The position numbers were made by a program, and so were the translations under genes. Below are positions 1 through 64,000 of a stretch of 64,000 nt of DNA, one piece after another. The first letter of the stretch is position 1; the number at the start of each line of letters is the position of its first letter. The stretch is taken from positions 1 to 64,000 of the forward strand of contig NZ_JADPJL010000068.1 of assembly GCF_023073415.1 (NCBI RefSeq), given 5' to 3'. Source of the DNA: Bradyrhizobium sp. 190 (GTDB lineage Bacteria; Pseudomonadota; Alphaproteobacteria; Rhizobiales; Xanthobacteraceae). Below the pieces are notes generated by a model. The model was not told where the DNA came from, made no database searches, and was given only the letters and a program-made list of their open reading frames with translations.

Positions 1-392
1 CGTTCCCTCAAGCGCGGTTTCCTCCCTTGGAGGGTTTCGGACGCCGGCCCCGTGCGCGCGGCCTCACCGTCATGGGGCCGGCATCCGAAACCCTTCACAT
101 TGGCGGACATCGCCGCGCGCTCTTGCGAGGTCCGCTTTACCTCGATGAACGGACGTCGTCAGGCCGCTTCGGCAGGTCCGAAAAGTGCCAATAACAGACG
201 TCATCTCACCATTGATAACGCACGGTCCCTGTGCTGGCCTGCGAGCGCGACGCGAACTCGCCGTCGAACTTGTCGTAAATTCCCCCTGCGGTGCGAACCC
301 AGTTGACGCGACGTCCGCCGTGCCGCCAAGGCGCCGGACGTCAAGAAGCTGAGCGAGCGGACCAGCAGCAGGGTAAGCCAGCCGGACCGACG
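1..392. other. Non-coding left edge of the window
   Basis: No convincing gene was found here. The stretch holds a near-perfect inverted repeat (31-94). At about 125-200 a sequence translates to short phrases such as EVRFTSMNGRRQAA. That resembles a degenerate repeated sequence often mis-annotated as small hypothetical proteins in Bradyrhizobium; the resemblance is from memory only. An 84-codon open frame starting at 52 has no recognisable domain and no clear ribosome binding site, so it is not called. Confidence 0.5.
31..94. repeat. Inverted repeat, 21-base arms
   Basis: The left arm at 31-51 (agggtttcggacgccggccc plus one base) is the reverse complement of 74-94 with a single mismatch, leaving a 22-base loop. 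No T-tract follows on either side, so a simple intrinsic terminator is unlikely. It may be one unit of a dispersed palindrome family or the hairpin end of a gene lying left of the window. Confidence 0.7.
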
Positions 393-1135
393 CTATCGAC
401 CACGCAGCTCGTAGAGAATCATCGACTCGATGTAGAACGAGCGCTCGTAGACGAGGCGTGCGCGGAAGCCGGCCTCATCAATCAGCCGGCCGAACAGGTC
501 GAGATCGGAGTCCGACGATACCATGACGTAGAGGCAGCCGTCGGGCTTCAGCCGCTCACTGGCCTGCTTGAACAAGGCCGCCACGTCCCGATATTGAGGG
601 CCGGCGTGCCAGCCGCGATCGGCGAGATCGCGCGGCTCGCCAGCATGCTTGGGTGGGCTCGATAAGATCACATCGAAAAGCGGGCGCACTGGAAGCGCGG
701 CGAGGAGGTTCATACAGGCGACGCTCACACGGTCGCCAAGGCCGTTCGCCTGCGCATTCTCCAGCGCCGAGAGAGCCGCATGGGGATTGATGTCGAGCGC
801 CAAAACCTCCACCGCACCGGCGCGCGCGGCCGCCAGAGCCAAGATGCCGGACCCGGTGCCAATATCAGCCACGGACTTGCCGCTCAGGTCGAGCCCGTCG
901 AGGAACTTCGCGAAATACTCGCTACTCAGAAAGAAGCGGGGGTGGAAGACCGTCGGCCGTACGCGCAGGCGGAAGCCCGCCGCCCGGGTCGTTCGGATGC
1001 TCTGGCGGCCGAGGATAGGTGATACGAGAAGAAATGAATGAAGTGGCGCAAAAGACGGCGGAACGGCCCGTGCGGCGTTCCGCGCCGATCGAGAACGGTG
1101 AAGTCACTGTCGGCTGAGCGGGAGATTTGGTTCAT
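393..1135 (-). pseudogene. SAM-dependent methyltransferase, broken by a frameshift
   Basis: The bulk of the protein (about 1010 down to 393) is a class I methyltransferase. It has a pre-domain FHPRFFLSSEYFAKFLDGLD, motif I VADIGTGSG, an acidic residue ending strand 2 (LALDINP) and the catalytic-loop motif SSPP, typical of methyltransferases acting on nitrogen atoms. This frame has no usable start. The natural N-terminus (MNQISRSADSD..., ATG at 1135) lies in another frame that reads RRLLRHFIHFFSYHL and then runs off. Joining the two frames at about 1012-1022 needs one extra base and restores a protein of about 247 residues. The gene follows the deaminase by 26 bases and probably shared its transcript. 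It is either a true pseudogene or an assembly error; the substrate is unknown. Confidence 0.7.
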
Positions 1136-1161
1136 CAGGGAAGGCGTCCTAAGCGCCGCAG

Positions 1162-1740
1162 TCAGCGATGCAACAGAGTCAGTCGACGGAAAAATCCTTC
1201 GCGGCCGGGCACCTCGGCGGCCGCTTGGGCGACGCCGCCGAAGCAGCCGCGGAACGTGATGATTCTCCAGATCATCGGGTTCCAATCCCGCCACACCGCT
1301 TCCGCCTCCTCGCGCATCACCGCGCCAGCGATCTCGGGGACGCGGCCGAAAACTTCCGGGATGGCGCCAGAGATCTCCTTGTCCTGTAAAACCTTCCATT
1401 TCGAGTGTCCGCCCATGATGGGCGAGCGAATTGCATAGACGACCTTGCGCATCCGGGTCTCGCGAATGCAGTAGCAGCACATCGCGCAGGGCTCGACATT
1501 GGTATAAAGCGTGCAGCGCGACAACCGCTTGGTTCCGAGGACGCGTTGCGCTTCCGACATCGCAACCATTTCGGCGTGACGGGTCACGTCCCCGTCGCGT
1601 ACCACCCGGTTGGTGGCTTCCGTCACGACCTCCTCATCGTGACAGATCACGCAGCCGAAAGGAAGTTCGCCCGCCGCGATGGAGTCGCGTGAGAGCTCGA
1701 TGCACCGCGCCATCATGCGCAAATCCAGATCGTTCGGCAC
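1162..1740 (-). CDS. Nucleoside/cytidine deaminase family protein
   Basis: This is a zinc-dependent deaminase of the cytidine deaminase-like fold, related to guanine deaminase and TadA. The zinc and catalytic motifs are HAE at residues 55-57 and PCAMC at 84-88, together supplying one His, two Cys and the proton-shuttling Glu. The region ELPFGCVI near residue 25 is the usual first strand. The start chosen is GTG at 1740, which has a GAGGCGG ribosome site seven bases upstream; an ATG at 1779 would add 13 residues but has no good site. The C-terminal 50 residues (REEAEAVWRDWNPMIW onward) are typical of rhizobial members. The broken methyltransferase lies directly downstream. The substrate cannot be told from sequence. 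Confidence 0.85.
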   Translation of the reverse strand: MPNDLDLRMMARCIELSRDSIAAGELPFGCVICHDEEVVTEATNRVVRDGDVTRHAEMVAMSEAQRVLGTKRLSRCTLYTNVEPCAMCCYCIRETRMRKVVYAIRSPIMGGHSKWKVLQDKEISGAIPEVFGRVPEIAGAVMREEAEAVWRDWNPMIWRIITFRGCFGGVAQAAAEVPGREGFFRRLTLLHR

Positions 1741-2331
1741 TTGAGCCCGCCTCGTTGCCGCGGATGGACACCACTCCATTTTGCACGAATGACCCGTCCG
1801 GCCAACCCCGGTATAAGTGATAATCGCCGCGCACTCTAGCGCCTACTCGATCGCGCGGCTTTGTGCAGGGGAGCGTGTTACGTGTCGGGAGACCGTTGCC
1901 GCGCGCTCGCGTCATGTCGGCAACCAAATATCCGTGAAGGTCACCCATGTCTCTTGTGGGTCAAAAGCGGACGTCGAGGCCTCGATCGAGGTTGGTCGGC
2001 TCTATGCCTTGAAGCGGACGTGGCCGACTCGAGCGATCATGTCGGCTTTGGGCCAGGAACGGATATCAGATGCTTGCGATGCGGTTGGACGAGGGGGCAG
2101 CAGAGCGGTTGCAGCGGTCGCTCCAGCCGCATGCACCACGCAAGGCCGCTCTTGGCGACCAGCGCCCGGCTTTTTGGCTGCCCTGGAGCCTAGGCAGGTG
2201 AACCAGCGGGCGCGCGAATTAACTCGCGTTTGAGATCCCTGCGGCGTATATTTGCACCATCACCGCTCCGCCTCCGAGGCATTACCGGTGACAGAGAGTG
2301 TTGCGCTCCCGCCTATTCGAGGGGAGGCATC
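1741..2331. other. Non-coding stretch with repeat remnants
   Basis: No supported gene. At about 1945-2080 the plus strand reads CGSKADVEASIEVGR and then MSALGQERIS. These phrases match, from memory, a degenerate repeated sequence scattered through Bradyrhizobium genomes (SKAD and MSALGQKRT phrases). Open frames across it lack ribosome sites and known domains. The last 10 bases hold the GGGGAGG ribosome site of the next gene. Confidence 0.5.
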
Positions 2332-2577
2332 ATGCCCCAATCTCAGCGCCTGTCGTCCACCATTCCGCCGGTCGCATTTGGGCGCCCCACCTGTCCGAAG
2401 TGCAAGGCCGAGATGATGCTCGCCAGTATCGAGCCAGCACGCCCAGGCGTCGACTTGCATACGTTTGAATGTGCTGTCTGCCATCACGTACTTACGGCCC
2501 TTGCCGCGTATGAATATCCTATGAAGTCCAAGGCCCTTGGCCGCTGGCTTCAAGGCGATTTGCACTCGCCGATGTAA
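2332..2577 (+). CDS. Small zinc-ribbon hypothetical protein
   Basis: An 81-residue protein with two CxxC knuckles, CPKC near residue 20 and CAVC near residue 45, spaced as in a small zinc ribbon. The segment between them is mixed. The ATG at 2332 is preceded by a strong GGGGAGG site at 2321-2327, which fixes the start over an in-frame codon about 100 bases upstream. No signal peptide or membrane segment is visible, so it is presumably cytosolic. The zinc ribbon may bind nucleic acid or protein, but no function can be assigned. It stands alone on its strand. Confidence 0.75.
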   Translation: MPQSQRLSSTIPPVAFGRPTCPKCKAEMMLASIEPARPGVDLHTFECAVCHHVLTALAAYEYPMKSKALGRWLQGDLHSPM

Positions 2578-2695
2578 GGCGCGCCGTAGGATTGCCCACA
2601 AGGCAGAGGAAGCTGAACGATCGTATCGACCACACTGATAGACGCCCGCGCCATCGCGGGTGTGGGTGCGCTGTCTTGAAAGAGGAGCAAATCTA

Positions 2696-3136
2696 ATGTG
2701 TGACTATAGCCTGCATGCAGTGGCTTCGCGTCCGGCCAAAGCTGGAGAGACGCTCATCACCACAACGTTTCGCGGCGCAGGGACCAGAGGGTTTGCTGCC
2801 AAAACAGAGCCCGAAGTGGCGGTTTGTCTGCTCCCGGGGACCGAATTAGCCTTCGCAGACGCAGTGGCGTACGACGACGACTGGGGTTGGAAAAAGAGTA
2901 CGACCGTCAGAGTTGCTCGCTTTCGCAAAGTCGAGCCCGATGTTTCATATCGGCATCATGATGCGATCGAGTTTCCGGACGGAAGCACCGTGCTTGTGAC
3001 ACAGCTCAGGAAAGGCCAGCGAGCGACCGTGCTGCAATTACCTATACGAGCTCAGGTGCCGGAGCGCTCGACTAAGGCCACAACGCCTGCTGAAGCACAC
3101 GAGACCGAAGCGGCTTCTGCGGTTGGAAAACAGTGA
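2696..3136 (+). CDS. Conserved hypothetical protein (MCDYSLHAVASRPA family)
   Basis: A 146-residue protein whose opening MCDYSLHAVASRPAKAGE and central CLLPGTELAF are characteristic of a family of unknown function that I recognise from Bradyrhizobium and relatives. The ATG at 2696 has an AGAGGAG ribosome site at 2681-2687. There is no signal peptide or membrane helix. The C-terminal 30 residues (after LPIRAQVPERS) are low-complexity, rich in Ala, Thr and Glu, and probably disordered. The gene is single, with no operon partner. Confidence 0.8.
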   Translation: MCDYSLHAVASRPAKAGETLITTTFRGAGTRGFAAKTEPEVAVCLLPGTELAFADAVAYDDDWGWKKSTTVRVARFRKVEPDVSYRHHDAIEFPDGSTVLVTQLRKGQRATVLQLPIRAQVPERSTKATTPAEAHETEAASAVGKQ

Positions 3137-3305
3137 CCGCCCGCTGGAGATGAACTGCACCTATCGCTCATCATCCGGATGAACCCTTGCATAGGGCGTG
3201 ATCTCTTACGCCCGGCCGCCGGATCGCATCGAGCGGCAGGCTCGTGATCGACTGGCAGAAAGAATAACCTCCGCCTTGTAGAGTTGGGACTGAAGGTGAA
3301 GGGGA

Positions 3306-3491
3306 ATGATCTCGAAAAGGGTCGATGTAAAACGGGTCGAAAAAGAGGTGCCGCGGGACCTAGAAGAGATCGCCGCGAAGCTGTTACAGGCTGCCCGCAA
3401 GCTTCCTCCTGGACCGGACCGCCAGAGCATCCTAAAGGAGATCGAAAAATTCCGCGCGCGGATCACCGCGCTGATGGCGAAGGCGAAATAA
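3306..3491 (+). CDS. Small hypothetical helical protein
   Basis: A 61-residue lysine- and arginine-rich protein that looks almost entirely helical (DLEEIAAKLLQAARKL, then ILKEIEKFRARITALM), possibly a small two-helix hairpin. I recognise no family. The start has a plausible purine-rich region (GAAGGGGAATG) directly upstream, close to the ATG. It could be a regulatory peptide or an accessory-region gene; the composition looks protein-like rather than random. Confidence 0.55.
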   Translation: MISKRVDVKRVEKEVPRDLEEIAAKLLQAARKLPPGPDRQSILKEIEKFRARITALMAKAK

Positions 3492-3689
3492 CTCGAGCGA
3501 GACCCGTCGCTGGGACCGGCCGTAACAAATCCCTGCATGAATGAGCAGGGATACGCTCTCCGGACCGAGGCTGAGCATGTGGCGGCCCTGCCGAGCCATT
3601 GAGGAACAGAAAGGCAAGCCGGCGACGCGAACAAAGAAGCCGGCGTCAAAACAGTCGATCTAGGTCAGCACAGCTCACTTGATCTTCCT

Positions 3690-3876
3690 TTGAGCCTTGC
3701 CCAACTCTAAGCAAGGTTGGGTTTGATCGATAGGTTCTCGCACCGGCTAGCACCAACGAGAGACAAGAGACCATTCCCATAGAATGGCACTGTCATACGG
3801 CTAGAGCAAAGTCGAGCGCATCAACCCTAACTGTCAACGAAAGGACCGTCGGTCGATCCGGCGGTCTTTTTGTTTT
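3690..3876 (+). ncRNA. Candidate orphan small RNA
   Basis: Three structures follow one another with no reading frame. At 3695-3721, CCTTGC can pair with GCAAGG (3695-3700 with 3711-3716) while CCAAC can pair with GTTGG (3701-3705 with 3716-3720), an arrangement that could form an H-type pseudoknot or two alternative hairpins. At 3771-3787, CCATTC pairs with GAATGG around a 5-base loop. At 3844-3866 a hairpin is followed by a T-run. The boundaries are guesses; only the 3' end is set by the terminator. No known RNA family is recognised. Confidence 0.4.
3844..3876 (+). terminator. Intrinsic terminator
   Basis: GACCGTC (3844-3850) pairs with GGCGGTC (3860-3866) around a nine-base loop, with one G-T pair, and is followed by TTTTTGTTTT. 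No coding region ends within 350 bases upstream on this strand, so it probably ends a non-coding transcript. Confidence 0.75.
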
Positions 3877-4243
3877 GGTGGCTGGCATGTGATCGAAGTA
3901 ACGAGGCATCACGCCTCGCCCGGATCGATGCCTTCCGCGATCCGCAGCAGTGCCGGGAGCATACCATTTGAGGAGCGGGACCGCGCTTGGAGGAGACAGC
4001 CGGGCGACTACCTTCAGAGCCTGGCCGAAGTTGGTTCGATCGTGTGTCAGGGCCCTGTAGATGATTCCAACAAAGGACCAAACGGAGGTTGAGCGTCTGA
4101 CAGCCGCCGACCCGATAATTCTGGATGATGTCGGTGCGAGGTATGAAATTCTTCCGATGAAACAACTTTGGATGAAGGGAGCGAACTGAGCGTGGCGGAG
4201 GAAATGGGGTTGATCAGTCTCCCCAAAGGGACATATTCGCAGG

Positions 4244-4447
4244 ATGCCATCGGAGTACGATCCTTTTGATTTAAGGATTTCCGTCAGTCCTCACGGCGGC
4301 ATTGACGAATGGCAATGGACTTTATCGATTGGGGATGATGCACCCATTGAGAGCGGTGTGGTGAAGGGGTCGCGCATGGATGGAATCAGAGCGGCCCGTG
4401 AGGTACGAATGAGACTGATCGCAAGGGCAGTGGAAGCCACCCGATGA
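4244..4447 (+). CDS. Small hypothetical protein
   Basis: A 67-residue protein with a short beta-rich start (DLRISVSPHGGIDEWQWTLS) and a helical end (MDGIRAAREVRMRLIARAV). The pattern of a strand pair around a Trp-x-Trp followed by a helix resembles other small rhizobial hypotheticals, but I cannot name a family. The ribosome site is weak, which lowers confidence. There is no signal peptide and no operon partner. Confidence 0.45.
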   Translation: MPSEYDPFDLRISVSPHGGIDEWQWTLSIGDDAPIESGVVKGSRMDGIRAAREVRMRLIARAVEATR

Positions 4448-4570
4448 CCCACCACCCCAAACGCGGCACTGGGTCAGTGGGGTATGGGTCACGTTACGAG
4501 AGTGCGAAGGCGAAAGGCGTTGCAGCACCGGGGTTTCGAAGCCCAACGGCAAGCGGAATTCCGGGCACGA

Positions 4571-5089
4571 TTAGAGGACTTCAACGCGCACTCGGGCCAC
4601 GCCGCGATCAGTAATTCCCAGCGTGCGCGCCGCGCCAAGGGAAAGGTCGAGAACGCGGTCGCGAATCCAGGGGCCCCGGTCGACAATGCGCACCACCACC
4701 GACTTGGTGCTCGCAGGATCAATTACGCGAACTCTTGTGCCGAACGGCAGGCTTCGGTGAGCCGCGGTCATGGCATCGCGGTTGAAAGTGGCGCCGCTGG
4801 CTGTTTTGCCTTTCGCATAAGAATAGAAAGACGCTTTCCCGGAAAAAATTCGATTGGCCGACCGAGGAGCTAAGCGATTTACCGATGATTCAGTTGGCTG
4901 TTTTTCAATCGCAGGCTGATCTGGCGAGTTCTGCTTCGTTTGGTTGGGTGCTTCAGGAGCTGGTTCTGCGTGCGCTTTTGGAATGATGGACCATCTGTCA
5001 TTGAAGTCTTGGGCCGCAGCAGAATTCACAAAGGTGCCTAACCAGGCCGGGATTGTCGCGATAGCGACTGCTCTAAGCAACGCACGCAT
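4571..5089 (-). CDS. rlpA: RlpA-like septal ring protein, secreted
   Basis: A 172-residue secreted protein. An N-terminal signal peptide (hydrophobic core from about residue 5 to 20, cleavage near AAAQ) is followed by a linker rich in Pro, Gln and Glu (about 40-80) and a double-psi beta-barrel domain (about 83-172). The domain carries the family signatures GKASFYSYAKGKTASG, MTAAHRSLPFGTRVRV and IVDRGPW. RlpA-family barrels bind or cleave peptidoglycan glycan strands lacking stem peptides; activity here is not proven. It lacks a C-terminal SPOR domain and a lipobox, so it is a short soluble variant, common in rhizobia. It is unlinked to other envelope genes. Confidence 0.85.
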   Translation of the reverse strand: MRALLRAVAIATIPAWLGTFVNSAAAQDFNDRWSIIPKAHAEPAPEAPNQTKQNSPDQPAIEKQPTESSVNRLAPRSANRIFSGKASFYSYAKGKTASGATFNRDAMTAAHRSLPFGTRVRVIDPASTKSVVVRIVDRGPWIRDRVLDLSLGAARTLGITDRGVARVRVEVL

Positions 5090-5402
5090 AGATCAACCTC
5101 ACGAGCGATGAAAACAAAATGATAACGCCAACGCATTAGGGCGAGTTCCCGAGAGGTGCACGACTTCCATTGCCGCGACGGTGATGCGTTACCGCTGATT
5201 CCAGACATACCGAAGCAAGCTGCTTGGAGGCGCTGCAGCAAGAACGTATCTCGCTTGCTCAGCTTTGGAGCGGCCTCAGCGGGAGAGTTTGAGTCGCCAG
5301 CGCGCGCCGAAGGTTTCGCCGGGATGGCAAGGGGCGGCCATCCGCCTTTGCATACAGCACACATTCGCTCACCAGCATTCAACGATAGGCGGAATTTCCC
5401 GC
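5090..5402. other. Intergenic stretch between rlpA-like gene and recombinase
   Basis: Both neighbours are on the minus strand. I see no supported gene, RNA or strong hairpin here. It should hold the promoter of the rlpA-like gene, but no clear -35/-10 pair stands out. Confidence 0.4.
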
Positions 5403-6083
5403 CTATAAAAAGCTGTCAGAGCGGGATAGGAGGTTGGAAACTGATGAGGGATACCACGTTCCGCCGCGTGGAGATTTGATGCCCCGGCGATTGAGTGCCT
5501 GAGCAATTGATCGAAGAGTTGTAGCTCCTTCGGAGCGGATCGCCCGCAGAGCCGGCGTCAGACTTTGAGCAAAATCGTCGGCGCTTTCGATCAACGTGAC
5601 CCTTCCCAGCGAACCTGCTTGAGCCAAGTTGACGCAATTCCCCAGCGCGGCCCCGGCTGCTTTTTTTGCCATCAGTGCGGCCTTGGTCCGTTCGGATATC
5701 AAGCGCCGTTCCTTCTCGGCCAAGGCCGCATAAAGGTGCAGCATAAACGGATCGGCATCCCGACCAAGCTCGGCCACGATGAAGGGCACACGCTGCGCCA
5801 TCAGGCCGGCCACAAAAGCCACGTCACGCGAAAGCCGGTCGAGCTTGGCAACGACTACGCTACACTTCGCAGCCTTTGCAGCGGCCAAGGCGGCCGCCAA
5901 TTGAGGGCGCCGTTCCAGGGCGTCGGACCCCTTCCCGGTTTCGGCTTCAACATACTCCGCAGTTATCTTGAGGGATTCCGTAGCCGCAAAGCGCTCGATC
6001 GCGGATCTCTGGGCTTCGATGCCCAAGCCGGAGCGGTGTTGGCGTTGTGTAGAAACCCTGAGATATGCAATCGCCTGCTCCAT
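5403..6083 (-). CDS. Site-specific serine recombinase (resolvase family)
   Basis: A 226-residue serine recombinase. The resolvase domain (about 1-140) begins [12 protein letters not shown] with catalytic Ser11 and flanking Arg9, and contains KLDRLSRD (about 80-87) with the conserved Arg pair. A helical linker and a short DNA-binding region follow, whose [19 protein letters not shown] (about 200-220) matches the recombinase helix-turn-helix signature. The start chosen is [10 protein letters not shown] at 6083; an upstream codon at 6167 would add 28 unrelated residues. The length fits resolvase/invertase-type enzymes rather than large phage integrases. It lies beside broken genes and a tRNA fragment, fitting a decaying mobile region. 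Confidence 0.85.
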
Positions 6084-6223
6084 GTCCAAAGGGCATACCA
6101 CCGTATGCGGTTTGGTCGTAGCGCGAACAAGAGCAACATAGTTGCTGTTTTCATGTTGCAGCAGCACAGCGCAGCGTAAGAGTGCGCACTCCTTCGTAGG
6201 CCTCGCGAAGGATGTGCGTTCCC

Positions 6224-7810
6224 CTAGTAACCAGTTAAGGCAGAACGGCCTTCAGCGCCCCACAGGTGGTCGTCCGTCGCGTCATCGTCAGGCGCCAGTC
6301 CAGGTGCTATCGGTGCCAGCAACGCCGTACAGGCGACCAGCGGGCATTCGTCGTCGTTCGGACGTCCCTTCTCGTCGCGGCGATAGAGCGGGTATTCAAG
6401 CGTCCAGCCGAACAGCGTGTTGAATACGCGAAGGCGCCGAGCTCCGAGCAGGTTTGCAAGTTCGCCTACGCCCAGCGTCCTGCCCGGAGCTTCGCGGGCG
6501 TGACGGATCACGGCTTCCGCAACAATGCGTGCCTCCTTCGGATTGGTGCGGGTGTTTCCACGATCGTAGTGCGCGTCTGGAAGATAGTGAAATTTCAACC
6601 CCATGCCGGCGACGGCGTCGTACGGGCTGGGCACGATGAAGAGTCGATTATCGTAGAACTGCTTGTTCGACACCGCGATAAGCGACTGATGCTTGCTGCG
6701 GTAGTGCCAGTTCAACATCCGGTGCGGCAGGCCCTTCGCAAGGCAAAGATCGAGAATGCTTTCCGCGTCTTTCGCCTGGAAGGTAAGCTCTTCGTCCTCG
6801 TCCTGGTCCTCGTCGTTTCCGGTCAATTTCGCGAAGAATCGCGTGGGCGGAAGCTGACGCTCGTCTCCGACGACCACCATCTGACGGCATCTCGCAACTG
6901 CGCCTAGCGCGTCGACGGGCTCGATCTGCGACGCCTCGTCGACGACCAGCAGATCGAAAGAGATCGCTCCCGGTTTGAGGAATTGCGCCACGGAGAGCGG
7001 GCTCATCAGGAAGATCGGCTTGATCTGCTGGACGACGGGTCCAGCGCGCTCCAGCAGTTGCCTTATCGAAAGATGCTTACGCTTTTTAGCGATCTCCCCG
7101 TTCAGGACGCCAAGTGGACCGATGCCGCCGGCATTTCGCGGCAGCCGCGACGCGTGCCCGTACGCGATCTGGTCACGTGCGAGCCGCATGCGCTCTAGGT
7201 CAAGCTTGCGGAAGCTTTCCACGAGGCGGCTATGTACTTCGCCATCAAACCTCTTAATCTCGGGGTTGTTAGCGAAAATCACGCTGCGCATGGCCTCAAA
7301 GTAGGACCGTTCGAAGGTCGGGAGCAATGAAGCTTCGCTAAGCGATCCATCGAGCACGCTTTCGGCCATCGAATTGAGGCCACTTTCCCTCACTATCCGG
7401 ATGCGATCCATGAAAGCGACCCATCGGGTGATGCGTTCGGGCGATTTCTGCCAACGGCAGATAGCATTGACGATGCCGGTGATGGACATGTCGTCGGCGA
7501 CATCGAGCTGGATGCGTGCCATGTCGAGTTTCAGGAACTCGATGAGACGGTCGACGCCATCCTTTGCCGCCTGAAAGTCCTTTCGAAGGGTCTCTAACAA
7601 TTTCCTATCTTCGGTCGACAAGGTCACTCGCGCCAAACGATCGCGCGCACCGTCCGGAAGATTTTCCTTCGGAAATTCGGTCCACCACGTTATGAAGCTT
7701 CCCAACTTCGTCCAGTCGGAGCGTTCCTTCCGCCACATAATACCGAATGCCGCGCGTCCAGACGCTTGAATATCCTCGAACGATCGGCGCGCGACTTGCG
7801 CGGCAATCAA
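6224..7810 (-). pseudogene. Large SF1 helicase (DUF4011/AAA_11 type), internal fragment
   Basis: From about residue 18 (RAAFGIMWRKERSDW) to about 450 this matches the middle of very large superfamily 1 helicases. Visible motifs are the Walker B DLLVVDEASQIEP (about 286-298), GDERQLPPT (about 313-321) and WHYRSKHQSLIAVSN (about 375). There is no Walker A loop, and the normal C-terminal helicase motifs are missing. After RTLGV (about 6465) the sequence becomes an unrecognised tail. Family members usually exceed 1,200 residues, so both ends are lost. The left fusion joins it out of frame to the PHP gene at about 7775. Without Walker A it cannot hydrolyse ATP, so it is called a remnant. Confidence 0.75.
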
Positions 7811-8630
7811 GGCTGTATGCGATGCGGGCTTCGTCAGCTAGTAACGCTTGGCGAAGCGCTTCGACGGAGTGCTCGCCTAGTTTTATCCAGCAGTCATGCT
7901 TGCCCAGACGATTCCAATCTGCAGCGCGGTTATCCCCTGTAGCGAGAACCGCCCGGCGCCGACGTCCCCAGTCGTCAATTTTACCTTGGATTTTATCAAG
8001 TGTGACGGGATCCAACTCTTCATAAGGGCGCTCGATGTAAACGCCATCAACCAAAAGGTTTGCAAAACGCGGGTGATGTCCTACCTCGTTTAGGCTTTTG
8101 TGAGCGTCTTGCTTGCTGAAATGCGGAAGAATCACACAGCTATCTTTGAGATGCTGTTCTGCGAGAATGTTGTCGACGAACCCTATGACGGTTTCGCGGG
8201 CCGGAGCAATCGTGCAGGTTTTCGCGTCACTCTCCGGCGCCATGAGAATATTGCCCGCAGCAGCTAGAATGAGCTTTTGACGATCGGTCTCCAGCGACGG
8301 GTCAAATATCGCAAGGCACTGGGCGTTGTCCGCGCAAGTGACTTCCACGGCTGGGAACACGCGCAGCGATGAGCTCAGGCGCTGAGCGGCTTCGATTGCG
8401 TATTTCGATAGGCAAACATCGTGGTGGTCAGACACGGCAACGGCCTGCAGCTTTGCAGCCTCCGCCGCTCGGACAAAGCTTTCAGCCCAGTCCTGTCGGG
8501 CTTTTTCGGCCAAGGGATCACCGCCTGGCAGGTCAGGCGAGCCAGACCAAGCGTGATCGCGGGGTGTATGGCACTGAAAATCACATTTATGCCAAACCGT
8601 CCCGGGGTGAAGCCCCAGTTCAAACGCCAT
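7605..8630 (-). pseudogene. PHP-domain protein (TrlF-like), truncated by deletion
   Basis: Residues 1 to about 285 form a PHP phosphoesterase-type domain. It starts with WHKCDFQCHTPRDHAW and continues with VAVSDHHDV, VFPAVEVT and a late metal-binding stretch (VLATGDNRAADW). This matches the N-terminal half of TrlF-like proteins, which continue into an SMC-like ATPase. Here homology stops near SRAPIVRGYS (about 7775). The last 57 codons are simply the helicase remnant read in another frame, so the ATPase domain has been deleted. The start chosen, MAFELGLHPG at 8630, has GGGGA just upstream. The fragment might still be made, but the complete protein is gone. Confidence 0.75.
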
Positions 8631-9223
8631 GTTTCCCCGCCGTAGCTTTCGAAAGACCATAACTTCAGGTTGCAACACGGCGCAAGGAAAACTCGATTAC
8701 GGAATCATGTCAGACGCGACCGACTGCACGCGCCGCTCACGCCATCGGATATCTCGGTTGCCCAAGAGAAACCGCAGAAACTTTTTTCTCGCGGTTCATA
8801 AGTAGCTCGAAACGTTGGAATTTCGAGAACCGTATCGAATCGGTGGAGTCCAGAGCTTCGGAGAGAAGCGGGCGTTTCGGAGAATAGTAAGCCGACTCTG
8901 CCGATCGGGTGTCCATGGCTCAAACGAAAAACCGGCACTATTACTGGGCTAAATTGCGAACAAGTTCGTCTGGAGAATACGTCGGCTCGGGGAATTTGGC
9001 GGAGAGAGTGGGATTCGAACTGGCGGTAGGCTCGTTCGGCGCGTGGGGACTCAGGGCCGATCCCGAATAAATAAGAAGCCGCTCGTCGAGCCGCTTTGTC
9101 TGCTCGGCCCTGTCAATCACATTGCGGGGATTAGACGTCCGCCGGCATCCACAAACACCGTTTGAAAAACCGTTTTATTTGCCCCATCTCAAACGGAGCG
9201 CTTCCGCAACTGTTTGATATTAA
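8631..9223. other. Intergenic boundary region next to tRNA-Arg
   Basis: No protein gene is supported. The main feature is the tRNA-Ser 3' fragment at 8997-9020. The sequence around 8700-8990 is lower in GC than the core genome to the right, fitting acquired DNA; this is a visual impression only. Confidence 0.5.
8997..9020 (-). other. tRNA-Ser 3'-end fragment, probable attachment-site remnant
   Basis: On the minus strand these 24 bases read GTTCGAATCCC then ACTCTCTCCGCCA: a T-loop, the 3' half of its stem, a serine-type acceptor strand, discriminator G and encoded CCA. The sequence further upstream does not form the rest of a tRNA, so this is an isolated 3' end. Such fragments are left when an element integrates into a tRNA gene. 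The intact partner tRNA is not in this window. Confidence 0.65.
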
Positions 9224-9300
9224 TGGCGCGCCCGAAGAGATTCGAACTCCTGACCCCCAGATTCGTAGTCTGGTGCTCTATCCAGCTGAGCTACGGGCGC
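9224..9300 (-). tRNA. tRNA-Arg (anticodon ACG)
   Basis: A complete cloverleaf of 77 bases including encoded CCA. The acceptor stem GCGCCCG pairs with CGGGCGC, the D-arm contains AGCTCAGCTGGATAGAGC, the anticodon stem CCAGA/TCTGG encloses CTACGAA with anticodon ACG, and the T-loop is TTCGAAT. ACG is read as ICG after deamination and decodes CGU, CGC and CGA. Confidence 0.97.
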
Positions 9301-9488
9301 GTTTTCGCTTGTGCATTTGGGCTTTAAGGGGCCCGGATGCGTCCGAATAAGGTCCGGACGGTCGCGAAAGAGCGCTTTAGCTACCCGCTCCGGCCCCGCT
9401 TTGCAAGGTCCGGCTGACGGGATCTGCCCATCCATTTCCGATGGTAAACCGGCCGCAAACGGCCACAAAACACGGTCCAAGCCGCGCC

Positions 9489-10964
9489 TTACGCCCGCGC
9501 CCGCTCATTGCGGACGCTCTGCAGTTCCACCGCACGGTCGGGGATCGAGACCCGGAAGGTAGCGCCGATGGTGCCTTCGACCAAATGGATGTCGCCACCA
9601 TGGGCGCGCACCAGTTCGGCGGCGATCGCGAGCCCAAGCCCGCTGCCGCCGGGGCGGCCGGAGGTCTGGAACGCCTCGAACAGGTGCTCGCGCGCCTTCG
9701 CCGGCACGCCGGGGCCGGTGTCGGAAACCTCGATGATCGCGACCGAGCCTTCGCGGCGGCCGGTGATGCGGATCTGCAAGGTTGCGGCATCGCCCTTGGC
9801 GCTTTCCAGCGCCTGGCCCGCGTTGCGCACCAGGTTGAGGAGGACGCGAAACAGCTGGTCCGGATCCGCATCGATCGAGAGCGAACGCTCGATCGCGCTG
9901 ATCCAGGTGATCGAGGCATCGGCGGCGAGCCCTGCGGATTCGCGCACCTCGGTCACCACGGGTTCGACCAGGATCATCCGGCGGTCGGGCTCAGCTTCCT
10001 GGGCGCGGCCATACGAGAGGGTCGACTGGCAGAAATCGATGGCGCGCTCCAGCGAGCGCATCAGCTTCGGCGCAAAGCGCTGCACCCTTGGATCCGGCAC
10101 GCTGGCGAGTTGGTCCGACAGCAATTGCGAGGACGCGAGAAGATTGCGCAGATCGTGGTTGATCTTCGACACCGCGAGGCCGAGCGCGGCGAGCCGGCTC
10201 TTCTGCGAGAGCATCGAGACGAGGTCGCGCTGCATGTCGGACAATTCGCGCTCCGCAACGCCGATCTCGTCGCCGCGCTGGCTCGGCACGATGATGCGCG
10301 CCGCGCTTTCCGGGTTTTCGTGGAAGCCGACGAGATTTGCGGTCAGCCGCCGCATCGGCCGCACGAACAGGTAATGCAGCGCGAGGTAGACCAGCCCCGC
10401 GGCGAGCATCGCGATCCCCAGCGAGACCAGCAGCAGGTTGCTGGAAAAGCGGTACATCGCCTGCCGCAGCGGCTTTTCATCGACCACGACCTCGATGAAT
10501 TGTGCGCCACCGGGCGCGGGCCCTACCACGCGAATGGTCTGGTTGCCGGTGTCCAGCATGGTCTCAAAGGACTCGACGATCGCGGACCACACCGTCAGGG
10601 TCCGCATGTCGATATCTCTGTCAATCGCCGCCGGCAGGTCGGCGCTGGCGAGCAGCCGGCGTTGCTGTCCCATCTTGATGGCGACCGCGCGGGCGCCGAC
10701 GCTGGTCAGGATCTGCCGCGCCAGCGAATCCGGCACCATGCCGAGCGGCGCGGCATCCAGCACCAGGGCGGCGGTGTTGGCCGCTGCAAGGCGGTCGTTC
10801 AGCCGGTTGGTCCAGAAATTCGCGATCGAAGGCACGTAGATCATCAGGAGGGCGATCATCACGAGCGGAATCGTCAGCAGCAAAAGCTTGCCGGACAGGC
10901 CGAGCCGACGCGGGCCCGTGCACCGCGGGGCTTGAGGGGTCGGCTGTTCGTCGGTCGCTGACAC
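9489..10964 (-). CDS. Membrane sensor histidine kinase
   Basis: A 491-residue two-helix sensor kinase. Transmembrane helices lie at about 25-47 and 177-200, with a roughly 130-residue periplasmic sensor between them. A HAMP linker follows (RPMRRLTANLVGF), then a dimerisation domain with the phospho-accepting His270 in SKINHDLRN, and an ATPase domain (about 360-480) with N box LNLVRNAGQAL, DTGPGVP and GGSGLGLAIAAEL. The start is GTG at 10964 with an AAGGCGG site; longer upstream frames cover the rpmH promoter region. No response regulator is adjacent, so it is an orphan kinase. It is transcribed divergently from rpmH. The signal sensed is unknown. Confidence 0.9.
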   Translation of the reverse strand: MSATDEQPTPQAPRCTGPRRLGLSGKLLLLTIPLVMIALLMIYVPSIANFWTNRLNDRLAAANTAALVLDAAPLGMVPDSLARQILTSVGARAVAIKMGQQRRLLASADLPAAIDRDIDMRTLTVWSAIVESFETMLDTGNQTIRVVGPAPGGAQFIEVVVDEKPLRQAMYRFSSNLLLVSLGIAMLAAGLVYLALHYLFVRPMRRLTANLVGFHENPESAARIIVPSQRGDEIGVAERELSDMQRDLVSMLSQKSRLAALGLAVSKINHDLRNLLASSQLLSDQLASVPDPRVQRFAPKLMRSLERAIDFCQSTLSYGRAQEAEPDRRMILVEPVVTEVRESAGLAADASITWISAIERSLSIDADPDQLFRVLLNLVRNAGQALESAKGDAATLQIRITGRREGSVAIIEVSDTGPGVPAKAREHLFEAFQTSGRPGGSGLGLAIAAELVRAHGGDIHLVEGTIGATFRVSIPDRAVELQSVRNERARA

Positions 10965-11211
10965 GAATATCCGCCTTGATATGTCTGTGTTTGGAGCCCG
11001 CCGGACACAAGACCGGCGCTGGTTCTGACCCGTACACTGATTCCGAGGATGCGTTCTGCGCCCCTGACCGGTCAAATTACCGATCGCTAATGTCCGCTGG
11101 TTCCGTTGGTCCGGGCGCGCCGCCTTCTCGCCCCTAAAAACCCCGCGAAAACAGATATATTCGCCCCAATTGCGACGTTTCAAAGAACAGCTGCCGCAGC
11201 AACCCCCGACG

Positions 11212-11240
11212 TTGACGAAAACAGGTCGCTCCCGTATAAG
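11212..11240 (+). promoter_or_regulatory. Sigma-70 type promoter of rpmH-rnpA-yidC
   Basis: TTGACG at 11212-11217 and TATAAG at 11235-11240 are separated by exactly 17 bases, close to the housekeeping consensus and unusually clear for this genome. Transcription would start near 11247, giving a leader of about 130 bases before rpmH. Confidence 0.7.
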
Positions 11241-11289
11241 CCGCGCCAACTGTCCGCGATGGCCCGGTTCCACCGGGGGCGGCTCGTTT

Positions 11290-11322
11290 GGGCCGTAAAT
11301 GGCCTTTTTTCGGGCCGGCCCG
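11290..11322 (+). promoter_or_regulatory. Possible attenuator in the rpmH leader
   Basis: Within the leader a short GGCC-GTAAAT-GGCC stem is followed by six Ts (11305-11310), then by the perfect 12-base palindrome CGGGCCGGCCCG (11311-11322). The two elements share GGCC segments and could form alternative hairpins. The stem is only four to five pairs, so termination would be weak. Confidence 0.3.
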
Positions 11323-11378
11323 CATCACCGGACGCATCAATCCAACAGGCAAATTGCCCGGTCAGCGGAGAACTACCC

Positions 11379-11513
11379 GTGAAGCGGACTTATCAACCCA
11401 GCAAACTGGTGCGCAAGCGCCGTCACGGCTTCCGCGCCCGTCTCGCCACCGCCGGCGGCCGCAAGGTTCTCGCCGCCCGCCGTGCGCGTGGCCGCAAGCG
11501 TCTGAGCGCCTGA
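11379..11513 (+). CDS. rpmH: Ribosomal protein bL34
   Basis: A 44-residue, extremely basic large-subunit protein beginning (V/M)[20 protein letters not shown], the defining bL34 sequence, and ending [10 protein letters not shown]. It binds 23S rRNA. The start is GTG at 11379; no ATG is available and the family always begins at this Lys-Arg-Thr. It lies 25 bases upstream of rnpA as in nearly all bacteria, downstream of a strong promoter. Confidence 0.98.
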
Positions 11514-11538
11514 GCCGGATCTTCCGGAGATTTCATTC

Positions 11539-11958
11539 ATGGATCGGCTGAGGCAGCGGGCGGACTTTCTCGCCGTTGCCAATGGCACGCGGGCGAACAG
11601 CGCTGCCTTCGTGGTGCAGGGCCGCCTTCGCGACGATGACGGCCCGATCCGGATCGGTTTCACCGTTACCAAAAAGAACGGCACCGCCACCGAGCGCAAT
11701 CGCATCCGGCGCCGGCTTCGCGAACTCGTGAAGCGGCTGGACGTCATATCCATGCGACCACACCATGATTATGTGCTGGTTGGCCGCCGGGCCGCGCTCA
11801 CCCGCGACTTCGCAATCATGATGGACGATCTCCGCTCGGCGCTGCATCGCCTCGATCGGCAGCCGACCACGAAAGCGTTTTCGAGCGAAGTGGATACCGG
11901 TTCGCGTCAAGAAAACGCGTCAAAACGAAAAGGCGGCGCGAGCCGCAACCCGAATTGA
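11539..11958 (+). CDS. rnpA: Ribonuclease P protein component
   Basis: The protein subunit of RNase P, which helps the catalytic RNA remove 5' leaders from tRNA precursors. The signature basic helix reads ERNRIRRRLREL (about 53-64), preceded by IGFTVTKKNG and followed by YVLVGRRAA. The family core ends near residue 110. Residues 112-131 (KAFSSEVDTGSRQENASKRK) are encoded by a copy of a dispersed repeat (11872-11931), so the protein is about 25 residues longer than usual with a foreign basic tail. The stop overlaps the region just before yidC. Confidence 0.96.
   Translation: MDRLRQRADFLAVANGTRANSAAFVVQGRLRDDDGPIRIGFTVTKKNGTATERNRIRRRLRELVKRLDVISMRPHHDYVLVGRRAALTRDFAIMMDDLRSALHRLDRQPTTKAFSSEVDTGSRQENASKRKGGASRNPN
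11870..11931. repeat. Dispersed repeat unit inside the rnpA reading frame
   Basis: The segment aaagcgttttcgagcgaagt and the following 42 bases, ending in a gaaaacgcgtcaaaacg motif, match a unit that I recall as very frequent in Bradyrhizobium intergenic DNA. GCGTTTTC at its start and GAAAACGC near its end are inverted repeats. It is in frame with rnpA and contains no stop. Confidence 0.65.
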
Positions 11959-11978
11959 ATGACGAGACCTCAAAAACG

Positions 11979-13862
11979 ATGACCGATAATCGCAATACCA
12001 TCCTCGCCGTCATTCTGTCCGGCCTTGTGCTGATCGCGTGGCAGTATTTCTACAACATGCCGCAGATGGAGCGGCAGCGCGCGCAAAGCCAGACCCAGGC
12101 CGAACTCGCCAAGCCGTCGTCGCCGCAGGCGACCCCCGGCTCCACCACCCCGCAACCGGGCTCGACGCCTTCCGCGACCACGCCAGCCGGCCAGCCTGGC
12201 GCGGCCCAGCCGGTCGTCAGCCGTGACGCCGCGATCGCGGCCTCGCCCCGCATCAAGATCGAAACTCCGCGGCTTTCCGGCAGCATCGCACTGAAGGGCG
12301 CGCGCATCGACGACCTTTCGCTGGAGAAATTCCGCGACACCGTCGATCCGAAGTCGCCCGCGATCGTGCTGTTCTCGCCTTCGAACACGGCTCATCCCTA
12401 TTATGCCGAATTCGGCTGGGTCGCCGCCTCGGGCTCGACGGCGCGGCTTCCCGACCGCGAGACGGTGTGGCAGCAGGAGGGCTCGGGCGCGCTGTCACCG
12501 AGCAACCCGGTGACGCTGAAATGGGACAATGGCGAAGGCCTCACGTTCCGCCGCACCATTGCAATCGACGACCGCTATCTCTTCACCGTCAAGGACGACG
12601 TCACCAATGTCGGCAGTGCGCCGGTCACGCTCTATCCGTTCGCGCTGATCTCCCGCCACGGCACGCCGGAGGTCTCGGGCTACTACATCCTCCATGAAGG
12701 CCTGATCGGCTATCTCGGTGAAAAAGGCCTCCAGGAGCACGGCTACAAGGCTGTCGCCGAGGCGCCTGCGCTCGGCAATGGCGCGAAGGGCTTCGAGTTC
12801 AATGTCACGAATGGCTGGCTCGGCATCACCGACAAGTATTGGGCGTCGGCACTATTGCCCGACACGTCGGCGCGGCTTAAGGCGCGTTTCCTCGCCGAAC
12901 CGGGCGCCAAGGTTCGTTACCAGGCCGACTACCTGCAGGATCCGCAGACGATTGCGATCGGCGGCACCGGCAGCGCCAATGCGCGGCTGTTTGCGGGGGC
13001 CAAGGAAGCCGGTGTTGTCGGCATCAACTTTCCGCTCGCCGGCCATGGCGGCTACAACAAGCAGCTCGGGCTGAACCATTTCGACCTGTTGATCGACTGG
13101 GGCTGGTTCTACTTCATCACCAAGCCGATGTTCCTGCTGCTCGACTATTTCTTCCACCTGTTCGGCAATTTCGGCGTCTCCATTCTGCTGGTGACCGTGC
13201 TGATCAAGCTGGTGTTCTTCCCGCTCGCCAACAAATCCTACGCCTCGATGGCGAAGATGAAGTCGGTGCAGCCGCAACTGGCGGCGCTGAAGGAGCGTTT
13301 TCCGGACGACCGCCAGAAGCAGCAGCAGGAGATGATGGAGATCTACCGCAAGGAGAAGATCAACCCGATCGCCGGCTGTCTTCCCATCGCGCTGCAGATC
13401 CCGGTGTTCTTCTCGCTCTACAAGGTGCTGTTCGTCACCATCGAAATGCGCCACGCGCCGTTCTTTGGTTGGATCAAGGATCTCTCTGCGCACGATCCGA
13501 CCACGATTTTCAACCTGTTCGGGCTGATCCCATGGGATCCCATGGTGCTGGGACCGGTTGTCGGTCCGTACCTGATCCTCGGCGTCTGGCCGATCATCAT
13601 GGGCATCACGATGTGGATTCAGATGAAGCTGAATCCGACGCCGCCGGATCCGACCCAGAAGATGATCTTCGACTGGATGCCGCTGATCTTCACCTTCATG
13701 CTGGCTTCGTTCCCGGCGGGTCTGGTGATCTACTGGGCCTGGAACAACCTGCTCTCGGTGCTGCAGCAGAGCTACATCATGCGCAAGAACGGCGTGAAGG
13801 TGGAGCTGTTCGACAATCTCAAGGCGACGTTCGCCTCGAAGAAGGCCGTCGAGAAGACGTGA
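11979..13862 (+). CDS. yidC: Membrane protein insertase YidC
   Basis: A 627-residue inner-membrane insertase that works with SecYEG and alone. The order is: an N-terminal membrane anchor (NTILAVILSGLVLIAWQYFY), a Pro/Ala/Thr-rich linker (about 40-75), a large periplasmic beta domain (about 80-350), and the conserved five-helix insertase core from about 370, with MKSVQPQLAALKERFPDDRQKQQQEMMEIY split over the cytosolic hairpin and GCLPIALQIPVFFSLYKVL in the groove helix. The start chosen is ATG at 11979; a TTG 24 bases upstream overlaps the rnpA stop. The Lys-rich tail is typical. It is the third gene of the rpmH transcript. Confidence 0.97.
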   Translation: MTDNRNTILAVILSGLVLIAWQYFYNMPQMERQRAQSQTQAELAKPSSPQATPGSTTPQPGSTPSATTPAGQPGAAQPVVSRDAAIAASPRIKIETPRLSGSIALKGARIDDLSLEKFRDTVDPKSPAIVLFSPSNTAHPYYAEFGWVAASGSTARLPDRETVWQQEGSGALSPSNPVTLKWDNGEGLTFRRTIAIDDRYLFTVKDDVTNVGSAPVTLYPFALISRHGTPEVSGYYILHEGLIGYLGEKGLQEHGYKAVAEAPALGNGAKGFEFNVTNGWLGITDKYWASALLPDTSARLKARFLAEPGAKVRYQADYLQDPQTIAIGGTGSANARLFAGAKEAGVVGINFPLAGHGGYNKQLGLNHFDLLIDWGWFYFITKPMFLLLDYFFHLFGNFGVSILLVTVLIKLVFFPLANKSYASMAKMKSVQPQLAALKERFPDDRQKQQQEMMEIYRKEKINPIAGCLPIALQIPVFFSLYKVLFVTIEMRHAPFFGWIKDLSAHDPTTIFNLFGLIPWDPMVLGPVVGPYLILGVWPIIMGITMWIQMKLNPTPPDPTQKMIFDWMPLIFTFMLASFPAGLVIYWAWNNLLSVLQQSYIMRKNGVKVELFDNLKATFASKKAVEKT

Positions 13863-13897
13863 CGGGCGCCGGTAGCGGCCACCATTTTATCCAGGAC

Positions 13898-13982
13898 GTC
13901 ATGCCCGGGCTTGTCCCGGGCATCCACGTCTTAGGACACAGAAAAGCAAGACGTGGATGCCCGGGACAAGCCCGGGCATGAC
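13898..13982. repeat. Paired palindromic repeat (CATGCCCGGGCTTGTCCCGGG family)
   Basis: Two arms of about 33 bases, starting gtcatgcccgggcttgtccc and its reverse complement, face each other across a short spacer. The same family recurs at 22859, 29986 and 48123. The right arm ends 19 bases before the engB start. Confidence 0.9.
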
Positions 13983-14000
13983 GCAGACTGGATATTTCGC

Positions 14001-14651
14001 ATGAATACCGACATCGATGCGAAGCTGATCGAAGAGGGACGAAAACTCTTCGCCGGCGAATGGAAGTTCGTCTGGGCCTCGCCCTCGATCGAGACGCTGC
14101 CGCCGATGGCGGGCGTGGAGGTAGCGTTCGCCGGCCGCTCCAATGTCGGCAAATCGAGCCTGATCAATGCGCTCACCGGCCGCAACGCGCTGGCGCGCAC
14201 CTCGCATACGCCGGGCCGCACCCAGGAACTGATCTTCTTCGACGGCCCTCACAGCGCGGAACTGCGGCTGGTCGACATGCCCGGCTATGGCTACGCCTCG
14301 GCGCCCAAGACCCAGGTCGCGTCATGGACCAGGCTGATCCATCAATTCCTGCAGGGGCGGGCCACGCTGGCGCGGGTCTATGTGCTGATCGATGCGCGCC
14401 ACGGCATCAAGGAGGTCGACCAGGACGTGCTCAAGACGCTGGACAAGTCCGCCGTGAGTTATCAGGTGGTGCTGACCAAGGCGGATCAGGTGAAGAAGCC
14501 AGAACTCGAAAAGAACATCGCCGAGACCACGGCGGCGCTCGCCAAGCACCCGGCGGCGTTTCCGGAAGTGCTGGTGACATCCTCGCGCTCCGGCGCCGGC
14601 ATGCCGGAATTGCGCGCCGCGATGGTGCGCCTGTTGCACGAGCGCGCCTGA
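14001..14651 (+). CDS. engB: Ribosome biogenesis GTP-binding protein EngB (YihA/YsxC)
   Basis: A 216-residue single-domain GTPase needed for large ribosomal subunit assembly. All G motifs are visible: G1 GRSNVGKSSL, G2 Thr in RTSHTPGRTQ, G3 DMPGYGYA, G4 TKAD and G5 TSSRSGAG. The start at 14001 (MNTDIDAKLIEEGRK) is chosen because upstream in-frame codons fall inside the palindromic repeat. The stop overlaps the next ATG (TGATG), so the DUF423 gene is translationally coupled. A membrane insertase gene upstream and argB downstream is the usual rhizobial order. Confidence 0.95.
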   Translation: MNTDIDAKLIEEGRKLFAGEWKFVWASPSIETLPPMAGVEVAFAGRSNVGKSSLINALTGRNALARTSHTPGRTQELIFFDGPHSAELRLVDMPGYGYASAPKTQVASWTRLIHQFLQGRATLARVYVLIDARHGIKEVDQDVLKTLDKSAVSYQVVLTKADQVKKPELEKNIAETTAALAKHPAAFPEVLVTSSRSGAGMPELRAAMVRLLHERA

Positions 14652-15022
14652 TGAGCCGCACAGCCCGCATCCTGATCGTGCTCGCCGCCATCATGGGCGC
14701 CGACGGCGTCATGCTGGCGGCTGCCTCCGCCCATGGCGCGGACGCTTCGCGGCTGGCATCGGCGTCGTCGATGCTGCTGTTTCACGCCACCGCGGTATTG
14801 GGTGCCGTCGCGCTGGCCGAGCGCGGGATTATCCATGGCCGCATCGGCATCGTGGCCGCCTTCGGCTTCGTCATTGCGGCAGGTCTGTTCGCCGGCGACC
14901 TGACGCTGCGGCACTATGCGGGGCATGGGTTGTTTCCGATGGCCGCGCCGACCGGCGGGACGCTGCTGATTGTAAGCTGGCTGGCGCTGGCGGTCGCGGC
15001 GGCCTGGCCGAAGCGGGGATAA
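14651..15022 (+). CDS. DUF423 family small membrane protein
   Basis: A 123-residue protein with four predicted membrane helices (about 5-25, 38-56, 66-86 and 99-118), Ala- and Gly-rich and matching the DUF423 (YgdD-like) family by its length and the pattern AFGFVIAAGLFAGDLTLRH. Its function is unknown. It overlaps the engB stop by one base, so the two are one operon. It is followed by a large palindromic repeat that may serve as a transcript end. Confidence 0.8.
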   Translation: MSRTARILIVLAAIMGADGVMLAAASAHGADASRLASASSMLLFHATAVLGAVALAERGIIHGRIGIVAAFGFVIAAGLFAGDLTLRHYAGHGLFPMAAPTGGTLLIVSWLALAVAAAWPKRG

Positions 15023-15024
15023 CT

Positions 15025-15197
15025 CTTCCCTTCTCCCCTTGTGGGAGAAGGTGGCGCGTAGCGCCGGATGAGGGGTCTGTCTCCGCGTGAGGGGTCTGTG
15101 TTTGTGGAAAGAACCCCTCACTCGAATGAGCTTCGCTCATTCGATCCACCCAAGAGCGAGCTTCGCTCGTCTCGCTCCCACAAGGGGAGAGGGGAAA
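15025..15197. repeat. Paired palindromic repeat (TCTCCCCTTGTGGGAGA family)
   Basis: The outer arms cttctccccttgtgggagaa and ctcccacaaggggagagggg face each other across about 150 bases. Inner units include ggcgcgtagcgccggatgag, two copies of gaggggtctgt and the palindrome gaatgagcttcgctcattc. Related copies lie at 24873, 39978 and, as a half unit, 46661. Confidence 0.9.
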
Positions 15198-15289
15198 AAG
15201 AGGCCGCGAACGCAAAATCCCCCACTTTGCGCCCTGCCCTCCAATCGGATAGAACCCGGCCCGGCATCTGGAATGGCGAGACCCGCTTC

Positions 15290-16186
15290 ATGACATCAGC
15301 GCAAGATATCAGCCCCCTCGATCAGGCCCGCATCCTGTCCGAGGCGCTGCCGCATATGCAGCAATATGACGAGGAAACCATCGTCATCAAATATGGCGGC
15401 CATGCCATGGGCGCCGAGGAAACCGCCAAGGCCTTTGCCCGCGACATCGTGCTTCTGGAGCAGACCGCGATCAATCCGGTGGTCGTGCATGGCGGCGGGC
15501 CGCAGATCGCGACCATGCTCAAGCGGCTCGGCATCCAGTCGGAATTCGCCGCAGGCCTGCGCATCACCGATGCCGCCACCATCGAAATCGTCGAGATGGT
15601 GCTGGCGGGATCGGTCAACAAACAGCTGGTCGGCTATATCAACGAAGCCGGCGGCAAGGCGGTGGGCTTGAGCGGCAAGGACGGCAACATGGTGAAGGCG
15701 TCGAAGACGACGCGCACTATGGTCGATCCGGATTCGAACATCGAGAAGGCGATCGACCTCGGCTTCGTCGGCGATCCCGACAAGGTGGATCTCACGCTAT
15801 TGAACCAGTTGATCGGCCATGAGCTGATCCCGGTGCTGGCGCCGCTCGCGACCTCGCATGACGGCCACACGCTCAACGTCAACGCCGACACTTTTGCCGG
15901 CGCGGTGGCCGGCGCGCTGAAGGCCAAGCGGCTGCTGCTCTTGACCGACGTTCCCGGCGTGCTCGACAAGTCGAAAAAATTGATACCGGAACTGTCGGTC
16001 AAGGACGCGCGAAAACTGATCGCCGACGGCACGATTTCCGGCGGCATGATCCCCAAGGTCGAAACCTGCATCTACGCGCTGGAACAGGGCGTGCAGGGCG
16101 TCGTCATCATCGACGGCAAGACGCAGCACGCGGTGTTGCTGGAGTTGTTCACCAACCAGGGCACCGGCACGCTGATCCACAAGTGA
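15290..16186 (+). CDS. argB: Acetylglutamate kinase
   Basis: A 298-residue amino-acid kinase that phosphorylates N-acetyl-L-glutamate in the second step of arginine biosynthesis. Landmarks are the ATP-site strand [11 protein letters not shown] (about 31-41), substrate loop VVHGGGPQI (about 65-73), [18 protein letters not shown], the [15 protein letters not shown] segment and [14 protein letters not shown]. The length is normal for an arginine-regulated hexameric type; the N-terminal helix (about 10-25) is present. The start is ATG at 15290 with a modest GGCGAG site. The next gene's GTG overlaps its TGA by four bases. Confidence 0.97.
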
Positions 16187-17250
16187 CCCGCGCGATCTCC
16201 CCGCCCGCTCCCTTCGCGCACCGCTTCCGCGCAAGATCGCAGCGGTATGGGAGATACGCGATCCTTGCGCTGCCGGCCGCGGCGATCTCGCTGTTCGCTT
16301 CCTCGCTGCCCGCCTTCGCCGATCTAAAACTCTGCAACCGCATGAGCTATGTGGTCGAGGCCGCGATCGGCATCGACGACAAAGCGGCGACCGCGACGCG
16401 CGGCTGGTTCCGGATCGATCCGGCCGCCTGCCGCGTGGTGCTGCAGGGCGCGCTGACCGCCGACCGCATCTTGCTGAATGCACGCGCGCTCGGCGTCTAC
16501 GGCGCTTCGCCGATTCCGCAGAACGGCAGCGATACGCTGTGCATCGCGCCGGATAATTTCGTCATCGCCGCCGCCCGCCAGTGCCGCGGCAACCAGACGC
16601 CTGCGCCCTTCACCCAGATCACGCCGACGCGGACCGATGACGGCAATCTGGTCGCCTATCTCGCCGAGGATTCCGAGTATGACGACGAGCAGGCGCGGCT
16701 GGCTGGCATCCAGCGGCTGCTGGTCATCGCCGGCTATGACGCCGCTCCGATCGACGGCGTCGATGGGCCGAAGACGCAAAGCGCCCTCTCGGCGTTCCTG
16801 AAGAGCCGCGGGCTCGCCGCCGACATCGTGCAGTCGCAAAATTTCTTCACCGCCATGATCGAAGCCGTGCAAAAGCCCTCCTCTTCGGGGCTGACCTGGT
16901 GCAACGACACGCCGCACAAGATCATGGCGGCGGTCGCCACCGACGACGGCAAGGCGGTGACCAGCCGCGGCTGGTACCGCATCGATCCCGGCAAGTGCTT
17001 GCATCCCGATGTGACCGGCCAGCCGAAGCAGGTCTACAGCTTTGCCGAAGCCGTCGACGGCGAAAACCGCGCCATCAAATACCGGGACAAGCCGTTGAAC
17101 TGGGGCGGGCCGAAAGAGCTCTGCACGCGCGAGAGCAAGTTCGAGATATCGGAACAGGGCGATTGCGGCACCCGCGGGCTTGCGCGGATCGGCTTTGCGC
17201 CGGTGGATATGAGTAGCGGCGGCAAGACGCTGCGGTTTGCGATGCCGTGA
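16183..17250 (+). CDS. Secreted DUF1036 protein with a peptidoglycan-binding-like middle
   Basis: A 355-residue exported protein. A basic N-terminus and hydrophobic core ([22 protein letters not shown]) give a signal peptide cleaved near residue 47. Two DUF1036 domains follow (about 48-150 and 240-350), each with LC/WCN, RGW(F/Y)RIDP and a Cys pair. Between them, [20 protein letters not shown] followed by [11 protein letters not shown] (about 175-215) looks like a peptidoglycan-binding helical domain. The paired Cys residues suggest disulfides in the periplasm. The GTG start overlaps the argB stop, so it is co-transcribed. Its function is unknown; wall or envelope binding is an inference. Confidence 0.8.
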
Positions 17251-17275
17251 TGGTAGCGTTCGCGGCCCACTCTAT

Positions 17276-17404
17276 CGTCGTCCCCGCGAACGCGGGGACC
17301 CATAACCACCGGCCTGCATTTGAGGCGCTCGTATCAGAAGGCAATTCCCACCGTGCGTCCCATTATCGCCGCGGCGTATGGGTCCCCGCGTTCGCGGGGA
17401 CGAC
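17276..17404. repeat. Paired palindromic repeat (GTCCCCGCGAACGCGGGGAC family)
   Basis: The left arm gtccccgcgaacgcggggac plus ccata is matched by an inverted right arm ending at 17404. Each arm is itself a hairpin. The related CGTCCCTGCG type follows at 18114. Confidence 0.9.
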
Positions 17405-17418
17405 AAATTGAGAGAGCC

Positions 17419-18114
17419 ATGACATCATCCCGCCCCTTCAGCCACATCGACACCTGGGTGTTCGATCTCGACAACACGCTCTACCCGCATCACGTCAATC
17501 TGTGGCAGCAGGTCGACGCGCGGATCGGCGAGTTCATCAGCGCGTTCCTGAAAATCTCCGCGGAAGAAGCCCGCGTGATCCAGAAGGATTATTACCGCCG
17601 CTACGGCACCAGCATGCGCGGCATGATGACCGAGCACGGCGTGGGCGCCGACGACTATCTGGCCTATGTGCACAAGATCGATCACTCGCCGCTGGAGCCG
17701 AACCCCGCGATGGGCGCTGCGATCGCAAAGCTTCCGGGGCGCAAGCTGATCCTGACCAACGGCTCGACCGACCATGCCGGCGCGGTGCTGGCTCGGCTCG
17801 GCATAACCCAGCATTTCGAGGCGGTGTTCGACATCATCGCCGCCGAACTTGAGCCGAAGCCAGCGCCGCAGACCTACGACAAATTCTTGCGCATCCATGG
17901 CGTCGATCCCCTGAGGTCGGCGATGTTCGAGGATCTCGCCCGCAACCTCGTGGTACCGCACCAGCTCGGCATGACCACGGTGCTGGTGGTGCCCGACGGC
18001 GCCAAGGAAGTGGTGCGCGAGGATTGGGAGCTGGAGGGCCGGGATGCGGCTTACGTGGATCACGTGACGGATGATTTGACAGGATTTTTGCAGCGGTTGA
18101 GTAATCGCGGATAG
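17419..18114 (+). CDS. HAD-family pyrimidine 5'-nucleotidase-type hydrolase
   Basis: A 231-residue haloacid dehalogenase-superfamily phosphatase. Motif I is WVFDLDNTLYP (catalytic Asp16 and Asp18), motif II is LILTNGS (about 108-114), the motif III Lys lies in ELEPKP and motif IV is MFEDLARN. These and the all-helical cap (QQVDARIGEFISAFL...) match the pyrimidine 5'-nucleotidase (SDT1/YjjG-like) subgroup, which removes phosphate from UMP or CMP-like nucleotides; the exact substrate is inferred. The ATG at 17419 has a GAGAGAG site. Palindromic repeats lie on both sides, so it is probably a single-gene unit. Confidence 0.88.
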   Translation: MTSSRPFSHIDTWVFDLDNTLYPHHVNLWQQVDARIGEFISAFLKISAEEARVIQKDYYRRYGTSMRGMMTEHGVGADDYLAYVHKIDHSPLEPNPAMGAAIAKLPGRKLILTNGSTDHAGAVLARLGITQHFEAVFDIIAAELEPKPAPQTYDKFLRIHGVDPLRSAMFEDLARNLVVPHQLGMTTVLVVPDGAKEVVREDWELEGRDAAYVDHVTDDLTGFLQRLSNRG

Positions 18115-18275
18115 TCGTCCCTGCGAACGCAGGGACCCATACCGCGTGATCTATAGAGGAAACATGGTGGCCGACGCTCTGCCAACTACCGCCGTAGCTT
18201 GCTGAAGCGAAGCCGTCGCCCTTCCTGACCCATACGCCGGCCGCGGCGTATGGGTCCCTGCGTTCGCAGGACGAC
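18114..18275. repeat. Paired palindromic repeat (GTCCCTGCGAACGCAGGGAC family)
   Basis: The left arm gtcgtccctgcgaacgcagg and its inverted right copy (to 18275) enclose about 110 bases that also occur between such arms in related genomes (from memory). The left arm begins on the last base of the HAD gene stop codon. Confidence 0.88.
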
Positions 18276-18350
18276 GAGAGAGCCTTGACTCTCCCTGCCC
18301 AAATCCCGAAAAAGCCCGTCAACTTCGCCCGAAAGCCTAAGGAAATCCCG

Positions 18351-19196
18351 ATGTCCCTGTCCGCACTCGAATCCACCGTCAACTCCGCCTTCGACGCCCG
18401 CGACGGCATTTCGACGTCGACCAAGGGCGAGGTTCGCGAGGCTGTCGATAGCGCGCTCGAACTGCTCGACAAGGGCGAGACGCGCGTCGCTGAGCGCGGA
18501 GCTGATGGCAAGTGGAAGGTCAATCAGTGGCTGAAGAAGGCGGTGCTGCTGTCGTTTCGCCTCAACGACATGAGCGCGATTCCCGGCGGCCCAGGCAAGG
18601 CGTCGTGGTGGGACAAGGTGCCCTCGAAATTCGAAGGCTGGGGCGAGAACCGTTTTCGCGACGCGGGCTTTCGCGCTGTCCCCGGCTCGATCGTGCGCCG
18701 CTCGGCCTTCATCGCCCGCAACGTCGTGCTGATGCCGTCCTTCGTCAATCTCGGCGCCTATGTCGATGAAGCAACCATGATCGACACCTGGTCCACGGTC
18801 GGAAGCTGCGCGCAGATCGGCAAGCGCGTGCATATTTCGGGCGGCGTCGGCATCGGCGGCGTGCTGGAGCCGCTGCAGGCCGAGCCCGTGATCGTCGAGG
18901 ACGACTGCTTCATCGGCGCGCGCAGCGAGGTCGCCGAAGGCGTGATCGTGCGCAAGGGTGCGGTGCTGTCGATGGGTGTGTTCCTCGGCGCCTCCACCAA
19001 GATCGTCGACCGCGAGACCGGTGAAATCTTCATCGGCGAAGTTCCGGAGTATTCGGTCGTGGTTCCCGGCGCCCTGCCCGGCAAGCCCTTGAAGAACGGC
19101 CAACCCGGCCCATCCACCGCCTGCGCCGTGATCGTCAAGCGCGTCGACGAACGCACCCGCTCCAAGACCAGCATCAACGAACTGCTGCGGGACTAA
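18351..19196 (+). CDS. dapD: 2,3,4,5-tetrahydropyridine-2,6-dicarboxylate N-succinyltransferase
   Basis: A 281-residue enzyme transferring succinate from succinyl-CoA to tetrahydrodipicolinate in lysine/diaminopimelate synthesis. An N-terminal helical domain (about 1-100) precedes a left-handed beta-helix of hexapeptide repeats (about 105-230; [20 protein letters not shown], then [15 protein letters not shown]). The C-terminal strands end [10 protein letters not shown]. Start: ATG at 18351 with AAGGA upstream; an upstream codon at 18285 would add 22 unrelated residues. dapE, the later desuccinylase, is the next-but-one gene, so the two succinylase-pathway steps sit together. Confidence 0.97.
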
Positions 19197-19265
19197 TCGA
19201 ACCGGGGACTTTCCCGCGCGACTAACGTACCGGACACGGGCTTCCGCCCTCCGGAGCATTTGCGC

Positions 19266-19883
19266 ATGGACTGGACCTGGTACCTGTTCCGCTTCGACGG
19301 CCGCATCAACCGCGCCAAATTGTGGCTCGCGGGGCTGGTCATGTTGGGCGGGCTGACTGTTCTGGGCGCTGTGATCGTGGCGATCCAGAGCCTGTTCGGC
19401 GGGCCGACATCGTTCAGTTTGGGCGCCAAGGACATCTTCAAGCTGGTGGATTCCGACGTCTACCGGACGCTGAAACCAGCCGATCTTCCCAGGCTTGTCA
19501 CCAAGCTGCTCGGCATCTCGTTGCTGCTGTGGGTCTACTTCGCCACCTCGATGAAGCGGCTGCACGACCGCGACAAGAGCGGCTGGTGGATGGTGCCGTT
19601 CTTCGTCGTCCCCGGCCTCTACAACCAGTTCGACGACCGGCTGCCCGACTCCTACTTCATGATGCTGCCTGCCCTGATCGTATTTGCCTTATACGTGTGG
19701 GGCTTCATCGAAATGTATTGCCTGAGGGGTTCGCGCAAGACGAACCGGTTCGGCACCGATCCGCTTGCACCGAAGGCGCCGCGCGACACGCGGCCGCCTT
19801 GGGACCAGCAGAGTGAGATCGAAATGGTGCCGCACAAGGCTGGCCCGCCGCCGGTTTGGCGTGTTAAGCCGGGGTATGAATGA
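19266..19883 (+). CDS. DUF805 family membrane protein
   Basis: A 205-residue membrane protein matching DUF805: the opening [18 protein letters not shown], then helices at about 18-40, 82-100 and 110-160, with the family's HDRDKSGWW motif near residue 100 in the loop. The C-terminal 45 residues are a polar cytosolic tail rich in Pro. The function is unknown; the family often lies beside unrelated housekeeping genes. The last eight bases overlap the dapE start, so the two are coupled between dapD and dapE. Confidence 0.85.
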
Positions 19884-21030
19884 CGCCGTTTCCATTACCC
19901 GCGACCTCGTCCGCTGCCCGTCTGTCACCCCTGCCGATGCCGGTGCGCTCGGCGTGCTCGAGCGCCTGCTGAAGGACGCCGGCTTCGAGGTGCACCGCGT
20001 CACCTTCGGCGAACCCGGCACCGCCGACATCGACAACCTCTACGCCCGTATCGGCGACAGCGCGCCGCACATCACCTTTGCCGGACATACCGACGTGGTG
20101 CCGCCCGGTGACGAGACGGCGTGGACGCTCGGCGCGTTCTCGGGCGAGGTCAGGGACGGTTTCCTCTATGGCCGCGGCGCGGTCGACATGAAGGGCGGCA
20201 TCGCCTGCAGCGTTGCCGCCGTGCTGCAATATCTCGCCAACGTCAGTGGCAAGCCCAAGGGCTCGATTTCGTTTTTGATCACCGGCGATGAGGAAGACAT
20301 TTCCGTCAACGGCACCATCAAGCTTCTGAAATGGTGCGCGGAGCGCGGCGAGAAATTCGATCATTGCGTGCTTGGCGAGCCGTCAAACGTCGAAGTGCTC
20401 GGCGACTGCATCAAGATCGGCCGCCGCGGCTCGCAATCCGGCACGCTCTATGTTGATGGCGTGCAGGGCCACGTCGCCTATCCGCACCGCGCGGCCAATC
20501 CAGTGCCGGATATTTCGCGGCTGATCGTGGCACTCTCCGACGAGCCGCTCGATCACGGCAGCGCGCAGTTCCAGGCCTCCAATCTCGAATTCACCTCCGT
20601 CGACGTCGGCAACACCGCAAGCAATGTGATCCCGGGACAGGCGCGCGCAAAGTTCAACATCCGCTTCAACGACAACCACACGCAGGACACGCTGCGCGCG
20701 CTCGTCGAGGAACGGCTGGCAAAGGCCTGCGGCAACCGCATCCGCGCCCGCATCGTCTGGGAGTATTCCAACTCCAACGTGTTCGTGACTAAACCCGGCG
20801 CGTTCACCGACCTCGCCGTCAGCGCGATCGAGGAGGTGACGGGACGCAAGCCGGAACTCTCCACCTCCGGCGGCACGTCCGATGCGCGTTTTATCTCCAG
20901 CTATTGCCCGGTGATCGAGTTCGGCCTGGTCGGCCAGACCATGCACCAGGTCGACGAGCGTACGCCGGTGTCCGATCTGGAAAAGCTGACTAAGATCTAT
21001 CGGGGGATATTGGATAGGTATTTCGCGTAG
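19876..21030 (+). CDS. dapE: Succinyl-diaminopimelate desuccinylase
   Basis: A 384-residue M20-family metallohydrolase removing succinate from N-succinyl-LL-diaminopimelate. The di-zinc ligand motifs are [30 protein letters not shown] with the catalytic Glu, GEPS and a late MHQVDE. An inserted dimerisation lid lies at about 180-290. Start: ATG at 19876, directly after GGGG, overlapping the DUF805 gene by eight bases in another frame. It completes the lysine branch begun by dapD upstream. Confidence 0.97.
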
Positions 21031-21056
21031 TGCACCGCCGTCGTCATCCGCACAGA

Positions 21057-21140
21057 TTCGTAGGATGGGTGGAGCGAAGCGATACCCATCACCTCGCCGC
21101 AAGCCCGATGGGTATCGCTTCGCTCCACCCATCCTACGAA
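21057..21140. repeat. Paired palindromic repeat (TAGGATGGGTGGAGCGAAGC family)
   Basis: The left arm ttcgtaggatgggtggagcg (continuing to 21091) and its exact inverted copy ending at 21140 enclose about 15 bases. It lies between the convergent dapE and truA and could fold in either transcript. Confidence 0.9.
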
Positions 21141-21154
21141 CTCGTCGCCGCCGC

Positions 21155-21892
21155 CTAATACTCCACCCGCACCAGATACAGCCCATCCGGCGGCGCGACG
21201 GGGCCGCAGGCGGCGCGGTTGCGGGCGGCGAGTGCGGCGGCGAGATCGTCGGCGCTCCAGCGGCCTTCGCCGACCCACACCAGCGAGCCCACCATCGAGC
21301 GCACCTGGCTGTGCAGGAAAGAGCGCGCGGAAGTGAGGATCGCAACCTCGTCGCCCTCTCTGACGACGTCGAGCTGATCGAGCGTCTTCTCCGGCGATTT
21401 CGCCTGGCATTCGGTGTCGCGAAACGTCGTGAAATCGTGCTTGCCGAGCAAGCGTTGCGCGGCGATGTGCATCGTGTCCGTATCGAGATGGCGCGGCACC
21501 CGCCAGCTTCGCTTGATATCGAGCGCGAGGTTGGCGCGGTGGTTGGTGATGCGATAACGGTAGTGGCGCTTGATCGCGGAGAAACGCGCCTCGAAATCAT
21601 CGGCTACGATTTCCGCCGAGAGCACGCCGATCGGATGCGGGCGCAGGTGCGCGTTCAACCCGTCGCGCAGCCGGCCCGGCGGAAACGGCTTTTTTATATC
21701 GCAATGCGCGACCTGCGCGAGCGCATGCACGCCGGCATCGGTGCGGCCCGAGCCGTGAACGCGAACCTGTTCGCCGCTGATCGCCTTCACCGCGGCTTCC
21801 AGCGTCCCCTGCACGGTCGATCCGTTGTCCTGGATCTGCCAGCCTGAGAACGGCGTGCCGTCATATTCGATGATGAGCTTGTAGCGGGGCAT
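21155..21892 (-). CDS. truA: tRNA pseudouridine(38-40) synthase TruA
   Basis: A 245-residue pseudouridine synthase modifying positions 38-40 in the anticodon arm of many tRNAs. The catalytic Asp is in GRTDAGVHA (about 50-58); [10 protein letters not shown] opens the first domain, and RHYRYRITN and [12 protein letters not shown] are family landmarks. The start ATG at 21892 overlaps the fmt stop (TGATG), so it is translationally coupled behind fmt in the leftward def-fmt-truA block. Confidence 0.97.
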
Positions 21893-22824
21893 CAGCCTAG
21901 CCGCGCGGGCGGTTTGAGCGGCGTGCCGCGCAAAAAGTCCGCGGCTTTCATCGGGGCCTTGCCGGCGCGCTGCAATTCCAGAATGCGGATCGCGCCGTCG
22001 CCGCAAGCAATCGTCAGGCGATCGTCGAGCACCTCGCCCGGCGCGCCGGATCCGCTTGCCGGTTCGCAGCGCAGAATCTTGATCCGTGCCGGTTCGCCAT
22101 CGCTCGCGATCTCGCACCAGGCGCCGGGGAACGGAGACAGGCCGTGAATATGCCGCAGCACCTCGCGCGCCGGGCGCTGCCAATCGATCCGCGCCTCGGT
22201 CTTCTCGATCTTGGCGGCGTAGGTCACGCCGTCTTCGCTCTGTTTCTGGAGTTGCAATCCGCCCCGAGCAAGCCCTCCCATCGCGCGCACCATCAGGTCG
22301 GCGCCGAGCGGCGCCAGCGCATCGTGCAGGTCGGCCGCGGTCATGGTGTCCGTGATCGGCAGCCGCTCGGCCATCGCGACGTCGCCGGTGTCGAGGCCGA
22401 CATCCATCTTCATCACCATCACGCCGCTCTCGGCATCGCCTGCCATGATCGCGCGGTTGATCGGGGCGGCGCCGCGCCAGCGCGGCAAAAGTGAAGCATG
22501 CAGGTTGAAGCAGCCGAGCGGCGGCGCATCCAGAATGGCCTGCGGCAGGATCATGCCGTAGGCGACGACGACCGCCGCATCGGCATTGTGCGCGCGAAAC
22601 TCCTCGAGCGCTTCCGGCGTCTTCAGCGTCGTCGGCGTCAGCACGGGAATCCCGAGCCGCCGCGCTTCCTGCTCGACCGGCGTCGGCTGCAGCTTCATGC
22701 CCCGCCCGGCCGGCTTCGGCGCGCGGGTATAGACGGCCACGACCTCATGGCCGTGGGCCACGAGTTCCAGCAGCGTCGGCACCGCAAAATCGGGCGTGCC
22801 CATGAAGATCAAGCGGAGAGGCAT
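21892..22824 (-). CDS. fmt: Methionyl-tRNA formyltransferase
   Basis: A 310-residue enzyme that formylates initiator Met-tRNA using 10-formyltetrahydrofolate. The N-terminal Rossmann-type domain carries [10 protein letters not shown], the folate/active-site motif [19 protein letters not shown] and the catalytic Asp in [10 protein letters not shown]-terminal OB-fold (about 205-310) binds tRNA. Start: MPLRLIFMG at 22824; a TTG nine bases upstream is possible but less likely. A palindromic repeat separates it from def, so the two may be transcribed together but not coupled. Confidence 0.96.
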
Positions 22825-22858
22825 GAGGCGCAAAATCCCGGGACGATTCAGTTTATTC

Positions 22859-22942
22859 CGTCATGGCCGGGCTTGTCCCGGCCATCCACGTCTTTAGTGC
22901 AGCGAGAAAGGCGTGGATGCCCGGCACAAGGCCGGGCATGAC
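22859..22942. repeat. Paired palindromic repeat (CATGGCCGGGCTTGTCCCGG family)
   Basis: The arms cgtcatggccgggcttgtcc and the inverted ggcacaaggccgggcatgac enclose tctttagtgcagcgagaaag. It is a diverged copy of the element at 13898, placed between def and fmt. Confidence 0.88.
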
Positions 22943-22961
22943 GGTTGAGAGAGTGGCGGCC

Positions 22962-23489
22962 TTACTCCGCCGCGCGTTTCGCGGCCTTGGTAAACTTCTT
23001 CATCACGCGGTCGCGCTTCAGCTTTGACAGATAGTCGACGAACAGCACGCCGTTGAGATGGTCGATCTCGTGCTGGATGCAGGTGGCGAACAGGCCATCG
23101 GCGTCCTCCTCATGCACCTTGCCGTCGAGATCGGTGAAACGAATGCGGACCTGGGCGGGGCGCTCGACCTCCTCGTAATATTCGGGGATCGAGAGGCAGC
23201 CCTCCTCGTAGACCGACAATTCCTCCGACGAGGAGATGATTTCCGGATTGATGAACACCCGCGGGCGCGGCTTGGTCTCGCCGTTCTCGTCCTTCTTGGC
23301 GAGGTCCATGGTGATCAGCCGCAAGGGTTGCGCGACCTGGATCGCCGCGAGCCCAATGCCGGGCGCGTCGTACATGGTCTCGAACATGTCGTCGGCAAGC
23401 TTGCGGATCTCCGTCGTCACCTTCTCGACGGGTTTGGAGACCAGCCGGAGCTGTTTGTCCGGCAGGATGATGATTTCTCTTAGGGCCAT
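22962..23489 (-). CDS. def: Peptide deformylase
   Basis: A 175-residue metalloenzyme removing the N-formyl group from new proteins. All three motifs are present: GIGLAAIQV (about 45-53), EEGCLSIPE with the metal-binding Cys (about 90-98) and QHEIDHLNG with two metal His residues and the catalytic Glu. The start chosen is [11 protein letters not shown] at 23489; an upstream TTG at 23525 would add 12 residues. The C-terminal Lys/Arg-rich helix is normal. It pairs functionally with fmt downstream. Confidence 0.97.
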
Positions 23490-23541
23490 AGCGCGCGATT
23501 TAAGCTGCTGATTTGTCGCGGTCAATGCGCCGGGGCGTCCG

Positions 23542-23556
23542 TTAAGGCGGCCTTAA
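23542..23556. promoter_or_regulatory. Candidate CtrA binding site
   Basis: TTAA-GGCGGCC-TTAA fits the full CtrA consensus (TTAA, seven bases, TTAA) and is part of the perfect palindrome GTTAAGGCGGCCTTAAC. More TTAA blocks follow at 23566, 23577 and 23590. It lies in the divergent spacer between def and rmuC, so it could control either gene. Confidence 0.5.
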
Positions 23557-23659
23557 CCATGATTTTTAAGGCAACGTTAACCACGAAAATTAACCCGCCA
23601 TTTACCATAAACGTTCCCTCTTCGTTCGCGAATGCCAGCGAATCGGGCTACATAGCCAC

Positions 23660-24868
23660 ATGAACGAAATTCTTTTCATCGTCGGCGACCTGCCGATTCA
23701 CGTTGGCGAGGCGCTGATCGGGTTCGGCGCGCTGGCTTTGGTGCTGCTGCTGGTGATCGCCATCATCATCGCCCGCTCCGGTCGCCGGGGCGCGGAACTG
23801 GCGATGGCGCAGGCGATTCGCGCCGACGAGCTGGAGGAGCGCCTGAGCGAGATGCTGCGGGCGCAGAGCGAGTCCACCGGTCGGGTCGACGCCATGGCGC
23901 AGGCGCTGGTGGGCCGCCAGTCCGAGATGACGCGGGCGGTCAACGAACGGCTGGATTCAGTGACGCATCGGGTCGGCCAGTCGATGGAAGCGACCACCCG
24001 CCACACCATGGACAGCTTGCGCGTGCTGCATGAGCGGCTCGGCATCATCGACAACGCGCACAAGAACCTCACCGACCTGACGTCGCAGGTGACGACCTTG
24101 CGCGACGTGCTCGCCAACAAGCAGTCGCGCGGCGCCTTCGGCCAGGCGCGGATGGAAGCCATCGTGCAGGACGGCATGCCGCAGGGCTCGTACGAGTTCC
24201 AGCACACGCTCTCGTCCGGCAAGCGGCCGGATTGCGTGGTGTTCCTGCCCGACCAGCGCCCGCTCTGCATCGACGCGAAATTTCCGCTTGAAGCAATGAC
24301 CGCGCTGCACGACGCACGCAGCGACGAGGAAAAGAAATTCGCCACCCAACGCCTGCGCAACGACGTGATGAAGCACGTCAACGACATCGCCGAGAAATAC
24401 CTGATCACCGGCGAGACCCAGGATACCGCGCTGATGTTCGTGCCGTCGGAATCGGTCTATGCGGAAATCCACGACGGTTTCGACGACGTGATCCAGAAGG
24501 CCTACCGCGCCCGCGTCGTGCTGGTGTCGCCCTCGCTTCTGATGCTGGCGATCCAGGTGATGCAGCAGATCCTGAAAGACGCGCGGATGCGCGACGCCGC
24601 CGACCAGATCCGCACCGAGGTGCTCAACCTCGGCGACGATCTGGGGCGCCTGCGCGAGCGCGTGCTCAAGCTGCAGAAGCACTTTGGCGACGTCAACGAG
24701 GATGTGCGACAGATATTGATTTCGGCCGACAAGATCGAGAAGCGCGCCGGACGGATCGAGGAACTCGATTTCAGCAAGACGGATGCGCCGGTCGAAGTCC
24801 CGCGCTTCGTCAAGAGCGAAACACCCGAGCTGTTCCCAGTGCCGCGCAAGCTGCAGGCTGGGGAGTAG
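23660..24868 (+). CDS. rmuC: DNA recombination protein RmuC
   Basis: A 402-residue RmuC-family protein. A single N-terminal membrane helix (ALVLLLVIAIIIARS, about 24-40) anchors it. A long coiled coil follows (about 50-140), then the conserved RmuC core (about 150-340) with a PD-(D/E)XK-like stretch, DCVVFLPDQRPLCIDAKFPLEA. RmuC limits inversions at short inverted repeats and has been linked to DNA degradation at the membrane; catalysis is inferred. Start ATG at 23660. It is divergent from def, with the CtrA-like palindrome between them. Confidence 0.93.
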   Translation: MNEILFIVGDLPIHVGEALIGFGALALVLLLVIAIIIARSGRRGAELAMAQAIRADELEERLSEMLRAQSESTGRVDAMAQALVGRQSEMTRAVNERLDSVTHRVGQSMEATTRHTMDSLRVLHERLGIIDNAHKNLTDLTSQVTTLRDVLANKQSRGAFGQARMEAIVQDGMPQGSYEFQHTLSSGKRPDCVVFLPDQRPLCIDAKFPLEAMTALHDARSDEEKKFATQRLRNDVMKHVNDIAEKYLITGETQDTALMFVPSESVYAEIHDGFDDVIQKAYRARVVLVSPSLLMLAIQVMQQILKDARMRDAADQIRTEVLNLGDDLGRLRERVLKLQKHFGDVNEDVRQILISADKIEKRAGRIEELDFSKTDAPVEVPRFVKSETPELFPVPRKLQAGE

Positions 24869-24872
24869 GTTC

Positions 24873-25006
24873 TCCCTTCTGCCCTTGTGGGAGAAGGTGG
24901 CGCGTAGCGCCGGATGAGGGGTTCTTTCCGCGGAGACAGACCCCTCACCCGTCTCGAATGAGCTGCGCTCATTCGATCCACCCTCTCCCACAAGGGGAGA
25001 GGGGAA
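24873..25006. repeat. Paired palindromic repeat (TCTCCCCTTGTGGGAGA family)
   Basis: It has the same architecture as the element at 15025: the outer arms tgcccttgtgggagaaggtg and ctcccacaaggggagagggg, with ggcgcgtagcgccggatgag and gaatgagctgcgctcattc inside. It separates rmuC from the permease gene. Confidence 0.9.
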
Positions 25007-25036
25007 GTGGCCTCGAATCTCTGCTAACACGTCTCC

Positions 25037-26407
25037 ATGACCACACCTGAAGCCGCTGCCAAAGCGACCGACAAGACCGAAACCGCGCGCACCTCCTGGC
25101 GCGAGGCGTGGGCGGTATATCTCCAGCCGCGCGTGCTGATCGTGCTGATGCTTGGCTTCTCCTCCGGCTTGCCGCTGGCGCTGTCGGGGTCGACGCTATT
25201 GGTTTGGATGCGGGAATCCGGCGTCGATCTCGGCACCATCGGGCTGTTTGCGCTGGTCGGCACGCCCTACACGCTGAAATTTATCTGGGCGCCGCTGGTC
25301 GATGCACTGCACGTGCCGATCTTCACGCGCGCCTTCGGCCGAAGGCGCGGCTGGCTGGTGTTCTCACAACTGCTCCTGATCGGCGCGATCCTGCTGCTGG
25401 CGCTGACCGACCCAGCGCGCTCGCCGCTGTTCGTCGCGCTCGGCGCGCTCCTGGTCGCGACGATGTCGTCGACGCAGGACATCGTCGTCGATGCGTTCCG
25501 CGTCGAAAGCCTGCCCGAGAGCGAACAGGCCGCCGGCATGGCGTCCTATGTTGCGGCCTACCGGATCGGCATGCTGATCTCGACCGCCGGCGTGCTGTTC
25601 CTGGTGAGCGCGTTCGAAGACACCGGCATCGGACGTCACGCGGCGTGGATGTGGGGCTATGTTGCCATGGCCGCATTGGTGCTGATCGGCACCGTCACGG
25701 CGCTGGCCGCCACCGAGCCGGAGAAATCCGTGCGCGCCGAGGCCGAGACCCGAGATGAGACGGCGTTCTCGCGCGTCATGCATGCGGCGATCGGAGCGTT
25801 CTCCGAATTTCTGGCTCGCAAGTATGCCTGGGTAGCCTTGGCATTCGTGGTGCTATTCAAATTGACCGACGCGTTTTCCGGCACCATGACCGCGCCGTTC
25901 GTGATCGATCTCGGCTTCACCCGCAACGACTACGCCGCCATCGTCAAGGGCGTCGGCCTCATCGCGACCCTGATCGGCGGTTTTGCCGGCGGCTATGTGG
26001 CGCGGCGCTATTCGCTGGTCGCAAGCCTGTGGATCGGCGGCGTGCTGCAGGCGATCTCTAACCTGGTGTTCGCGTGGCTCGCCTATGTCGGCGTCAATCA
26101 ATGGGCGCTGGCCGTCGCCATCTCGGCGGAAAACTTCACCGGCGCGATCGGCACCGTGATCTTCGTCGCCTATCTTTCGGCGCTGTGCCAGAACCCGCTA
26201 CACACCGCTACTCAATACGCGCTGCTCACTGCACTGGCCGCGGTCGGGCGCACCTATCTATCCTCCGGCGCAGGCTTTGTAGCGGCAGCGACGGGCTGGC
26301 CGCTATTCTTCGTGATCTCCGTCGCGATCGCAGTGCCAAGCCTGATCCTGCTGGCGTGGCTGCAGCGGCGCGGGCATTTCGATGCGGTGGGGCCGGTGAG
26401 GATTTAA
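25037..26407 (+). CDS. ampG: AmpG-like MFS permease (probable muropeptide transporter)
   Basis: A 456-residue major facilitator with about 12 membrane helices. The first (VLIVLMLGFSSGLPLALSG) and the FIWAPLVDALHVPIFTRAFG loop with GRRRGWL match AmpG, the inner-membrane importer of GlcNAc-anhydro-muropeptides during wall recycling. Further matches are SSTQDIVVDAFRVE and YLSALCQNPLHTATQYALLTA. The length is slightly below classical AmpG. No amp or nag gene is adjacent. The symbol rests on recognised signatures; the exact substrate is inferred. Confidence 0.85.
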   Translation: MTTPEAAAKATDKTETARTSWREAWAVYLQPRVLIVLMLGFSSGLPLALSGSTLLVWMRESGVDLGTIGLFALVGTPYTLKFIWAPLVDALHVPIFTRAFGRRRGWLVFSQLLLIGAILLLALTDPARSPLFVALGALLVATMSSTQDIVVDAFRVESLPESEQAAGMASYVAAYRIGMLISTAGVLFLVSAFEDTGIGRHAAWMWGYVAMAALVLIGTVTALAATEPEKSVRAEAETRDETAFSRVMHAAIGAFSEFLARKYAWVALAFVVLFKLTDAFSGTMTAPFVIDLGFTRNDYAAIVKGVGLIATLIGGFAGGYVARRYSLVASLWIGGVLQAISNLVFAWLAYVGVNQWALAVAISAENFTGAIGTVIFVAYLSALCQNPLHTATQYALLTALAAVGRTYLSSGAGFVAAATGWPLFFVISVAIAVPSLILLAWLQRRGHFDAVGPVRI

Positions 26408-26414
26408 GTCTCTT

Positions 26415-26447
26415 GTAGCCCGGATGGAGCGAAGCGCAATCCGGGCG
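26415..26447. repeat. Single palindromic repeat unit (TAGCCCGGATGGAGCGAAGC family)
   Basis: A solo unit, gtagcccggatggagcgaag followed by cgcaatccgggc. The same family occurs as an inverted pair at 42664. Confidence 0.85.
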
Positions 26448-26461
26448 ACGAAGTTCGCTAC

Positions 26462-26887
26462 TCAATGCTTGGTCACCACGCTCCATTTGGTGATGACGGC
26501 TTCGCTCATCTGCCCGGCATCCTGCGCACAGGCGACTTCGTCGACCTTGACGGAAATCGCCTTGCCGATGAAATTTTTCAGTTGCGCGGCCTGGGCGTCG
26601 CTGTTGGTGACGAGTTGGAACGTCTCGGGCCCGGTTTCCAGATTGCACAGCCCGTTCGGCGGCGGCAGACGGCGCGGTTCGCTGGTGATCTGATAGGTCG
26701 CGGCGCGCTTGCTCTTCTTGCCGCCCTTCATGGCGTTGAGTTCGCCGGACAGGACGTCGCCGGCATTGATCGGCTTGCCGGGCTTCGGCGCCGGCTCGGC
26801 CTGCTGCGCCCACGCGGAAGGCGCGGCCAAGGCCACCGCCATCATGAACACAAAACAGGAGCGCTTGCCGAATCGTGGTTTCGTCAT
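26462..26887 (-). CDS. Small secreted hypothetical protein
   Basis: A 141-residue exported protein. A signal peptide (CFVFMMAVALAAPSAWAQQ, cleavage near residue 28) precedes a mature domain of unknown family with phrases ATYQITSEPRRLPPPNGLC and CAQDAGQMSEAVITKW; its two Cys residues could form a disulfide. It lies 23 bases downstream of recR in the same direction and may ride on the dnaX-ybaB-recR transcript. No catalytic motif is visible. Confidence 0.75.
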   Translation of the reverse strand: MTKPRFGKRSCFVFMMAVALAAPSAWAQQAEPAPKPGKPINAGDVLSGELNAMKGGKKSKRAATYQITSEPRRLPPPNGLCNLETGPETFQLVTNSDAQAAQLKNFIGKAISVKVDEVACAQDAGQMSEAVITKWSVVTKH

Positions 26888-26910
26888 GTCGATCAGTTCC
26901 GTTGTGTTGG

Positions 26911-27516
26911 CTAGAACAGCGTTCGCTGCCGCATGGCAGCCGATAGCGTACCTTCGTCGAGATAATCAAGCTCGCCGCCGACAGGCACCCCATGCGCGAG
27001 CCGGGTCACCTTGACGTTGGCGTCCTGCAGAAGATCGGTGATGTAATGGGCGGTGGTCTGGCCATCAACCGTTGCGTTAAGCGCCAGAACGATCTCGCTG
27101 ACTTGTGATTCGTGCGCGCGGGCCACCAGCGCGTCGATGGTCAGATCCTGCGGACCGACGCCGTCGAGTGGCGACAATGTGGCACCGAGCACGTGATAGC
27201 GGCCGTTGGTCGCATTCGCCCGTTCCAGCGCCCAGAGGTCTGCGACGTCGGCGACCACGACGATGGTCGATGGATCGCGCCGTGGATCGGTGCACACCGT
27301 GCATGGATTTTGTGTATCGATATTGCCGCAGGTCTTGCAGACCTGAATTTTGTCTATTGCCACCTGCAGCGCGCCGGCGAGCGGCGTCATCAGCGCTTCG
27401 CGCTTCTTGATCAGATGCAGCGCCGCGCGCCGCGCCGAGCGTGGACCGAGCCCCGGCAGGCGCGCCAGGAGCTGGATCAGACGTTCGATTTCGGGGCCGG
27501 CAACGCTTGCTGCCAT
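26911..27516 (-). CDS. recR: Recombination mediator protein RecR
   Basis: A 201-residue protein helping load RecA in the RecFOR pathway. The order is a helix-hairpin-helix start ([21 protein letters not shown]), a four-Cys zinc finger (CKTC...CTVC, about 56-71), a Toprim domain ([15 protein letters not shown]) and a Walker B-like C-terminus (ITRLAHG-type, here [21 protein letters not shown]). The start chosen is [13 protein letters not shown] at 27516, one base beyond the ybaB stop. The ybaB-recR pairing behind dnaX is almost universal. Confidence 0.97.
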
Positions 27517-27517
27517 T

Positions 27518-27838
27518 TCAGGTGAGGCCAAGCCCGGGCGGCAGGCCGAGGCCACCGGTCAGCGTCTGCATTTTTTCCATCGCCGCGGTTTCCGCCTTGC
27601 GCCGCGCGTCGTTATGCGCGGTCACCAGCAGATCCTCGAGCACTTCGCGCTCCTCGGCCTTCATCAGCGAGGGATCGATCCTGACGCCCTTCACTTCCAT
27701 CTTCGCGGTCATGCGCACGGCGACCAGCCCGCCGCCGGATATGCCCTCGACCTCGAGATTGCCGAGCTCTTCCTGCATCGCCTGCATCTTTTCCTGCAAC
27801 TGCGCTGCCTGCTTCATCATGCCGAGAAAATCAGCCAT
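27518..27838 (-). CDS. ybaB: YbaB/EbfC family nucleoid-associated protein
   Basis: A 106-residue dimeric DNA-binding protein of the YbaB/EbfC family: the N-terminal helix [19 protein letters not shown], a central sheet ([20 protein letters not shown]) and a C-terminal helix ([18 protein letters not shown]). It bends DNA and may affect recombination or expression. It is placed between dnaX (24 bases upstream) and recR (one base downstream), so the three form one operon. Confidence 0.95.
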
Positions 27839-27862
27839 TGGTTCGTCCTCTTGAGAGTTCGA

Positions 27863-29704
27863 TCAGTCGTCGTCGCCGTCGGAACTCTCGTTCAGGTCTT
27901 CAGCGTTAATATTGGATTCCGGCGGCTCGGCGGCAAGCCGGCGCACCTCGACCACTTTGGCGCCGGGAAATCGCGCCAGCACCTCCTGCACGCGCGGATC
28001 GGCCTCCGCGGCACGCGCGTGCTCGTTCCTCGCCTGCTCATTCTGCGAGCGCAGCGTCGGCTGGCCGGCCTCGTTGGAGACGATCACGGTCCAGCGCCGT
28101 CCGGTCCATAATTCCAGCTTGCGGGAGAGGTCGTTGACCAGCCCGCGCGCCGCATGGCGCTCCAGCGCCACCTCCAGCCGCCCGTCCTCGAAGCGAACGA
28201 GGCGCATATCGGATTCCAGCGCCGTCTTGGTCAGGATATCGCGTTTCTCACCGGCCAGCGCGACCAGTTGCGGAAACGTGGTGATCCGCAGGACGGGCGT
28301 GGACTCGGTTTGGACCGACGGCGCCACCATTTGCGGTCGCGCGGACGCTTCCGCGCCGGAACGGGGCGAAGCCGGCGTCCGCATCGGCGAAGCGGCAGAC
28401 ATTGAAGATACCGGTGCGGTGGGCGCGGCCCGCGACGGCGCCGCCCCGCCCGAGGCAATTTGCGATCCGCCGCCGTTCTGGTCGAGCATCCGGACCGCCT
28501 CGTCGGGCGTCGGCAGGTCGGCGACATAGGCGATGCGGACCAGCACCATTTCCGCAGCCGCCGCCGGCCGGGTCGCGGTCTGCACCTCGGTGATGCCCTT
28601 GAGCAGCATCTGCCACATCCGCGACAGCACCCGCATCGACAATTTTGCGGCGAACTCGCGGGCGCGGACACGCTCGGTCTCGCCGAACGCGACGTTATCG
28701 GCGGTGGCGGGGACGATCTTCACGCGGGTGACGAAATTGACGAATTCGGCGAGGTCGGACAGCACCACGACCGGATCGGCGCCGACGTCATATTGGCTGC
28801 GGAATTCGCCAAAGGCGCTGGCGATATCGCCGCGCGCCAGATGCTCGAACAGGTCGATCACCCGGGTGCGGTCCGCGAGCCCCAGCATCTGCCGCACCGC
28901 GTCGGCACGGACCAGGCCCGCCGCATGCGCGATCGCCTGATCGAACAAAGAGAGCGAATCGCGCACCGAGCCTTCCGCCGCGCGCGCGATGATGCCGAGC
29001 GCCTCGGGCTCGACCTCGACGCCTTCCCTTTTCGCGATGTTGGAAAGATGGCCCATCAGCACGTCGGCTTCGACCCGGCGGAGATCAAAACGCTGGCAGC
29101 GCGACAGCACCGTGACCGGGACCTTGCGGATTTCCGTGGTGGCGAACACGAATTTGGCGTGCTCGGGCGGCTCCTCCAGCGTCTTCAGGAAGGCGTTGAA
29201 AGCCGCCGTCGACAACATGTGGACTTCGTCGATGATGTAGACCTTGTAGCGGGCGCTGGCCGGCGCATAGCGCACGCTGTCATTGATCTGGCGGACGTCG
29301 TCGACGCCGGTATGGGATGCCGCGTCCATTTCCAGCACGTCCATGTGCCGGCTTTCCATGATCGCCTGGCAGTGCACGCCGAGATTCGGCATGTGGATAG
29401 TCGGCCCCTTCACCGACCCGTCAGGCTTTTCGTAATTCAACGCGCGGGCGAGAATCCGCGCCGTGGTGGTTTTGCCGACGCCGCGGACGCCGGTCAGGAT
29501 CCAGGCCTGCGGAATCCGGCCCGTTTCGAACGCATTCGAAACGGTGCGGACCATGGCCTCCTGGCCGATCAGGTCGTCAAAACTGGACGGCCGGTATTTT
29601 CGCGCCAGCACCCGGTACGGCTTGGCCGTCTCGCCCTGGCCGAGAGCAAAACCGCTCTGGTCGGCGCCGTCTGACTTGTCGGGGGGAGCGCCAGCATCAC
29701 TCAT
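27863..29704 (-). CDS. dnaX: DNA polymerase III subunits gamma/tau
   Basis: A 613-residue clamp-loader ATPase. The AAA+ module begins YRVLARKYRPSSFDDLIGQE; Walker A is GVRGVGKTTTA and Walker B YIIDEVHML, with sensor 1 ATTEIRKVP and SRC arginine finger SRCQRFDLRR. The Cys4 zinc module usually inserted after Walker A is reduced to a single Cys (NLGVHCQAIMESRHMD). A tau-like extension follows: a Pro/Ala/Ser linker (about 395-460) and a C-terminal domain ending in an acidic tail. Start: ATG at 29704; further upstream codons run into the SRP RNA gene. No frameshift heptamer for a short gamma form was looked for in detail. Confidence 0.95.
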   Translation of the reverse strand: MSDAGAPPDKSDGADQSGFALGQGETAKPYRVLARKYRPSSFDDLIGQEAMVRTVSNAFETGRIPQAWILTGVRGVGKTTTARILARALNYEKPDGSVKGPTIHMPNLGVHCQAIMESRHMDVLEMDAASHTGVDDVRQINDSVRYAPASARYKVYIIDEVHMLSTAAFNAFLKTLEEPPEHAKFVFATTEIRKVPVTVLSRCQRFDLRRVEADVLMGHLSNIAKREGVEVEPEALGIIARAAEGSVRDSLSLFDQAIAHAAGLVRADAVRQMLGLADRTRVIDLFEHLARGDIASAFGEFRSQYDVGADPVVVLSDLAEFVNFVTRVKIVPATADNVAFGETERVRAREFAAKLSMRVLSRMWQMLLKGITEVQTATRPAAAAEMVLVRIAYVADLPTPDEAVRMLDQNGGGSQIASGGAAPSRAAPTAPVSSMSAASPMRTPASPRSGAEASARPQMVAPSVQTESTPVLRITTFPQLVALAGEKRDILTKTALESDMRLVRFEDGRLEVALERHAARGLVNDLSRKLELWTGRRWTVIVSNEAGQPTLRSQNEQARNEHARAAEADPRVQEVLARFPGAKVVEVRRLAAEPPESNINAEDLNESSDGDDD

Positions 29705-29820
29705 CGGTCGATCCGCAATTGATTGTCTCTCGGGGCCGGCTTGCGGAAAGGAACGAAATTTCGCGCCGGACACGGACTGGCCGCTTCCTTGCGCGATTCG
29801 CTCGAAAAACAGGTAGGAGA

Positions 29821-29915
29821 CTGACGAGCGACCCGATCCGGACCTCGTTAGGGCTGCTTCCTTCCGGACCTGACCCGGTTGGCGAGTGGCTCGTCCACCG
29901 CCAATCTCCCGGTCC
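29821..29915 (-). ncRNA. ffs: Signal recognition particle RNA (4.5S, small type)
   Basis: On the minus strand the universally conserved SRP domain IV tip is present: GGTCAGGTCCGGAAGGAAGC then AGCCCTAACGAG. The flanking strands (GGCGGTGGACGAGCCACTCGCC) fold into the long hairpin. It pairs with Ffh for co-translational targeting. The ends are approximate. It lies about 115 bases upstream of the dnaX start, the usual rhizobial position. Confidence 0.93.
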
Positions 29916-29985
29916 TTATTTGGGGCCAAAAGGGCCGGAAAGCAAGCGGGGTGGTGGGTGCCATGCGCCGGAACTACCCCCGTTT

Positions 29986-30080
29986 CGTCATGGCCGGGCT
30001 TGACCCGGCCATCCACGTCTTGCTTCTTCCAATTCAACGCAAAAAAGACGTGGATGCCCGGGACAAGCCCGGGCACGACG
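29986..30080. repeat. Paired palindromic repeat (CATGGCCGGGCTTGACCCGG family)
   Basis: The arms cgtcatggccgggcttgacc and the inverted gacgtggatgcccgggacaa (to 30080) enclose tgcttcttccaattcaacgc. It separates the SRP RNA from the HIT gene. Confidence 0.88.
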
Positions 30081-30135
30081 GGTGTGTTTGCAGGGCCGCC
30101 CTCTGCAAGGCTGCTCCAAAATAGAGAAACCCTTG

Positions 30136-30561
30136 ATGCCCTCTGACGCCTCCGCCTGGTCGCTGCACTCCCAGCTCAAAAAGGACACGATCGACATCGG
30201 CGACCTGCCGCTGTGCAAGGTGCTGGTCATCAAGGATGCGCATTACCCGTGGCTGCTGCTGGTGCCGCGCCGGGAGGGTGCGGTGGAAATCATCGACCTC
30301 GACGAGGTCGCGCAGGCGCAGTTGATGACCGAAATCTCACGGGTCTCGCGCGCGCTGAAAGAGGTCACCAAATGCGACAAGCTGAATGTCGCGGCCTTGG
30401 GGAATCTGGTCCCGCAGCTGCATGTCCATGTCATCGCGCGGCGTACCAGCGACGCGGCCTGGCCGCGCCCGGTCTGGGGCGTGATGCCGCCACTGTCGCA
30501 TGACGCCGAGGAAGTACAGAATTTCATCAACGCGCTTCGCCGCAAGATCTGGTTGGGTTGA
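30136..30561 (+). CDS. HIT domain protein
   Basis: A 141-residue histidine triad-type nucleotide hydrolase or transferase. The triad motif reads QLHVHVIARR (about 95-104), so the first His of the classical His-x-His-x-His is Gln while the middle and last His are kept. Upstream, YPWLLLVPRREG binds the nucleotide base side. The substrate is not known; the family hydrolyses dinucleoside polyphosphates or nucleoside phosphoramidates. The gene ends four bases before nudC, so the two nucleotide-handling enzymes form an operon. Confidence 0.85.
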   Translation: MPSDASAWSLHSQLKKDTIDIGDLPLCKVLVIKDAHYPWLLLVPRREGAVEIIDLDEVAQAQLMTEISRVSRALKEVTKCDKLNVAALGNLVPQLHVHVIARRTSDAAWPRPVWGVMPPLSHDAEEVQNFINALRRKIWLG

Positions 30562-30565
30562 ACCG

Positions 30566-31516
30566 ATGTCCGCATTCGACAAGTATCCGCTGGGGAAGCC
30601 CGCTTTCGTCACCCATATTCTGGATCGCGCCGCGCATCTGCGCGCCAATGACGAAAAACTGTTCGCGCTGGAGAGCCAGCGCAACGCCGGCGCCTATGTG
30701 ATCTACCGCGACTCCCTTCTGGTGAGGCAGGAGGCGGACGGACCGCGCGTGCTGCTCGGGGTCGAAGAGGCCGTGAAGCTCGGCGCCAATCCCGGCACGA
30801 TCTTTTTGGGCCTGCGCGACGGTGCGCCTGTTTTCGGCATGGGCATTTCGGCCGCGGCGGTGGAGAAGCTGATCACGCGCGACGACGTCGCCGTGACCGA
30901 GCTGCGCGGCATGGCGATGCAGGGCACGGTGCCGCCGGAACAGCTCTCCGCCATCGCGATGGCGAAATCGATGGTGACCTGGCACCAGCGTCACGGCTTC
31001 TGCGCCAATTGCGGCACCCGCACCGGGATGAAGGAAGGCGGCTGGAAGCGCGAATGCCCGAGCTGCAAGGCCGAGCATTTTCCGCGCACCGATCCGGTCG
31101 TGATCATGCTGGTCACGTCAGGCGAAAAGTGCCTGCTCGGCCGGCAGAAGCAGTTCATGCCCGGGATGTGGTCGTGTCTGGCCGGCTTCGTCGAAGCGGC
31201 GGAGACCATTGAAGACGCGGTCCGCCGCGAGATTTTCGAGGAATCCGGCATCCGCTGCACAGACGTGAGCTATTACATGACGCAGCCTTGGCCCTATCCG
31301 TCATCGCTGATGATCGGATGCGCTGCGCGCGCGCTCAACGAGGATATCGTGGTGGACCGCACCGAACTCGAGGACGCCCGCTGGTTCGATCGTGCCGAAG
31401 TCGCCCTGATGCACCGGCGCGAACATCCTGACGGCTTATTTGCGGCGCATCCGTTTGCGATTGCGCATCATCTGATCGGACGCTGGGTGCATGGGGGAAA
31501 CGAAACGGGCGCATAG
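30566..31516 (+). CDS. nudC: NAD(+) diphosphatase (NudC family)
   Basis: A 316-residue Nudix enzyme cleaving NAD(H) to NMN(H) and AMP; the family can also remove NAD caps from RNA. An N-terminal domain (about 1-140) precedes a four-Cys zinc ribbon (FCANCGTRTG...CPSCKAEHFPRTDP) and a full Nudix box GFVEAAETIEDAVRREIFEE plus SG (about 205-227). The downstream signature YYMTQPWPYPSSLMIG is the NudC-specific SQPWPFPxS motif. Start: ATG at 30566, four bases after the HIT stop. Confidence 0.95.
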   Translation: MSAFDKYPLGKPAFVTHILDRAAHLRANDEKLFALESQRNAGAYVIYRDSLLVRQEADGPRVLLGVEEAVKLGANPGTIFLGLRDGAPVFGMGISAAAVEKLITRDDVAVTELRGMAMQGTVPPEQLSAIAMAKSMVTWHQRHGFCANCGTRTGMKEGGWKRECPSCKAEHFPRTDPVVIMLVTSGEKCLLGRQKQFMPGMWSCLAGFVEAAETIEDAVRREIFEESGIRCTDVSYYMTQPWPYPSSLMIGCAARALNEDIVVDRTELEDARWFDRAEVALMHRREHPDGLFAAHPFAIAHHLIGRWVHGGNETGA

Positions 31517-31581
31517 CGGGAACCGTCCATGGACCAGTCGATTAACTCCGGACATTGGTTCCGGCTGAAGGCGGAACCGAC

Positions 31582-32559
31582 ATGACGGATTCCCGGATGA
31601 ACTTTCAAGACAAAGCCCCCAAAACTCCGCCGCGGATTCTCTGCATCGGTATGCCGGTGCGCGACCTCACCTTTCATACACCAGGTGTTCCCGGGCGCGG
31701 TTCAAAGGAGAACGCCACCGCATTCGACGAAATCTGCGGCGGCAACGCGCTCAATGGCGCGATCGGCATCACTCGGCTCGGTGGCCGTGCCTCGATCTGC
31801 GGGCCGATGGGCGATGTCAAGGAAACATCGAGTCGTTTCATCTTCGATCAGATGGCGCATGAGGGCATCGAGACGAAGCATCTCATCCACATGCCGGGGC
31901 TGGTGACTCCGATCTCGGCGGTGATGATCGATCCATCCGGCGAGCGCACCATCGTCACCTTCCGCGATCCGGAACTGTGGCACGTGAAATTGCCCGACTT
32001 CGACACGCTGCTGGACGACTGCGCCGCCATCCTCACCGAGAGCCGCTGCGCGGAATTCTGCACCGAGCTTTGCGCCGAGGCCGTCCGGCGTGGCATTCCC
32101 GTGATCGTCGACGTCGATCGGGCGATGTCGCTGCGCGAGGGCCTGTTGAACGCCTCCACGCACCTGGTGTTCTCCAGCGAGCCGCTGCAGGAAACCGCAG
32201 ATGTTACTGACGACGCCCAAGCGCTGAAGAAGATCGCCAAACTGACCTCGTCGTTCCTGGCGGGGACCCGTGGCCCGAGAGGCACGATCTGGCTCGACGA
32301 GAAGGGGGGTATTCAGGAGACCCCCGCCTTCCCGGTGCATACGGTGGATACCCTCGGCGCCGGCGACGTGTTCCACGGCGCATTTGCGCTGGCGATTACC
32401 GAGAAGCAGGAATTGCGGCAGGCGCTGCGGTTTGCCTCTGCCGCCGCGGCGCTGAAATGCACCCGTTTCGGCGGCGCCTTCGCTGCCCCGCAACGTGCTG
32501 AAGTTGAAGAGCTTTTGAGCCACGGTCAAGTGACGGACCGGGCGACGACCGGGCGATAG
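31582..32559 (+). CDS. PfkB-family carbohydrate kinase
   Basis: A 325-residue ribokinase-like kinase. The N-terminal glycine pair lies in EICGGNALNGAIGITRLGG, and the second signature TVDTLGAGDVFHGAFALA contains the GAGD anion hole with catalytic Asp. A lid region (about 30-110) is present. The specific sugar cannot be read; fructokinase, adenosine- or sulfoquinovose-type kinases share these motifs. The ATG at 31582 has GCGGAA upstream. It stands 65 bases after nudC and just before an Lrp-type regulator. Confidence 0.85.
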   Translation: MTDSRMNFQDKAPKTPPRILCIGMPVRDLTFHTPGVPGRGSKENATAFDEICGGNALNGAIGITRLGGRASICGPMGDVKETSSRFIFDQMAHEGIETKHLIHMPGLVTPISAVMIDPSGERTIVTFRDPELWHVKLPDFDTLLDDCAAILTESRCAEFCTELCAEAVRRGIPVIVDVDRAMSLREGLLNASTHLVFSSEPLQETADVTDDAQALKKIAKLTSSFLAGTRGPRGTIWLDEKGGIQETPAFPVHTVDTLGAGDVFHGAFALAITEKQELRQALRFASAAAALKCTRFGGAFAAPQRAEVEELLSHGQVTDRATTGR

Positions 32560-32569
32560 CAGGGCTTGC

Positions 32570-32588
32570 TATAGAAGAATTTTCTATA
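32570..32588. promoter_or_regulatory. Palindrome upstream of the Lrp-type gene, candidate operator
   Basis: TATAGAA-GAATT-TTCTATA is a perfect 19-base palindrome in an AT-rich island, 39 bases before the regulator's ATG. Lrp/AsnC regulators commonly bind AT-rich palindromes and control themselves, so autoregulation is the simplest reading. Confidence 0.45.
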
Positions 32589-32627
32589 TATGAGGGTATC
32601 AAACCTATTGTATGGAACATTCTTCTC

Positions 32628-33128
32628 ATGACCGACCTAGCCGTTCAGCTCCCTGAAGCCAACCGCCGCCTGGATGCCATCGACCGCAAGATCCTGACCG
32701 TGCTGCAGGAGGATGCCTCCCTGTCGGTCGCCGAGATCGGGGACCGGGTCGGGCTGTCGTCAACGCCGTGCTGGAAGCGGATCCAGCGGCTGGAGGCCGA
32801 TGGCGTGATCCTGCGCCGGGTGGCGCTGGTCGACCAGAACAAGATCGGGCTCGGCATTTCCGTATTCGTCTCGGTCGAGAGCTCCGATCATTCGGAAGCC
32901 TGGCTGAAGACCTTCGCCAGCGCGGTCAGCGCCATGCCCGAGGTGATGGAGTTCTACCGGATGGCCGGCGACGTCGATTACATGCTGCGCGTCGTGGTCG
33001 CCGACATGGCGAGCTACGACGTGTTCTACAAAAAGCTGATCAGCGCAGTGCCGCTGAAAAACGTCACCTCGCGCTTTGCGATGGAGAAGATCAAGTCGGT
33101 GACAGCACTGCCGGTGCCGGCGGCGTAA
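32628..33128 (+). CDS. Lrp/AsnC family transcriptional regulator
   Basis: A 166-residue regulator with an N-terminal winged helix-turn-helix (RRLDAIDRKILTVLQEDASL then VAEIGDRVGLSSTPCWKRIQ) and a C-terminal effector-binding domain (about 80-155; ISVFVSVESSDH, MPEVMEFYRMAGDVDYML). It would sense an amino acid and control transport or catabolism genes. The neighbours do not reveal the target. The palindrome just upstream suggests self-regulation. Confidence 0.92.
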   Translation: MTDLAVQLPEANRRLDAIDRKILTVLQEDASLSVAEIGDRVGLSSTPCWKRIQRLEADGVILRRVALVDQNKIGLGISVFVSVESSDHSEAWLKTFASAVSAMPEVMEFYRMAGDVDYMLRVVVADMASYDVFYKKLISAVPLKNVTSRFAMEKIKSVTALPVPAA

Positions 33129-33197
33129 GTAACCTCCGTAATTCTACGGGGCGTGTCCGTTCACCGAACATTAGCCCTGTGTCCATAGACACGGGGA

Positions 33198-33542
33198 ATG
33201 GGTCGGAATGTCACACTCAGCCACCGATGGCCGGCATGGCTCAACGCCGTGCTGTTGCTGATCGCCAGCTTCATCGGCGTCGCAGCACTGTCTTTTCAGG
33301 CTCGTCCAGGCACCGAAGTCGTGGCCGTAGCATTTCCCGTTTGGTGGGATTCTCAGCAGGCCTTCTCGGCCGCCGCTTCAGCCAATGCTGCAATCGTCCG
33401 CGTAACCGCCGTTCCATCGCTGCTGGTGCTGCGGCCCGATGGCGTTGAGGGATTGTCACGGCTGCACGAGGCCGGGGCCTGGTTCGTAATCGATCCGCAG
33501 GCGATCGCGGCCTGTTTCACAAACAAAGCAGCGATTTATTGA
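33198..33542 (+). CDS. Hypothetical protein with one membrane segment
   Basis: A 114-residue protein with one hydrophobic stretch near the start (LNAVLLLIASFIGVAALSF, about 15-33), either a signal anchor or an uncleaved signal peptide. The rest is short and mixed: VVAVAFPVWWDSQQAFSAA and PSLLVLRPDGVEGLSRLHEA. Similar small proteins occur beside chemoreceptor genes in Bradyrhizobium as far as I recall, and the MCP gene starts 19 bases downstream. A joint role is inference only. Confidence 0.6.
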   Translation: MGRNVTLSHRWPAWLNAVLLLIASFIGVAALSFQARPGTEVVAVAFPVWWDSQQAFSAAASANAAIVRVTAVPSLLVLRPDGVEGLSRLHEAGAWFVIDPQAIAACFTNKAAIY

Positions 33543-33561
33543 GCATATTGGGAATCCGGAA

Positions 33562-35031
33562 ATGACCATTGAAAGCGATGATCTTGCAGCTTTGCGCGAA
33601 ACCACCAGCAAGGCCTTGCTGGGATTGCTCTGGCTTCATGTTCCCATTGCGCTCGCCATCGGCCTGATGCGCGATAGCGGCTGGCTGGCGCCAACCGCGC
33701 TGACGGCGGCGTTGGCGCTGGCCGCGACCCTGTCGTGGCGCACCTCGGGTAACGGGCTTTCGACGCGGCTTACCTTTGCCGTCGCCCTGATGGGCAGCGT
33801 GTCGGTGTTTACCTTCCAACTCGCCGGCCATGCCTGGCAGGTCGACATGCACATGTATTTCTTTGCCACGCTGTCGTGTCTCCTCGCCTATTGCGACTAT
33901 CGCCCGATCCTTGCCGGCGCGGTCGCGGTCGCGTTGCATCATCTGGTGCTGAACTTCCTACTTCCGGCGGCGGTCTATCCCGGCGGCGCTGATCTCGGCC
34001 GCGTCGTTCTTCACGCCGTCATTGTTCTGATCGAGGCCGGCGTGCTGAGCTGGCTGGCGGTGAAGCTGTCCGGCCTGTTCGAGACGACCGCGCAGAAGAC
34101 CGCCGAGGCGGAAGCGGCAAATGCCGCCGAAGCCCGCGCCAATATCAGCCGGATGACCGCCGAACGGCAGGCCAAGCAGGACAGCGACGCGGCACGCCGC
34201 GAACTCGCCGCGGGCTTCGAGCGCAAGATCGGCAGCATCGTCGAGGCGGTCGCGGTAACCGCCAACGAGGTGCAGGGCCTCTCCACCTCGATGAGCAAGA
34301 GCAACGCGGAAACCACGCGGCAGACCGCCGAGGCGGCGGCCGCCTCGACACGGGCCTCGTCGAACGTGGAAACGGTGGCGGCGGCGACCGAGGAACTGAC
34401 GGCCTCCATCAGCAACATTGCCCAGCAGGTGACGCGCTCCGCCGAAATCGCCAACAAGGCCGCCGAAGAGGCGCGCCGCACCAACTCCGTGGTCGAGGGA
34501 CTTGCCGCCGGCACTCAGAAGATTGGCGAAGTGGTTACGCTGATCCAAAGCATCGCGAGCCAGACCAACCTGCTGGCGCTGAACGCCACGATCGAAGCGG
34601 CCCGCGCCGGCGAACATGGGCGGGGATTTGCCGTGGTAGCGAGCGAAGTCAAGGCGCTGGCAAATCAGACCGCGAAAGCGACCGAGGAAATCTCCGCGCA
34701 GGTGCAGGACATCCAGACCGCCACCGGCGAAGCCGTCAGCGCCATCCAGGCGATCGGCGGCACTATCGCCGAGATCGACGAAATCTCCAATGAGATCGCC
34801 GCTGCCGTCGATCAGCAGGGCGCAGCGACGCGGGAGATCGCCGGCAATGTAGCGCAGGCAGCCAACGGGACGCGGGACGTCAGCAGCAACATCCTCAACG
34901 TCAGCCGCGCTTCCGAAGAAGCGGGCCGGGCGACGTCGAAGCTGCTGGACGCCGCGAACGGCCTGTCGTCGCAATCCGGCCGGCTGAAGTCCGAGGTCGA
35001 CAGCTTCCTAGGATCGCTGCACGTGGCGTAA
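33562..35031 (+). CDS. Methyl-accepting chemotaxis protein with membrane-embedded sensor
   Basis: A 489-residue chemoreceptor. Six predicted membrane helices (about 20-165) form the N-terminus with almost no periplasmic domain. No clear HAMP domain follows; a coiled region rich in Ala and Glu leads directly to the signalling hairpin (about 215-480). Its tip IASQTNLLALNATIEAARAG and EVKALANQTAKATEEI are canonical and contact CheA/CheW. The tail lacks a pentapeptide tether for CheR. Such receptors sense within or via the membrane. No other chemotaxis gene is nearby, so this is an orphan receptor. Confidence 0.92.
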   Translation: MTIESDDLAALRETTSKALLGLLWLHVPIALAIGLMRDSGWLAPTALTAALALAATLSWRTSGNGLSTRLTFAVALMGSVSVFTFQLAGHAWQVDMHMYFFATLSCLLAYCDYRPILAGAVAVALHHLVLNFLLPAAVYPGGADLGRVVLHAVIVLIEAGVLSWLAVKLSGLFETTAQKTAEAEAANAAEARANISRMTAERQAKQDSDAARRELAAGFERKIGSIVEAVAVTANEVQGLSTSMSKSNAETTRQTAEAAAASTRASSNVETVAAATEELTASISNIAQQVTRSAEIANKAAEEARRTNSVVEGLAAGTQKIGEVVTLIQSIASQTNLLALNATIEAARAGEHGRGFAVVASEVKALANQTAKATEEISAQVQDIQTATGEAVSAIQAIGGTIAEIDEISNEIAAAVDQQGAATREIAGNVAQAANGTRDVSSNILNVSRASEEAGRATSKLLDAANGLSSQSGRLKSEVDSFLGSLHVA

Positions 35032-35049
35032 GCGTCGATCTCCACATAC

Positions 35050-35200
35050 TTGTCGTCGCCCGGCATAGCCGTCTGAAGGACGGCGTCGCTTCCGCTCGCC
35101 TATGACCGGGCGACCCGGTATTCCAGAGACGTTCGTTTTCAGCCGAGAAGCCGCGGCGTACCGGGTCCCCCGCCTTCGCGGGGGACGACGACCGGGTGTT
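35050..35200. repeat. Repeat element (CCGGGT-CCCCGCCTTCGCGGGG family)
   Basis: The element contains the hairpin gtcccccgccttcgcggggg and opposed cgggcgacccggtattcc / gtaccgggtc units, plus the palindrome ggcgtcgcttccgctcgcc region. It resembles the composite palindromes seen at 17276 but with different arms, between the convergent MCP and phosphomannomutase genes. Confidence 0.75.
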
Positions 35201-35219
35201 AGTCAAACACCGTCGCCTC

Positions 35220-36719
35220 TCAAATCTTCTGATTATACGCGCCGACCTCCGGATGCGTCCGCAGCACCGAATCCATCGCCTCGAACATGTCGCGCATGCG
35301 CGCTTCGCTCACCGGGCTTTCGACCACGACCACCAGTTCGGGCTTGTTGGATGATGCCCGCACCAGGCCCCAGCTGCCGTCTTCGACGGTAACGCGCACA
35401 CCGTTGACGGTGACGAGATCGCGGATCTTTTGGCCCGCGACCTTGTCGCCCTTCTTCTGCAACGCTTCGAAATGCTTCACCACTGCGTCGGCGACGCCGT
35501 ATTTGGTTTCGTCGGCGCAATGCGGCGACATGGTCGGGGACGACCAGGTCTTCGGCAGCGCGTTTTTCAGGTCCGCCATCGACTTGTCCGATGCGCGGTC
35601 GAGCATTTCGCAGATCGCAATCGCCGAGACGAGACCGTCGTCATAGCCACGGCCGAACGGCTTGTTGAAGAAGAAGTGGCCGGATTTCTCAAAACCCGCC
35701 AGCGCGCCCATCTCGTTGGTGCGGCGCTTCATGTAGGAATGGCCGGTCTTCCAGTAGGCGGTCTTGGCGCCCTGCTTTTGCAGCACCGGGTCGGTCACGA
35801 ACAGGCCGGTGGATTTCACGTCGACCACGAATTGCGCATCCTTGTGGATCGCCGACATATCCCGCGCCAGCATGACGCCGACCTTGTCGGCGAAGATTTC
35901 CTCGCCGGTGTTGTCGACCACGCCGCAGCGGTCGCCATCGCCGTCGAAGCCTAAGCCCACATCGGCCTTGTGCTGAAGCACCGCGTCGCGGATCGCGTGC
36001 AGCATCTCCATGTCTTCGGGGTTCGGATTGTATTTCGGGAAGGTGTGATCGAGTTCGGTGTCGAGCGGGATCACCTCGCAGCCGATCGCTTCCATCACCT
36101 GCGGCGCGAACGCGCCCGCGGTGCCGTTACCGCAGGCGACCACGACTTTCAGCTTGCGCTTGAGCTTCGGGCGCTTGGTGAGATCGGCGATGTAGCGCGC
36201 CGGGAAATTCTCGTGGAATTGATAGGAACCGCCGGCCTTGTTTTTGAAATCGGCGTTGAGCACGATTTCCTTCAGCCGCGTCATCTCGTCGGGGCCAAAG
36301 GTGAGCGGACGGTTGGCGCCCATCTTGACGCCGGTCCAGCCGTTATCGTTATGCGATGCCGTCACCATCGCGACGCAGGGCACGTCGAGATCGAACTGCG
36401 CGAAATAGGCCATCGGCGTCACCGCCAGCCCGATGTCGTGCACCTTGCAGCCCGCCGCCATCAGGCCGGAAATCAGCGCGTATTTGATCGAGGCCGAATA
36501 GCCGCGGAAATCGTGGCCAGTGACGATTTCCTTGGCGACGCCGAGTTCCCCAATCAGCGCGCCGAGCCCCATGCCCAGCGCCTGCACGCCCATCAGGTTG
36601 ATTTCCTTCTCGAACAGCCATCGCGCGTCGTATTCGCGAAAGCCGGTTGCCTTCACCATTGGCCCGGATTCGAACTCATAGGTATTCGGAACCAGCACGG
36701 ATTTGGGCTTGGGGAACAT
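35220..36719 (-). CDS. Phosphomannomutase/phosphoglucomutase
   Basis: A 499-residue alpha-D-phosphohexomutase interconverting 1- and 6-phosphates of mannose and/or glucose to feed GDP-mannose, UDP-glucose and surface polysaccharides. Domain 1 carries the phosphoserine loop TASHNDNGWTG, domain 2 the Mg-binding loop DGDGDR, domain 3 a sugar-binding GEKSGH-like loop (here GFEKSGHFFF), and domain 4 a phosphate loop (VRASSNKPEL). Start: ATG at 36719 with AAGG eight bases upstream; an ATG five codons earlier is possible. It is unlinked to the ugd gene 4 kb away but serves the same precursor supply. Confidence 0.92.
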   Translation of the reverse strand: MFPKPKSVLVPNTYEFESGPMVKATGFREYDARWLFEKEINLMGVQALGMGLGALIGELGVAKEIVTGHDFRGYSASIKYALISGLMAAGCKVHDIGLAVTPMAYFAQFDLDVPCVAMVTASHNDNGWTGVKMGANRPLTFGPDEMTRLKEIVLNADFKNKAGGSYQFHENFPARYIADLTKRPKLKRKLKVVVACGNGTAGAFAPQVMEAIGCEVIPLDTELDHTFPKYNPNPEDMEMLHAIRDAVLQHKADVGLGFDGDGDRCGVVDNTGEEIFADKVGVMLARDMSAIHKDAQFVVDVKSTGLFVTDPVLQKQGAKTAYWKTGHSYMKRRTNEMGALAGFEKSGHFFFNKPFGRGYDDGLVSAIAICEMLDRASDKSMADLKNALPKTWSSPTMSPHCADETKYGVADAVVKHFEALQKKGDKVAGQKIRDLVTVNGVRVTVEDGSWGLVRASSNKPELVVVVESPVSEARMRDMFEAMDSVLRTHPEVGAYNQKI

Positions 36720-36841
36720 GGGCTGCCTTGTCATGAAATGCTTAAGGGAACACCGCAGCCTTAGCGAATACGCAGGCTGGGCGATAGGCGGGACTGGCGG
36801 CTTGTGGCAGCTAATTAAGGCAGATTGGTAACCGGTAAACC

Positions 36842-37357
36842 TTACTGTTCCAGCACCATCCGGCCATTGGCGTATTCGAAGCGCTTCAGCTTCGACAGGA
36901 ACGACAGGCCGAGCAGGTTCTCCGACAGCGCCTCGTCGGGCAGCACCAGGGCGTCGACGTCGCGCACCACGAGGCCGCCGAGTTCGATCATGGCGAGCCG
37001 CGTGCGCGCGGCCTTGATGGTGCCGTTGGCGGTGGTGACGGTCGCGTTGTAGTCGCTGCGCGAGGGACGCAGGCCAAACCGCGCCGCGGACTTTTCGTTC
37101 AGCGCCACCAGCGAAGCGCCGGTGTCGATCATGAAATTGACGCGCTGACCTTCGATGCGGCCGTCGGTCTGGAAATGGCCGCGGGCGTCGCGGGGAATGT
37201 CGAGGCTGCGGCCGGCGGCTTGCGCGACCGTTTGGGTGGAGGCTTTGTTCGGCGATGCGCTGGCGGAGGCCGGCGCCGGCGACATCTTGTCCGCCATCTG
37301 CGCCATGTAGGTACCGAGAACGACGAGAACGGCGGCAAGGATCATCAGGTTACGCAT
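36842..37357 (-). CDS. Retropepsin-like aspartic protease (clan AA, TIGR02281 type)
   Basis: A 171-residue single-domain aspartic protease. An N-terminal hydrophobic segment (MILAAVLVVLGTYMAQM) anchors or exports it; a low-complexity Ala/Ser/Pro linker follows (about 27-48). The catalytic motif is FMIDTGAS (about 75-82), with flap and second-half features ATVTTANGTIKAARTRL and ENLLGLSFLSKLKRFEY. One Asp per chain means a homodimer is needed. The family is widespread in alphaproteobacteria with mostly unknown substrates. Confidence 0.88.
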   Translation of the reverse strand: MRNLMILAAVLVVLGTYMAQMADKMSPAPASASASPNKASTQTVAQAAGRSLDIPRDARGHFQTDGRIEGQRVNFMIDTGASLVALNEKSAARFGLRPSRSDYNATVTTANGTIKAARTRLAMIELGGLVVRDVDALVLPDEALSENLLGLSFLSKLKRFEYANGRMVLEQ

Positions 37358-37481
37358 TACGCCACACTCGATTGCCAGACCGCCGATAACACCACGCCTG
37401 GGGCCAAGCCGCGACTAACAGAGGCGGCCGAGGCTGCCATTTTGACGAAAAGGATGAGTGAAGCGTTAACGGCCGGCGCGT

Positions 37482-39959
37482 TCACGTCCCGCGCGGCTTG
37501 ACCCGCCGGGTCGGCAGCGCGGTCGCCGGATCTTCCGGCCAGGGGTGGCGGGGATAGCGGCCGCGCAGGTCGGAGCGCACGGCCGCATAGCTGCCCCGCC
37601 AGAAGCCCGGCAGGTCGCGCGTCACCTGCACCGGGCGCTGCGCCGGGGACAACAATTCCAGCACCAGCGGCACCGCACCCTTGGCGATTGAAGGATGGGT
37701 GTTGAGCCCGAACAGTTCCTGCAGGCGCACGGCAATGGTCGGGCCCTGCTCTGCCTCGTAGTCGATCGCCAGCATGGTGCCGGTCGGCGCTTCGAAATGC
37801 GTCGGCGCTTCGCGCTCCAGCCGCGCGCGCAATTCCCACGGCAACAACGCCATCAGCGCGTCGGAGAGATCGCCGGGGGAAAGCTCCTTCAGCGAGGTCT
37901 TGTCGTATAACGCCGGCACCAGCCAGTTCTCGCCGTCGGCGGCGAGCGCCGCGTCGGACAGATCCGGCCAGCTATCACCTTCCGCCTTGCGCAAAAACAT
38001 CACGCGGTCGCGCCATTGCTTGAGGGATTTCGACCACGGCAGCTTGTCGAGCCCGGCGGCGACCAGTCCCGCAGCGAAGATGCGCGCGGTCTCCGCCGAG
38101 GGCGACAGCGCGACCGGTGCTTCCGACAGCGTGATTGCGTGCAGGGTTCGCTTGCGGCGCGCACGCAGCGCCATGGCGTTACGATCGAACGATATCTCTT
38201 CCGTGTTTTCGATCTGATCCGCGAAGCGTGTTTCGATATCGACCTGGGCGATCGGCGCCGCCAGCAGAATGCGCCCCTGGGCGGCGGTGCCGGTCAGTTC
38301 GGCCACCGCGATATAGGGCGCGCGCGCCAACGACGAGGTTTGGTCGACGGCAGCCCCTCGCCCATTGGCGAGCACGAAGCTGCCATTGCCTCGGTTGCGC
38401 GCGACCCGGTCCGGGAAGGCAAGCGCCAGCATGATCCCGGTAGAGGGCGAAGCGTCCTCGCTGTCCGGCCCTTCCGTCGCCGCCACTTGCTGTGCCCAGC
38501 GCTGCGCGAGACTACGGGCGCTTCCGGTGCGCGGCGAGCGGTCGCGGCGGAACTGGTCGAGCCTGACGTCGAGATCGACGCTGTCGCCGCCAAGGCCGCG
38601 CTCGGTCAGGACGGCGGCGATTTCGGCCGCCTCCTCGCCCGCCCCCAGCCGATGCGAATCCACGATCATGCGCGCCAGCCGTGGCGGAAGCGCCAGCGCG
38701 CGCAGGCTTTGGCCTTCCGCGGTGATCCGGCCGTCGGCATCAAGCGCGCCGAGTTCGAGGAGCAGGCTGTTGGCTTCCTTCAGCGCGGGCGCCGGCGGAG
38801 AATCGAGAAACGCCAGCGTGGTGGGATCGCGGACACCCCATTGCGCCAGATCGAGCACCAGCGAGGAAAGATCGGCCGAGAGTATTTCGGGTTGGGTGTA
38901 GGCGGCGAGCGAAGCGGTCTGCGGCTCGTCCCACAGCCGGTAGCACACGCCGGGCTCGGTGCGGCCGGCGCGGCCCCGGCGCTGATCGACCGCGGCGCGC
39001 GAGGCGCGCACGGTCTCCAGCCGTGTCAGGCCGATATCAGGCTCGTAGCGCGGCACCCGCGCCATGCCGGAATCGACCACAATACGAACCCCCTCGATGG
39101 TCAGCGAGGTCTCGGCGATCGAGGTTGCCAGCACGACCTTGCGTTGGCCCTTCGGCGCCGGCGCGATGGCGCGGTCCTGCACGGCAGCGTCGAGCGCGCC
39201 GAACAGCGGCACGATCTCGACGCTTGCATCATGAACCCGCTCGCCAAGAAAATTCTGCGTGCGGCGGATTTCGGCGGCGCCCGGCAGGAACGCCAGCACC
39301 GAGCCGGGATCGGCGCGCAGCGCGGTCGCGATCGCATCCGCCATCTGCCGCTCGATCGGCGCATCCGCCTTGCGGCCGAGATAGCGCGTCTCGACCGGAA
39401 AGGCGCGGCCTTCGCTGGCAACCACCGGCGCGTCGCCGAGCAGTTTGCCGACCCGCGCGCCGTCGAGCGTCGCCGACATCACCAGGATGCGCAAATCCTC
39501 GCGCAAGCCGGTCTGCGCATCGCGCGCCAGCGCCAAGCCCAGATCGGCGTCGAGCGAACGCTCGTGAAACTCGTCGAACAGCACGGCGGCGACGCCTGAC
39601 AGTTCGGGATCGTCAAGAATCTGACGCGAGAAAATGCCTTCGGTGACGACTTCGATCCGCGTCGCGCGCGATATCTTTGAACCGAAGCGGACGCGATAGC
39701 CGACGGTCTCGCCGGCGCGCTCACCAAGCGTGCGCGCCATGCGCTCGGCACTCGCCCGCGCCGCGATCCGCCGCGGCTCCAGCATGATGATCTTTTTCCC
39801 CTTCAGCCAGGGCGCGTCGAGCAGCGCCAGCGGCACACGTGTGGTCTTGCCGGCGCCGGGAGGTGCCACCAGCACGGCGGCGTTATTGGCCGACAGCGTG
39901 CGCCCGAGTTCATCGAGCACCGCGTCGATCGGAAGGGGGGTGTCGAAGCTGCGGGGCAA
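37482..39959 (-). CDS. hrpB: ATP-dependent helicase HrpB
   Basis: A DEAH-box RNA helicase-like protein of about 825 residues. Motif I is PPGAGKTTRV, motif II DEFHERS, motif III SATLDG and motif VI QRRGRAGRTEPGVCYRLW; HA2 and the HrpB-specific C-terminal domain (WPDLSDAAL to the end) follow. The start is set at the TTG at 39959 (LPRSFDTPLPIDAVLDEL), because every in-frame ATG upstream lies inside a palindromic repeat. A longer protein starting in the repeat cannot be excluded. HrpB's role is poorly defined. It is downstream of ugd, which the repeat separates. Confidence 0.9.
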   Translation of the reverse strand: MPRSFDTPLPIDAVLDELGRTLSANNAAVLVAPPGAGKTTRVPLALLDAPWLKGKKIIMLEPRRIAARASAERMARTLGERAGETVGYRVRFGSKISRATRIEVVTEGIFSRQILDDPELSGVAAVLFDEFHERSLDADLGLALARDAQTGLREDLRILVMSATLDGARVGKLLGDAPVVASEGRAFPVETRYLGRKADAPIERQMADAIATALRADPGSVLAFLPGAAEIRRTQNFLGERVHDASVEIVPLFGALDAAVQDRAIAPAPKGQRKVVLATSIAETSLTIEGVRIVVDSGMARVPRYEPDIGLTRLETVRASRAAVDQRRGRAGRTEPGVCYRLWDEPQTASLAAYTQPEILSADLSSLVLDLAQWGVRDPTTLAFLDSPPAPALKEANSLLLELGALDADGRITAEGQSLRALALPPRLARMIVDSHRLGAGEEAAEIAAVLTERGLGGDSVDLDVRLDQFRRDRSPRTGSARSLAQRWAQQVAATEGPDSEDASPSTGIMLALAFPDRVARNRGNGSFVLANGRGAAVDQTSSLARAPYIAVAELTGTAAQGRILLAAPIAQVDIETRFADQIENTEEISFDRNAMALRARRKRTLHAITLSEAPVALSPSAETARIFAAGLVAAGLDKLPWSKSLKQWRDRVMFLRKAEGDSWPDLSDAALAADGENWLVPALYDKTSLKELSPGDLSDALMALLPWELRARLEREAPTHFEAPTGTMLAIDYEAEQGPTIAVRLQELFGLNTHPSIAKGAVPLVLELLSPAQRPVQVTRDLPGFWRGSYAAVRSDLRGRYPRHPWPEDPATALPTRRVKPRGT

Positions 39960-39977
39960 TTGCGGCTCGCGTTGTTG

Positions 39978-40110
39978 CCCTCTCCCCTTGTGGGAGAGGG
40001 TGGCTCGCATCGCAAGATGCGAGACGGGTGAGGGGTTTGTCTCCGCGGATAGAGACCCCTCATCCGCCTTGCCTTCGGCAAGGCACCTTCTCCCACAAGG
40101 GGAGAAGGGA
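39978..40110. repeat. Paired palindromic repeat (TCTCCCCTTGTGGGAGA family)
   Basis: The outer arms cctctccccttgtgggagag and the inverted ttctcccacaaggggagaag enclose units such as tcgcatcgcaagatgcgaga and gccttgccttcggcaaggc. It lies between hrpB and ugd and its left part can be read in frame with hrpB. Confidence 0.9.
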
Positions 40111-40117
40111 AGGAAGA

Positions 40118-41428
40118 TCAACTCGTCGCGCGCCCCACGCTCTCATACGTGAAGCCATGGGCCGCCATGTCTTCGGAACGATAGATGTTGCGCAAATCTA
40201 CCACGACGGGCTGCGCCATCTCGCTTTTGATTCGCTCCCAATCGAGGGCACGGTATTGCACCCACTCGGTGACGAGCACCATGGCGTCCGCCCCCTTCAC
40301 GCACTCATAGGGGTCTTCGCAATATTCGATGTCAGGCAGTTCCTTCCGCGCCTGCTCCATGCCGACGGGATCGTGCGCGCGCACCTTGGCGCCCATGTCG
40401 AGCAGGCCCGTCACCAGCGGAATCGACGGCGCCTCGCGCATGTCGTCGGTATCCGGCTTGAAGGTCAGGCCGAGCACGGCAACGGTTTTGCCGCGCAGGC
40501 TGCCGCCCACCGCGTTGGAAACTTTTCGCGCCATCGCGCGCTTGCGGTTGTCGTTGACTCCGAGGACTGCCTCGACGATCCGCAGCTGCACGTCGTGGTC
40601 GAGCGCGACCTTGACCAGCGCACGGATGTCCTTGGGAAAACAGGAGCCGCCAAAGCCCGGACCTGCGTGCAGGAATTTCGTGCCGATGCGGTTGTCGAGC
40701 CCGATGCCGCGCGCCACTTCCTGCACGTCGGCGCCGACTTTTTCGGAAAGATCCGCCATCTCGTTGATGAAGGTGATCTTGGTGGCGAGAAACGCGTTCG
40801 CAGCGTATTTGATCAACTCCGCGGTGCGCCGTGCCGTGAACATCAGCGGCGCCTGGTTGAGCGACAGCGGCCGGTAGACGTCGCCGAGCACCTTGCGCCC
40901 GCGCTCGTCCGAAGTGCCGACCACGACGCGATCGGGGAATTTGAAGTCGCGGATCGCGGCGCCCTCGCGCAGGAATTCCGGATTGGAGGCGACCACGACG
41001 TCAGCGGACGGATTGGCTTCGCGGATCAGCCGCTCGACCTCGTCGCCGGTACCGACCGGCACGGTCGATTTTGTCACCACCACCGTGAAGCCCGACAGCG
41101 CTGAGGCGATCTCGCGCGCGGCGGCGTACACGTAAGTGAGGTCGGCATGGCCATCGCCGCGCCGCGACGGGGTGCCGACCGCGATGAACACGGCGTCGGC
41201 TTCCGCGACCGGCGCCGTCAGGTCGGTGGTGAAATCCAGCCGCTTGGCCTTGACATTGGAGGCCACCAGCGCGTCGAGCCCGGGCTCGAAAATCGGGATC
41301 TCGCCTCGGCGCAGGGCTTCGATCTTGCCGGCGTCCTTGTCCACGCAGGTGACCTGGTGGCCGAAATCGGCGAAGCAGGCGCCGGATACCAGCCCCACAT
41401 AGCCCGTGCCAATCATGGCGATTCGCAT
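40118..41428 (-). CDS. ugd: UDP-glucose 6-dehydrogenase
   Basis: A 436-residue enzyme oxidising UDP-glucose to UDP-glucuronate with two NAD(+), supplying acidic exopolysaccharide precursors. The NAD site is IGTGYVGLVSGACFADFGH; the catalytic Cys is in GPGFGGSCFPKDI (about 255-267); SKSTVPVGTG-type (here TKSTVPVGTG) and NPEFLREGAAI are family motifs. The C-terminal NAD/UDP domain (VLGLTFKPDTDDMREAPS) is complete. The last codons abut the repeat at 40110. Confidence 0.97.
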   Translation of the reverse strand: MRIAMIGTGYVGLVSGACFADFGHQVTCVDKDAGKIEALRRGEIPIFEPGLDALVASNVKAKRLDFTTDLTAPVAEADAVFIAVGTPSRRGDGHADLTYVYAAAREIASALSGFTVVVTKSTVPVGTGDEVERLIREANPSADVVVASNPEFLREGAAIRDFKFPDRVVVGTSDERGRKVLGDVYRPLSLNQAPLMFTARRTAELIKYAANAFLATKITFINEMADLSEKVGADVQEVARGIGLDNRIGTKFLHAGPGFGGSCFPKDIRALVKVALDHDVQLRIVEAVLGVNDNRKRAMARKVSNAVGGSLRGKTVAVLGLTFKPDTDDMREAPSIPLVTGLLDMGAKVRAHDPVGMEQARKELPDIEYCEDPYECVKGADAMVLVTEWVQYRALDWERIKSEMAQPVVVDLRNIYRSEDMAAHGFTYESVGRATS

Positions 41429-41608
41429 GAAAACAACCCGTATCTGATGGTTAACGCCAATCCCGATTTTGCGGGCGTCTTAGAGCATTTTTCAGCAAAG
41501 GGGAAACCGGAAAAAACGAGGTAAGCCGGCATGTCATTTGTATGAATAAAGGAGAAAGCAACGGTTCGGGCCGAAGATGCGGCCACGTCGCGCCGAAAAG
41601 GGACACCG

Positions 41609-42661
41609 ATGACACTAAACGGTACATCCGCCGTCACCGAACATTCCACCCGCATTGACTGGGTGGACTACGCCAAGGGTATCTGCATCGTCATGGTCGT
41701 GATGATGCATTCGGTGCTGGGCGTGGAAAAGGCGGCCGGCGACACCGGTTTCATGCATGCGTTCGTCATGTTCGCTCAGCCGTTCCGGATGCCGGACTTC
41801 TTCCTGATTTCAGGCCTTTTTCTCGCCGTCGTGATCGACCGCGACTGGCGCACCTATCTCGACCGCAAGGTCGTCCACTTCGCTTACTTCTACGTGCTGT
41901 GGATGACGATCCAGTTCGGCTTCAAGGCGCCGGGCTTCGCCGCCGAGAGCGGCTGGCGCCACGTCGGCTTCCTCTATCTGGAATCCTTCGTCGAGCCGTT
42001 CGGCACGCTGTGGTTCATTTATCTGCTGCCGGTGTTCTTTGTCGTCACAAAACTGTCACGACGGGCTCCGCCGCTGGCCATCTGGCTTGTCGCCGCCGCA
42101 CTGGAGATGGCGCATGTCATGACCGGCTGGACGGTGATCGACGAATTCTGTGCCCGCTTCGTCTATTTCTATTCCGGCTATCTGTTCGCTTCTTACGTGT
42201 TCGCGCTGGCGGACCGTTCCCGGGAGAAGCCCGCGCTGGCGCTGATTGGATTGGCGCTATGGGCCCTCGTCAATGGCGGCCTCGTGATGTCGGGCTCCAG
42301 CCATTGGCCGCTGGTCTCGCTGGCGCTCGGCTTCGCCGGCGCCGGCGCCATCATCGTCATGGGCGCGCTGCTGGCTCGGATGCAGTGGCTCAATTTCCTG
42401 CGCTATTGCGGGGAGCATTCCATCGTCATCTATCTCGCCTTCTTCCTGCCGATGGCGGTGACCCGAACGTTGCTGCTGAAGACCGGCCTGATCACCGATA
42501 TCGGGACGATTTCCCTGATCGTCACCGTTGCCGGCGTTGCTGGCGCGGTGGTGATCTGGCGGCTGGCGCTGGCGCTGCGCGCCGACTTCCTGTTCGAGCG
42601 CCCCGCGGCCTTCTGGATCGCGCCGAAAAAGGCCGCCCCGGCGTTGCAGCCGGCGGAGTAG
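41609..42661 (+). CDS. Acyltransferase 3 family membrane protein
   Basis: A 350-residue integral membrane acyltransferase (OafA/NodX/WecH-like). The family opening is IDWVDYAKGICIVMVVMMHS with the conserved Asp and catalytic His33-like residue, then about ten membrane helices. RMPDFFLISGLFLA is the second signature. Such enzymes add acetyl or succinyl groups to surface sugars. With ugd divergent to its left, exopolysaccharide decoration is plausible but unproven. There is no C-terminal SGNH domain. Confidence 0.88.
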   Translation: MTLNGTSAVTEHSTRIDWVDYAKGICIVMVVMMHSVLGVEKAAGDTGFMHAFVMFAQPFRMPDFFLISGLFLAVVIDRDWRTYLDRKVVHFAYFYVLWMTIQFGFKAPGFAAESGWRHVGFLYLESFVEPFGTLWFIYLLPVFFVVTKLSRRAPPLAIWLVAAALEMAHVMTGWTVIDEFCARFVYFYSGYLFASYVFALADRSREKPALALIGLALWALVNGGLVMSGSSHWPLVSLALGFAGAGAIIVMGALLARMQWLNFLRYCGEHSIVIYLAFFLPMAVTRTLLLKTGLITDIGTISLIVTVAGVAGAVVIWRLALALRADFLFERPAAFWIAPKKAAPALQPAE

Positions 42662-42663
42662 GA

Positions 42664-42755
42664 TTCGTAGCCCGGATGGAGCGCAGCGCAATCCGGGGAA
42701 ATCCCGCGACTGGCGCGAATCCCGGATTTCGCTGCGCTCCATCCGGGCTACGATT
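42664..42755. repeat. Paired palindromic repeat (TAGCCCGGATGGAGCGCAGC family)
   Basis: The left arm ttcgtagcccggatggagcg and the inverted right arm ctccatccgggctacga frame about 30 bases holding aatccggggaaatcccg. It is the same family as the solo unit at 26415. Confidence 0.9.
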
Positions 42756-42847
42756 CTCTGCTTTCGCGGATAATGACGGTGTGTATTGGGCTCAAAAACC
42801 GCCCGCCCAGGCTGTCAATCCGCGCAAAAAATCCCTAAATTTCGGCC

Positions 42848-45800
42848 ATGCCGAAATCAGCCCCCAAAGCCGCCGCGAAACCCGCTCCCGCCGCCAAAGC
42901 CCCTGCCAAGGCGCCCGCCAAACAACCAGGCAAGGGCGACCATGTGTTCCTGGTCGACGGTTCCTCCTACATTTTCCGCGCCTATCACGCGCTGCCGCCG
43001 CTGAACCGCAAATCGGACGGGCTGCAGGTCAATGCGGTGCTCGGCTTCTGCAACATGTTGTGGAAGCTGTTGCGCGACATGCCGGAGGATAACCGGCCGA
43101 CGCATCTGGCGATCATCTTCGATAAATCCGAGATCACGTTCCGCAACAAGCTCTATCCCGACTACAAGGCGCACCGGCCGCCGGCGCCGGATGATCTAAT
43201 TCCTCAGTTCGCGCTGATCCGCGAAGCGGTGCGTGCGTTCGACCTGCCCTGCCTCGAGCAAGTCGGCTTCGAGGCCGACGATCTGATCGCGACCTATGTC
43301 CGCATCGCCTGCGAGCGCGGAGCTTCCGCCACCATCGTGTCCTCGGACAAGGACCTGATGCAGCTCGTGACCGATTGCGTCACCATGTACGACACCATGA
43401 AGGATCGCCGGATCGGTATTCCCGAAGTGATCGAGAAGTTCGGCGTGCCGCCGGAGAAGGTTGTCGAGGTGCAGGCGCTGGCCGGCGACTCCACCGACAA
43501 CGTGCCCGGCGTGCCCGGTATCGGCGTCAAGACCGCCGCGCAATTGATCATCGAGTATGGCGATCTGGAACAACTGTTGTTCCGCGCCGGCGAGATCAAG
43601 CAGCCGAAGCGGCGCGAGGCCCTGATCGAGAACGCCGAAAAGGCACGAATTTCGCGACAACTGGTGCTGCTCGACGACAAGGTCGATCTCGAAGTGCCGC
43701 TCGATGACCTCGCCGTGCACGAGCCGGATGCACGAAAGCTGATCGCGTTCCTGAAAGCGATGGAATTCTCCACCCTCACCCGCCGCGTGGCCGAATATTC
43801 GCAAGTAGACCCGGCCGATGTGGAGGCTGATGCGGGCAACAAGAGCGGCGCGAGCGTTTTCGCAGTGCCGCCATCCGGCAAGAAGCCGGAGGGCTATTCC
43901 GAGGGCGCGACACTGTTCGATGCCCCCGGCTCCGCCGCCGCCGCGCCCTCGGGTAAGGGAGGGACCGCACCGGCCAAAGGCGCCGACAAGCAGGACAAGG
44001 CCGCGAGCCCCAAGGGAGCGCCGATCTCGCTCGCCGCCGCCCGCGCCGAAGCTGCCCGAAAACTGCCGGTCGACCGCAGCAAGTATCAGACCATCCGCAA
44101 CCTGGATGAACTCAAAGCGTGGATCGCGCGCGCCTACGACGCCGGCACGTTCGCGATCGACGCCAAATCGAATTCCGACGATCCGATGCAGGCCGACATT
44201 TGCGGCGTTGCGCTGGCGCTGGCGCCGAACGACGCCTGCTACGTGCCGCTCGCCCACCGGCAGTCCGGCGACGGCGCGGGCCTGTTTGACGCCGGCCTCG
44301 CGCCCGACCAGATCAAGGCCGGCGACGCGCTGGCGGCGCTGAAGCCGCTGCTGGAATCATCAGGCGTTCTCAAGATCGGCTTCAACATCAAGTTCAACGC
44401 CGTGATGCTGGCGCAGCACGGCATTACGTTACGCAATACCGACGATGCGCAATTGATGTCGTACGCGCTCGACGCCGGACGCAACTCGCATGCGCTGGAT
44501 ACGCTGGCCGAACTTTGGTTTGGTCATGCCGTGATCGGCGAAAGCGAGCTGATCGGCAGCGGCAAGAACAAGCTCACCTTCGATCAGGTCGCGATCGACA
44601 GGGCGACCGCCCATTCGGCCGAAAGTGCCGACGTGATCCTGCGGCTGCATCGTGTGCTCAAACCACGCCTCATCGCCGAGCACATGACGACGGTCTACGA
44701 GACCCTGGAGCGGCCGCTGGTCAGCGTGCTGGCGCGAATGGAGCGGCGCGGCATCTCGATCGACCGTCAAGTGCTGTCGCGGCTGTCGGGCGAGTTCGCC
44801 CAGACTGCGGCCCGCGTCGAGGCCGAGCTTCAGGAGATCGCGGGCGAGCCGATCAATGTCGGCAGCCCCAAGCAGATCGGCGACATCATCTTCGGCAAGA
44901 TGGGAATAACCGGCGGCACCAAGACCAAGACCGGCGCGTGGTCGACCTCGGCGCAGATCCTCGACGAGCTCGCCGAACAGGGGCACGAGTTTCCGAAGAA
45001 GATCCTCGAATGGCGGCAGGTGTCGAAGCTGAAATCGACCTACACCGACGCGCTGCCGGAATATGTCCATCCGCAGACCCACCGCGTCCACACGACCTAC
45101 GCGCTGGCCGCAACCACCACGGGACGGCTGTCGTCGAACGAGCCGAACCTGCAGAACATCCCGGTTCGCACCGAGGACGGCCGAAAAATCCGCCGCGCCT
45201 TTATCGCGACGCCCGGCCACAAGCTGGTGTCGGCGGACTATTCGCAGATCGAATTGCGGCTATTGGCCGAGATCGCCGACATCCCCGTGCTGAAGCAGGC
45301 ATTCCGCGACGGGCTCGACATTCACGCCATGACGGCGTCCGAAATGTTCGGCGTGCCGATCAAGGACATGCCGGGCGAGGTGCGTCGCCGCGCGAAGGCG
45401 ATCAATTTCGGCATCATCTACGGCATCTCGGCTTTCGGGTTGGCGAACCAGCTCGGCATCGCCCGCGAGGAAGCCTCCGCCTACATCAAGAAGTATTTCG
45501 AGCGCTTTCCGGGCATCCGCGCCTATATGGACGAGACCAAGGAATCATGCCGCAAGAACGGCTATGTCACCACGCTGTTCGGCCGGAAGATGTACTACCC
45601 CGACATCAAGGCCTCCAACGCGTCGGTCCGCGCTTTCAACGAGCGCGCGTCGATCAATGCGCGCCTGCAAGGCACCGCCGCCGACATCATCCGCCGCGCC
45701 ATGATCCGAATGGAAGACGCGCTGGCGGCGAAGAAACTCTCGGCGCAGATGCTCTTGCAGGTGCACGACGAACTGATTTTTGAAGTGCCCGACAATGAAG

Positions 45801-45922
45801 TGGCGGCGACGTTGCCGGTGGTGCAGCATGTCATGCAGGACGCACCGTTCCCGGCGGTGCTGCTGTCGCTGCCGCTGCAGGTCGACGCGCGCGCCGCCAA
45901 TAATTGGGACGAGGCGCATTAG
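42848..45922 (+). CDS. polA: DNA polymerase I with a degenerate 3'-5' exonuclease domain
   Basis: A 1024-residue Pol I. A basic Ala/Pro/Lys N-tail precedes the 5' nuclease (about 33-310; LVDGSSYIFRAYHALPPL, FEADDLIATY, SSDKDLMQLV, GDSTDNVPGVPGIGVKTA). A disordered insert lies at about 345-415. The 3'-5' exonuclease-like fold spans about 420-620 and the polymerase about 640-1024, with motif A SADYSQIELR, O-helix RRRAKAINFGIIYG and motif C QVHDELIFE. In the exonuclease only Asp438 keeps a catalytic residue: the expected Glu, Asp, Tyr and Asp are Lys440, Asn517, His589 and Ser593. Polymerase and 5' nuclease should work; proofreading should not. Confidence 0.97.
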   Translation: MPKSAPKAAAKPAPAAKAPAKAPAKQPGKGDHVFLVDGSSYIFRAYHALPPLNRKSDGLQVNAVLGFCNMLWKLLRDMPEDNRPTHLAIIFDKSEITFRNKLYPDYKAHRPPAPDDLIPQFALIREAVRAFDLPCLEQVGFEADDLIATYVRIACERGASATIVSSDKDLMQLVTDCVTMYDTMKDRRIGIPEVIEKFGVPPEKVVEVQALAGDSTDNVPGVPGIGVKTAAQLIIEYGDLEQLLFRAGEIKQPKRREALIENAEKARISRQLVLLDDKVDLEVPLDDLAVHEPDARKLIAFLKAMEFSTLTRRVAEYSQVDPADVEADAGNKSGASVFAVPPSGKKPEGYSEGATLFDAPGSAAAAPSGKGGTAPAKGADKQDKAASPKGAPISLAAARAEAARKLPVDRSKYQTIRNLDELKAWIARAYDAGTFAIDAKSNSDDPMQADICGVALALAPNDACYVPLAHRQSGDGAGLFDAGLAPDQIKAGDALAALKPLLESSGVLKIGFNIKFNAVMLAQHGITLRNTDDAQLMSYALDAGRNSHALDTLAELWFGHAVIGESELIGSGKNKLTFDQVAIDRATAHSAESADVILRLHRVLKPRLIAEHMTTVYETLERPLVSVLARMERRGISIDRQVLSRLSGEFAQTAARVEAELQEIAGEPINVGSPKQIGDIIFGKMGITGGTKTKTGAWSTSAQILDELAEQGHEFPKKILEWRQVSKLKSTYTDALPEYVHPQTHRVHTTYALAATTTGRLSSNEPNLQNIPVRTEDGRKIRRAFIATPGHKLVSADYSQIELRLLAEIADIPVLKQAFRDGLDIHAMTASEMFGVPIKDMPGEVRRRAKAINFGIIYGISAFGLANQLGIAREEASAYIKKYFERFPGIRAYMDETKESCRKNGYVTTLFGRKMYYPDIKASNASVRAFNERASINARLQGTAADIIRRAMIRMEDALAAKKLSAQMLLQVHDELIFEVPDNEVAATLPVVQHVMQDAPFPAVLLSLPLQVDARAANNWDEAH

Positions 45923-46022
45923 CCACACTGTCATCGCCAGAAATGTCCTCGGAGCAATATACGAAATGACATCGCGGTTCGGCGCGCGCTAGAAACTTGC
46001 GCATTCCTTCCGCGGGTCTCCC

Positions 46023-46658
46023 ATGCCTCACATTGCAACGCTGCTCGGTTTTGCGCTCGTCTCGCTCGGCATCGTGCTGACGCCGGGGCCGAACATGATC
46101 TACCTGATCTCGCGCTCGATCACGCAAGGCCCGGTGGCCGGAATCGTCTCGCTCGGCGGTGTAGCCCTCGGTTTTGTGTTCTACATGCTGTGCGCGGCGT
46201 TCGGCATCACGGCGCTGCTGTTCGCCGTTCCCTACGCCTATGACGCGCTGCGTTTTGCCGGCGCCGCCTATCTGTTGTGGCTGGCGTGGCAGGCGGTCAA
46301 GCCGAATGGCCGCTCGCCGTTTCAGGTGAAGAAGCTGCAGGTCGACGGCCCGCGCAAATTGTTTGCAATGGGGTTCGTCACCAATCTTTTGAACCCGAAG
46401 ATCGCGATGCTGTACCTGGCGCTGTTGCCGCAGTTCATCGATCCCGCTGTCGGCAGCGTGCTGACGCAGTCGCTGGCGCTGGGCGCGATCCAGATCGTCA
46501 TCAGCGTTGGCGTTAACGCCATGATTGCGCTCGCTGCCGGATCGATCGCGCGCTTTCTCGGCACACGGCCGAGTTGGCTGCGGGTGCAGCGCTGGCTGAT
46601 GGGGACCGTGCTGGCGGGGCTTGCGGTGAAGATGGCGTTCGAGGCGAAGCGGGCGTGA
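46023..46658 (+). CDS. LysE/RhtB family amino-acid exporter
   Basis: A 211-residue inner-membrane protein with six predicted helices. The N-terminal family motif is LTPGPNMIYLISRSITQGP, followed by a Gly-rich helix VSLGGVALGFVFYMLCAAFG and the mid-protein NLLNPKIAMLYLALLPQF signature. RhtB-type carriers expel amino acids such as homoserine, threonine or lysine; the substrate is not predictable. It follows polA by 100 bases but is probably a separate unit. Confidence 0.92.
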   Translation: MPHIATLLGFALVSLGIVLTPGPNMIYLISRSITQGPVAGIVSLGGVALGFVFYMLCAAFGITALLFAVPYAYDALRFAGAAYLLWLAWQAVKPNGRSPFQVKKLQVDGPRKLFAMGFVTNLLNPKIAMLYLALLPQFIDPAVGSVLTQSLALGAIQIVISVGVNAMIALAAGSIARFLGTRPSWLRVQRWLMGTVLAGLAVKMAFEAKRA

Positions 46659-46660
46659 TG

Positions 46661-46690
46661 CCCTTCCCCTCTCCCACAAGGGGAGAAGGA
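46661..46690. repeat. Half unit of the TCTCCCACAAGGGGAGA repeat
   Basis: A solo arm, cccttcccctctcccacaag followed by gggagaagga, without the facing partner seen at 15025, 24873 and 39978. Confidence 0.85.
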
Positions 46691-46709
46691 AGAAAGCAAG
46701 GTGCGTCCG

Positions 46710-47336
46710 CTAATCCAGCTTCGCTTCCATGCCGCGCTTCGTGGCCGGGCGGGCCATCAGTGCGTTGTACCAGCGCTCGACGTTCGGAAAATCCTTCAGC
46801 TCCACCTTGTGGCGCGGGTGGCGCCAGGCCCAGCCGAGGATGGCGAAATCGGCGACCGATAAGGCGTCGGCGACGAATTCGCGCCCCTCCAGCCGGCGGT
46901 CCAGCACGCCATAGAGCCGGCGGGTCTCGGCCATGTAGCGCTTCAGGCCGTAGGCGCGGTCGGTTTCATTCTCCAGCGCGATGAAATGATGCACCTGGCC
47001 CGGCATCGGCCCGAAACCGCCCATCTGCCACATCAGCCATTCATAAACCGGAATACGCTCCGCCAGCGGCTTCGGCAGGAACTTGCCGGTCTTCTCGCCG
47101 AGATAGAGCAGGATCGCGCCGGACTCGAAGATGCCGACCGGCTTACCGCCGGGACCGTCCGGATCGAGGATCGCGGGAATCTTGTTGTTCGGGCTCAGCT
47201 TGAGGAAACCGGGCGCCATTTGCTCGCCCTTGGTGATGTTCACCGGGATTACCTTGTAAGGCAGCCCCATTTCCTCCAGCGCAACCGAGATCTTGCGGCC
47301 GTTCGGCGTGTTCCAGGTGTGCAGTTCGATCGTCAT
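46710..47336 (-). CDS. Glutathione S-transferase family protein
   Basis: A 208-residue GST with an N-terminal thioredoxin-like domain (IELHTWNTPNGRKISVALEE, cis-Pro in NKIPAILDPDG, FESGAILLYLGEK) and an all-helical C-terminal domain (about 90-208; NETDRAYGLKRYMAETRRLY, VADALSVADFAILGW). The TxxTPNGRK start and general layout are those of YfcG/YghU-like disulfide-bond oxidoreductases, which reduce small disulfides using glutathione. Convergent with lysE, divergent from pyrE. Confidence 0.92.
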   Translation of the reverse strand: MTIELHTWNTPNGRKISVALEEMGLPYKVIPVNITKGEQMAPGFLKLSPNNKIPAILDPDGPGGKPVGIFESGAILLYLGEKTGKFLPKPLAERIPVYEWLMWQMGGFGPMPGQVHHFIALENETDRAYGLKRYMAETRRLYGVLDRRLEGREFVADALSVADFAILGWAWRHPRHKVELKDFPNVERWYNALMARPATKRGMEAKLD

Positions 47337-47531
47337 TTACGGTTTCCCCCACAAAAAGCTTGGTCATCCCGTACCCCGGAACCTCCGGGCCTTACAACCC
47401 GCGCTTTCAACGGGGCGCCCCTGCGAAAGCAGGACGCATGCGCCACTGTTGACGGCACGAGATCAGCGCTGGAATGTGCCCGGCAGCGCCGATAGATTGC
47501 GCCCCGCCTGAACCGCCTTAGGAAAACCGCC

Positions 47532-48095
47532 TTGTCCAAATCCGCCTCCCGCGCCCGCCTCGCCGAGATCATCCGCAAGCGCTCGTTCGGCCGCGGCGAG
47601 ATCACGCTGGCCTCGGGCCGCAAGAGCGACTTCTATTTCAACCTCAAGCCGACCATGCTCGACCCCGAAGGCGCGGCGCTGCTCGCCGAGCTGACCTATG
47701 AGGCGCTCAAGGACGACAATCTCGATTTCGTCGGCGGGCTGGAAATGGGTGCGGTGCCGCTGGCGGGCGCGATCGCGCAGCTGTCCTGGATCAAGGGGCA
47801 TCCGATTGCGGCGTTCTTCGTGCGCAAGAAGCCGAAGGAGCATGGCGCCCGCCTCGCGGTCGAGGGGCTCGCCAAGGGCGAGACCCTGCAGGGCAAGCGC
47901 ATCGTGATCGTCGAGGACGTCACCACGACCGGAGGCTCGGCACTGAAAGCAGTCGAGGCCGTGCGCGAGGCCGGCGGCGAGATCGTGCTGGTGTTGACCA
48001 TGGTCGACCGAGAGGAAGGCGCGACGGAAACCTTCGCCGAGGCAGGGCTGGAGTTTCGCTCGCTGTACAAGGCGGGTGAATTTTTGAAGGGGTGA
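47532..48095 (+). CDS. pyrE: Orotate phosphoribosyltransferase
   Basis: A 187-residue enzyme transferring phosphoribose from PRPP to orotate, making OMP in pyrimidine synthesis. The PRPP loop is [20 protein letters not shown] (about 126-145), and the flexible catalytic loop VRKKPKEHG (about 97-105) holds the required Lys and His. [16 protein letters not shown] matches the substrate side. Start: TTG at 47532 with AGGA nine bases upstream; no in-frame ATG fits the family length. Single gene flanked by a repeat. Confidence 0.95.
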
Positions 48096-48122
48096 GGGCT
48101 CGTCCTCTCCGCACGCGCTGCC

Positions 48123-48197
48123 GTCATGTCCGAGCTTGCCCCGGGCATCCACGTACCGCGGTTGGATGGTTGGCCCGGGCCAAGCCCGGCCATGACG
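48123..48197. repeat. Paired palindromic repeat (CATGTCCGAGCTTGCCCCGGG family, diverged)
   Basis: The arms gtcatgtccgagcttgcccc and the inverted cgggccaagcccggccatga enclose atccacgtaccgcggttgga. It is the least conserved copy of the family at 13898. Confidence 0.8.
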
Positions 48198-48327
48198 CAG
48201 AGCGAGCGCCTGCCACGCTTTCTCCGCATTTCTTTTCCAGCTTCTCGCCGTGAGTAAAAGCTCATTTACCATCGCCCATTAAGGTTACCCCGGACTGAAG
48301 TCTGTCGCGCTTCAGCGCGTTTGTTGG

Positions 48328-49143
48328 GTGGAGTTGGCGTTGCGTACAGAATTGGCTTTTTCACGCGTGCTGCGCCGCGCGACGCTTGTGGCCGCCGCGA
48401 CCCTTGCGGGCGCCCTCATGCTGAAGCCTGCCAGCGTATCCGCTGAGGGCCTGTTCGATTTCCTGTTCGGCGGCATACAAAAGCAGCAGTCGCGGCAAGC
48501 GCCTTCGAACTTCTTCGCCGATCCGTTCGGCACGAATCAACCGTCTCACCCGACGCCAGCGCCGCGCGTCGCGGGTTCCGGACCTGCGTTCTGCGTGCGA
48601 AGCTGCGACGGCAAATATTTTCCCTTGACCATGCGCGGCAACGCCTCGCCGGTTCAGACCTGCCAGGCGTTCTGCCCGGCGAGCGTCACCAAGGTATTTT
48701 ACGGCAGCAATATCGACAGCGCGGCCGCGGGCAATGGCGAGCGCTATGCCGACAGCGAAAACGCCTACGCCTATCGCAAGGCGTTGCGCGCCGATTGCAC
48801 CTGCAACGGCCGAAGCCCGTCCGGGCTGGCGCCGGTCGATCTCACGCTCGATACCTCGCTGCGCTCCGGCGACGTCGTCGCCACCACAGACGGCCTGGTA
48901 GCCTATACCGGCGTTCGCTTGGGGGCCGACCAGACGGCGGAATTCACCCCCGTCGCCGCCTATCCCGGCCTCACGGCCGATGTCCGCGCACGGCTCGGTG
49001 AAATGAAGGTGGCGCCGGTCAGTGCAGAGATGGTCGCGGCCAACGCGCCGCTTCCCGAGACGAGACGCGATGTCGAACTGCCGACCGCCTCCATACCGAA
49101 GACGGTTGCGCCGAAGCCGGCGAAGCGGGCGGAAGTGAACTAA
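48328..49143 (+). CDS. Secreted DUF2865 protein
   Basis: A 271-residue exported protein. A signal peptide (RRATLVAAATLAGALMLKPASVSAEG) ends near residue 40. The mature part contains the DUF2865 core: FCVRSCDGKYFPLTMRGNAS, CQAFCPASVTKVFYGS and CTCNGRSPSG, with six Cys that may form disulfides. A Pro/Lys tail follows. The start is uncertain: GTG 48328 is reported, but TTG 48340 has the better GGAG site. The function is unknown; the family is abundant in Bradyrhizobium envelopes. Confidence 0.85.
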   Translation: MELALRTELAFSRVLRRATLVAAATLAGALMLKPASVSAEGLFDFLFGGIQKQQSRQAPSNFFADPFGTNQPSHPTPAPRVAGSGPAFCVRSCDGKYFPLTMRGNASPVQTCQAFCPASVTKVFYGSNIDSAAAGNGERYADSENAYAYRKALRADCTCNGRSPSGLAPVDLTLDTSLRSGDVVATTDGLVAYTGVRLGADQTAEFTPVAAYPGLTADVRARLGEMKVAPVSAEMVAANAPLPETRRDVELPTASIPKTVAPKPAKRAEVN

Positions 49144-49249
49144 AGCGGGACTGACGATCTTCCACCGCTGGACCCGGACACAAAATATCGAAAACAACCC
49201 CATGCAAAGTAGAATGGGGCCGGGTTACGCGATTGATGCCCGAGTGCAT

Positions 49250-49681
49250 TCACCGCCCGACGATCACCCCGATCACGTTCGGCGCCGACAGATATTTTTC
49301 CTCGATCGCCGCACGCGCCGCGGCGCGGTTTTCCGGCGTCAGCAAGCCGCGCTTCTCAGCAAGGATCATCCAGCAATATCCCCACCAGTCGGTCAGCATG
49401 CCCTGATCGTCGACCAGGTCGTAGCCCTGTTCGGCGGCGAAGATTCGCGCCTGCGCTTCGTCCAGCGCGTCGAGAAAGGCGTGGTCCTCGACCGAAAACA
49501 GCTCGTCGCTGAAATCGTCCGTGGTGTAGCCCCACACCGACATGCAGACCGAGTTGAACTCGCGGTCGATCGCGTCGTCGTCGACGGGCCGGCGGCGCGA
49601 GGCCTGATGCAGGCGCGACAGCGAGCGCGCGAAATCGGCGACACGGGTGAGAGCGAACTGATCGAAGGCGATAGTGGACAT
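49250..49681 (-). CDS. Conserved hypothetical cytosolic protein
   Basis: A 143-residue acidic protein with no signal peptide. It appears helical, with phrases FDQFALTRVADFARSLSRLH, VWGYTTDDFSDELFSVEDH and DWWGYCWMILAEKRGLL. I do not recognise a domain with certainty. It stands alone between the DUF2865 gene and a small hypothetical. A promoter-like AT-rich zone (about 49700-49800) lies upstream. Confidence 0.75.
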   Translation of the reverse strand: MSTIAFDQFALTRVADFARSLSRLHQASRRRPVDDDAIDREFNSVCMSVWGYTTDDFSDELFSVEDHAFLDALDEAQARIFAAEQGYDLVDDQGMLTDWWGYCWMILAEKRGLLTPENRAAARAAIEEKYLSAPNVIGVIVGR

Positions 49682-49849
49682 GTAGTCCTCGCAAACTCGG
49701 ATAGACCATAAATGTTGTGTCAGCGATGTGCCGAATCACAATGATATATCAAATACTTGCTAAGATGTTCTTAATTTGTTCTGGCTGCACCTCGAAATAT
49801 CAGCTATCGATGGTTGCCTCCCGGCGATTTTGCCGCAAACGATCGAACG

Positions 49850-50080
49850 ATGGACGGGACAAAGGCCACCCAAATCCGCTTGCTGATACTGGAAGCGGTC
49901 GATGCGATCGAGCGGGCGCACGCGATCGTCTCCACCCTCGACAGTGACGATCAAGCCTCGCTTTCCGCATCTCTCGACGAGATATCGCTAGCCATGCACA
50001 CCAGGCTGCTGCTGCAGCTCTACCTCTGTCACCCCGGCTTTAAAGAGGAAGGCCAAGTCTGGCACGGGCTGCGAATGTGA
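49850..50080 (+). CDS. Small hypothetical helical protein
   Basis: A 76-residue protein of two or three helices (ATQIRLLILEAVDAIERAHA, ASLSASLDEISLAMHTRLLL). No family recognised. ATG at 49850 is preferred over a TTG at 49814; both have weak ribosome sites. The composition is protein-like. Confidence 0.55.
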   Translation: MDGTKATQIRLLILEAVDAIERAHAIVSTLDSDDQASLSASLDEISLAMHTRLLLQLYLCHPGFKEEGQVWHGLRM

Positions 50081-50097
50081 ACGAGGGCCTCAATTCC

Positions 50098-50328
50098 TCA
50101 CATCGCCGACAACAGCTTGTCGCCGCAATAATTGGCGTGGAACTTTCCGCCGCACTGCCGCTTGATCGCCGCACAACGCGCGGCGGGCGAAGCGCCTTGC
50201 GCGACACTGAACGAACAGCTCAGGCCGTCGGCACTCCTGGCGGCGTTGCCGGCGGCAAAGGCTGCGCTGGTCGCGCTGATGCAGACTACCAACAACGCTG
50301 TGGCGGCGATCTCGATCGTCAACCTCAT
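50098..50328 (-). CDS. Small secreted Cys-rich hypothetical protein
   Basis: A 76-residue exported protein: signal peptide MRLTIEIAATALLVVCISAT followed by SAAFA and a mature chain of about 50 residues with four Cys (LSCSFSV, AARCAAIKRQCGG, NYCGDKLL), likely two disulfides. The start at 50328 has a strong GGGAGG site seven bases upstream. The function is unknown. Similar tiny periplasmic proteins are common in Bradyrhizobium. Confidence 0.7.
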   Translation of the reverse strand: MRLTIEIAATALLVVCISATSAAFAAGNAARSADGLSCSFSVAQGASPAARCAAIKRQCGGKFHANYCGDKLLSAM

Positions 50329-50583
50329 GGCAGGCCTCCCGTTCTGGCGGCACGCGTTTCCTTCGCGCACTTGCGCCCGGCCACTCAAACCCCAGCGATC
50401 CCACAGGCTTTCGTGCCTCGATTATATCACCAAAAGCCGGCCACCGGTGCCGCGAAATCGGCCCGGTCCTTGCATAAAATCATACCAGCGCAGCGCACAA
50501 CACACTCCGGCATACTCCGGCGTTTCGATTGCCGGGCAAGGCGCGTATCTTCGTTCTGAGTCTCAATCGCAGGAATCAACGTA

Positions 50584-53115
50584 TTGCAGGAACAACTCCC
50601 AGGAAACTATCCGGCCAATTATCCGGCGATGGGCCAGCCGATCGATGAACTGGCGCTGGCCGAGATCAAGGGTGCGATCCTCGCCAAGCTCCGGCTTGCG
50701 ATCGGCAAGGACGCCGGCATGGCGACACGGCGCGACTGGTACAAGGCCGCGGCGCTGGCGCTGCGCGACCGCATCGTGCACCGCTGGCTGACCGCAGAAA
50801 AGGAGAGCTACGACGCCGGCAGCAAGCGGGTCTATTACCTCTCGCTCGAATTCCTGATCGGCCGGCTGTTCACCGACGCGCTGAACAATCTGGGCCTGCT
50901 GCCGGTGTTCGAAGCGGCGCTCGGCGATCTCGGCGTCGGGCTTGACGACCTGCGCAAATGCGAGCCGGACGCGGCGCTCGGCAATGGCGGCTTGGGGCGG
51001 CTTGCGGCGTGCTTCATGGAGAGCATGGCGACGCTCGCCATTCCCGCCATCGGCTACGGCATCCGCTACGATTTCGGCCTGTTCCGCCAGATCATCGCGC
51101 AGGGCTGGCAGCACGAATACCCGGACGAATGGCTGAGTTTTGGCAACCCCTGGGAATTCCAGCGAGCCGAAGTGGTCTACCACATCCATTTCGGCGGCTT
51201 TGTCGACCACGTCGACGACCGCGGCCGCGACCGCGCCACCTGGCGTCCGGGAGAAACCGTGCAGGCTGTCGCCTACGACACCCCGATCGTGGGCTGGCGC
51301 GGCCAGCACGTCAACGCGCTGCGGCTGTGGTCGGCGCGCGCGCCCGACCCGCTGCGGCTCGACGTCTTCAACACCGGCGATTATCTCGGCGCCGTCGCCG
51401 AGGAGGCACGCGCGGAATCGATCTGCAAGTTCCTCTATCCGAATGACGAGAGCCCGGCGGGGCGCGAACTCCGGCTGCGGCAGGAATATTTCTTCGTGTC
51501 GGCCTCGCTGCAGGACCTGATCAAGCGGCACCTCGCTTCCGACGGGCAGTTGCGCAACCTCCCCTCCAAGGTCGCGGTGCAGCTCAACGACACCCATCCG
51601 AGCCTCGCCGTCACCGAGCTGATGCGCATCCTGGTCGACCTGCACAATTTCCGCTGGGACGAAGCGTGGAAGATCACGGTGGCGACGCTGTCCTACACCA
51701 ATCACACGCTGCTGCCGGAGGCGCTGGAGACCTGGCCGGTCGAACTGTTCGAGCGGCTGTTGCCGCGGCATCTCGAAATCATCTACCGCATCAATACCGC
51801 GCATCTGGCGTTGGCAGATCAGCGTTGTCCCGGCGACATCGATTACCGCGCCTCGGTATCGCTGATCGACGAGAAGTCCGGACGGCGGGTGCGGATGGGG
51901 CAGCTCGCTTTCGTCGGCTCGCACCGCATCAACGGCGTCTCGGCGATGCATTCCGACCTGATGAAGGAGACCGTGTTCCACGATCTCAACCATCTCTATC
52001 CCGGCCGCATCACCAACAAGACCAACGGCATCACCTTTCGCCGCTGGCTGATGCTGGCCAATCCAAAACTGACGGAGCTGCTGCGCGAAGTCTGCGGCGA
52101 GGCCGTGCTGGACGACTTCTCGCTGTTCGAACGGCTAGAGGCGCGCGCCAGCGACAACTCATTCCAGCAGCGTTTTCGCGACGTCAAGCATCAGAACAAG
52201 GTTGCGCTGGCACGGCTGATCAACGAGCGGCTCCGGATCAAGATCGATCCCTCGGCGCTGTTCGATATCCAGATCAAGCGCATCCATGAATACAAGCGGC
52301 AACTGCTCAACGTCGTCGAGACCGTCGCGCTGTATCAGGCGATCAAGGACGAACCGCAGCGCGAGTGGGTGCCGCGGGTCAAGATCTTCGCCGGCAAGGC
52401 GGCGGCGAGCTATCGCTACGCCAAGCTGATCATCAAGCTGATCAACGACGTCGCCGAAGCCGTCAACAACGACCCTGATGTCGCAGGAAGGCTGAAGGTC
52501 GTCTTCCTCGCCGACTACAATGTCAGCCTCGCCGAGGTGATCATTCCGGCCGCCGATTTGTCCGAGCAGATTTCGACCGCCGGCATGGAAGCCTCCGGCA
52601 CCGGCAACATGAAGCTGGCGCTCAACGGCGCGCTCACCATCGGCACGCTTGACGGCGCCAATATTGAAATCCGCGACCATGTCGGCGCTGAGAACATCGC
52701 GATCTTCGGCATGGAGGCCGGCGACGTCATGGTCCGCCGCAAGCAGGGGCTGGACGCGACGGATGTGATCAGCCGCTCGCCACGGCTGGCGCGGGCGATT
52801 ACCGCCATCGAGAGCGGCGCCTTCTCGCCCGACGATCCCGCCCGCTTTGCTTCCATCGGCCACGCGCTGCGCTATCTCGATCACTACATGGTCTCGGCCG
52901 ATTTCGATTCCTACTACGCGGCCCAGCGCGGCATCGACGCCCGCTGGCAGGTAGTGCCGGCCTGGACCCGCGCCTCGATCCTCAACGTCGCGCGGATGCC
53001 GTGGTTCTCCTCCGACCGCACGATCCGGGAGTATGCCGAAGATATCTGGAACGTGCCGGTGCGCGCGGCCGCGCCGGTGCCGGAAGTCGGCGCCCAGCGC
53101 GGGGCGACGCGGTAA
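50584..53115 (+). CDS. glgP: Glycogen/starch/alpha-glucan phosphorylase
   Basis: An 843-residue PLP enzyme releasing glucose-1-phosphate from glycogen. Domain 1 opens with RVYYLSLEFLIGRLFTDAL; DAALGNGGLGRLAACF and IGYGIRYDFGLF line the active site; the PLP lysine lies in SGTGNMKLALNGALTIGTLD (about 680). KRIHEYKRQLLNV is the second signature. The start is TTG at 50584 with AGGA upstream; an ATG 15 codons later is the alternative. No other glg gene is adjacent, so it stands outside a glycogen operon. Length normal. Confidence 0.97.
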   Translation: MQEQLPGNYPANYPAMGQPIDELALAEIKGAILAKLRLAIGKDAGMATRRDWYKAAALALRDRIVHRWLTAEKESYDAGSKRVYYLSLEFLIGRLFTDALNNLGLLPVFEAALGDLGVGLDDLRKCEPDAALGNGGLGRLAACFMESMATLAIPAIGYGIRYDFGLFRQIIAQGWQHEYPDEWLSFGNPWEFQRAEVVYHIHFGGFVDHVDDRGRDRATWRPGETVQAVAYDTPIVGWRGQHVNALRLWSARAPDPLRLDVFNTGDYLGAVAEEARAESICKFLYPNDESPAGRELRLRQEYFFVSASLQDLIKRHLASDGQLRNLPSKVAVQLNDTHPSLAVTELMRILVDLHNFRWDEAWKITVATLSYTNHTLLPEALETWPVELFERLLPRHLEIIYRINTAHLALADQRCPGDIDYRASVSLIDEKSGRRVRMGQLAFVGSHRINGVSAMHSDLMKETVFHDLNHLYPGRITNKTNGITFRRWLMLANPKLTELLREVCGEAVLDDFSLFERLEARASDNSFQQRFRDVKHQNKVALARLINERLRIKIDPSALFDIQIKRIHEYKRQLLNVVETVALYQAIKDEPQREWVPRVKIFAGKAAASYRYAKLIIKLINDVAEAVNNDPDVAGRLKVVFLADYNVSLAEVIIPAADLSEQISTAGMEASGTGNMKLALNGALTIGTLDGANIEIRDHVGAENIAIFGMEAGDVMVRRKQGLDATDVISRSPRLARAITAIESGAFSPDDPARFASIGHALRYLDHYMVSADFDSYYAAQRGIDARWQVVPAWTRASILNVARMPWFSSDRTIREYAEDIWNVPVRAAAPVPEVGAQRGATR

Positions 53116-53183
53116 ATCCCGGCCGGCGGGAATCCATTACCTCTGGCGTCATTGAAATCGGCGGAATAGTCGCGATACTGCAT

Positions 53184-53214
53184 CCTCGTCATTGCGAGCG
53201 GAGCGAAGCAATGA
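53184..53214. repeat. Single repeat unit (CGTCATTGCGAGCGGAGCGAAGC family)
   Basis: A solo unit, cctcgtcattgcgagcggag then cgaagcaatgac, a motif widely repeated in Bradyrhizobium-type genomes (from memory). No inverted partner nearby. Confidence 0.8.
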
Positions 53215-53262
53215 CGGCGTTTGCGGCAACTGCGTCGCGCCTCTCAAGATCGAAGAGTATCA

Positions 53263-54081
53263 ATGCTGACAAAAGCCCCGCATCTTTTCGACGACGCCAC
53301 GCAGATCACCGCCGGCGATAGCTGCTGGCAGGGCAAGACCAGCCCGGACTACTGGGCCTTTGTCGGCCCGTTCGGCGGCTGCACGGCCGCCACCATCCTG
53401 CGCGCGCTGATCGACCATCCGCAGCGCTCGGGCGATCCGCTGTCGCTAACCGTGAATTTCTGCGCGCCGATCGCCGAAGGCGCGTTCGATCTCGACATTC
53501 GCGTGGTCAAGGCCAACCGTTCGAGCCAGCATTGGTGCGTGGAGATGACGCAAGGCGGCGGCGACGTCGCGACGCTGGCGACCGCCGTGTTCGCCGAGCG
53601 CCGTCCATCCTGGTCGCACCAGCAGGCGGCGTTTCCGGGCGCCATCCCGTTCGAGCAGGCGCGCGCGTTTCCGAACACGCCGATGACGTGGACACACCAG
53701 TATGATTTCCGCTTCGTCGAGGGCGAGCCGAGTTTCTACGGCTCGCCGGCGGCGTCGCCGCTCGACGCGTACTCAAAGCAATGGATCGGCGACCACGTGC
53801 CGCGAAAGATCGACATGCTGTCGCTGATGTCGATGTCGGACGCGTTCTTCGGCCGGGTATTTCTGGCGCGCCGGGAATTGATACCGTTCGGCACGGTCTC
53901 CCTGACGACCTACTTCCACACGTCGTCGGACGAACTCGCGGCCGAGGACATCACGCGGGTGTTGGCAGTGGCTGATGCCAAGATCTTCCACAGGAGCTAT
54001 GGCGACCAGAACGGCGAATTGTGGTCGCCGTCGGGACGGTTGCTCGCGACGACGACGCAGATCGCTTATTTCAAGGCGTAG
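53263..54081 (+). CDS. Thioesterase family protein (acyl-CoA thioesterase-like)
   Basis: A 272-residue double hotdog protein similar to TesB-type acyl-CoA thioesterases. The first hotdog contains YWAFVGPFGGCTAATILRAL and LTVNFCAPIAEGAFDLDIRV; the second contains GTVSLTTYFHTS and AKIFHRSYGDQNGELWSPSG. TesB's catalytic Asp-Gln-Thr set was not mapped with confidence. Substrates are unknown. Start: ATG at 53263. Flanked by repeats on both sides. Confidence 0.8.
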   Translation: MLTKAPHLFDDATQITAGDSCWQGKTSPDYWAFVGPFGGCTAATILRALIDHPQRSGDPLSLTVNFCAPIAEGAFDLDIRVVKANRSSQHWCVEMTQGGGDVATLATAVFAERRPSWSHQQAAFPGAIPFEQARAFPNTPMTWTHQYDFRFVEGEPSFYGSPAASPLDAYSKQWIGDHVPRKIDMLSLMSMSDAFFGRVFLARRELIPFGTVSLTTYFHTSSDELAAEDITRVLAVADAKIFHRSYGDQNGELWSPSGRLLATTTQIAYFKA

Positions 54082-54085
54082 CGGC

Positions 54086-54180
54086 GTAGGGGTGGGCAAA
54101 GGCGCGTTTGCGCCGTGCCCACCATCCATCGAATCGTTGCCTTCAATGGTGGGCACGCTTACGCTTTGCCCACCCTACGA
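54086..54180. repeat. Paired palindromic repeat (GTAGGGGTGGGCAAAG family)
   Basis: The arms gtaggggtgggcaaaggcgc and the inverted cgctttgcccaccctacga enclose cgtgcccaccatccatcgaa and a facing atggtgggcacgctt. The same family is at 62845. Confidence 0.9.
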
Positions 54181-54199
54181 TTCTTCGGAGGTCCGCTCT

Positions 54200-55168
54200 A
54201 TGTCCGACGCCAACGCTGCCCGCATCGCGCTGCTCGGCGTCCCCATCGAGATCGGGGCCTCGCAACTCGGAACCTTGATGGGGCCGGACGCGCTGCGCAC
54301 CGCGGGCATCGGCCGCATCCTCAATCAGCTCGGCTTTGCCGTCGAGGACCACGGCAACATGGCCAAGCCTGACGTTGCTCCCGATGAGGGCCCGCCGCCC
54401 GCAAATGCCAAATATTACGACACGATCAAGGGCTGGATCCGCGAGCTCAGCGAACGTTCCTATTCACTGGCGCGCTCCGGCGCCGTTCCGATCTTCATGG
54501 GCGGCGATCACTCGCTGTCGATGGGATCGGTGAACGGCGTTGCGCGCTACTGGCAGGAGCAGGGCCGGCCGCTGTTCGTGCTGTGGGTCGATGCCCATGC
54601 CGACTACAACACGCCGCAGACGACGGAAACCGGCAACATGCACGGCATGTCGGCGGCCTTCCTGTGCGGCGAAGGCGGCCTCGACGGGCTGCTCGGCAAC
54701 CATCCCCGCGCCTCGATCGGTCCCGACAAACTCGACCTGTTCGGCATCCGCTCGATCGATCCGCCGGAAAAGCAGCTGGTGTTCGAGCGCGGCGTCGCGA
54801 TCGCCGACATGCGCGCGATCGACGAGTTCGGCGTCGGCGTGCTGATCCGCAAGGTCATCGAGCGCGTGCGGGCGCAAAACGGCGTCCTGCATTTGAGCTT
54901 CGACGTCGATTTTCTCGATCCAGCCGTCGCGCCCGGCGTCGGCACCACGGTGCCAGGCGGCGCGACCTATCGCGAAGCGCATCTCATCATGGAACTGCTG
55001 CACGATTCCGACCTGGTGCGCTCGGTCGATATCGTCGAGCTCAACCCGTTTCTCGACGAACGTGGCCGTACCGCGCGCGTCGCCGTCGAACTGATCGGCA
55101 GCCTTTTCGGGCTGCAGATCACCGACCGGCGGACACCGACCAATGCGGTGCTGCCGGAAAACAAGTAG
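54200..55168 (+). CDS. rocF: Arginase
   Basis: A 322-residue ureohydrolase splitting arginine to ornithine and urea. The binuclear Mn ligands are in GGDHSLSMG (about 99-107), WVDAHADYN (about 128-136) and SFDVDFLDPAVAPG (about 235-248), the third in the SFDxDxxDP form. NMHGMSAAFL is arginase-typical, whereas agmatinases have different residues there. ATG at 54200 with a CGGAGG site eight bases upstream. Arginine biosynthesis (argB) is elsewhere in the window, so catabolism is separately placed, beside gluconeogenic pckA. Confidence 0.93.
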   Translation: MSDANAARIALLGVPIEIGASQLGTLMGPDALRTAGIGRILNQLGFAVEDHGNMAKPDVAPDEGPPPANAKYYDTIKGWIRELSERSYSLARSGAVPIFMGGDHSLSMGSVNGVARYWQEQGRPLFVLWVDAHADYNTPQTTETGNMHGMSAAFLCGEGGLDGLLGNHPRASIGPDKLDLFGIRSIDPPEKQLVFERGVAIADMRAIDEFGVGVLIRKVIERVRAQNGVLHLSFDVDFLDPAVAPGVGTTVPGGATYREAHLIMELLHDSDLVRSVDIVELNPFLDERGRTARVAVELIGSLFGLQITDRRTPTNAVLPENK

Positions 55169-55246
55169 GCGCGGCGAGCGCTGCTGGATATGCGCGCCAC
55201 GATGTTTGCCTCCATCGAGGCGCGAACGCACAGCGCAGCGTGAAAC

Positions 55247-55272
55247 GAAAAGGGCGGCCCTCTCGGCCGCCC
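55247..55272 (-). terminator. Intrinsic terminator of pckA
   Basis: On the minus strand GGGCGGCC and GGCCGCCC form an eight-pair stem around a short GAGA loop, followed by CTTTTCGTTTC. It lies 27 bases after the pckA stop. On the plus strand it also follows rocF but lacks a T-run there. Confidence 0.75.
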
Positions 55273-55299
55273 TCGTCGTTCTCGAATGGTGCGAGGCGA

Positions 55300-56916
55300 T
55301 TACTCCGCCGCGAGCTTCAGATCCGGCGCAGCGGCGCGGACTTCGGCGTCGACCTGGGCTTCGAACTTGGCAAAGTTCTTCTGGAACATGCCGACCAGCG
55401 CGCGCGCGGTCTTGTCGAACTCGGCCTTGTCCTTCCAGGTGTTGACGGGATTGAGGATCTCGCTCGGCACGCCCGGCAGCGCCGTCGGCACCGCAAAGCC
55501 GAAATACTTGTCGGTGCGGAATTCGACATTGCGCAGGCTGCCGTCGAGCGCTGCGGTCAGCAGCGCGCGCGTGACCTTGATCGGCATCCGGCTGCCGGTG
55601 CCGAATTTACCGCCGGTCCAGCCGGTATTGACCAGCCAGCAATCGACATTGTGCTTGGCGATCAGCTCACGCAGCATGTTGCCGTAGACGGAGGGATCGA
55701 GCGGCAGGAACGGCGAGCCGAAGCAGGTGGAGAATTCCGGCTGCGGCTCGTTGCCGAGACCGCGCTCGGTGCCGGCGACCTTGGCGGTGTAGCCGGACAG
55801 GAAGTGATACATCGCCTGCGCCGGCGAGAGCTTTGCAATCGGCGGCAGCACGCCGAAGGCATCGGCCGCCAGCATCACGACGTTCTTCGGCTGACCGGCG
55901 CGGCCGGTGCGCGAGGCGTTCGGAATGAAGTCGAGCGGATAGGCCGAACGGGTGTTTTCGGTCTTCGAGCCGTCATCGAAATCGGGAACGCGGGTGCGTT
56001 CGTCCATCACGACGTTTTCCAGCACGGCGCCGAAGCGGTTGCTGGCGGCGAAGATCTGCGGTTCGGCTTCTTCCGACAGCTTGATGCACTTGGCGTAGCA
56101 GCCGCCCTCGAAATTGAAGACGCCGTCATTGCCCCAGCCGTGCTCGTCGTCGCCGATCAGCGTGCGGTTGGGATCAGCCGACAGCGTGGTCTTGCCGGTG
56201 CCGGACAGGCCGAAGAAGATCGCGGTGTCGCCCTTGGGACCGACGTTGGCCGAACAGTGCATCGGCAGCACGCCCTTGGCAGGCAGATAATAGTTCAGCG
56301 TCGTGAACACCGACTTCTTCATCTCGCCGGCATAATAAGACCCGCCGATCAGGACGATCTTGCGGGCGAAATCGATCGCGACGACGTTCTCCGAGCGCAC
56401 GCCGTGACGTTTCGGATCGGCGCGGAAGCTCGGCAGGTCAATGATGGTGAGCTCGGGAACGAAATCCTGCAGCGCCGACGCCTCGGGGCGGATCAGCAGC
56501 GTACGGATGAACAGCGAGTGCCAGGCGAGCTCGGTGAAGACGCGCGTCTTGATCTGGAAGCTGGGATCGGCGCCGCCGTAGAGGTCCTGCGCGAACAGCT
56601 TCATGCCTTCGGCATGCTTGAGGAAGTCGGCATAGAGCGCGGAGAACTGATCCGCTGATATCGACTGGTTGCCGGCCCACCACATGTTCTTGTCGGTGGT
56701 CGCATCGCGAACCGTGAACTTGTCCTTGGGGCTGCGGCCGGTGAACTCACCGGTGTCCGCGCACAGCGCACCGTCGGCCGACAGCACGGCCTCGCCCGCC
56801 GCGAGTGAATATTGATAGAGCTGCGGCGCACCGAGATTCCAGTGCACCGTGTTGAGATTTCTTAAGCCGAATTTGTCGGCGCCGAAGGCACCGTTGCGTA
56901 GACCCGTCTCTTGCAC
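55300..56916 (-). CDS. pckA: Phosphoenolpyruvate carboxykinase (ATP)
   Basis: A 538-residue ATP-type PEPCK converting oxaloacetate to phosphoenolpyruvate, the gateway to gluconeogenesis. Landmarks are [10 protein letters not shown], the kinase-1a P-loop [15 protein letters not shown] (about 234-248), kinase-2 [10 protein letters not shown] and the [12 protein letters not shown] active-site stretch. Start: GTG at 56916, supported by the strong AGGAGGA site at 56924-56930. In rhizobia pckA normally lies divergent from chvI; here a decayed TPR-CHAT gene and a HugZ-like gene separate them. A good terminator follows. Confidence 0.98.
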
Positions 56917-57206
56917 GAAGAAATCCTCCTCGAACCCGCGTTACTCGAATCGCGCGCATCTCGCTTGACGCGCTCTGTCGCGGTGACCCCTGAATATAGC
57001 CTTCCGGCCTCGGTCCGGCGACCTAATACTGATGAACGCTGGGCTTGCCAAGCCGATCCACGCGATTTGGTTTATTCGAGCGAGGGCGGTTGATCTGCAT
57101 CAATCGTTTGCTGCAGCGCTTTTCGTTGGTTTGCCGTCGTGGTTGCGCGACCATCCGTCGCTGCCCGGCCCGACTGAAAATTGCTGCGACGCACAATTAG
57201 AAAATT

Positions 57207-57781
57207 TCAACGCGCGGCACCCTCGCCGAGGTGAATATCGGCAGCCTCGACGCCGAGGCCTTTGGCAATCGCGTTGAGTTCGTCGGCGGTGTCGGGCAGT
57301 TGTGCGCAGCGCTTTCAGGCTCGCGGCCGACGGCAAGATCGACACCGCCTGACGCTTCAACAGCCAGACAACGGTTCGGAATCGCTGTGACGGCCGAGCT
57401 TCTCGCAGTGCGTCGCCAGATTGTTCAGGGATTGTCCGAGATCCGGATGACCGCCTCCCAGCGATTTTTCGCGGACGGAAAGCGCGCGCTTGAACAGCGG
57501 TTCGGCTTCGCCGTCCCTGCCCTGGTTGCGGTAGGCCTGCGCCAGATTGTTCAGCGCAGCGCCGACGTCGCGATGCGCGGGATCGAATTTTTCTCGAGGC
57601 TTTCGACTTGTGCCTGCGCCAGCGCGACGGCTTCGGTGTATTTGCCGGCGCGGCCGAGTTCGTTGATTTTGGCGCTAAGCGCGGCGACATCGCCCTTTTG
57701 CGCCAGCGACGGTGCGGAGAGGCACGTGCTCGACAACAGCGCGAGACACACTGAAAATATCAGTCGATTGCGGGATTTCAT
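57207..57781 (-). pseudogene. TPR-CHAT protein remnant, frameshifted and internally deleted
   Basis: It begins with an intact signal peptide (MKSRNRLIFSVCLALLSSTC) and a TPR-type helix (AALSAKINELGRAGKYTEAV), then hits a frameshift in an A-run near 57585 (one base short). In the next frame, tetratricopeptide text resumes (FDPAHRDVGAALNNLAQAYR, PDLGQSLNNLATHCEKLGRH) and stops near 57345. Two further fragments in different frames read SILPSAASLKALR (about 57340-57300) and LPDTADELNAIAKGLGV (about 57298-57250), both characteristic of CHAT caspase-like protease domains. So a secreted TPR-CHAT protein has lost most of its protease domain. It lies between pckA and the HugZ gene. Confidence 0.75.
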
Positions 57782-57878
57782 GCGGCTTTCGCTGGTCACC
57801 TTTGAACGGGCATGGATTAGGTCGCGGAAACGTCCGCGCCCCGTTCAAATCCGCTTTGGGTGCCGGCGTTAGCCCTCG

Positions 57879-58613
57879 TTAGCCCTTGGCCCGCGCCTCG
57901 CCCGCCAGCCGCACCAGCATCTTGCGCAGTGCCATGGCGCTGGTGACCCGTTCCGGGAAATCGAGCCGCAGCGTCGCCGTGCCGGCCTGCATGTCCATGC
58001 CGTCGGGGTCACAGCCGGTGCAGCACCAGTCGCCGGATTCTGCCCCCAGTAGTTTGGTCGCGTAGAGGTTCATCGCCTCGCGGTGATCCTCGTTCATATG
58101 CTCGACCGCGCCCTGCTCGGCTTCCAGCAAATCGGCGGCATCGCCGATCTCGGTCACAAACTGCTCCGGCTTGAGGTCGATGATGCGGCCAAAACCGGCG
58201 ACCAGATGCAGGCCTGACGGGGCGATCCGAAAGAACGAGAAATCCTTGAAATCCACAAAGGCTTCCGCGGATGGATGGGCGTTGAGGTAGCGCCGGCGCA
58301 GGATTTTCGCCGTCTCGCCTGTGGCCTCCTCGGCCCGGCCCGCCAGCATGATTCGCGCGCCCTCCAGGGGATCGCCGGCGGCGCGCTCGTCCAACATCAG
58401 AGACACGCGGCCGTCGCCAAGAATATTTTTCGTATGCAGCGCGAGCCGCGAAATCAGCAGAATCGGGGATGCGTCGGCGTGGCTTGCGACGTTAACCAAG
58501 GAGCAATAGGGATCGCCGCTTTCGGGCATAAGGGTGGCGAGCGCGCCCTGCCGGCTGCGCCGCAGCAGCGAACGGGCAAGTTTGGAAGCTTCAAAATCGG
58601 CGGTGGGCTGCAT
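57879..58613 (-). CDS. HugZ-like pyridoxamine 5'-phosphate oxidase-fold protein
   Basis: A 244-residue protein with a split-barrel flavin-binding-type domain (about 10-165; ARSLLRRSRQGALATLMPES, PYCSLVNVASHADASPILL, LMLDERAAGDPLEGARIML) followed by a DUF2470 domain (about 170-240; VEHMNEDHREAMNLYATKLL with its His pair). Together these mark the HugZ/HutZ family of heme-degrading or heme-utilisation proteins; many members bind FMN or heme with unclear roles. The first start codon is used. Divergent from chvI. Confidence 0.87.
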   Translation of the reverse strand: MQPTADFEASKLARSLLRRSRQGALATLMPESGDPYCSLVNVASHADASPILLISRLALHTKNILGDGRVSLMLDERAAGDPLEGARIMLAGRAEEATGETAKILRRRYLNAHPSAEAFVDFKDFSFFRIAPSGLHLVAGFGRIIDLKPEQFVTEIGDAADLLEAEQGAVEHMNEDHREAMNLYATKLLGAESGDWCCTGCDPDGMDMQAGTATLRLDFPERVTSAMALRKMLVRLAGEARAKG

Positions 58614-58829
58614 GGTTCCTTTCCGGCCATCTTATTGCAAAAAGGGCCTTTTCTCGACCCGACAGGGTGCTATATGGGGGACGGCGTATCTCTGCAGAAA
58701 CGTTTTGTGGAACTCGGTCACACTTCAGCCCAGCTTGCATTGCTCGTTGACCGTGTACGAAGCCCATTTATGCGGCGTCTGGCTGAATTGCCCGCCGTTT
58801 AAGCCACTCTCTTATTCGAAAGCAGGCTC

Positions 58830-59531
58830 ATGCCCACAATCGCCCTGGTCGATGATGACCGCAACATTCTCACTTCCGTGTCGATCGCGCTCGAAGCCGA
58901 AGGCTATCGCATCATGACCTACACGGATGGTGCTTCGGCGCTCGACGGCTTCCGCACTTCGCCGCCGGATCTCGCGATCCTCGACATCAAGATGCCGCGC
59001 ATGGACGGCATGGAAACGCTGCGCCGGCTACGGCAGAAGTCCGATCTGCCGGTGATCTTCCTGACCTCCAAGGATGAAGAGATCGACGAATTGTTCGGTC
59101 TCAAGATGGGTGCCGACGATTTCATCCGCAAGCCGTTCTCGCAGCGCCTGCTGGTCGAGCGTGTCAAGGCCGTGCTCCGCCGCGGCCAGCCCAAGGATCC
59201 GACCGCCGTGCCGAAGGAGCCGGATGCGCGTGCTCTCGACCGCGGCCTGCTGCGGATGGATCCGGAACGTCACACCTGCACCTGGAAGAACGAGCCGGTG
59301 ACGCTGACGGTGACGGAATTTTTGATCCTGCAGGCGCTGGCGACCAGGCCCGGTGTGGTGAAAAGCCGCAACGCGCTGATGGACGCGGCCTATGACGATC
59401 AGGTCTATGTCGACGACCGCACCATCGACAGCCACATCAAGCGGCTGCGCAAGAAGTTCAAGGTGGTCGACGACGATTTCGAGATGATCGAGACGCTGTA
59501 CGGCGTCGGCTATCGCTTCAAGGAAGCCTGA
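58830..59531 (+). CDS. chvI: Response regulator ChvI (OmpR family)
   Basis: A 233-residue two-component regulator. The receiver domain has acidic pocket Asp8-Asp10, phosphorylation site Asp52 in [13 protein letters not shown], Thr/Ser at LTSKDEE and Lys at IRKPFS. The winged-helix output (about 140-230) has [20 protein letters not shown] and [17 protein letters not shown]. In rhizobia ChvG/ChvI controls acid and envelope stress, exopolysaccharide, motility and symbiosis genes. It precedes chvG by 100 bases with a hairpin between. Confidence 0.96.
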
Positions 59532-59542
59532 TCTGCGTTTTA

Positions 59543-59574
59543 CGGGCGGAAGTGCCGACTGACACATCCGCCCG
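59543..59574. promoter_or_regulatory. Hairpin between chvI and chvG
   Basis: CGGGCGGA (59543-59550) and TCCGCCCG (59567-59574) form a perfect eight-pair stem around 16 bases. No T-run follows, so it is probably an mRNA stability or processing element rather than a full terminator. Confidence 0.5.
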
Positions 59575-59631
59575 TTCGACGTAGAAGCGTAGAATTACAG
59601 AGCGGCGCATCACAAACGGCAGTTTCAGCCC

Positions 59632-61449
59632 TTGCTAGATCGAACGCAGTCCGATCCCAGCCTGAACCACGAGGATGCTTCGGAGCTCCCCGATCGGGAT
59701 CGCGTTGCCGACGTTAATCCGGGCGAGAAGGGGTGGCGGCGGCCGCTGGGCTGGCTGCGCCGGGCCGGGCAATTCTTCTTCGCGCTCTCCTTCTCCAGCC
59801 TCACGCGCCGAATCGTTTCGCTCAATCTGGCGGGCCTCGTCGCCCTGGTGGCGAGCATTCTCTATCTCTCGCAGTTCCGCGCCGGCCTGATCGACGCGCG
59901 CGCGCAGAGCCTGCTGGTGCAGGCCGAAATCATCGCCGGCGCGATTGCCGCCTCCGCCACCGTCGAAACCAACACCATCACCATCGATCCGGACCGCCTG
60001 CTCGACCTCAAGCCCGGCGAAAGCTACGGCGCGCCGGACGAATCCTCGGGGCTGGATTTTCCGATCAATCCGGAGCGCGTCGCGCCGGTGTTGCGGCGGC
60101 TGATCTCGCCGACCAAGACCCGCGCGCGCATCTATGGCGGCGACGGCGGCATGATTCTCGACAGCCGCAGTCTCTACGGCCGCGGCGACGTGTTGCGTTT
60201 CGAACTGCCGCCGCCCTCGACGGAGAAGCCGGGCTTCGTCGAGCGCGCCACGATCTCGGTCCGCACCTGGCTCAACCGCGGCGACCTGCCGCTGTATCGC
60301 GAACTCGGCCCCGAGAACGGCAAGGGCTACCAGGAAATCGTGCAGGCGCTCGACGGCGTCAAGAGCAGCATGGTGCGGGTCAACGACCGCGGCGAGGTGA
60401 TCGTCTCGGTCGCAGTCCCCGTGCAGCGGTTCCGCGCCGTGCATGGCGCGCTGATGCTCTCGACGCAGGGCGATGACATCGACCAGATGGTGACCGCCGA
60501 GCGGCTGGCGATCCTGAAGGTCGGCGGTGTCGCCTCCGCCGTCATGATCGTGCTGTCGCTGCTGCTGGCGAGCACGATCGCAGGTCCGGTGCGGCGGCTG
60601 GCCGACGGCGCCGAGCGCGTCCGCCGGCGCATCCAGACCCGCGTCGAGATTCCCGATTTCACCCGCCGCCGCGACGAGATCGGCCATCTCTCGGGCGCGC
60701 TGCGCGACATGACGAATGCGCTCTATAGCCGCATCGAGGCGATCGAGATGTTCGCCGCCGACGTCGCCCATGAATTGAAGAACCCGCTGACCTCGCTGCG
60801 GTCGGCGGTGGAAACGCTGCCGTTGGCGCGCAACGACACCAGCCGCGCGCGCCTGCTCGAGGTGATCGAGCACGACGTCAAGCGGCTCGACCGGCTGATC
60901 TCGGATATTTCCGACGCCAGCCGCCTCGATGCCGAATTGCAGCGCCAGGACATGGCGCCGGTCGATATGCGCCGGCTGCTGACGACGCTGACCTCGGTCG
61001 CCAACGAAACCAGGCTCGGCCACGACGTCGCGGTCGAGGCGCGCTTTGAGGGCCGTGGAGCGACCGACACGTTCTCCGTGCCTGGCCATGATTCCCGGCT
61101 CGGGCAGGTGATCTCCAACCTGCTGTCCAACGCGCAATCGTTCTCCACGCCTGGCGGCAAGGTGCGCGTCACCTGCCGCCGCGCGCGCTCGGAAATCGAG
61201 ATCGTCGTCGATGACGACGGGCCGGGCATCGGCGAGGATGCGCTGGAGCGCATCTTCGAGCGCTTCTATACCGACCGGCCGCATCAGGGCTTTGGCCAGA
61301 ACTCGGGCCTGGGCCTGTCGATCTCCAAGCAGATCATCGAAGCGCATAACGGGCGGGTCTGGGCGGAAAATCGCCACGGCCCAGCCGATGCCGACGGCAG
61401 GCCGACGGTGGTCGGCGCGCGCTTCGTGGTGCGGCTGCCAGCGCCATGA
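59632..61449 (+). CDS. chvG: Sensor histidine kinase ChvG
   Basis: A 605-residue inner-membrane kinase. A Pro/Arg-rich cytosolic start (about 1-55) leads to membrane helix 1 (IVSLNLAGLVALVASILYL), a large periplasmic sensor domain (about 90-295), helix 2 (VASAVMIVLSLLLASTIAG), HAMP, the H-box ADVAHELKNPLTSLRSAVE, and an ATPase with N box VISNLLSNAQSF, VDDDGPGIG and GLGLSISKQIIEAHNGR. Start: TTG at 59632; no near ATG fits. Its TGA overlaps the hprK ATG, coupling the two. In relatives the repressor ExoR binds the sensor domain; exoR is not in this window. Confidence 0.95.
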   Translation: MLDRTQSDPSLNHEDASELPDRDRVADVNPGEKGWRRPLGWLRRAGQFFFALSFSSLTRRIVSLNLAGLVALVASILYLSQFRAGLIDARAQSLLVQAEIIAGAIAASATVETNTITIDPDRLLDLKPGESYGAPDESSGLDFPINPERVAPVLRRLISPTKTRARIYGGDGGMILDSRSLYGRGDVLRFELPPPSTEKPGFVERATISVRTWLNRGDLPLYRELGPENGKGYQEIVQALDGVKSSMVRVNDRGEVIVSVAVPVQRFRAVHGALMLSTQGDDIDQMVTAERLAILKVGGVASAVMIVLSLLLASTIAGPVRRLADGAERVRRRIQTRVEIPDFTRRRDEIGHLSGALRDMTNALYSRIEAIEMFAADVAHELKNPLTSLRSAVETLPLARNDTSRARLLEVIEHDVKRLDRLISDISDASRLDAELQRQDMAPVDMRRLLTTLTSVANETRLGHDVAVEARFEGRGATDTFSVPGHDSRLGQVISNLLSNAQSFSTPGGKVRVTCRRARSEIEIVVDDDGPGIGEDALERIFERFYTDRPHQGFGQNSGLGLSISKQIIEAHNGRVWAENRHGPADADGRPTVVGARFVVRLPAP

Positions 61450-61970
61450 TGACGCAGGGCGCGAGCGTGCACGCCTCCGCGGTGCTGGTGGGCGACCGCG
61501 CCGTGCTGATCCGCGGGCCGTCAGGCGCCGGCAAGTCCCGGCTGGCCTTCGATCTGATTCTCGCCGGACGCGCCGGACAGCTTCCGCCGGCCGTTCTGGT
61601 CGGCGATGACCGTGTCCATCTCGACACAGTGGCCGGAGAATTGTGGGTCCGCCCGGCGCCGGAACTGGCCGGTCTGATCGAGGTCCGGGGCCTCGGCATC
61701 CGCCGCTGCGACTTCGCGATTGAGGCTATTGTCGGCATTGTGGTCGATCTCGCGGCCAGCGATGCGGAGCGCCTGCCGCCGCCGGAAGCACTCTCTATCC
61801 GCCTAAACGGTGTTTCACTACCGCGAATCCCCGTTGGAAGCGACTATGACCCCCTCCCGCTGATTGCAGCTGCCCTCACGACAACCGCAAGTTCAGATTC
61901 GGTCCAACCTTTGGATGATTGTTCGAAGGGGATTGGTAACCATATAAGCCCCAATATCGCCACCGATTAA
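61446..61970 (+). CDS. hprK: HPr kinase/phosphorylase, short alphaproteobacterial form
   Basis: A 174-residue minimal HprK. It keeps the Walker A loop RGPSGAGKSRLAFDLI (Ser26-Ser31), the catalytic VGDDRVHLD (about 52-60) and an IEVRGLGI segment. It lacks the N-terminal domain of the Gram-positive enzyme and most of the C-terminal helices. It would phosphorylate HPr on a serine and dephosphorylate it, linking nutrient state to ChvGI output. Start: ATG 61446, overlapping the chvG stop. The C-terminal 30 residues are not conserved. Confidence 0.9.
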   Translation: MMTQGASVHASAVLVGDRAVLIRGPSGAGKSRLAFDLILAGRAGQLPPAVLVGDDRVHLDTVAGELWVRPAPELAGLIEVRGLGIRRCDFAIEAIVGIVVDLAASDAERLPPPEALSIRLNGVSLPRIPVGSDYDPLPLIAAALTTTASSDSVQPLDDCSKGIGNHISPNIATD

Positions 61971-62102
61971 ACCGGCACAGGCCTCACTGTTTACCGCCAA
62001 GTACTGGAACAATAGCCAAGATGCCCTCTTGCGCGGGGCCTCTGGATGGTCAAAGTGGCGCGTTCGTGCGGTGCACCAAAAAGCACCCGCGAGGAGTTTC
62101 CG

Positions 62103-62504
62103 ATGATTGGTCTAGTGCTTGTGACCCATGGGCGCCTTGCCGACGAGTTCAAGGCGGCGCTCGAACATGTCATGGGTCCGCAAAAACAAATTGAAGCCAT
62201 CACGATTGGAGCCGAGGACGACTCCGATCTGTGTCGAAGCGATATCATCGAAGCGGTGAATCGCGTTGACAGCGGCGATGGTGTCGCCATCCTCACCGAC
62301 ATGTTCGGCGGCACACCTTCCAACCTTGCGATTTCCTGCATGAGCCGCCCCAAGGTGGAGGTGCTCGCAGGCATCAATCTTCCCATGCTGGTTAAGCTCG
62401 CCAAGGTGCGTGAAGAGCGCTCGCTTCCGGACGCCATCGCCATGGCCCAGGAAGCCGGCCGCAAATACGTCACCATCGCCAGCCGCGTGCTCGCCGGCAA
62501 ATGA
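62103..62504 (+). CDS. PTS EIIA component, mannose family (regulatory)
   Basis: A 133-residue EIIA-Man type protein. The phosphorylated His9 lies in LVLVTHGRLADEF; VAILTDMFGGTPSNLA is the second signature. No EIIB or EIIC is present, so it accepts phosphate from HPr as a regulator rather than importing a sugar. A strong GAGGAG site precedes the ATG; an upstream frame extending from 62046 is ignored. Its stop overlaps the ptsH start by four bases (ATGA), so the two are coupled. Confidence 0.92.
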   Translation: MIGLVLVTHGRLADEFKAALEHVMGPQKQIEAITIGAEDDSDLCRSDIIEAVNRVDSGDGVAILTDMFGGTPSNLAISCMSRPKVEVLAGINLPMLVKLAKVREERSLPDAIAMAQEAGRKYVTIASRVLAGK

Positions 62505-62827
62505 GCGACGAGGCCGCGCCCGAAAAGGAACTCGGGCCGAGCGTGCCTGCGGACGCCATTTCGCGGGAACTTCTCATTATCAACAAGCGCGGCCTGCACG
62601 CGCGGGCATCGGCGAAGTTCGTCCAGATGGTCGAACGCTTCAATGCCGAGGTCTGGGTGACGCGCGGCAACGAGACCGTGGGCGGCACCTCGATCATGGG
62701 ATTGATGATGCTGGCGGCGGGACCGGGAACCACCGTTACGGTGTCGGCGAAGGGGCCGGAAGCGCAAGCCGCGGTCGACGCCATAGCCGCGCTGGTGGCC
62801 GACAAGTTCAACGAAGAAGGTACGTGA
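62501..62827 (+). CDS. ptsH: HPr phosphocarrier protein
   Basis: A 108-residue HPr with a 20-residue N-terminal extension. The phosphorylated His33 is in INKRGLHARASAKF and the HprK target Ser64 in GGTSIMGLMMLA; both are intact. It takes phosphate from enzyme I (absent from this window) to EIIA. With HprK upstream it forms the nitrogen/carbon-type regulatory PTS common in rhizobia. Confidence 0.95.
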   Translation: MSDEAAPEKELGPSVPADAISRELLIINKRGLHARASAKFVQMVERFNAEVWVTRGNETVGGTSIMGLMMLAAGPGTTVTVSAKGPEAQAAVDAIAALVADKFNEEGT

Positions 62828-62844
62828 GCGGCATCAACGGTATT

Positions 62845-62932
62845 CGTAGGGTGGGCAAAGCGCAGCGTGCCCACCATTCAAGACAACGTTTTCGGAGAGA
62901 TGGTGGGCACGCTTCGCTTTGCCCACCCTACG
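62845..62932. repeat. Paired palindromic repeat (GTAGGGTGGGCAAAG family)
   Basis: The arms gtagggtgggcaaagcgcag and the inverted tggtgggcacgcttcgctttg followed by cccaccctac enclose tcaagacaacgttttcggag. The family recurs at 54086. Confidence 0.92.
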
Positions 62933-62951
62933 GCTCCACGGCCTGACACCA

Positions 62952-63749
62952 TCAAAACGGGTTCGTCACAATCCCCCCGTCGACACGAAGCGCGGCGCCG
63001 TTGGTGGCGCTGGAGGCTTTCGAGCAGACGTAGCAGATCAGATTGGCAACCTCTTCCGGCTTGGCGTAGCGCTGCAACAGCGACGCCGGCCGGCGTTCGG
63101 TGAAGGTGCGCTGGACGAGATCGTCGACGGTGGTTCCTGCCGCCTCGGCGCGCGCGGCCAGACGGACCGGCGCCATCTCGACCCAGGTCGGGCCGGGCAT
63201 CACCGAATTGACGGTTACGTTGGTGCCCTTGGTGGTCTCGGCCGCGCCGCGCGCAATGACGAGTTGCGCCGACTTGGAGAAGCCGTAGTGCACCATCTCC
63301 TTCGGGATATAGACGCCGGACTCGCTGGAGACGAACACGACGCGGCCCCAGTCCTTGTTATCAAGCATCCGCTTCAAATAATGCCGGGTCAGCCGGACCC
63401 CGCTCATGACGTTGACTTCAAACATCTTGGTCCAATCCGCGTCCTCGATGTCGAAGAAGCCCTTCGGCTCATAGATCCCGAGATTGTTGACGAGGATGTC
63501 GACGTCAGGGAATTGCTTCACGAGCGCGGCACAGCCCGCCGCGTTGCCGAGATCGAACGTCGCGGCATGCACCTTGGCCGACGGCGCAGCCTGTTGGACT
63601 TTTGCCACGGCCTCGCCGACCGCCGCCTTGTCGCGTCCGTTGACGATCACTTCCGCACCCATTTGCGCAAGCCCGATGGCGGTCGCGAGCCCGATGCCGC
63701 GCGTCGAACCGGTGACGAGCGCCGTCTTGTCCGTCAGATCGATATCCAT
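62952..63749 (-). CDS. Short-chain dehydrogenase/reductase (SDR)
   Basis: A 265-residue classical SDR. The cofactor loop is VTGSTRGIGLATAIGL with an Asn-Gly-Arg (VNGRDK) suggesting NADP(H). The catalytic set is Asn in NNLGIYE, Ser in FVSSESGVYI and the Tyr-x3-Lys pair in VHYGFSKSA. The C-terminal GGIVTNPF is ordinary. The substrate is unknown; many such SDRs are annotated as 3-oxoacyl-ACP reductase-like. Convergent with ptsH across a repeat. Confidence 0.9.
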   Translation of the reverse strand: MDIDLTDKTALVTGSTRGIGLATAIGLAQMGAEVIVNGRDKAAVGEAVAKVQQAAPSAKVHAATFDLGNAAGCAALVKQFPDVDILVNNLGIYEPKGFFDIEDADWTKMFEVNVMSGVRLTRHYLKRMLDNKDWGRVVFVSSESGVYIPKEMVHYGFSKSAQLVIARGAAETTKGTNVTVNSVMPGPTWVEMAPVRLAARAEAAGTTVDDLVQRTFTERRPASLLQRYAKPEEVANLICYVCSKASSATNGAALRVDGGIVTNPF

Positions 63750-63784
63750 GCGTTACCCCCCTTTTGATTTTCTTGTGGCTGCTT

Positions 63785-64000
63785 CTATTTGGCCGGCGGC
63801 ACGATAAAGATGTTCCAGGCCGTCGCGGGGCCGGGGTAGCCTAAGAAGTATCGCCGCGTAGTCATCACCATGCGCTCGGCATTGGCGGCATGGGCCTTCA
63901 TCCACGCCTCGCATTTTTCCAGCTTCCAGTCGCCGACCTCGCAGATGCCGATGAAACCCGATCGCTTCGCGTCGTCGAGCGAAGTCAGACCGGACGACCA
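63785..64000 (-). CDS. Hypothetical protein, cut by the right edge (C-terminal 71 residues)
   Basis: Reading leftward from base 64000 the frame is open to a TAG at 63785-63787. It encodes a C-terminus with phrases SGLTSLDDAKRSGFIGICEV, CEAWMKAHAANAERM and AWNIFIVPPAK. The start lies outside the window. The even, protein-like composition and position behind an SDR suggest a real gene. No domain is recognised from this part. Confidence 0.65.
   Translation of the reverse strand, partial: WSSGLTSLDDAKRSGFIGICEVGDWKLEKCEAWMKAHAANAERMVMTTRRYFLGYPGPATAWNIFIVPPAK

Follow-up and report, generated by a model that had tools for sequence, protein, structure and literature searches.

The polA locus of Bradyrhizobium sp. 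190

The window (the whole stretch of DNA analysed, 64,000 nucleotides from Bradyrhizobium sp. 190) carries a polA gene encoding a DNA polymerase I (Table 1), the sole PF00476 polymerase of its 8.6 Mb Bradyrhizobium genome. The nearest named relatives of that genome are Bradyrhizobium, the PolA of B. algeriense being 95.6% identical. PF02739, PF01367, PF01612 and PF00476 all match above their cut-offs in one chain, the domain set of a PolA1 enzyme. At the positions checked by alignment, which we take to be the catalytic ones, the window protein has the residues of E. coli at 14 of 14 polymerase sites and 9 of 9 sites in the 5' nuclease.

The exonuclease domain between these two activities retains its fold. 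It scores 63.3 bits against PF01612 (cut-off 23.6), though it falls just under the cut-off of the narrower model PF22619 (25.1 versus 27). An AlphaFold2 model of residues 407-1024, built from 40 aligned rows (pLDDT 87.9, pTM 0.87), aligns along its full length with the Klenow fragment (1kfd; Z 38.6, rmsd 3.5, 549 aligned residues, 48% identity).

Table 1 Features of the polA gene in the window; residues of E. coli Pol I are given for comparison.
Feature	Position	Strand	Evidence
polA, DNA polymerase I, 1024 aa	42848..45922	+	Open reading frame; NF004397 (1161 bits) and TIGR00593 (900 bits), both above cut-off
5'-3' nuclease (flap endonuclease) domain, residues 33-295	42944..43732	+	PF02739 and PF01367; metal-ligand residues intact
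Predicted vestigial 3'-5' exonuclease domain, residues 413-608	44084..44671	+	PF01612 (63.3 bits) and AlphaFold2 model
Asp438, equivalent to Asp355, sole acid of four retained	44159..44161 (GAC)	+	phmmer/MAFFT alignments
Lys440, replacing Glu357	44165..44167 (AAA)	+	phmmer/MAFFT alignments
Asp444, replacing Leu361	44177..44179	+	Alignment with E. coli polA
Asn517, replacing Asp424	44396..44398 (AAC)	+	phmmer/MAFFT alignments
His589, replacing Tyr497	44612..44614 (CAT)	+	phmmer/MAFFT alignments
Ser593, replacing Asp501	44624..44626 (AGT)	+	phmmer/MAFFT alignments
Polymerase domain, residues 641-1022, catalytic residues intact	44768..45913	+	PF00476 (514.9 bits)

Substitutions in the proofreading site

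Residues were mapped by a phmmer alignment to Klenow and by MAFFT alignments that included E. coli K-12 polA. The DEDDy site reads DKNHS in the window protein versus DEDYD in E. coli Pol I, and thus departs from a proofreading site at four of the five positions. With its metal ligands substituted in a retained fold, the protein has the profile of a non-proofreading PolA1. Our alignments reproduced the residue numbers, coordinates and motif strings of a first-pass annotation of this DNA, and they also agreed with its account of a preserved exonuclease fold flanked by intact polymerase and 5' nuclease motifs. One further change in motif I, Leu361 to Asp444, was absent from that annotation, and E592 is retained. 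Because the site residues are replaced in a fold that is kept, and because the Pol I of Helicobacter pylori lacks proofreading, 3'-5' proofreading by the window protein has almost certainly been lost. This judgement, drawn from alignment, a structural model and analogy, is in line with the earlier prediction that the activity is gone and the domain retained.

Extent of the loss among relatives

Five positions were read in each PolA, and a site was called lost when at least one of the four DEDDy acids was missing. The order is Hyphomicrobiales (Rhizobiales in GTDB) and the family of the window is Xanthobacteraceae (GTDB). Among the sequences read, Bradyrhizobium has uniformly lost the site: the other six genomes of the genus that were read all lack it, with differing residues, as do 22 of 22 named Bradyrhizobium among the matches listed. 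Across the family, at least one acid is missing from 38 of 61 genomes (an even draw, all read). From the order, 199 genomes were drawn evenly, and 142 of them, mostly the stronger matches, were read (the other 57 being mainly weaker or fragmentary); 27 of these 142 had lost the site, in 7 of the 38 families read, and losses occur in six families of Hyphomicrobiales besides that of the window.

Among the 80 named matches listed, 45 are lost and one (L188) is unscorable. Nitrobacter winogradskyi, Rhodopseudomonas infernalis and one Tardiphaga belong to the lost set, though the other of the two records bearing the name Rhodopseudomonas (L176) keeps the site. Mesorhizobium has lost the site in 10 of 12 cases by two routes, one giving DEDYQ or DEDYH and the other DRDHD, and the site is kept in Brucella (3/3) and in Kaistia, Ancylobacter, Labrenzia, Roseibium and Phyllobacterium (2/2 each), again among the matches listed. 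Two records in our set are peculiar. The polA match of L118 (G010:C214:14361-17291) comes in two pieces with an internal TAG and the site SKHHD, and may be broken or mis-assembled; in L166, titled Frankia sp. RB7, the polA is of Bradyrhizobium type (81.5% identity with that of the window), so that the record name or assembly looks wrong.

Beyond the order, all 27 loci read from other orders of the class are intact, these being best matches to the window protein and hence biased towards similarity. In the phylum outside the order, 77 of 78 genomes keep the four acids (71 DEDYD, 6 DEEYD) and one has lost an acid; these genomes were picked by Ku status and handle, independently of PolA, and two are shared with the 27-locus set. 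The variant DEEYD, a conservative one with Glu for Asp as third acid, occurs in all six genomes read of families f189 and f194 (L366, L368, L370, L375, L379 and L383). The sole lost site, VEEYD, belongs to a Ku-positive genome outside the class (L374, G543).

Number of independent losses

Trees were built with FastTree throughout; the gene tree was used in place of a species tree, and certain rows share one genome (for example L090 and L187, whose contigs have the same length). The full set, to which E. coli belongs, comprised 307 PolA rows: the site is intact in 199 and lost in 107, and L188 was set aside. When regain was forbidden, the tree of these rows built without the exonuclease columns required 29 losses, and 24, 23 or 22 after collapsing branches with support below 80, 90 or 95; the same 307 rows contain 26 maximal lost clades. 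Parsimony with regain allowed needed 14 changes for an initial set of 147 rows and 16 for the 199 genomes scored for Ku. When the tree was instead built from the exonuclease domain with the catalytic columns taken out, 22 losses were required, or 17, 16 and 15 after weakly supported branches were collapsed. In that tree the intact sequences L015 and L016 cluster with other intact sequences, a placement that may reflect faster change in lost clades or be a sign of recombination, and regain by recombination in these two would lower the loss count.

Provided that regain is rare, there have been at least 15 independent losses in the order. The mapping of aligned PolA sequences onto a tree, which the first-pass annotation had proposed, thus gave a divided answer: Bradyrhizobium is uniform in its loss, and the family and the order do not share a single state. 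The same annotation had expected a clade-wide loss to date the event. Our trees instead place at least 15 losses across family and order, and since there is no single event, the loss cannot date one.

Constraint on the lost domains

Sister pairs were compared with our own Nei-Gojobori code, after excluding pairs that were short of codons or had hardly diverged and setting five mixed pairs apart. The ratio of nonsynonymous change in the exonuclease domain to that in the polymerase domain was higher in the 25 lost pairs (median 3.19), which are not all separate losses, than in the 58 intact ones (median 1.81; Mann-Whitney p 3.3e-7), with overlapping ranges (0.95-4.27 intact, 1.44-15.29 lost). 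Exonuclease dN/dS in the lost pairs was nevertheless 0.10-0.54. In thinned sets (111 intact and 31 lost rows), the conservation seen in the intact rows is released in the lost ones at 17 positions: the four acids, T356, L361, Q419, N420, Y423, L368, S372, T442, 457, M458, D459, I471 and T505. Presumably L361, Q419, N420 and Y423 contact the bound 3' end. The released set does not include Y497, and 27 positions, including K422, D441 and D503, remain conserved at 0.9 or more in the lost rows of the thinned sets. The lost domains thus change faster yet stay under purifying selection, and look like scaffold rather than enzyme, as judged from substitution patterns.

Other DNA-repair genes

If the loss were made good in trans by a stand-alone DEDDy exonuclease, an additional PF01612 match would be expected in lost genomes. 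None was gained among the 61 family genomes searched with PF01612, since 58 have exactly three matches (G009 and G060 have four and G003 two), and we rejected this replacement. Those listed are PolA, a frame of ~400 codons and one of ~210 codons, which we take to be RNase D-like and NrnC-like, respectively, and the same types accompany both PolA states. We infer that the proofreading of Pol III and mismatch repair cover for Pol I.

DnaE2 was likewise rejected as a correlate of loss, being too common to discriminate (158 of 199 order genomes at E <= 1e-250, 157 of them above cut-off). Median genome size is 4.9 Mb in lost versus 4.4 Mb in intact genomes and adds little beside Ku. Photolyase, taken as a control trait, showed an inverse association in the raw table of the order draw (15/27 lost, 95/115 intact, p 0.0045; p 0.035 outside the family of the window), which was gone on the tree (p 0.22 and 0.15; 0.40 and 0.094 in a further tree test). 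Of the seven genus genomes searched, four, that of the window among them, have no photolyase (PF00875) match.

Association with Ku

Both traits were scored in 199 genomes of the order, 65 from the family of the window and 134 others. Ku is present in 55 of 62 lost genomes versus 59 of 137 intact ones (raw Fisher p 5e-10, uncorrected for kinship). The window genome itself has three Ku matches. One possible reading is that the loss was adaptive: if Pol I and Ku share 3' ends, an exonuclease there would be harmful or superfluous, so that a Pol I that does not chew those ends would be favoured or tolerated and losses would fall on Ku-bearing backgrounds. A model of irreversible loss with two rates fits better than one with a single rate (LR 28.9, p 7.6e-8, n=199), the loss rate without Ku being close to zero, and the same holds outside the family (n=134, LR 10.06, p 0.0015). 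Ku-positive parent branches bear 18 of 22 losses versus 36% of branch length; the figures are 5 of 8 versus 26% outside the family (p 0.034) and 14 of 14 versus 76% inside it (p 0.029). Gene order adds to this in the Nitrobacter-type loci L011, L013 and L172 (which include N. winogradskyi), where ku follows polA in the same orientation, at most ~0.8 kb downstream. The polA of these three loci has likewise lost the site and is predicted to be exonuclease-dead; in most other loci too little flank is present to place ku.

Several observations weigh against so direct a role. Independent sister pairs point in the same direction but are few and non-significant (4.2 versus 0.7, median p 0.25), the two-rate test gives p 0.28 inside the family, and seven lost genomes are without Ku. 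The raw association of photolyase, which drops out only on the tree, means that raw tables say little here; moreover, the gene tree serves as species tree, and Ku could be a proxy for life style. All four acids persist in 33 of the 34 Ku-positive genomes read outside the order. The presence of Ku thus does not suffice for loss, and as a general cause it was rejected in that sense: an acid was lost in 1 of 34 Ku-positive and 0 of 44 Ku-negative genomes. (The former are all the Ku-positives of that draw, G497 by weak fragments only; the latter were hand-picked, six being listed as negative and 38 inferred negative from their absence among the draw's 58 Ku matches.) We therefore regard adaptive loss tied to Ku end joining as doubtful, and the association, confined to the order, as a lead indicating that more than drift may be involved.

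Interpretation

We consider it likely that the window gene encodes a Pol I whose polymerase and 5' nuclease are active and whose 3'-5' exonuclease is a dead scaffold, the product of recurrent loss under weak selection. Such an enzyme would still be expected to remove RNA primers and fill repair gaps. It would not excise a mispaired 3' end, so that mismatch extension and read-through of small lesions would come more easily than to E. coli Pol I, and correction would be left to the replicase proofreader and to mismatch repair. Because selection on Pol I proofreading would be weak, the site could be lost many separate times in the order, probably by a first catalytic substitution followed by drift of the other acids and their neighbours, with purifying selection maintaining a fold that serves as the structural base for the remainder of the enzyme. 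Weak selection leaves unexplained why the order is a hot spot when only 1 of 78 genomes outside it has lost an acid.

The residues of the site also offer an argument for a different outcome, in which the site was rebuilt from other residues and proofreading retained. E592 survives. So does D438, a new acid (D444) lies next to the site, His589 stands at the place of the tyrosine and recalls DEDDh enzymes, and the released set leaves out Y497, four points that also count against recurrent loss as a full account. Among the 107 lost rows, however, 87 are without two or more acids (9 retain none, 54 a single one and 24 two, against 20 with three left), and lost relatives differ from one another (VKSYS, EKTLG, EKTYD, QKNHI), so that there is no conserved replacement set; we find a rebuilt site very improbable. 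An error of sequencing or assembly, or a decaying pseudogene, has practically no claim, as the frame is open over its 1024 codons, the polymerase and 5' nuclease residues are intact, purifying selection is evident, and B. algeriense and other close relatives share the lost site, which excludes it. The loss might instead have been selected for mutagenic or lesion-tolerant synthesis by an exonuclease-dead Pol I, as proposed for H. pylori, whose non-proofreading enzyme is described as extending mismatches and bypassing lesions (PMC3121766); Timinskas et al. also propose a mutagenic or lesion-tolerant role (PMC12926913). Since DnaE2 occurs in 158 of 199 order genomes, most already own a lesion-tolerant polymerase, and the drift of all four acids together with the relaxed rates resembles disuse. 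We judge this explanation unlikely.

Relation to known Pol I enzymes

Proofreading by Pol I is taught as standard. In these soil bacteria, root-nodule symbionts included, it has been repeatedly discarded alongside relatives that retain it. What lets a lineage abandon it becomes directly testable, as matched relatives (Mesorhizobium composti versus M. ciceri and M. loti; Chelativorans multitrophicus versus C. petroleitrophicus) allow its effect on mutation rate, lesion tolerance and end joining to be measured. If the proposed tie to Ku is real, the order would be a natural experiment, replicated at least 15 times, on how Pol I and bacterial end joining are functionally connected.

That non-proofreading Pol I is known in some bacteria, as the first-pass annotation stated, agrees with two papers. 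In the survey of Timinskas et al. (2026, PMC12926913), roughly half of PolA1 sequences carry substitutions at DEDDy residues, with inactivation largely specific to phyla (Firmicutes, Tenericutes and Actinobacteria). In H. pylori Pol I (HP1470), the equivalents of D355, D424 and D501 are missing, and the purified enzyme, with active polymerase and 5' nuclease, showed neither proofreading nor mismatch editing (PMC3121766). With these precedents a single case is ordinary, and it is the clustering in one order that merits following: the losses here are scattered and recurrent within that order, whereas the rest of the phylum read is mostly intact. The density of losses in one order and the Ku association limited to it are new, to judge from an open-licence literature search in which no title among those listed concerned Pol I proofreading loss in Hyphomicrobiales or its link to Ku, though the tree of PMC12926913 may already show part of the pattern. 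The titles listed likewise included no mutation-accumulation study of Bradyrhizobium.

H. pylori Pol I resembles the window protein in keeping the exonuclease domain and losing its metal-binding acids. Its loss is a separate one, in a small-genome species without translesion polymerases and with D355 lost, while the genomes of the present set are large, most with DnaE2, and the window protein has another residue set with the D355 equivalent kept. In Desulfurella and Hippea the exonuclease domain of PolA is itself partly or wholly missing (PMC6403173), unlike in the window protein, where only the site is lost. The PolA2/APEX proteins of Actinobacteria are family A polymerases with an inactivated exonuclease domain (PMC12926913). 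They lack the 5' nuclease and carry a clamp-binding QxxLF motif in the exonuclease domain. The window protein differs from these in having a 5' nuclease (PF02739, PF01367) and is thus not of that type; a clamp motif gained by the dead domain was rejected, as no Q..[LM][FL] was found in its linker and exonuclease domain, and the motif turns up in one of the 107 lost rows and in four of the 198 intact ones.

Among structural matches to the whole model, the large fragments of the Bacillus stearothermophilus and Taq polymerases rank with Klenow (Z 34.7-37.6). We take the exonuclease domains of both to be vestigial and inactive; these losses are old and common to large groups. Over the aligned stretch, the window protein is 37-41% identical to these two large fragments versus 46-48% to Klenow.
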